Assembly: GCA_002104895.1 (NCBI GenBank)
Contig: MCFG01000501.1
Location: 2,501 to 40,937, forward strand
Length of the DNA: 38,437 nt
Source of the DNA: Anaeromyces robustus
Taxonomy: Eukaryota; Neocallimastigomycota; Neocallimastigomycetes; Neocallimastigales; Neocallimastigaceae
Direction of reading: 5' to 3'
The notes below the pieces were generated by a model. It was not told the DNA's origin. It saw nothing but the letters and a program-made list of their open reading frames with translations, and made no database searches. Below are positions 1-38,437 of the stretch, in pieces. Made by a program: the position numbers and the translations under genes. Numbering within the stretch: the stretch's first letter is position 1; every line of letters begins with the position of its first letter.

Positions 1-2803
<2,803 letters not shown>

Positions 2804-4516
2804 ATATTTATATATATAATATTATAATATTCAACATATAAAAATTATTATTATACATATAATTTTTTTTTTTATATTAATTATAAAAACTCAATAACCC
2901 TATTTTTAATACTTGTTAAGAAAGAAAAAAAAAATTTTTTTTATTCTTATAAAATCAAATACTATTATTTTTTATTAAAACCTTTTAAATAAACAATATT
3001 ACATTATAAATATCATCAAAATGTTATATTTTCTTTTCTCTTTTTTAAAGCTTTTTCTCTTCTTTTTTTTTTTTAAAAAAAAAAAAAAAGGTTTAACATT
3101 AATTCAACGAATAATTATTATTTATATAAATATCGAAAATTATTCAGAGATAATTTATAAAAATGATTTCTATATTTTAATAATAAAAAAATAATAAAAA
3201 AAAAGCATTGAAATTGAAATTCCTAATTATATAGTTTGTAGATATAATCATTTTCGAAACATTGATATAATTTGTTACCACATATGCCAAGATTTCCTCT
3301 GTATTAAGTTTTTTTTTTTTTGTGTTTATCAATATTGCCGTTATTAAAATAGTATTTGATATATAAGTGTTTTAATTTTCTATTGAAGTCTCCATTTTCC
3401 ATAGTATTTTACTTGATATATAATACAGTTTCTTCTTCAATTTAATTCCTCCATAATATTTAAATAACATTGGTCATATTCATTAAATTCACATAATGTA
3501 AAAATAACACATTTTGACAATATTTTTCTTATAATTATTGAATATAGTAATATCATTAATTATGTATAACCATTGAGTCATTTTGTTATTTTTTTTTATT
3601 ATTTATTATTACAATTATTATTTATAGTATAATATTAGGCTTGTAACTGTATTTTTATATATAAAATAAATTTTAATAATAATTATTTATTATATATGTA
3701 AGTTTTTTTTTTTTTTTTTTATTATTATTATTATTATTTATTATATTTCTATGAATGTAACTCAATCAGTTCAGATAATGGTGGATATTTTCATATTAAT
3801 ATTATCATTAAAAGTTTATTGTTATTATTTTTATAGTATTATTGATATTGTTAAGTTTTAGATAGTTTTATATTATATCTTTGATTTTCTTAACAAGAAT
3901 ATTGTCAAATATTTATATATAGAAGAATAGAATAAAAGTGATCATCATCATCTAGTAATAATAATTAAATACTAGGCCTATATTTACTCAATAAATTTAG
4001 AGTAATCTATTCAGTTTTGAACTAAAATTTTATTCTTATAATTATTTTTTAAATATAATATAGTCATTGTATATTTAAATCATAAATGATAAAAATATTA
4101 TATTTTTTAATTATTTTTTTTAAAAAAAGCTTTCTAATAAGACAAATAACATTTAAAATAATTAAAATATTATTTTATTTATAAAAGGTTATAAACTTAT
4201 TTTTTTTTTTTTTTTTATTAAAAGTTTCTATGTATTACATAATATACTATCATGTTGTATTATAATATTATTATTGTTAAATAATAATAATACAATAATA
4301 AATAATATAATAATAGTTAATTTTTAATTTTAATATATAATATATATATCAATCTTGTAATTGAATTAATTAAAGTATTTTTATTATATACAAAAACACT
4401 TTTTATTCTATAATTCTCTTTACTATTTTTTTGTATCTTTTATTACTTTTATTACATTTCATGTATTTATATTCTTATTATGTCTATATTTATTATGTTA
4501 AATTTAAATTTAGATA

Positions 4517-4550
<34 letters not shown>

Positions 4551-4554
4551 CATG
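2804..4554. other. AT-rich intergenic region 3' of TAF12
   Basis: There are no supportable coding exons. The stretch consists of A and T homopolymers, TAA/TTA microsatellites and short A-run/T-run hairpins (for example 2925-2946 and 3068-3090). It ends in a 30-nt T-run at 4521-4550 that abuts the inverted-repeat element. Confidence 0.7.
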
Positions 4555-5046
4555 GCACACAATTTGTACGTCAACTTTATTGAATTTAAATATTAAAATA
4601 CATGAATCATAAAAAAAACACATAATGAAAAAAAATGATACTAAAAAAAATAAAAACCAGTAATATATTATAGATAATAATAAATAATACTGGAGGGAAA
4701 AAAAATAGTATAATAATATTTAAAAACAATAAATCCATACAAGCCCTTAATTCTAAATATAGAATTAAAGTAAAATTGATCTATCCTATTCCACTAGGGT
4801 CGGAAATAGGATCGGCATTTGCCCTACTAGGCTGTCCTACTGTGTTATCAGCATTGACGTTCCTGGAGAGGTTGGTTTTAAATTTATTGAACAATATATG
4901 TTGTCTTTTACAGACAACAGGCATGATATCATTCAATAGAGCCGCAGATCACAACAAGAATGGGGATTTTGAATAAGTACCAGATTCAGTCTGACATTAA
5001 AGATAAAAAGAAATAATTGTTTTACTAAATAGTACAAATTGTGTGC
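4555..5046. mobile_element. 492-bp inverted-repeat-bounded element, MITE-like, non-coding
   Basis: GCACACAATTTGTAC at 4555-4569 recurs as an exact 15-bp reverse complement at 5032-5046, and the T-run before and A-run after extend the pairing imperfectly. The interior at 4780-4990 is clearly richer in G+C than its surroundings. It holds several hairpins: TTAATTCTA/TAGAATTAA at about 4748-4769, ATCCTATTCC/GGAAATAGGAT at about 4784-4814 (one bulge), and TGTTGTCT/AGACAACA at about 4899-4919. The only ORF, 66 codons at 4776-4976, has no recognisable domain. Size, exact terminal repeats and lack of a transposase suggest a non-autonomous DNA element. A structured ncRNA gene is the alternative. No clear target-site duplication is visible in the homopolymer flanks. 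Confidence 0.5.
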
Positions 5047-5961
5047 TTTAAAAAAAAATAAAATAAAATAAAAGATAAAATTTACAGATATTAAATTAAA
5101 AATATTAAATAAACAAAAGGAAATAAGTTAAACTTCTAACCCTATCCATCAACAAATATTATTTTTCTAATAATACAATTAATTTTAATTACCTACAGCA
5201 TATCTTTTCATGATATTACTATATAAGATTGGTTTCACTCCATTTTATTTAATATATATAATAAAAAATAAAATAAAAAACAAAAAATAAAAAACAAAAA
5301 AAAAAAAAAAAATTAATAACAATATGTAACAATAATAAATTTCTATTAAAACAATTTATTTTTATACAACATATATAGATTTTAAAAAATATTACTTTTC
5401 ATAATAAATAAAAAGACAAAAAAAAAAAATAACAATAAAAAATATAAAATTTTATTCCACATTTCTTGCACACTTTCATACTCTTTTTTTTTATAATTTA
5501 TTCATTCCTTTAACAATTCTTTAATCAATTATTCTACGCTTCTATAATCTATTTTATAAACCATTTTTAAATATATTATGTTTCATTCATTCTTTCACAT
5601 CATTTTATAACTCATTATTCCCTTTTCCTAATCCTCTACGGTCCTTATTATCGATTCAAACTCCTCTAGATTGATATTTATATACATTTTTTTATTCCAT
5701 TATTTCTTTTCTGTATTAATTGTAATGAATTTTCTTAAAATAAAAAAAACATTTTACTGATTATTAATAATAAAACTGAATATAGGAATATAATAAAATT
5801 ACTTCAGTATTTTATTCAACAAAGCCTTAAATAAAATTCAAAAATTTAATACATAAATATTTTATAAAATCCGATATACTCTTCTCTTTATTTAAAAAAA
5901 AATTGTAGCGAACAAAAAATTAGTATTTTTATTAATATTTATTTGTTTAAATAAATACAAC
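5047..5961. other. AT-rich intergenic region 3' of RPL9
   Basis: A- and T-rich sequence without a recognisable gene. The part at 5450-5720 is somewhat richer in C on the plus strand (many TTC, CATT and CCT words), but no frame stays open and no splice pattern is evident. Confidence 0.6.
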
Positions 5962-6799
5962 TTAAAGTTCATCCTTAACAACAGTTCCCTATTAAATATT
6001 TTTTTAAAATTATAATAAGAAATATAAATTTTAATTATTTTCATTATTGATTATAATATTATTATATATATAATATTAAATGACTTCTTACCTTTTCAGA
6101 AACGTAGATACCATCAAGGAACTTACGGATATCCTTGTTCTTAACTAAACAGGATTGGTGGATGTTGGCAGCAGATTGAGAAACATTTTCAAGATCGTTA
6201 CCAGAAATGATGATTTCATCCTTTTGAGCTTGAGAGTAAGAAGCTTCAACACCATCAAGCATGTTAACTCTACGAATGATCTTTTCACCTAAGAAATTAC
6301 GGATTTCGACTAATTTACCTTCATCAGTGATGTTAACGTTAATTGGAAAGTGAGCAGCGACTAATCTCATCTTGTATTCAAATCCCTTTATTAATTATTA
6401 AAGGATATTTTATTTTATTCAATAATTTATACAAAATTAAATTATATTAAAATTATAAAAAATTTATAAAAAGTTGATATTAATATTTAATCATATTATC
6501 ATAAAAAACTTTAATTTCTATATTTATATTATGTATTAAATTTTTACCTTGGTAACACCCTTCATAAGGTTTTCAATGTGAGTACAGACGGTACGGATAC
6601 AAGCAACTTGCTTACGGTTACCGTGCCATAAGATAACTCTGAGCTTGTTGGCAGCAATACGCTTGATTTGGAAGTTAATGTGATTGAAATCCTTGTAAAG
6701 AACACCACGTGGACCCTTAACACGGATTTTACGGGCCTTAACTTCGATGGTAACACCTTCTGGGATGGTAATATCTCTGGTCTGGCAGATTTGCTTCAT
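5962..6799 (-). CDS. RPL9: 60S ribosomal protein L9 (uL6)
   Basis: Structural protein of the large cytoplasmic ribosomal subunit. Exons on the minus strand: 6799-6548 (84 codons), 6385-6092 (98 codons) and 5988-5962 (8 codons plus TAA). Both introns are phase 0 with donors GTAAAA and GTAAGA, and the product is 190 aa against about 190 in yeast and animals. Family blocks seen: [73 protein letters not shown] and [18 protein letters not shown]. The final exon is only 27 nt and ends GTVVKDEL. Codons prefer C and G endings (GCC, ACC, AAG, CTC), unlike neighbouring genes, as expected for very high expression. An AG 12 nt before the ATG could close a 5'-UTR intron. The identification is secure. Confidence 0.97.
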
Positions 6800-7395
6800 C
6801 TTTCTGTCAAGCCTAATATCGTTTAATTATATATGAAATTATATATTATTTAAAATATTTATATATATTAGTATTGAATTGACATACTCATCCATCATTA
6901 TATAATATAATGAAATTAATTATAACGTTCATACAATTACAAATTTTATAATTTTATTAAAACAAAAAAAAAAAAAAAAACACAAAATTAAAAAAAAATT
7001 CATTCATTCATTCATTAATAAATAATAAAAAACCATTCATATAAACATAAAAAATTAACACACCTAATTAAAAAACTTGATTATATCTAAAAGAGAGAGA
7101 ATAATTAGCTCGAGATGAATAACCAAACATAAAGCAAAAACTATTTCTAATCTATGATTGGATTATTTTTTTGATTGGTTAAAATTTCGCAAATAAATTT
7201 ATAATATATTCATTATAAATCGTTATAATGTCGATTTTTAATAATATAAAATTTTTTTAATTATTTAAAACATTTGTATCCTGATATTGTATACATTATG
7301 TATGTAATTTGCTTTATATTCATAACATGCTTAGCAAATTTTTTAATTACAATTCAAAGAATAAAAGAATCTTTCTTTTTATTATTAATATAATA

Positions 7396-7428
<33 letters not shown>

Positions 7429-7736
7429 TAATAATAATAATAATAACAATAATAATAACAATAATAATAATTATAATTATAATAATAATAATAAGTTAAA
7501 TTAAATTAATTTTAAATTAATTTAATAATTTAATTCAAATATTAAAGATATTATTCAAAATTTTTATAAATATAAAATAGTTTTCCCTTTTTTTTATTTT
7601 TTTTCTCTATTATTTTGTATATATAATATTAAATAGTAATAAAAATATTTTATCATCATTTATTTATATATAACAATAAAAAATATATTATTATTGATTA
7701 ATTCTAAAAAGAAATATTTATAAACTATATAAGAAA
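6800..7736. other. Divergent intergenic region between RPL9 and the 7737 gene
   Basis: Non-coding and shared by two divergent start codons. It contains a CATT microsatellite near 6999-7014, GAGAGAGA near 7091, two CCAAT-type boxes and a (TAA)n tract at about 7395-7495. Promoter elements for both genes should lie here, but the individual TATA-like words are not informative at this base composition. Confidence 0.6.
7156..7178 (-). promoter_or_regulatory. Tandem CCAAT-type boxes upstream of RPL9
   Basis: GATTGG occurs at 7156-7161 and 7173-7178, which is CCAATC twice on the RPL9 strand, 17 bp apart and about 360 bp upstream of its ATG. CCAAT boxes are bound by the HAP/NF-Y complex in fungi. Function here is inference. 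Confidence 0.3.
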
Positions 7737-8450
7737 ATGAAAAACGAAGATATGATTAAGCAACTTAAAGAGCTCGGATTAAATAAGCTCAAAGAAAAGT
7801 ATACTTTACTCGAACGTCCAATTAATGAAACTTATAAAAATTTAAATATTAATGGACTCAAATTTGACCTTAATCATTATGAAATTGTTGGTGTAGGAAA
7901 TTTATCTATTATGGGATGTAATAGTCCTTTCTTCCAAATGTTTACTTTTGTTGTAACATTTTATTATAAGGATATCCCGATGTTTTCATCTGATTTTATC
8001 TTAAAGGGTAATAAACATGACGTTATTAATGAAATATACTCACTTGTAACTAATAAAGAAGATAAATTATATAAACAATATTTAGAAATTTTAAAAGAAA
8101 ATATGGCATCATGTAAATTAGCTGATAATCCAGTAAAACCTAGCTGGTGTGATGAATGGAGACCAACTTTTGTTAATAAAAGTGGTACTGATGCTGATGA
8201 TGAGGCTATTATTAAACTTTTTGAAAAAAATATGGATACATTAATAGAATTAGAACAAAAAAGTGATTATATTGAAGATATTAATAAACGTGTTGCTAAA
8301 TATGATATTACCAAAGAATATGTGGATAAACTTGTAGATAATGGAGGTGTTAGTACAGATATGTTTAAAGCAGTTATTGGTGTTGAGTCAACAAAAAAAT
8401 TCTATCATACCTTTGTGTTTGGAAATGAATGTTTCAAACCATCATATTAG
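7737..8450 (+). CDS. Intronless unknown protein, 237 aa; possible distant bilin-reductase-like fold
   Basis: Not securely recognised. A single open frame runs from ATG (preceded by AAGAAA) to TAG, with no signal peptide or membrane helix. The N-terminal 30 residues are charged and helical. Residues about 45-90 are hydrophobic/aromatic, with SPFFQMFTFVVTFYYKD and then PMFSSDF. PSWCDEWRPTF lies near 137-147, and the C-terminus has KLVDNGGVSTDMFKAVIG and YHTFVFGNE. The order of a PhxxxD-type strand, a central Trp-rich segment and a final helix ending in an F(V/L)FG motif vaguely recalls ferredoxin-dependent bilin reductases and unnamed proteins of gut Firmicutes. This is memory-based pattern resemblance only. 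Absence of introns next to intron-rich neighbours and a somewhat different codon choice (CTC, CTT for Leu) would fit acquisition from bacteria. It is almost certainly a real gene; its function is unknown. Confidence 0.75.
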   Translation: MKNEDMIKQLKELGLNKLKEKYTLLERPINETYKNLNINGLKFDLNHYEIVGVGNLSIMGCNSPFFQMFTFVVTFYYKDIPMFSSDFILKGNKHDVINEIYSLVTNKEDKLYKQYLEILKENMASCKLADNPVKPSWCDEWRPTFVNKSGTDADDEAIIKLFEKNMDTLIELEQKSDYIEDINKRVAKYDITKEYVDKLVDNGGVSTDMFKAVIGVESTKKFYHTFVFGNECFKPSY

Positions 8451-9174
8451 TAAATATTATAACCAAAAAAAAGAATTATTTTTAAAAAAAAATTAAAAAA
8501 AAAAAAAAAGAAAAAAGGTGAAAAAAAATATAATTAACGCAAAAAAATATTCAAATTGCATGTTTTATAATAAATAAAGAAAAATTATGTTTATATAAAA
8601 TAATTATAGTAAATAAATATGCTATCTATTATGCTTAAAAAAAATTTAGTAAATTTAAAGTTTGTTTTTTTTTTTTATATAAAAATGAAATATTTTTAAT
8701 AATTATTTTTATTTTATTTTATTAAAACATATATATTATAATATATTAAAATATATGTTTTTTTATTGTCGTATATCTTTATTATATTATTGCCATTAGT
8801 ACTATTATTAATAATACTATTATCATATTGTTATTGTTATTCAATTTTATTATGATTATTATTATTGTATGTTGTATCTTCTTTATTACTTGGTTTGATT
8901 TTGATTTTTAAAATTATTATTTTTATTATTATATACTTCATCTTCTTTCTTGGTTTGATTTGAATTTTTAAAATAGTATAAATAATAGAAAATATAAAGA
9001 TTTTAAAATGGATAAAAAAGAAAAGGAAGAAAAAAGAAAACAGTGTAAAAAAAATCTAATTAATAAATATAAACTTTTTACATTAATAGAACAAGTCTGT
9101 TAATAGTAATATTAATGATATAAAATATATTAATTAATTAATTATAATTAATTAATAATTAATTAATTTATTAT

Positions 9175-9225
<51 letters not shown>

Positions 9226-9393
9226 TATAATTAATAAATATTGTCTATATCGCTTAAATTTTAACAATTTATTAAAAAATATTAAAAAAAAAAACCAACA
9301 AGAAAAATTATTTTTATATTATATATTACGTATTTTAAAATTCGTTGTTGGTATTTTTTTTTTTTTTCTTTCTTTCTTTCTTTATTTTTTCTT

Positions 9394-9432
<39 letters not shown>

Positions 9433-9966
9433 AAAACATTAAGCAATAAACTTTATATAAAGAAATATAAATATTAAATAATAGGGAAAGAAAAAGAAAG
9501 AAAGAAAAAAGAAATAATTAAAATATTTTATTAATTGATAGAATAAAATATTATTTCTAACTTAATAAATTAGAAAAATATAAAAAAATTATAATAAATA
9601 AAAAAAAAAAATTTATAAACTAGATATATAGATAATAGTATTATTAAAACTATTTGAAACGTATACTATAATAATTAATAAATATAAAAAAAAAATTAAT
9701 ATATAAAAATTGATATTAAAAAAAATATAAAGGTTAAAATAAGAAAACAAGAAATAAAATATAAAAATGAAATAAAATAAAATAATATTAAAAAAAAAAA
9801 AAAAAAGAAAAAAAGAAACAAAAAAAGGATGAAAAAAAAAAATGAAGATTTATATAATTATATAGTATACTGGTTTTTATGTTTTTTTTTTTTTTTAATT
9901 ATATATATATATATAATTATTTTATAAAATTATATAAATAAATACATAAAGGAATTATTTAATATA
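8451..9966. other. AT-rich intergenic region with simple repeats
   Basis: No gene seen. It holds an imperfect 34-38 bp direct repeat (8877-8914 and 8941-8974, core TTGGTTTGATTT), an ATTT array at 9181-9226, a CTTT tract at about 9368-9400 facing an AAAG tract at about 9485-9513 (able to fold back), and long A/T homopolymers. Confidence 0.65.
9181..9226 (+). repeat. (ATTT)n microsatellite
   Basis: About 11 uninterrupted ATTT units. This is the same motif that fills introns in TAF12 and CDT2, here in intergenic DNA. Confidence 0.9.
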
Positions 9967-10079
9967 ATTTTATTTATCTTAAAAAAGGTTCTATTGCAGG
10001 TTTAATAGATATTATTCCTTGCTAATTTTATTCATCTTAAAAAGGTTCTATTACAGGTTTAATTAATTTTATTCCTTGC
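9967..10079. repeat. Imperfect tandem duplication of the kinesin-5 3' end
   Basis: Two copies of about 55 bp lie at 9967-10022 and 10026-10079 and differ at a handful of positions. Read on the minus strand, the gene-internal copy encodes [13 protein letters not shown] followed by the stop. The downstream copy would read QGIISIKPAIEPF and then LR before a stop, so the same short C-terminal peptide is specified twice in tandem, the second time beyond the stop codon. Confidence 0.8.
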
Positions 10080-12297
10080 ATATTTCTTAAAGATAAATCA
10101 TCTTTACTTTTTGGTGATTTATGATTTTTGTTTACTACAGCCGGAGTATTCGGAACAGATGAAGATCTTATTAATATCTTTTTCTCTGTAAAATTAAATC
10201 CCGCTAATGGTTTTTGATTTTTAAAAGTTTTCCTTGTTACCAAACTATTATGAGCAACATTATTATTATTATTATTGTTGTTGTTGTTGTTATAATTATT
10301 TATATTCATAGCAATATTTTTCTTTATACTACTTAGACTTACATCTAATACACCATTATCATCTTCATGATCTTTATTGTTTAATTTTTCTTCAAGTTCT
10401 ATAGCTGAATCCATTTTTTGAATAGATTTAGTCTTTTGTTCATTTTTCAATCTTAATCTTGTACCCCAACTATTTTTAGATTTCTTTTTAATTTTAATTT
10501 CTACAGAAGAATCACTACTATCAGAATTTGAATTTTCATTTTTTTCATCATTTATTAAAATTTCCACAGTACCTAAACTATTTGAATCTTCATTATCATC
10601 ATCATAGTTATCATTATGATCATTATTATTATTATCATTATCATTTAATGGAAATACTTTTTTATTACCTTCTGAAAAATCTTCATCATCTGTTGATTTA
10701 AATTCATTTATAAGATTATTCTCAGCAACAGATAAATTATTTTCTAAAAAAGATTCATTATCTTTCTCAATTTCTTCTTGTGAGTTATCTTCATTCTTCA
10801 ATAATGAAAAAGTATCTTTTCCATCTTCATTATTTAAAGAAATAGTTGAATTTTCTTTTCCTACAACAGAATCTTCATTATTATTGATAGTATTATTAAT
10901 GTTTAAATTAGATAAATTATTGGAATCAATATTATGACTCTTTATTAAATCATAATTAAAAAGATTATTTTTATTTTCTAATTCTTCAAGTCTCATTTCT
11001 TTATAATCATAATTTATATTATCATGTGATAAATATAATACTTCCTTTATACTGATATCATTTACAGTGAAATCATTATTATTCTTATCCTGTTTTTTAA
11101 TTTCGTTCATAGATTCTTCTTCTTTTTTATTATTATTATCATTTTGAATATCATCTTCATTATTATTTTCACTTTCATTTTCATTTTCATTCTCATTTTC
11201 ACTTTCATTTTCATTTTTATTTTCACTTTCACTTTCATTTTCATTTTCATTTTTATTTTTATTTTTATTTTTATTTTCATTTTCGTTTTCATCTATATTT
11301 AAAATTGCAATATTAGTATTTTCAGATTCTTTTTCATTTTCAATATCATTATTAACAATTACATCATTATCGTAATTGTTATGATTGTTGTTATTAATAT
11401 TGTTAATATTTTTAACTTTATTTTGATATAACTCTCTATATTTATTTAAAATGTTATCTAAATATATATAAATAGAAAAAAAAAAAAAAATTTATAATAT
11501 ATAATAAAATATAATAATTAATAGCTGATAGTAAAATCAAATTATATAATATGTACGTTTATAAAAACTTACCATGGTTTGGTGTCGTTTTCCAAGAATA
11601 TATATTGAAATATTTATTCTTTTCAGGACACTTATTTAATAATGGATTTTCTTTAAATATTGTATTAGATTTTTCTAATTCATCCTTTAATTGATTGGAT
11701 ACATTTTGATAATTATTATAATTATCAGATTTAATCCTTTCATTTTCATTATTCTAAAGAGAAAAAAGAAAAAAAAAAAAAAATAAATAAATAAATACAA
11801 ATAATTTATAGTGATAATAATAAATAAATAAATAAATAAAATATTTAATAAAGATTTAATTAACAACTTGGTATATTATATAAATAAAAATTATATAAAT
11901 ATTTATAAATAAAATTATATTTACATTTTTATTAATAGATTCTAAATATATATCAGATGATTTTATATTATCCATATAATTATTGTTAATAAACAATCTA
12001 TCTTTTTCAAGTTCTGTCATCATAGAATTATTAAATTCATCAACATTTTCTTTATAATCCTTTGATTTACATTCTAAATCATTTAATAATTTATTATTAG
12101 ATTCATTGAAGTCATTGAATTTTGAATCCATTTGTGTCATATTACTCTTCAATAATGAATCGAAAACATTATATTTAATCTTTGATTCATTAATAAAATT
12201 AAGATTATCCTATATATTTAATATAGTGAAATAACAATAATAAAAGATGATAAAAATATATATTAATCAATACTTAATTACAATAATATATTATTAT

Positions 12298-12333
<36 letters not shown>

Positions 12334-12461
12334 TTTTTATGATTCTCAATCTTTGCATTTAATGAAGTAATATAATTATTTAAAATGTTATCATTATTAT
12401 TAATATCTGTTTCAATATTCGTAAATTGACGATTAAATTGCTCAATTTCACTTCCCATATG

Positions 12462-12499
<38 letters not shown>

Positions 12500-13904
12500 T
12501 AAATATAAATATAAATATAATAATATCAAAAATTAAGGAATAAAAAACTGTTTCCATAAATTATTTAATTAATAATTAATAATTTGTAATAAATTTTTAT
12601 ACTTTATATATTTATACTAATATATACAAAATTAATATTATTAATAATAAAACTTAATATTAATATAAAAAGGATATCATTTGACATAATATTAAGACTT
12701 TCAGTAACTGGTTCAATGGTTTCAGTAAACATTTTACTATGCGTATCTGTAAAAGATTCAATTAAATCTTTAATATTATTTAAAAGTTCAGTTTTATCTT
12801 CTTTTATTTTTTTTAATTCCATGTTTCTTCTATCATGTACAAATTCTATAGTTTTCTTTAAATCTTCAATCTTAATACATTAAAATAATATAATAATATT
12901 AAATAGTTATATAAAAGAAGAAATAATTTAACAAAAAATTATTTATTTATTATTTAATTAGCTAATATTTTAATATTTTCAATAATTAATAATAATTATA
13001 ATAAATATACCTCTTTATTTTTTTGTTTTATAATATCATCTTTTACATTAATGATTTGATTCATCATTGAATTTGTAAATGATGACAAATCTTTCGTCAA
13101 ATCTTTAACTTCTTTATCAACCAAGTCATTATATTCATTAATCTTTATATATATAATATATATTAATATAGTGATAAGAAATTTAAAATGATAATGTTAA
13201 CGTTAATAAATAATACATATATATATATATATATTAATATAAAAAAAATACAAAATAATTACCATATTTTGTTTATAGTCATAAGAATTATTAAATGATT
13301 CAAACTCGTTTTCTATGGCTTTCATATTATCATCAAATAATTTATGATATTCCTTCATATAAATTGATTTTTCTTCTTTTATTAATTTATAAAGATTATC
13401 ATTATATAAGATATTATCAAGTGATAATTGGTTAAATTTAGTTACAATAACTTTTTTGTCTTGCATTCTTTTGTCTACTTCAACAGATATATCTTTTAAA
13501 TTCTAAAATAACGGAAATATAATGATTGTATTTTAATATATTAAATATATATATATATAAATAAATAAACAAAAACAAAAACAAAGAAAAAAAAATAAAA
13601 ATAAAAATAAAAATATTTAAATAAAATAAAATATTTAAGTATATATAAATAAAAGTAAAAAACTACCTTTATTTTCTCATTAATAAAGAGCTGAATAGAA
13701 TTAAATATATACTGATCATAATCATTATTTTGTGATTTAATATTATTTAATCTAATAATTAAATCATTCATTAATTTAATAGTACGATCACGAAAATCAG
13801 TAAATATTATCCGATTATCACTTTCTAATGAAAGTTTATTATCTATAATTTTATTGCATTTATATTTAAAATTTATTTTAATCATTAAAATGTATATATA
13901 TATA

Positions 13905-13956
<52 letters not shown>

Positions 13957-16900
13957 AGAGCATATAAATGTAAAAATATATTAATTTAAATATAAATAAT
14001 TACCAGCAAAAAGATGGAACTTATATAATTCAATTGAGCAATTTTTCAAAATTTTATTTAAATCATTTAAAATATTATTTAAATTATCTTCAGTTAACAT
14101 ATGAGATTTCAATAAAACACCTTCTTCTGTCAATTTTTGTTGAATATTAGAAATATCTAAGTCTTTTTGTATAATAGTTTTTATATTTTCATCAATTGTG
14201 TCCTAATATACAGCAAAATAATATTTATTTATTTATTTATTTAAAGAGTGAAAAAAAATCACAATTAGTAATTATTAATAATAATTTAAATAAAGAGTAT
14301 ATTTAAATTATCTTACCTTTAAATCTTGAATCTTATCTGATTTATCCTTTAAACTATGTTTTAATCCTAATATTTCATTTTCTTGATCATCAATTAATTT
14401 CTTTAAACGTTTATTTTCCTCAACATTAACAGAACTAGAAAATTTCATTTGATTATAATCTTCGTTCGATAAATAAACGCCATCTTTTTCTCTTGCACAC
14501 TAGAAAATGTTATAAAAAATAGTAAAAAAAAAATCAATAACATTAAACAAAATTCAAATATTAACATAAAAAATTTAATTAAATATATACTCTTAACATA
14601 TTCTTAAGTTGTTTAATTTCATTCATATAATCTTGAATTAAAGCCTTCTTTGTCATATGTTGATTAACTTCTGGTTTATTTCTAATATTTTTAGCTCTGA
14701 ATGCATAATCTAATGTACTTAATGATTCTTCAATACTGTATCTTGTTGGTGCAACAGTTGCAATAATGCATGTTTTTGTTTTACCTTATTATTAAATAAA
14801 ATATATATATATATATATATAATTAATTAATTAATTATTAATTATTAATTATTAAAATAAAAATTAAAAAAAAAAAAATACATAAATAAAAATTAAAAAA
14901 AAAAAAAATACATAAATAAAAATTAAAGTATATAAAATACAAAGAAAAAAAATAATAATAATTATAATATTAATGATACTATATAATTTAAAAATATTAA
15001 AAAATTTTCATTAGTAACAAAATACCTCCTAATGAATCTTGAAGTAAACGAGTTAATTTAGATTCACTGTATAAAAAATATAAATATATACAATATATAC
15101 AATATATATATGAATATATTACTCTATTATTAAAATAAATCATTGTAAAATTTTGATTAAAAATAAAAATTACCGATATGGAATATGTTGAGCTTTTTCT
15201 ACTAATGAATTAATTACACGACCTAATGCAAGTAACGATTGATTAATCATTCCACTAATCAATATATATATATAGAGAGAGTGTGTGTATGTATGTGAAA
15301 GAGAGAGAGAGAGAGAGTAATACCACATATTAATATATTAATATAATAAAAAATAAAAAAAAATAAAAAAAAAATATATATATATATATATAATAAAAAA
15401 ATAATTATAAAACATACGCTTCTCTTGCTTGTTTATTTTCAGCACCTGATCTACCAATACTTTCAGAACCTGCCAAATCAACTAAATTCAATTTTCCTAT
15501 TTTAATTAAATCTTGATCTTGAGTGTTTTCAGTTATATGTACTGTAATAGAGTAAACACAATGAGAACGACTATATAATATTAAAATAAATATTGATTAA
15601 TATTAATATCATTATATACAAAACTTTAAAACTAATATAAATAATAATAAAAAATATAGATAAAATAATAAATTGATATAATAATTAATATATAAAAATT
15701 ATACCTTGATCTTTCATTATAATTTGTTGATGCAGTTTTTCTTTCATTCATACCTTTTTGAAATAGTTGAATTGCATCATATACATTTTTTACTGGAATT
15801 TCTTCTAAATTTTTGACAGTTACTTTTTTAAATGAATTCTTTCAAATAAAAATTTAATACATTCAATTAATTAATTAATTAATTAATATCACTACAAAAT
15901 AGTATAAAACAAAAGAAAATATGTATATTATAATACAATATATTTAAAATATGTAGAATGTCAATATTTACTTCATAAAACTGTAATTTTAATGATGTAT
16001 CAGATGTTAATAAATCCTTCAATTGTTCATTATAAATTTCAATGCATGAAACTCTTAAAGAGTACTTTTTGTTTTATAATATATAGTGTATAATAAATCA
16101 TTAATAATGGTTATAGCAATTAAATAATAAATCTTAATAATTATAACATATTTTGAAAATAAATATAAACCTCGATTCCATCCTTATTTAAATAATTAAA
16201 GAATTCATCCAAAGCTCTGGGTATCATACCACAATCTTTTCCAATTATAATATCATCTTTAGTAATTTTTGTTAAATCACCTTCCATAGTATATCTATTA
16301 AAATTTATTAATATAAAAATAGTTAAATACAAATATATAAATATATACATATATACAAGGAATAATTAAAATTTTCCTACGTTTTTCCAGTTCCCTACAT
16401 AATTATATTGGAATATCAAAAATATCTATTAATATATACAATAAAATAATCATTAAAATAAATAAATACATATATTAAAAATAAATTCATACTGTTTGAC
16501 CATATGCAAAAATTGTACAGTTATATCCTTCTAATACCTTCATAATAAAATACAAAAGTGATTTTAATATATAAAAGTATAACTTTAATAGCTATATTAT
16601 ATAATAATATAATAATATAAATTACTTCTTTTATCATTGGTGACACTATTTCATTATAAATTGTTGATTGTGTATCTATTTAAAAATAATTAAGTATTAA
16701 AAGAAAATAATATATAATAATTATTATATATAATAATAATTATATCATATTAATAATTAAATATGTCATCTCATTTAAAAATATATTCAAATAATAAGTA
16801 TAAATTAATAATATTATACTATTTTATAGATTATGTAATTCATACCATGTTGACTAAATACTTTATCGAATGAAAATGTTCTTGTTGTTGTTGCATGTGG

Positions 16901-17041
16901 CGTTATTGCCACAACTTGATTTGAATCTTTTGGAGTGATCGAAATCGGATATCCTTCAATAATTTCTTTTTCAGTTGGAGGCCTTATTCTCACAACAACT
17001 TGAATATTTGTTTCCTTTTTATTATCTTTTATGGAATTCAT
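10037..17041 (-). CDS. Kinesin-5 (BimC/Eg5/Cut7-type) mitotic motor, 21 exons, 1420 aa
   Basis: Plus-end motor, tetrameric in the family, that slides antiparallel spindle microtubules apart. Exons on the minus strand: 17041-16846, 16675-16626, 16537-16493, 16394-16381, 16294-16171, 16064-15972, 15838-15705, 15570-15418, 15254-15174, 15066-15026, 14784-14591, 14499-14317, 14202-14004, 13842-13667, 13502-13263, 13142-13011, 12870-12678, 12460-12333, 12209-11925, 11753-11573, 11457-10037. All phases agree. Motor domain about 1-345: P-loop GQTGTGKT at 95-102, switch I NERSSRSH at 215-222, switch [10 protein letters not shown] at 248-255. [20 protein letters not shown] at 341-360 is the kinesin-5 neck signature. 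A coiled-coil stalk follows, with a BimC-box-like segment at about 929-955 whose usual Cdk-site Thr is Cys929. The last 470 residues are an Asn/Glu/Ser/Asp-rich tail, longer than usual. The intron between exons 17 and 18 looks AT-AC. Kinesin-5 identity is firm; the tail extent rests on one long in-frame exon. Confidence 0.93.
11110..11305 (-). repeat. In-frame hexanucleotide-type repeat in the kinesin-5 tail
   Basis: Degenerate GAAAAT/GAAAGT/AAAAAT units encode alternating Glu-Asn, Glu-Ser and Lys-Asn dipeptides within the last kinesin-5 exon. This is typical slippage-driven low complexity, and the other frames also stay open because the unit length is a multiple of three. Confidence 0.85.
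12461..12677 (-). other. Candidate U12-type AT-AC intron in kinesin-5
   Basis: Read on the minus strand, exon 17 ends ...TCAAATG and the intron opens ATATCCTTT, an exact match to the minor-spliceosome AT-AC donor consensus. TTCCTTAAT at 12540-12532 exactly matches the U12 branch-site consensus. The first AC or AG after it is TATAC, ending at 12461, and splicing there restores the frame (...SND then MGSEIEQF...). The branch-to-acceptor distance of about 70 nt is longer than typical and is taken up by TTTATA and TTA repeats. A GTCAAA...AAG alternative would also keep frame but has a poor donor. Confidence 0.65.
14855..14923. repeat. 29-bp tandem repeat in a kinesin-5 intron
   Basis: A 29-bp unit, beginning AAATAAAAATT and containing a 13-A run and ATACAT, is present about 2.4 times in the intron 14785-15025. 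The copies are essentially identical, so the duplication is recent. Confidence 0.85.
15265..15317. repeat. Compound GA/GT microsatellite in a kinesin-5 intron
   Basis: TATATA, then GAGAGA, GTGTGT, GTATGTATGT and (GA)n follow each other within the intron between exons 8 and 9. It is a G-containing microsatellite, conspicuous in an otherwise A/T-only intron. Confidence 0.85.
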
Positions 17042-18764
17042 TTTTATTCTTTGATATATGTAACTTAAATATTAATGAAAATATTAAAAATATTATGTAT
17101 TTTATTGCTCTTATTCAAATATTTGAAAATATGTAAAGTTAAATTTAAGTTTGCACAATTTGGATATTCAATTAAATAATTTTACTTATATCAAAATAAT
17201 ATTTATATTATTTTCTATAATTCATTATATTGATTTCTATATCAAAATTATGTTTAAAATATTAAGTTTTTACTTAATATATATCTATAGATATTGACTA
17301 AAATCTTTAAATAATAATTTAAAATTGTTAATCAATTTATATTAAAATGTATTAATGTTCAAAAGTACTTGTCAAAGATTTAATTTTTTTTTTTTTTTTT
17401 TTAACTATTATTATTATATACAGTGTGATTATAATTATGATGTAATTTAATAAATGAATTTAAAATAAAAAAATTAAAAGAAAAAAGAAAAAGAAATATT
17501 TAAAATATATATATATATATAATTATTTCAAAAAATCAAAATTTTTTTATAAATAAAAAAAAATATATCTAAAAAAAAAAAAGAAAGAAAAAGAAAGAAA
17601 AATAATGGAAAAAATAAAACTAATAAATAATATTAATAGTAATTGATGTAAATTATAATTTATGTATATAATTATTGTTCTGTAAAAATTATTAAAATAA
17701 TAAAATAAAAAAATTGATGTAATGAAATTAAAATGTCATTTAATAATAGTAATAATAATAATAATAATTATTATTATTATTATTATTTAAAAACGTTAAT
17801 GTTTATAAAATAATTATTGTTTAAAATTATTTTTTAATTTCACAATTTCTTTTCTATTTTCTTCTAATTAAAAAATATAAATCTTAATAAACTTCAAATT
17901 ATAAAAATAAAACGTACAAAAAAGAATAAAAAAAAGTATTTATAAAAATATAATTTTAAATATTTATCATACATTTTTTAATTTTTAATTTAATATTTAA
18001 TTAATATAAAATTCAAAAAAATATATTATTATTTCTCTTAATTTAATATAAAAAGTTATTATTGTAATTATTATATTTTACATATATATATTAATATATT
18101 ATCAAATTAAATCATTTTTATAAAGTTCAATATAAATATTTTTATAATTCAAATTATAAAAAAAACAATTCAATAATATTATAATATCAATTTATTATTC
18201 AAACTTTATATACTAATAAAATAAAAATATCAAATTTCATTTTACTTCGCAATATAATATTCTATTTAAATGCAAGGTGTAGTATATTTAATGATAAACA
18301 TTTGATAATGACAAAAATATATATAAATATTTTAATAATAATCCTTTAAATAATATTAATAGTTAATCAAAACAAAAATCAAAATAGTTATAAATAATTA
18401 TTATAATAATAATGGTAAAAATAATTAAAATTATTTTTCATCAATTTGTATAATATTAAAATAAAAGATAAACTTTAAATATAAATAAAATATTTTATTC
18501 ATCAATTAAAAAAAGGATTTTATGTTATATATAATAACGAAAAAAAAATATTGATATATCAATATGTTTTTATGTTTAATTATATTAATAAATAAAATAA
18601 TACTATTAATAGTAATATTAGTAAAATTTTTAATAAAATTGATATTACAATAATTCATCTAACCTTTTATTTAAAAACTTGTATATTTTTGGTAAAATTA
18701 TTTTTTGAAAAAAAAATAGTTTTAAAAAACTTTTGAATAATAAAATTAATTTATTATAAAATAG

Positions 18765-18917
18765 ATATTATTATATCATTAATATTTATAGAAAAATAAA
18801 ACAAAAAAAGAAATATTATATTTACATAAATAATAAATTAATAATATTTATAATAAATATTATTATATTATTAACACTTATAGAAAAACAAAACAAAAAA
18901 GAAATATTATATTTACA
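18765..18917. repeat. Imperfect direct repeat, two copies of about 62 bp
   Basis: Copies at 18765-18826 and 18857-18917 share the order ATATTATTATAT, TTATAGAAAAA, AAACAAAAAA, GAAATATTATATTTACA, with few differences and a start-to-start spacing of 92 bp. Confidence 0.75.
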
Positions 18918-19988
18918 GTATTGGTTTAGTTTTATTATGGTAAATTATCCGAAACTGGCTCATACATTTCGAGTTTTTTTATTTGAAATATATTATATTC
19001 TAGATCTTATTGTATTATACATTTTGTATATAAAATAATTATAAAATCATCTATAAACAATTTCATATTAAAACTTATTTATACAAAATGTGTGTATTTA
19101 TATTATAAATAAACTAATATATGTGTGTATTTCATCATAACAAATTAATATAGTGTTAATATTATTTTAAATAATAAATAAACTTTTTATTTTTGTTTTA
19201 CACCCAATTTAAAATCTACCAATAATTCTATATATAAGAAAAAAAAAACTTTTTTAAAAAATGAATATTATTAGTTAAAGACAATAAATAATCTTTTGTA
19301 ATTTATAAGTTCCATGTTCCATATTACTTATTCGAAATTTATCGATTTAATAATTATAATAAGTTATTAAAGTTTTTTTTTTTTTTTTGTATTTTTTATT
19401 ATTACATATTATTTAAAAAAAAATTAGGTAATTTTATTATAAAGTAATTTTTATTATATAATTATTAATTAATAGTATTTTTAATTTCCAATAAAAAAGA
19501 AATTAAATTTTTGATTTTATTTACCATTTTTGGTAATAATAAGTAATTCAATTATAAATAAAGAATTAAAATAATTAAAAATAACATAATACAATACATT
19601 GGTATATATTGACACTATTGATTGATTTAAAAAATTTTATAAAAATTAAAATTTAAAAATTTCGAAATTAAAGTTTTTAAAGTTTTATTTATTCTTTTTA
19701 ACATCATATATTATAAAATATAATATAATATATGTATTATTAGGAAAATATATATAATTAATAATTAGTATACTTTTAAATAATTAAATATTATAAAAAT
19801 TGACTTTTAGCAAAAATGGTGTAATCTATTTTTTACAGATAAAATCATAATATAATAAAACAGAAACAGTAAATTCTAATTTATGTTAAATATATTTTTT
19901 ACAGAATTAAATACTATAGATGACAGAATATTAATTTTAATGGAAATTATCTATTATTAATGTAAGAATTATCAAAAATATAATAGAT

Positions 19989-20050
19989 AATAAAATAAAA
20001 TAAAATAAAATAAAATAAAATAAAATAAAATAAAATAAAATAAAATAAAA
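19989..20050. repeat. (AAAAT)n pentanucleotide array
   Basis: About 12 uninterrupted pentamers, followed directly by unrelated AT-rich sequence. Confidence 0.9.
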
Positions 20051-20318
20051 GATTAAATTATTATAATTAAAACTAATTAAAAATTATTATTTTTTAATAT
20101 AGTACATGAAAAATAGAAAATTTAAACATTTATTATCAATACAAGATTTTTTTTAAAATTTAATTTTGTATTTATAATAAATGTTTAAAGAGAAGATAAA
20201 TAATAAATTTATAGAAGTTAGACTAATTATTATATCAATTTTTAAATTTCATAATTAAGAAAATAGATAATTAAAATTTTAGAATTGTTAAGTATATTTA
20301 ATTATATATATTTTCTTA

Positions 20319-20377
20319 AATATAGTTAATACTTAGTTTAAGTATAAATTATACTTAAACTAAGTATTAACTATATT
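20319..20377. repeat. Perfect inverted repeat, 28-bp arms, 3-nt loop
   Basis: Arms 20319-20346 and 20350-20377 are exact reverse complements around AAT. The core reads TTAATACTTAGTTTAAGTAT. The sequence is not simple-repeat in nature, so a perfect 28-bp match is unlikely by chance even at this base composition. It can form a cruciform in DNA or a hairpin in RNA. Confidence 0.9.
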
Positions 20378-20434
20378 AAATGATACTATTAAATTAAAAG
20401 TATAATTAATACTATTAATTTAATAGTATCATTT
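20378..20434. repeat. Second perfect inverted repeat, 20-bp arms
   Basis: Arms 20378-20397 and 20415-20434 (core TGATACTATTAAATTA) enclose a 17-nt loop that itself contains AGTAT...ATACT. It follows the 28-bp hairpin without a gap. Confidence 0.88.
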
Positions 20435-21808
20435 TCAAAAAGAAAACTATACTAACAAAAAGTTTTAAATGAACAATTATTACAGAATTTATTTTGAATT
20501 TAATATAGGGTTAGATTTATAACAAATTATTTGTAATAAACTATTCTATATATATTTTATTTTCATATAAAAAAAATTATTTTAAAGTTATAAATAGAAC
20601 ATAAATAATAATGATAATGATAATGATAATTAATAATAATTAATAATAATAAGAATACTAAAATATAAAATATTATTAATATTATAATAATTTTTTTTTT
20701 CAGTAACATTTATTTTTACCCCTTTTATAGATTATAAGCCGTCTGGCTATTTTTTCATATTTAAAAAAAAAAAAGTTTTTTTTTTTTTATTGTACAAAAA
20801 ATTTCTTACACAATGTAAGTGTGGCTTTATTATTTATTAACTTGTAATTTAAATTCTAATTGAATACACAAAAAAAATTTTTAATATAATTGAAAATTAA
20901 AAATTAGCATTAATATTAAGATTTATATTATTAAAAAAATTTAACACATTTAAAATTATTAATATTGTTATCATAATATATTATGATAAAATATTATATA
21001 TTACCACTAAATTAAGAGGTTGGTAAAAATAGAATAATATTGTATTACAATGTATATACATATGTAAAGAAAATCTTAATTTAATTTTTTAATATTACAG
21101 TAGAAAAAGAAATATAAAATTAATAAAAAAATAAAATGAAAAAAAATTTTTGTTTATTTAATTTAATATATATTAATAATATATAATATATTTAATTATT
21201 AATAAATTAAATATAAATATAATAATTATTAAAAAAACAAAAAACAAAAAACAAAAAAAAAACATAAAAAAAACAAAAAACAAAAACAAAAAACAAAAAA
21301 CAGTCACAAAATTATTTAATATTACTATTAACACAACACTAAATTGGTATAATCAAATAGTATATATAATATATTACAATATATATAATACAATTAAAAA
21401 ACTGTATATTAGTTATTACAAAAACTATCTACATTACATTATGAAAATTTTATTTTTCTATATGTATTAGAAAAAAATAAGAATAATTCAGTTTTTTATA
21501 ATTTAATATATAATAAAAAATTATTATAGATTAAAATGAATAAATTAGTAACTATTTATAAGTATTTTATTTAATAATTAAATTTTTATATATTTATATC
21601 TATATATAGATTTTTTCTTTATTGTAATTATTTAAATAAAGTACACAAGTTTAACTTCTAACAGAACAAAAAAGCAAAAAAACAAAAACAAACTATAAAA
21701 AAAAAAAAAAAGAAAATAATAATAATTGACATTATAAATTTATGCGTTTTTTTTTATTCAAAAGTATTTTTTTATGACTCATTTATTATTAATTTAATGT
21801 AAAAGAAC

Positions 21809-21833
21809 AATGTATACAATAATTGTATACATT
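21809..21833. repeat. Perfect 25-nt palindrome
   Basis: AATGTATACAAT and ATTGTATACATT are exact reverse complements separated by one A. It could be a dimeric protein-binding site or chance; nothing nearby decides. Confidence 0.6.
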
Positions 21834-22493
21834 ATAATGTAGGCAGTATATACATATTTAATATTTAATATATGAAAATGTCTCAAATAATATTGTAATA
21901 TCTTTAAATTTTATATAGTTATCTTATATAAATATTTTATTTTTTTTATAATCAATTCATATAGATTAATATTAGTAATACTTAATATTGATTAAATTCT
22001 AAAGACAGAATCTGTAAAATCAGTGTAACCTAAGGTAAATACAGAAATAATATTTCTTTAAAATATAACAATTATAATAAACAATTATTTTGATTATCTT
22101 TAAAGGTCTTGTGATATACTTTAATAATAAATAATAATAATGGATAATATAGGAATAACCGAGGTTTATTGAATTATATATAATGTTATAATTATTATAT
22201 TACAACTTCATTTTTTTTTAATATATATTATATATAAAATTCTTAATCATAATTATTATGAGTTAATTAATAAATTATATAATATTACTATTACTTGGTA
22301 TATTAATTTTTAATATATATAGATGAAATATTTTTTACTAATAATTTGTTATTTGTATTTAATCTTTTTTTCTTTTATAATGTTGTTAATATTTTATTAT
22401 TCTATAGAAATACAGAATTGTTAATAATAATTAATGACTCATTGTTAACTATTCTGCATTAATGCATAATACGGAATGGTAATAATAACAATC

Positions 22494-22545
<52 letters not shown>

Positions 22546-24896
22546 AATTATTATTATTATGTAGTGATAGTTACAAAGTATTATATAATTTTTATATAAT
22601 GATATTTTAAATGCATTTTTTTATTCCAAAATACATAAAAAGAAATAATATAATTCTCTACATATTTGTAGAGTATTAAAAAATAGATTTTTTAAAATAT
22701 AATTAATCAAAAAAAAAAAAAATGTTTTATTTTCATATATATGAAATATAAAAAATAAAATTTAAAGTATATATTAAGTACATATATTATAAATATATTA
22801 TAAATAAATTAAATTTTTAAGCATAAACATCTCCAAAAACTTTCTTAAATGTACATATATTTGAGGCTTTAATGTCAAATTGTAGTATATTAATGATACA
22901 CTTTATAAATCAATATAGTATATCCATTTATGGATGAATAATCTTATTATATATATACAATATATATTATTTAATATATTGAATGAATTATTAATAATAA
23001 ACCAATCATTTATTTACTTTTTATATATTGAAGTATTAACTATTGGATTTAGCTATTCTTCCATCTAATAGAAGAAAAAATTTTGACCAATAATATATTT
23101 TAATCCATTATTATCCAATCATATTCGTTGATGAAACATTTTAAGTATGAATATAATTTATTATATATCAAAATTTATTTATTAGTATATTAATAATATA
23201 TTAATATAACTTTAATATAATTAAAATAATATTATTAAAAACTTTTTTTTTTAATAAATTTAATATAGATTTTAATATTAAAATTAATTCTAATTCTATA
23301 TGTTAAATATTTAAAAATAGTTTATATTAATTATAATAGTAATTGCTTCTCCTCTTGAATAAAAGAAATTTTGTATAGTGTGGAATATCGGTATTTTATA
23401 ATCTAAATACTGTTTGACTTTCTTTTATTATTTCTTTATTTTTTTTTTGTTTATTATAACAAATATTGAAATTGATAAACCGTATATATTATAAGCTTTT
23501 ATAATCGCTTTACGTTCTCAATATTATTTTTATATAAAAAATAATTTAAAGTATATAAAATATAACAAGGTTATTTGACATAAATAGAAAAAAAATATTA
23601 TAAAAAAATATTATAAAAATATATTAAAACTGTTTAATATATTATTATATATAATATATTATGTTTAATATATTAAGTATATACTTAGAAACTATAAAAA
23701 TTTTATTAATATATTAATTATTGAATATATTTATAATATATTAGTATTGACTGGCGTTTTATATTAATATATAATATGCATAGAGTTTTATATTACTATA
23801 TATTAAACAGTATAATTTAATATATATTGATTTAATAAATTATATTTTCCCTCAAAAAAAAAAAAAAAAAAAAAAAAATTTAATATAAGTTTAAATATAT
23901 TGTTTTATTTTATTTTAATAAATATATAATGTCTAGTTTTCCCTAAAAAAAAATTTTTTTTTATTCTTTTACTCTTTTTACTCTTTTTTACACTTTTTCT
24001 TTAGTTTTTACTCTTTTATATATTTAATAGTTGAATTGGTTATATATAGAGAAGTTTTAATAGAAAAATAAAACGACATATTAATACGACTTTAAAATAA
24101 AAGTTTTTAAAACTTTGTTAAATATTTATAAAATTAAAAAAAAAAAGGAAAAAATAAAGATATTTATTTATGATTAAAAAAAATAATTAATATTTTATAA
24201 AAAATAGAATAAAATTAGAATTTAAATTAACTTTTAAGAGAAACAAAATTTAAAATTTATACATATATAAAAGAGTAATATAAATAGATTCAATTATATA
24301 AATTTATTTTTATTTTAAATATAAAATTAAATTTTTTTTTTAAAAGGAACAAAAAAAAAGTGTACAATAAAATAATTGAAAAATTAATTTTTATATAAAA
24401 GAATTAAAAAGTTGAATATTTAATATATATATATATAAAAATCAAATAATAATTTATTTTAATTAGTATTTTTAAAACTTATTAATATATATAAATCATT
24501 TTTGTTAAAAATTATTCTTTGTAGGGTTAAAATATTTGGAAAAAAGGTTAGTATTGTTATTAAAAGAAAAATTTATAGTAGATTGTTTTTTTTTATTTTT
24601 TTAGATATTAATATCTTAATTATTTTTTATTAATTATCTAATTTAGGTAATACAGTAATTGAAAATATTAAATTCTCATAAGTTTGAGTTAATACAATAA
24701 GAAATCAAATAAAATATATATTATTAAAAAAATCATAAGAAATAAAAGAAAAATAAAAAGTTATAAACATACTGTAAAAATTTTACTTGCATATTTATTA
24801 TAATAAAAAATTATTTATTAATTGTAATATATATTTTAAAATTATTTAAAATATAAAACAAAAATTAAAAAAGATAAAAATTATTTAAAATATATA

Positions 24897-24914
24897 ATGC
24901 GCAATGCCAATTAA
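24897..24914 (+). promoter_or_regulatory. Five-codon uORF overlapping the start of the 24904 gene
   Basis: ATG at 24897 opens M-R-N-A-N then TAA at 24912-24914, in a different frame from, and overlapping, the main ATG at 24904. Scanning ribosomes would meet the uORF first if the transcript starts upstream of it. An inhibitory or reinitiation role is inference. Confidence 0.4.
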
Positions 24915-27240
24915 TGGTAATTCTAATCAAGCCGATGAATGGCAAGTTCAAGTTTCAAAAAGAAAGAAGAATAATCAAAGAAAACAAAAGAAAGGTCAAA
25001 GATATTCTTCAAAAGAACAGATTGTGAATAAAAATAAACGTGATAATGCATATTATTATCAAACAACAAAGAAAAATAAAGATCAAAATGGAAACAAAAA
25101 TAAGAATGGTAAGAGAAGTAATAAATATGATAATAAGGTAAAGAAACAAAATAAAGGAAGAGATATATTACTCGAATCTATTCCTATTGATAGAAATAAG
25201 AATCTTAATATAATAAAGTCAACTTCTCTTTTGAAATTACAATTTGAACGTCAACAGAACAGCCAAAAAGATATTTCAATAGATTTAAAATCAAAGAATT
25301 TATTACTTAATTCTAAGAAAACAATGTCTGAAATATCTGATATGACTGCTGTATCTGTAACTTCATTAGCTTCTGATTCTAATTCAGCGACTTCTTCTAC
25401 TTTAACTCAAACAAATAGTTTGATAAAGGATAATATTGAAGAAAGTCAAAATAATGAAATATTAGATAAGAAGTGTTTATCTAAGACAAAACTATCAGAA
25501 GAAACTTTGTTGAATAAAGAAAATGAATGTTCTTCTAGTAATGAAAAAACTAAAATAAATTCATCTTTAAATAAAATAGCTTCCCCAATGTCTTCATCAG
25601 TATCACCAAAATCTACTTCATCTATTACTGTTAATGTTGTAATTACTAATGGTATAATAAGCCATAGTAAAAGTAATTTGGATGAAGAAAGTAATAAAGA
25701 ACCACAAAAGGATGAATTAATTAGAAAATTGGAGGAAGAATGTTCTTTATCATCAACATCTTCTGTTACAAGTTATAATTCAGATGCTTCTACTTCCAAA
25801 TCTTCTAGTCATTCAGGTGATGATAGTGAATCTGTTATTACTGCTAAAAATGAAACAGATGATTTAAAGATGACTGAGACTAAGAAAGATTCAGAAGAAG
25901 TAACCAAAACATCTGATGAAAAATGTGATAAAGTGATAAAGGAAGAAGAGAAGACTAATAATAACAAAGAAGATATGACTAAAAAAGTTTTGGAATTTAA
26001 TTTTAAAGATTATACTGATGTTAAACCATTTATTCCAAAACATTTGAAGGTAAAACAGGAGCAACCAAAAGTAGAAATAATTGCTCCAAAACCTCAAAAT
26101 TTAAAACATAATCATGTAAAAGGGGTTAATGAAAAGAAACATGAAAATGAAAATACACCTTTAAGAAAGGTTAAAGAAATTAATAAAATTATACGAATTG
26201 ATCCTTCATGCTTACATCAAAAAGATGGTCATATTATTCCTATACCCGCAGTTATTAATATGAAAAATGGAAAGAATCATGGTAATAATAGTGTACAAGA
26301 GATTCTTCAAAGAAATATTCAACAAAAAACGAATGAATTACAGGAAAGTAAAAAGAAAAAATATGAAGAATTACGTAAATCTTTAGATCATAGTGATAAA
26401 GGAAGTAGTAATTCTCAAGAATATCAATCTTTACCTATACAAAATAATTTAAAAGAAAATAACCATATTGAAAATAATACAGGTAAGGAATTAGAAGAAA
26501 AGATAAGTGTAAAACCACATGTAAGAAAAACTAAGAGTAATCCTACATTGGAAACTTCGACATTAAAAAATAAGAAGGAACATCAAAGAACTTCTTCATA
26601 TACCATGAATCATATTAATATGATGCAAAAAAATATACCAAATTTAGTTGAATATAGAGATGATTATATGTGTCATTCTATATCACAATTGGCTGTGAGT
26701 AATAGAATTGAGAATGAATACAATAATGTTAAATGTTATAATGATCCAATGGAACAAAGTTTAACTAGAGTAAAACCAGCTAGTCTTAAGAAATCTACTT
26801 CTATTCAAAGTATTACAACTTCATTATCAAGAAAGGGATCAAATCATCAACTTTTATTAGGTGGAGGCTGTATGACAATAACAAATACTATAACGACTTG
26901 TAAAAGTACTCCAAGATTACGTACTTCCAAGTCTTTCTCGTGGTTAAAAGGAAGTACTACAGGTTTAAACCATACACATGTAACAACTTATAATACTACT
27001 ACAACCACTTCACATTCTGGTACTTTATATACAAATTTAATAGGATCTTCGACTTATTATCCAATTGTCGTATTACCAACGGCCAGCGTTCAAGAATTAT
27101 CAGTAGAAACAACTTCTAGAAAGTTGAAAAGTTCAACTAGTTTACCAAATATGATGAGTAAATTATTTAGAAAATTTACTTGGCCGTTTGGAGGAAATAA
27201 TGTTGAAACTCAAGCCCCATTGTCAATTGAAACAAAATAA
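24904..27240 (+). CDS. Unrecognised 778-aa low-complexity protein, single exon
   Basis: Not recognised. One uninterrupted frame runs from ATG to TAA, long enough in this base composition to be certainly coding. Residues 10-80 begin DEWQVQVSKRKKNNQRKQKK and are strongly basic and Asn-rich, suggesting nucleic-acid binding or a nuclear signal. Residues about 140-320 are Ser/Thr/Asp/Glu-rich and probably disordered. Two less degenerate islands stand out: FNFKDYTDVKPFIPKHLKV at about 364-383 and an Ile/Pro-rich stretch around 427-455 (INKIIRIDPSCLHQKDGHI). The C-terminal 150 residues are Ser/Thr-rich with basic patches (SRKLKSSTSLPNMMSKLFRK) and end FTWPFGG plus a short tail. No signal peptide or membrane segment is evident. 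The start at 24904 is preferred because upstream frames close quickly; a 5-codon uORF overlaps it. Lack of introns contrasts with kinesin-5 and CDT2. Confidence 0.88.
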   Translation: MPINGNSNQADEWQVQVSKRKKNNQRKQKKGQRYSSKEQIVNKNKRDNAYYYQTTKKNKDQNGNKNKNGKRSNKYDNKVKKQNKGRDILLESIPIDRNKNLNIIKSTSLLKLQFERQQNSQKDISIDLKSKNLLLNSKKTMSEISDMTAVSVTSLASDSNSATSSTLTQTNSLIKDNIEESQNNEILDKKCLSKTKLSEETLLNKENECSSSNEKTKINSSLNKIASPMSSSVSPKSTSSITVNVVITNGIISHSKSNLDEESNKEPQKDELIRKLEEECSLSSTSSVTSYNSDASTSKSSSHSGDDSESVITAKNETDDLKMTETKKDSEEVTKTSDEKCDKVIKEEEKTNNNKEDMTKKVLEFNFKDYTDVKPFIPKHLKVKQEQPKVEIIAPKPQNLKHNHVKGVNEKKHENENTPLRKVKEINKIIRIDPSCLHQKDGHIIPIPAVINMKNGKNHGNNSVQEILQRNIQQKTNELQESKKKKYEELRKSLDHSDKGSSNSQEYQSLPIQNNLKENNHIENNTGKELEEKISVKPHVRKTKSNPTLETSTLKNKKEHQRTSSYTMNHINMMQKNIPNLVEYRDDYMCHSISQLAVSNRIENEYNNVKCYNDPMEQSLTRVKPASLKKSTSIQSITTSLSRKGSNHQLLLGGGCMTITNTITTCKSTPRLRTSKSFSWLKGSTTGLNHTHVTTYNTTTTTSHSGTLYTNLIGSSTYYPIVVLPTASVQELSVETTSRKLKSSTSLPNMMSKLFRKFTWPFGGNNVETQAPLSIETK

Positions 27241-28346
27241 AATGAAGTTAAGTTTTTGTAAAGAAACAATAATTAATTAACAAAACGATTGCCATTCATT
27301 ATTTTACAAGTCATATTAAATGAAATAATTATTAAAAATTATTTTTATTTTTAATTTTTTTAAAAAATTTAAATTATATATAATTATTTATATTTAATGA
27401 AGATTAATGAAAATTAATGAAAGATGATGGGTTTACTTTTTATTTTGGGAGGAAATGAAGAAAGTATAAGTATATATATACTTTTCTTCAAGAAGTGATT
27501 GAAAATCAATAACTGGAATATATTTTTATTAAATTTAAAGAAATCATTATATCCACCATAAATATTTTTTTTATCATAACATAAATATTATAAACATAAA
27601 TGATATACATATTTCTTTATATTCTAATTTCCTAATTATTATATTAACATAAATATCATTGCATTTTATAATAAAAATGTAAAGAAGTAATATTTATTTT
27701 ACATTGTTTTAAAAGAAATGTAAACAATATTTATTCTAATTTAAAGTAAGCAGTTTATTATTATGATTAGTATAATAACGAAAATACCTTTTCTTTAATT
27801 ATTTAATTTTTATAAGTTTATATATTTTTTTTTCAGTTTTATTTTTTTTTAACATTTTTTTTTTATAAAAAGTCTTTAAATTTTATTATTTAAATAGAAT
27901 TATATAATTATATATTAATTTATTCCTAAAATTTAACATTATTAACACGTGTAACACATAACATAAATATACATTTACATATCATTTTTATACAGTTAAC
28001 AGTTTTAAAATAATATATTAAATAAATAAAAAAAAAATATTAATAATAAACAAAGTGTTTAAATTGAAAAATTTGGTGTTTATGTATAAAAAGTTCATTA
28101 AATTTATTTAAAAATTTTATACTTTTTTCATTTTTAAAGTTTATTATTTATATATATATATTAATATATATTTTATAAATATGTATAAACTAATATTTAA
28201 TAGAATTATATTGATAAAAAAAAAAAAAAAAAAAAAAATTGGTAGTAAAAATTGGATAGTTTTTAATATGTATGTGACTTATTCCTATTTTGAAAAAACA
28301 AAAAAAAAAAAACAAAAAAAAAAAAAAAAAAAAAAAAAAAAGAAAG
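27241..28346. other. AT-rich intergenic region 3' of the 24904 gene
   Basis: Non-coding. It contains a near-perfect hairpin at 27457-27490 in the likely 3' UTR, and A-runs at about 28217-28238 and 28302-28341 with short interruptions. Confidence 0.6.
27457..27490 (+). other. Near-perfect hairpin downstream of the 24904 gene
   Basis: GAAGAAAGTATA pairs with TATACTTTTCTTC (one bulged T) around a short loop, about 220 nt after the stop codon. It may be a 3'-UTR structure. Role unknown. Confidence 0.4.
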
Positions 28347-28424
28347 ATTGTAATTAATGAAGAGGCTAGAGTTTTATTCCATAGAACTCCTGAGGATAAT
28401 AAGCATTGCAATTTTGGATGTTAA
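28347..28424 (+). pseudogene. Isolated coding-like fragment, 25 codons, unassigned
   Basis: After a long A-rich tract ending AAAG, a short stretch of clearly higher G+C reads in frame as VINEEARVLFHRTPEDNKHC followed by NFGC and TAA. The AG before it could be a splice acceptor, making this a terminal exon, but no upstream exon was found. It may be a last exon of an unseen gene, a gene remnant or chance. No family was recognised. Confidence 0.3.
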
Positions 28425-31400
28425 TATGGTACAATTTTGTATATGTTTTATATCAAATTGGTTAATTTATTCATTTATTCTTTACATTTCATGTATTGTA
28501 TTATAATGTATGTTATTTTTAAATTTATTATTTTAAATATTTTTTATAAAAATTTATCCTAGTCTAAAAAAAAAGGAAACAAAACATTTAATTAAACATT
28601 TAAACTAATTAAGTCAAGCTATCTATTTTTTTAATACCCTTTTTTTAGTATAAGAAATAACATTGTAATTAAATTTATTTATAAAATTTAATGAATTTAG
28701 TAGTGTTTAATTTAATAATTATATTAAATCTCTCTCCTCTTACAATTATTTTTTTATTTTCAATATTTTATCAAAAATTGTAAATTATAAATTAAAAGAA
28801 TTAATTTATATTAATACTATATAAAGAAAAAATTTTTTCATATTAATTTTAAAAATACTTTTAAATTTCTTAATAAATAAAAATAAAATTATTATATAAT
28901 TCATTCTTAAAAAGGAAACTTTCTATAAGAAATACCTTTAATAATAATTTTGTCAAATACTAACCAACCAAATATAAAGAAAAAACAAAACAAATCAATA
29001 AAAATGTTTAAATATATAATTATAAATACTTATTAATCATAATATAAATAAAAATAAATAAAAATAAACAATTTTTTTTTCTTCTATTAATCTTTTTTTA
29101 TTATTTTTTTCTTTAGTTAGTTATTTTGTTGTTTTTCTTTTACTTTATTTTTATAAAATATTAATAATATAATAATTCAAATTAAGTAAATTTTATAAAT
29201 AAAACAATACACAATATAACATAAATAAATAAATAAATTAAAATTTGTTATAAATTTAATTTAATATTATTTAGTTTTTAATTTATTTATTATATTTTAA
29301 AAATGATCTTGGATTTAATCCTATTATAATTAAGACTGATTTTAATTTGCTAATCATTTTTAGGTATTTAATTAATAGTTTGGATTGATTTGATTAAATA
29401 AATCTTTTTTAACAATATGTTTTTTATTTTAATTAATGTTTAAATTTCAGAAAAATATTATTATTTTTTTATTAGTATTAGTAAAATAATTTTTTTAAAA
29501 GGATTTCTTCGTTTGTTAATTTATTTTTTTTAGTCAATAATATTAATTGAATACTTGTATTTATTATTTAATTTAAATATAACAAAATGTTGGGATATTT
29601 AAAAATTAAAATAATATATCTATTAAAAAAATATACAATATTTTTTTTAAGATGATTATTAGTATTTTGATGTTTTTCATTTTTATTTCATTTAGTTTAT
29701 ACTTTAAATTAATTTAAACATAAATAAAAATTAATTTATAAAGTTTAAATACTAAAAAAGGTCACAAAAAAAAAAAAAACAAAAAAACAAAAAAAACAAA
29801 TCATATTGAAAAAAATAAAAAAATAAAAAATAAACATGCATACAATTATATAATAATATTATTACATTAAAAAGATATTGAAAAAAAAAAAAACGTATAT
29901 TTTTATTATTATGACTCTATATAGTTTACATTTATTACTATTGTATTGGAGTCATAATAACTTAAATTAAACCTTTAAATATTTGCATAATTAATTTAAG
30001 TCAGGTTGGATAACAAAAGCCCACCTTTTTTTTTTTAACTATTTATATATATAAATAAACTTTATTTATATCTTTTACACATGTTTTATTTAAAATGATA
30101 TAAGGTCTTTTTCTTTTAATTTAATAAAGTGTACTTGTATAATTTTATTTTAAATTCGGTATTGAGAATAACTAAAATTTTTCTTATTATTTCTTTTGAA
30201 AAAGATTTATTTCTATAATTTTATATATTTAAATAAATAATAATTATTATTAATTTTATTTAATAATTATTTAATATTTATTAAATTATTATTTATAAAA
30301 TATAGGACAACGAATAATTTTTAGAATTAAAAAAAAATTTTTATTTATTTTTAAGATAAAATAAAATATATAATACAATATATCTATATATATTATAATA
30401 TATGAAAAAATTCAATAAATATTAATAATAAAATAAATAAATCATTAAATGTATTGTACATAGTATATTATTTAATTTATTTTTTTTATATAATACGTTA
30501 ATTATTTAATTAAATTTTTTAAAATCATTTTTTATTTTTTATTTTTATTTTTTTGTATTTATATATATATATATTTTTTGTGACTTTAATGTAACAAAGA
30601 AAAAAGAAATAGTATATAAAATCTTTTCTTTATTTTTAAATAAACATAAATAATAATAATAATAATAATAATCAAAGAGAAAAAGCTTTTCTTTTTCTTT
30701 TTTACTTATTTTTATTTTTATTTTTTTATGTTTTAATATTTTTATTTTTATTTTTATTTTTTTAATATTTTTTTATATATAAAATAATTATATATAATTT
30801 ATTTTATCTTTTTTTTTTTTTTCAATAATTATAGAAAATTGCTTAGCTATTTTATTTAAGTAAAAAAAATATAATATTTAAACAAACAAACAAATAAACA
30901 AATAAACAACAACAGTAACAGTAAAACAGTAGTATTAAAAAAATTTAAATTAAAAGCTATTTATTAATATTAACATTACCATAAAATTTTTTAAACAAAG
31001 TATGAAATATATATTTAAAAAAATGTATATTTTAAGATTTTTCATTTAATCATTTCTTAAATTTACTAAATAATAAAAATGCATATGAACTAAAATATTT
31101 AAAATATTTATTACATATAACATAACTTTTGGTTTTAAAATAATGATATTAGAAGTATCAATTTAAATATAATAAAAATATATAAAAACATTAATTTATT
31201 CTAATATAATATTTTTTTTTGAACAATTCACGAAAAATTTAATATTAAACTTGATATATATTTTACCTTGTATCAAATATAAAATATAAATTATATATTA
31301 TATTATATATAATTTAAAATAATAACATATAATTTAATAATTTAAGAAAAAGAAAAATTATGCAATAATACCATTTTATGCATTTTTCAAGTAAAGGAAA

Positions 31401-31513
31401 TTTATTTAAAAATAAGTTATTTTAAAGAAAACAGAAATAACTTTTTTTTCATTTTTAGTATTTAATTATTTTTAATTTACCAATAACATTTAAAAAGAAA
31501 AGGATAAAAAATT
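28425..31513. other. AT-rich intergenic region 5' of CDT2
   Basis: No gene recognised. It contains AAACA/AAAAAC simple repeats near 29762-29800, the structured-RNA candidate at 29906-30036, TTTTTA runs near 30700-30775 and A/T-only sequence up to the CDT2 start. Confidence 0.6.
29906..30036 (+). ncRNA. Candidate structured RNA: three consecutive stem-loops and a T-run
   Basis: Stem 1 pairs TTATTATGACTC (29906-29917) with GAGTCATAATAA (29949-29960) exactly. Stem 2 pairs CTTAAATTAA (29961-29970) with TTAATTTAAG (29991-30000) exactly and starts at the next base. Stem 3 pairs AGGTTGG (30003-30009) with CCCACCT (30020-30026) with one mismatch, and is followed at once by 11 T residues ending at 30036, like an RNA polymerase III terminator. 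No A/B box or Sm site was recognised. CAGGTTGGATAAC also recalls the tips of mariner elements, so a degenerate transposon end is an alternative. Confidence 0.35.
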
Positions 31514-33094
31514 ATGCCAATAAATATACTGAATAATTTTAAGAAAAAAAGAGGAAGAATAAATGACATGCAAGTAAAATCTTCAACTAATTCTAGAAAA
31601 GCTAAAGCTCCGGATCAAGGGCAATATAATTATAATAACATACACGACTTGTAAGTATAACCTTGACTTATTTCTTTTATATTAATAAAATTAAATTTTA
31701 ATATTTAATTTAAATATATATTTCAAATTAAATCAATTTAATTTATTATAATTAGCTATTTTATAGTTATTATTTTTTCTATATTTAATATTTAATATCA
31801 TGATTTTATTATTATTTAAATAATTTTAATATTTCATATTATACTTTTAAATTAAATTTGCTTTTGTTTTGAAGTATTAATAATAATAAGATAAATTTTA
31901 TCTTTTTTTTATTCTTTTTTCTTATATCGATATTAATATATTCATTATATTATTTTATATATAAACTTATTAATATACAGATATTCAGATGATAATAATA
32001 TCATCACAAATAATATGTTATTTATGTCAAGTAGACCAGAAAAAGTATATAAAAATTATGGGTTAATGAATATTACATCAAATGATTTATCATCTATACC
32101 ACTTTCATTATATAATCCTGTTAATTATTTAAGACGTCGTGAATTAGGCTATAATCACTTGTCTAAACTTCAACCTTGTAATGTTTAATATATATAAATT
32201 TATATTTAATTACAAATTAATAAATAATTTATTTAATAATTAACGTTATTTTTATTTTTTAATATATAAATTAATGTATCATAAAATAATATAATAATTT
32301 AATATAAATTAATCATATATATATAATATAATAATAGTATCTTTGAGATTTTTATTGAATTCATTTGTTAGTACGGAAAATGATATATATAAATGTAATG
32401 ATGAAGAACAATTGGCAATTATACCACCTTTTGCTTGCCGTTATAACAATGGTAAAAATCATAGAAAGTTATTAGCTATTGCCGATGAAATAGGGAATGT
32501 TAGAATTATTAATACAGAAAAAGAAGGAGGTAAAACATAAATAAAAAATGATATTAAATAAATATACTGTAACAAATTTAAATAAAAATTTTTATCAATC
32601 TATTATTTTAAACAATCTATAATTATATATATTTATTATTATTTATAATAATTGGTATTTTTTTTTATTACATTTTTTATATTTTTAATTTTCATTTTAA
32701 TTAGAAATTGAATTAAAAACTCAATGGTTAGCCCATGAAAATGCTATTTTTGATATTGCTTGGTCATTGGATGATAAAAAATTGGTAAATATTATTAATA
32801 TATATGAAAATATTTATATATAATTATTTTATTTTGATATATTTATATAATTGAAAAATTTAATAATATTAATTTTTACATAATTTAATAAACATATGTC
32901 ATCAATATAATATATATATATATATATATATAAAGATGACTGCTGGTGGTGATCAAACAGCATTGTTATGGGATATTGAAACGAATAAATGTATATCAGG
33001 ATTTCAAGGTCACGTTTCTAGTATTAAATCTATTGTTTTTCATAATCAGAATCCTTGTATGTATATTTTTTTAAATATTTATATAATAATAATA

Positions 33095-33125
<31 letters not shown>

Positions 33126-33502
33126 TTTATAATTAATATAAATATATTGATTTATTGTTATTATAATTATTGCTTATATATATATATATTAAAGTTATTT
33201 GTGCTTCGGGTGCACGTGAGGGAAATATTATGATATGGGATTTAAGATGTACAGGAACAGTAAATGAAAATGGTGGTATGTTTATTTTTTTTTTAAGAAT
33301 TTTTATATTTTTATTAAACTTAATAATAATATATATTATTAAATATATATATGTACTTAATTATTACTTTATTATTTTTTAATAGATTATATTCATAAAC
33401 CAGCAAATATTATTAGAAATGCTCATGTTCCATTATCTAATAATAATTTACGAAAGAAAAAAGATAAAACAAATCAACATATTGTAATATATATATAATA
33501 AT

Positions 33503-33540
<38 letters not shown>

Positions 33541-33757
33541 TTTAAATAATTATATATAATTAATTATTGGAAATATATATATATATTTACTTTTATGATA
33601 GGGTGTTGCTGCAGTTCACTTTTTACATAAACCAGGATATTTAGCTTCAGCAGGAACAGCGGATGGGTAAATATTATTTATAATTTAAGTTTCTATATTA
33701 ATTTGTTTTATATTATATTATATTATTTTATTTATTGTTTTAATTAATTAATTATTC

Positions 33758-33849
<92 letters not shown>

Positions 33850-36477
33850 TTATTATTATTATTATTTAATTTTATATAGATTAATAAAATTTTGGGATAT
33901 TAGAAGTAATGGATCATATTTACATCGTAATAATCCTGTACCAGTTGAAGTATCTATCCATTCTACTCATTCAAAGAGACCACATGGATTTTCATCGTTA
34001 TCATTAGATTCAACGGGAAGATATTTATTTTCTGCTTGTACTGATAATAGGTAAATATTTATTATTATTAATTATAAGAAAAAACATTCAATAACGAAAT
34101 TTTTTTTACAATTTTTTTTATTTAATAATGATATGATTAATTAATATAAAAATAAATATATTAAAATATTATTTAAAAGTATATATATGTACAATACATT
34201 GAATCTTGGAAAACCAGTTTATCGTTTTACTTCACCAACTTATAAATGTTCAACCTTTTATATTAAAACTTCTATTAGTCCAGATAATCGTTTTATTGCT
34301 AGTGGTTCATCTGATAATCATGTTTATATATGGGATATTACAGCACCACATCGTGCTCCTGTTAAATTAAAAGGTCATGAAAATGAAGTAACTGCGGTTT
34401 CATGGTGTCCTATTGATATTAAACAGGTTCGGTTTTTTTTCAATTTAATTTTTATATATTTGTTATTTTTTTAATAATTATATATCTATATATTATTGTA
34501 TAATTTAATATATATATTTAATAAAAATAAACAATAATTATAAATAATGACGGTCGTAAATATAATAATATAAAATAAAAAAATAATATTAATGAAAAAA
34601 ATAATATAATTTATTATTATTTTTAAATTAAAGATGGTAACTTGTTCTGATGATACTTCAATTAGAATTTGGAATATGAATAAAGAACTTGAAGAAAAAT
34701 GTATGAATGATTTATATTTAAAAACAACTTGGGGTCATGTCGTGGAAGATGTAACAGTTGAAACTTCAGAAGGTAATAATTAATGATAAAAATATTTTAC
34801 AATATATATATATATATAAATTCGTTTATTTAATAATTTAATATTTATAATAAAATTTTATAATTTATGTTTTTTTTTTTTTTATTATTTATATTTTAAT
34901 TATGATAATCATAAATCATTATTATTATTATTATTATTTATTGATGAATAGATACACCAAATATTCAAGTTAACAAAGAAAATATTAGTAGTAATAATAA
35001 TTCATTATTAGATTCTACAAGTTCACCAACAACATCATTTTTCAATTTTCCAAATACAATATCTTATTCTTATGATTCAAATGATTCACCTTGTTCTTCA
35101 TCACCTCTTTCTAGATTTAAATATCATAATAATGCTATTCTTTTAGATGATGAAGCATCGACTTCTTCAACTCCTACACCTCTTTCAACTTCATCATCAT
35201 CTTCTTCTACAATTATTAATTCATCATCATCATTTATTAATCGTCCCATTTTTTCTTTTGCTTCATCATCATCATCATCATCATCGACATCGACATCCAA
35301 TTCTAACTTAATTAATGATACAAATTTAAATATAAATACTAATTCAAATTCAAATTCAAATTCAAATAATCTAGTACGTTCTATATCAACAGTTTCAAAT
35401 CCATTTTATTTTCCTCAAACACCAACAAAAGATGCTACTACTCCTTCAAAATTAGTTAATGATTCACCACTATCTTCTTCTATTACTGATTATTTCAGTA
35501 CTTTATCAACTAGATCACCAATGCCAACTATACCTCCACCAAAGATTTCTAATTCTTCTTCAAAACAGAAACAAACTGAATTACCATTAACTTTTTTATA
35601 TCCTAAAAATAATTCTTCATCAATATCATTTATAATGCCAAATGAAAAATCATCATCATCATCATCATCAAAATTACAATCCTCTTCTTCATCATTATCA
35701 TCAACGTTACAGTCCTTTTCCTCATCATCGTCATCATCATCATCATCATCATTAGCATCAGCATCAACATTATCATCATTTTCATCATCACCTCTTTCTA
35801 AAAAAGTTTTTCCTCCAGAGACCCCACTTACTCGATCAAAATCTATTCCGTTGGGATCAACATCTTCTATTCCTCCATCTACAGCTTCTTCATCTACATC
35901 TTCATCATTTCCTCCTTCATCACCAAAAATCACAAGAGTTCGTCATACGTCATCTTATAAAAAATCTTCAGGTTATTATAATCAATCCACTTTACAAAAA
36001 AGTTTTTCTTCATTATCTAATCCAAATTCAAATGCAAATATTAATATTAATACAAATTCCAATTCTAACGCAAATGGGAATTATTCATTATCTTTATCAT
36101 CATCATTATCATCATCCTCTTCAACATTAATTTCCCCTTCTACATCAACTTCTCATTCAGCTTCTTCTTCTACATCTTCTTCTCCACTAAATCTAAATTC
36201 AATACCAAAATCATCATCAATACAAACTTCAACATCAACGTCAGCATCGACATCCAAATCCGTATCAGGATTTGCATCACCTATTATTAATATTGTATCA
36301 CCACCTTCTTCTCCTTGTACATCAGCACCAACTTCACCTGTACCTAAACGTAAAAGAACTTTAATGGATTATTTTTCACCTAATACAAATACTAATGATA
36401 ATAATAAAAAGAAGAAAAAAAAGAAGGCAAAAGCTGTTGAAACTGATGATGAAGAATCTGAATCAGATGAATTATAA
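31514..36477 (+). CDS. CDT2: CDT2/DTL, WD40 substrate receptor of CRL4 ubiquitin ligase, 12 exons, 1017 aa
   Basis: CDT2 (DTL) recruits PCNA-bound CDT1, CDK-inhibitor and histone-methylase substrates to CUL4-DDB1 in S phase. Exons: 31514-31650, 31981-32177, 32338-32529, 32705-32784, 32936-33056, 33195-33275, 33386-33483, 33602-33666, 33880-34050, 34180-34426, 34634-34772, 34952-36477. All phases agree and the total is 3054 nt. Family blocks in order: [120 protein letters not shown], and [24 protein letters not shown] (257-260) and WDIR (329-332) are the DDB1-binding WDxR motifs typical of CRL4 receptors. Residues from about 510 form a Ser/Thr/Pro/Asn-rich tail with PIP-like SITDYF (686-691) and RTLMDYF (978-984), and the protein ends in a Lys-run and an acidic tip. 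The donor GTTCGG of intron 10 is unusual. Confidence 0.95.
33761..33852 (+). repeat. (ATTT)n microsatellite in CDT2 intron 8
   Basis: About 23 uninterrupted units precede a TTA tract and the TATATAG acceptor. The arrangement is the same as in TAF12 intron 3: a sense-strand TTTA array shortly before the 3' splice site. Confidence 0.93.
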
Positions 36478-37072
36478 AAAAAAAAAATAATATAATATAA
36501 TATATATATAATAACAACAATTGATATTTTAAAGGGAAAAAAAAGAGAAAAAGAAAAGAAAGGGGAAATATATAATATTTGAAAAATGAAAATATAGAAG
36601 TATTTATATTATTTAAAGAGTAAAAATAATTTTTTTTTTGTTAATATAATTTTTATTAAAATATAATCTATTAAATACCTTATTTATTAACAACAAGTCG
36701 TAATATGATTAAATAATAATAGTTTTTTTTTTTTTTTTGTTTTTAATAATATTTTCTTTTATTTTCTTTTTTTTTTTTATTTAATTATGTTTTATTTATT
36801 TTATTTGAATTTTTTTTTATTAATTACAATTATATTAATCAAAGTTTATTTATTTAACAAGAATATATATTTATTATGATTTATATATAATAAGAAGAAT
36901 GAAAAAGAAAATAACAAAAAAAAAAAAATAGAAATTAATAATTAATAATTATAATAATTATTCATATTAATTAATCTTATTAATTAACATTTATTAATAC
37001 ATATTTTAATATTTATAAAGAAAAAAATATTCATTTATTTAATTTTTTTTATTGTTTTATTATTATTATTAT

Positions 37073-37115
<43 letters not shown>
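36478..37115. other. AT-rich intergenic region ending in a 36-nt A-run
   Basis: Non-coding. T-runs and TTA repeats, and an A-run at 37079-37114 directly before the next coding stretch. If that stretch is an internal exon, this A-run lies at the 3' end of an intron, an atypical purine tract before an acceptor. Confidence 0.6.
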
Positions 37116-37116
<1 letters not shown>

Positions 37117-37514
37117 TTTGTAGAAAATAACCCATCATTAGAATTTGAACTTAGAAAAGAGAATGTTCAACATATGCCAAATTTAACATATGATTCCTCT
37201 TCCTTAAAATGTTTTGATGATGGAGTATTTAGAGATCGTCCTTTTAATTCTGAACTAATAGAAGTAAGATTAAGAAGTACGGTTAAACCTTGTTCGGATT
37301 CAAATAATAATCAAACTATTATAACTATTCCATCTAATCCACCACCCAATAATTCAAGTATTGTATATATTAATGATAAAAATATTTTCATCAGCAATAC
37401 AACCAATAATAATCCATTATTACAAAATTCAACTCAAATTGCTCTACCATTTGAAAATGAAATAGGATCACCATTCTCACTTCCTAATTTTAATGATATT
37501 GATAATGATAATAC

Positions 37515-37550
<36 letters not shown>

Positions 37551-37872
37551 TATAAAGAAAAAAAAAAAAAAAGTATTAATCATCAACTTTATGTTTTTCA
37601 TATTTATTTAAGTTATTATAAATATGTAAATAATTTATATAAAAAAATATTTCAAAAAAAAAAAAAAAAAATATTTACTTAATAAATTATACCAAAATAC
37701 CAATTATATATATAATAAGAATTTTTTTTGTTTAAAAAAATTTGTAATATTATTAATGAATTATTCATGTGTGTCATGTGATATCATTCAATTATTTTAT
37801 TTTATTTTTTTTTTAACAATATGTATAATTTTTTTTTTTTTTTTTTTCTTCAAGTATTTAATGAAAAAATAA
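37116..37872 (+). CDS. Unrecognised gene or internal exon with Asn-run
   Basis: Not recognised. The frame is open from the A-run and reads FVENNPSLEFELRKENVQH before the first ATG at 37174, then PNLTYDSSSLKCFDDGVFRD, RPFNSELIEVRLRSTVKPC, a Pro/Asn/Ser-rich segment, IALPFENEIGSPFSLPNF, an Asn-run and a Lys-run. Coding is supported by composition (clearly non-simple sequence over about 390 nt). If unspliced it stops at 37611. More likely a donor GTATTA at 37573 ends this exon in phase 0 and a strong T-tract acceptor CTTCAAG at 37848-37854 adds YLMKK and a stop at 37870-37872. Either translation starts at 37174 or an upstream exon has been missed. Both boundaries are uncertain. Confidence 0.45.
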
Positions 37873-38109
37873 TACTCTTCTAAATGATTAATTTTTAGAA
37901 AAGAAAGAAGAGGATAAAAATTAAAATTAAATAAATAAAATAAAATAAAATAAAATATAGAGAAAAAAAATAAAAATAAATTAATATATAAGAATAATTA
38001 ATATTATTAACTTTTATTTTTTATTAAAAATAAATTTATAAATAAAATTTATATATATTAAATTAAATTAATTAAATTAAAATAAAAATAAAATCAATAT
38101 ATATATACG
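37873..38109. other. Short AT-rich region before the last gene
   Basis: A/T-only sequence with AAAAT and TTAAA repeats. It presumably holds the promoter of the 38110 gene; no specific site can be named. Confidence 0.5.
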
Positions 38110-38437
38110 ATGGAACAAATTAATTCTTCACTAGAGAATGAAACAACTACTTCTAATTCAAATAATATTAGTATACCACAATTAACAGATTCAAGAAAAC
38201 AAGAAATTAGGAAAAAATTATTAGAACGTCAAAGAAAAGCAAGATTACAAAATTCAAATAGAAATTCAACATCATCAGAATCTACTTCATCTTCTCCATC
38301 TACACCTTCTTCTTCTTCTTCTTCTTCAAATAATAATAATACAAATTCAAATACTATCAATAATAACATTAATAAATCTAATGATGAAAATGAAGCACCT
38401 CCAAATAAAGAAATGATAAAAAAAGCAGTGGCATTTT
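38110..38437 (+). CDS. N-terminal fragment, 109 codons visible; possible PEX14-type N-terminal domain begins at window end
   Basis: ATG at 38110 opens a frame that runs off the window. Residues 1-25 are Asn/Thr/Ser-rich. Residues about 26-50 (LTDSRKQEIRKKLLERQRKA) form a basic amphipathic helix. A Ser/Asn-run follows, then EAPPNKEMIKKAVAF with a T starting the next codon. The ending resembles the start of the PEX14 conserved domain (family pattern roughly R-E-x-L-I-x-x-A-V-x-F-L), the peroxisomal docking protein that binds PEX5. Only about ten residues overlap, and PEX14 normally reaches this helix sooner. A basic helix of this kind is also seen at the N-terminus of GET2-type proteins. The coding call is good; the family call is tentative. 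Confidence 0.6.
   Translation, partial: MEQINSSLENETTTSNSNNISIPQLTDSRKQEIRKKLLERQRKARLQNSNRNSTSSESTSSSPSTPSSSSSSSNNNNTNSNTINNNINKSNDENEAPPNKEMIKKAVAF

Follow-up and report, generated by a model that had tools for sequence, protein, structure and literature searches.

A probable U12-type AT-AC intron in the kinesin-5 gene of Anaeromyces robustus and the branch-to-acceptor distances of minor introns in its genome

Among the hallmarks ascribed to U12-type introns is a short distance between branch site and 3′ splice site, with a published optimum of 11-13 nt (PMC3584512). The programs that find such introns have it built in: intronIC, in its 2020 description, scores branch sites within -55 to -5 (PMC7367187), and the work behind MIDB admitted a branch site up to -40. 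Intron 17 of a kinesin-5 gene in the gut fungus Anaeromyces robustus carries the sequence motifs of this class and places its acceptor 71 nt past the branch motif. Is it a minor-spliceosome intron, is the long interval peculiar to one locus, and how would such an acceptor be chosen?

The kinesin-5 gene and its intron 17

The window, by which we mean the whole 38,437-nt stretch of DNA that was analyzed, is part of contig C448 in a genome scanned over 70.2 Mb and 769 contigs, with a GC content in the window that varies between 12% and 26% from one 2-kb segment to another. It contains a gene whose motor domain scores 365.9 bits against Pfam Kinesin and whose best PDB relatives, Klp61F, KIF11, and cut7, identify it as a kinesin-5. 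In the gene model, 19 of the 20 introns are GT-AG, as an earlier note on this DNA had read them, and measure 86-241 nt (n=19); intron 17 is AT-AC. A 178-residue stalk query against the whole genome, made in search of a kinesin paralogue, matched the gene's own three exons only. Elsewhere in the window, at 35490-36477, low-complexity open reading frames overlap on opposite strands, Ser-rich on the plus strand and Asp-rich on the minus strand. The gene and the parts of its intron 17 are as follows.

10037..17041, minus strand: kinesin-5 gene (gene model with 21 exons and 20 introns, 1420 aa; Pfam and PDB relatives)
12678..12870, minus strand: exon 17, ending ...ATGTCAAATG, phase 1 (gene model)
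12461..12677, minus strand: intron 17, AT-AC, assigned to the U12 type from motifs and gene model, 217 nt
12669..12677, minus strand: 5′ splice site ATATCCTTT, a 9/9 match to RTATCCTTT
12532..12540, minus strand: branch-site motif TTCCTTAAT, an exact match to the U12 branch motif
12462..12525, minus strand: tandem repeat of 6-nt and 18-nt units, which occupies the greater part of the branch-to-acceptor interval
12461..12462, minus strand: 3′ splice site AC (TATAC), the first AC or AG past the branch motif
12333..12460, minus strand: exon 18, beginning AT ATG GGA (gene model)

Excision of the 217 nt leaves the frame intact in phase 1 (...MSN/D/MGS...), and the terminal AC ends 71 nt past the last base of the branch motif, across an interval that holds no earlier AG or AC. 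Donor, exact branch motif, AT-AC termini, and restored frame all bear out the U12 type that the earlier note had proposed, together with its reading of TATAC as the first AC or AG past the branch, where the frame resumes. The short branch-to-acceptor distance, a usual but not a defining U12 feature, is absent from this intron.

Each motif alone occurs in the window at chance level (RTATCCTTT, 2 seen vs 1.90 expected; TTCCTTRAY, 2 seen vs 2.58 expected). What lifts intron 17 above chance is the pairing of the two motifs at a frame-restoring exon edge, together with the genome-wide excess of such pairs described below. The window holds a further motif pair, at 6400-6408 and 6113-6121 on the minus strand, which was rejected as a chance occurrence: within a gene that reads as ribosomal-protein L9/uL6, its donor motif sits inside a GT-AG intron, just before the acceptor of that intron, and its branch motif lies in an exon.

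The stalk region is covered by no family profile, so that frame and motif carry the assignment of the kinesin-5 acceptor. In the stretch from exon 17 to exon 18, an open frame is compatible with 87 pairs of canonical termini, namely, 64 AT-AC pairs (intron 17 included), 22 GT-AG pairs, and 1 GC-AG pair. Splicing could use one of the 22 GT-AG pairs and so remove a U2-type intron in place of intron 17; candidates include 12617-12548 (70 nt), 12737-12407 (331 nt), and 12685-12451 (235 nt), the last being the splicing that the earlier note had named as its own refutation. In leave-one-out scoring against matrices built on the 19 GT-AG introns of the gene, donor 12737 outscores 1 of the 19 real donors, and acceptor 12451 resembles a typical real one (9/19 better). 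Yet in 20 of the 22 pairs, 12685-12451 included, the donor scores below all 19 real ones, and the two pairs that use donor 12737 would either lose 39 stalk residues or lose 21 and gain 30, 90% hydrophobic. Removal of 12617-12548 would add 49 residues, 86% of them ILVFMYW compared with 45% in the most hydrophobic stalk window of that length, and at 70 nt this intron would be shorter than every GT-AG intron of the gene. Any such intron would moreover turn the 9/9 donor and the exact branch motif into a coincidence, and we consider it highly improbable that a GT-AG intron is removed here.

That the major spliceosome removes this same AT-AC intron is less credible still. Some AT-AC introns are indeed U2-type (PMC2831892), but the sodium-channel examples carry G at +5 (PMC2831892), whereas the kinesin-5 donor reads TCCTTT from +4 to +9 and is followed by an exact U12 branch site; we give this possibility next to no weight. 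Intron 17, at 12677-12461 on the minus strand, is thus very probably a minor-spliceosome AT-AC intron with an acceptor that would be found by scanning and with a spacing rule that appears relaxed here, a joint reading drawn from sequence.

Minor introns across the genome and their branch-to-acceptor distances

The genome was scanned for TATCCTTT followed by TTCCTTRAY at 40-100 nt (34 matches vs 7 for the reversed pattern) and for ATATCCTTT followed by the branch motif at 101-161 nt (10 matches vs 1 in the control). Coding flanks join in frame at 24 of these 44 matches (15/34 from the first scan and 9/10 from the second), which gives the kinesin-5 intron 23 U12-like companions; a lack of other such introns was among the refuting conditions of the earlier note. 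As the patterns demand an exact donor and branch motif, so does membership in the set of 24; assignment was by eye, and the first four or five acceptors were considered per locus, a range extended by eye for XPG. The 20 matches set aside comprise 7 with T before TATCCTTT, which were inspected but not translated, 8 with TTCCTTGAY (one match being both), and 6 (L017, L032, L034, L040, L049, and L050) without joining coding flanks. L017 and L050 use the same branch motif, and L039 and L043 are an identical printed match.

The branch motif is TTCCTTAAY in all 24 introns, and none of the eight TTCCTTGAY matches qualifies (Fisher 0.0007). Twenty-two introns are AT-AC and two GT-AG; 14 are in phase 1, 5 in phase 0, and 5 in phase 2. 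The ATATCCTTT donor, TTCCTTAAY branch site, AC acceptor, and phase-1 excess (14/24) are shared with U12-type AT-AC introns of animals and plants, as are the U12, U4atac, and U6atac RNAs. The AT-AC share, at 22/24, differs from the 24% given for human (PMC8280824). As side observations on composition, donor position +10 is T in 19/24 introns (p 0.003; one of nine positions tested), and acceptor position -3 is T in 20/24.

Between the last base of the branch motif and that of the intron, the 24 distances are 9, 10, 10, 10, 11, 12, 12, 12, 14, 20, 24, 33, 36, 37, 39, 50, 53, 67, 71 (kinesin), 74, 84, 87, 119, and 171 nt. They thus range from 9 to 119 nt, with one possible 171 (XPG), unlike the animal and plant introns with their optimum of 11-13 nt. 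Since 9 of the 24 reach at least 50 nt, the 71 nt of kinesin-5 are ordinary for this genome and not the freak of one repeat. The earlier note had ascribed a distance of about 70 nt to expansion of the repeat, and the repeat (12462-12525) does fill 64 of the 71 nt; it explains the sequence of this intron only and is not a general cause, given that long distances are common among the 24 introns and are made of unrelated sequence (e.g., poly-T in L053). The branch motif falls outside -55 to -5 in 9/24 introns, kinesin-5 included, and beyond -40 in 13/24. A cluster at 9-20 nt holds 10 of the 24, above the prediction from base composition (p 0.001-0.002), which suggests that the old optimum is still visible and that a long tail has been added to it. 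Intervals longer than 30 nt are rich in T (61% vs 50% between donor and branch), a further difference from the animal and plant introns.

Support for the individual acceptors is graded. Alignments are free of gaps at the junction for GBE1 (67 nt), RAD2/XPG (171 nt), CDK (33 nt), and OST3 (50 nt), and Pfam matches extend across it with at most one net gap for KTI12 (84 nt, one gap), EXO84 (24 nt), formin FH2 (9 nt), eIF2A (10 nt), and ATG9 (12 nt). The TOPBP1 alignment (53 nt) has one gap close after the junction, tectonic (119 nt) scores 21.5, just below the Pfam cut-off of 22, and the RRM family match of RBM19 stops before the junction. The acceptors of L023, L053, L019, and DHHC, which have no Pfam match, are based on open frames only. 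Gene labels are backed by family searches for eIF2A, ATG9, GCP, TTL, BRCT, RRM, KTI12, EXO84, FH2, GBE1, RAD2/XPG, CDK, TOPBP1, and OST3; the others are our own.

Two pairs of loci lie close together. L056 and L057 (G000:C667:185975-190209) are U12-type AT-AC introns that probably belong to one TOPBP1-like gene; 4 kb separates them, and their branch-to-acceptor distances are 11 and 53 nt. L048 and L059 (G000:C759, ~9 kb apart) are TTLL-like paralogues with a U12-type intron at the same codon; their 12-nt branch-to-acceptor stretches are identical, and their donor-to-branch spacings are 89 and 135 nt, respectively.

Choice of the acceptor

In the mechanism that we favor, the 3′ splice site would be found by scanning downstream of the branch to the first usable AC, or AG for the GT-AG subtype. 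With the spacing rule relaxed in this genome, that first AC may lie 50-120 nt away where C and G are very scarce, and 71 nt away in kinesin-5. From 8 nt past the branch to the acceptor, all 24 introns are free of AG (0 in 826 nt, compared with 29 in the 2281 nt that precede the branch; Fisher 1.8e-4), an absence that fits scanning and that none of 5000 mononucleotide shuffles reproduced (mean 8.1 AGs). Avoidance of AC is weaker than that of AG, with 5 occurrences in 826 nt (Fisher p 0.17; mono-shuffle p 0.012). In 21/24 introns, the assigned acceptor is the earliest dinucleotide of its type from 9 nt past the branch onward; the three that skip an AC in this range are DHHC (at 17 nt), ATG9 (at 10 nt), and XPG, which passes ACs at 38, 110, and 163 nt before its 171-nt acceptor and may have another branch site. 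A parallel exists among U2-type introns with distant branch points and AG exclusion zones (PMC1431707), which likewise combine a distant branch with the lack of an AG before the acceptor; those are major-spliceosome introns, whereas the introns described here are minor-spliceosome introns that mostly end in AC.

A U12-type intron might also keep the customary spacing if its true branch were a degenerate motif close to 12461 and TTCCTTAAT a decoy. The known optimum of 11-13 nt (PMC3584512) and the excess of introns in the 9-20 nt cluster both favor such an arrangement, but the kinesin-5 segment contains no C before the terminal AC, and in the nine introns of at least 50 nt the windows near the acceptor match the branch motif no better (mean best 6.1/9 matches) than same-size windows upstream of the branch (6.2). 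We judge a decoy quite unlikely in kinesin-5; in XPG, at 171 nt, the motif may be one.

RNA structure between branch and acceptor could bring the AC near and make the effective distance short. Minimum-free-energy folds do shorten the interval from 119 to 8 nt in tectonic and from 71 to 26 nt in kinesin, and L023 folds better than shuffled sequence (z -2.0). Of the 13 intervals over 30 nt, however, the other 12 range from z -1.0 to +1.7 against dinucleotide shuffles, and no structure is predicted for L053 (87 nt), RBM19 (37 nt), or CDK (33 nt). Folding is the least improbable of the alternatives and still an unlikely one. Because structure fails for most long intervals and no second branch-like motif is seen near the acceptor in the nine longest, scanning from the branch would be the most likely mode of acceptor choice.

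Minor-spliceosome components and the U6atac change

The genome search returned U12 RNA at 57.4 bits (Rfam cut-off 53), U6atac RNA at 61.5 bits (cut-off 33), and a U4atac candidate at 40.4 bits, short of its cut-off of 53; when E values up to 1 were admitted, 1/14 control genomes matched the U4atac family as well. The U4atac and U6atac sequences lie on different contigs and pair over 14 bp in stem II, with a predicted energy of -27.2 kcal/mol compared with -27.1 for the two consensus sequences. The mixed pairs give -19.9 (consensus U6atac with own U4atac) and -25.1 kcal/mol (own U6atac with consensus U4atac), so that the changes in the two RNAs appear to fit each other. Stem I is predicted to be weak (own pair -7.6 vs consensus -13.3, and own U6atac with consensus U4atac -12.8 kcal/mol), a result against perfect U4atac/U6atac co-evolution. 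For U11, no Rfam match was obtained (39 of 6831 candidates scored). A pattern that we take to represent the U11 5′ end, used with two mismatches, gave 9 matches vs 5 in the control, and none of the 9 loci resembles an Rfam family even at an E threshold of 5.

Among the proteins, U11/U12-25K is encoded on contig C92, where one exon scores 37.2 bits against PF18036, over the Pfam cut-off, and the exons joined by eye reach 62.3 bits (PDB 8r7n_B, E 2.4e-6). A homologue of CENATAC (CCDC84) on contig C35 is matched in two exons (66.4 and 29.3 bits), one N-terminal and one C-terminal, that are separated by 1.6 kb; the C-terminal part reads ...PLWMIDSS...WIPNFGGIWNSGPR. As CENATAC is reported to promote splicing of AT-AN minor introns (PMC8280824), its presence fits the AT-AC excess among the introns described here. 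A 25-residue profile of the 48K zinc finger yielded no candidate; with so short a profile, a search by single exons says little. The retention of a minor spliceosome, as supposed in the earlier note, is thus supported by the U12, U6atac, and U4atac RNAs, U11/U12-25K, the CENATAC homologue, and the 23 further introns; U11 and 48K, which it had also named, were not found in these searches.

The U6atac gene (L002 1648-1501; G000:C1:239650-239797, minus strand) reads GUGUUGUAUGAGCCGAGAGACAG where the Rfam consensus reads GUGUUGUAUGAAAGGAGAGAAGG, a change from AAAGGA to AGCCGA that is seen in one genome and in the one copy reaching threshold (46 of 1013 candidates scored). We take AAAGGA to be the segment that pairs with the donor UCCUUU. 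The predicted pairing of U6atac with the 24 donors drops from a mean of -7.9 to -2.9 kcal/mol. A scan for an altered donor class (ATATCNNNN with TTCCTTAAC at 40-100 nt) gave 81 matches vs 152 in the control; 9 of the 81 begin ATATCCTTT, and no other class stood out. As the remaining 72 were not inspected locus by locus, rare altered donors may still occur. In this one genome, the T enrichment at +10 would fit a shifted pairing with GAGAGA, and U6atac is predicted to form a 5′ intramolecular hairpin (-6.5 kcal/mol) that is possibly new.

Taken jointly, the evidence permits a tentative proposal, whose chances we put somewhat short of even. The minor spliceosome of this lineage may have lost its fixed branch-to-acceptor ruler and may, like the major spliceosome, reach the first AC or AG by scanning over as much as 120 nt or beyond; its U6atac, with AAAGGA changed to AGCCGA, may do without canonical donor pairing, donor choice proceeding via U11 and proteins such as CENATAC while the donors still read ATATCCTTT.

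Minor introns and minor snRNAs have been reported in Piromyces finnis, Neocallimastix californiae, Spizellomyces, Rhizophagus, and Basidiobolus (PMC10639083, 2023). With minor introns of Neocallimastigomycetes already in print, the presence of the machinery is therefore no news. What is new here, as far as we found in print, is the stretched branch-to-acceptor distance: our literature search, which left most subscription papers and all bioRxiv preprints outside its scope, turned up no report of long branch-to-acceptor intervals among minor introns and no study devoted to minor splicing in gut fungi. The consulted parts of the survey of early-branching fungi give no branch-to-acceptor distances (PMC10639083). 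It used intronIC at default settings; if the range of -55 to -5 was kept, 9/24 of the branch motifs described here would lie outside it, and minor introns of AT-rich genomes may be undercounted.

That 9/24 sampled introns reach at least 50 nt suggests that the short distance rule is not intrinsic to the machinery. As such, this genome is a natural setting in which to study 3′ splice-site choice by the minor spliceosome, and the U6atac change offers a second, separate test of whether minor splicing truly requires U6atac to pair with the 5′ splice site.
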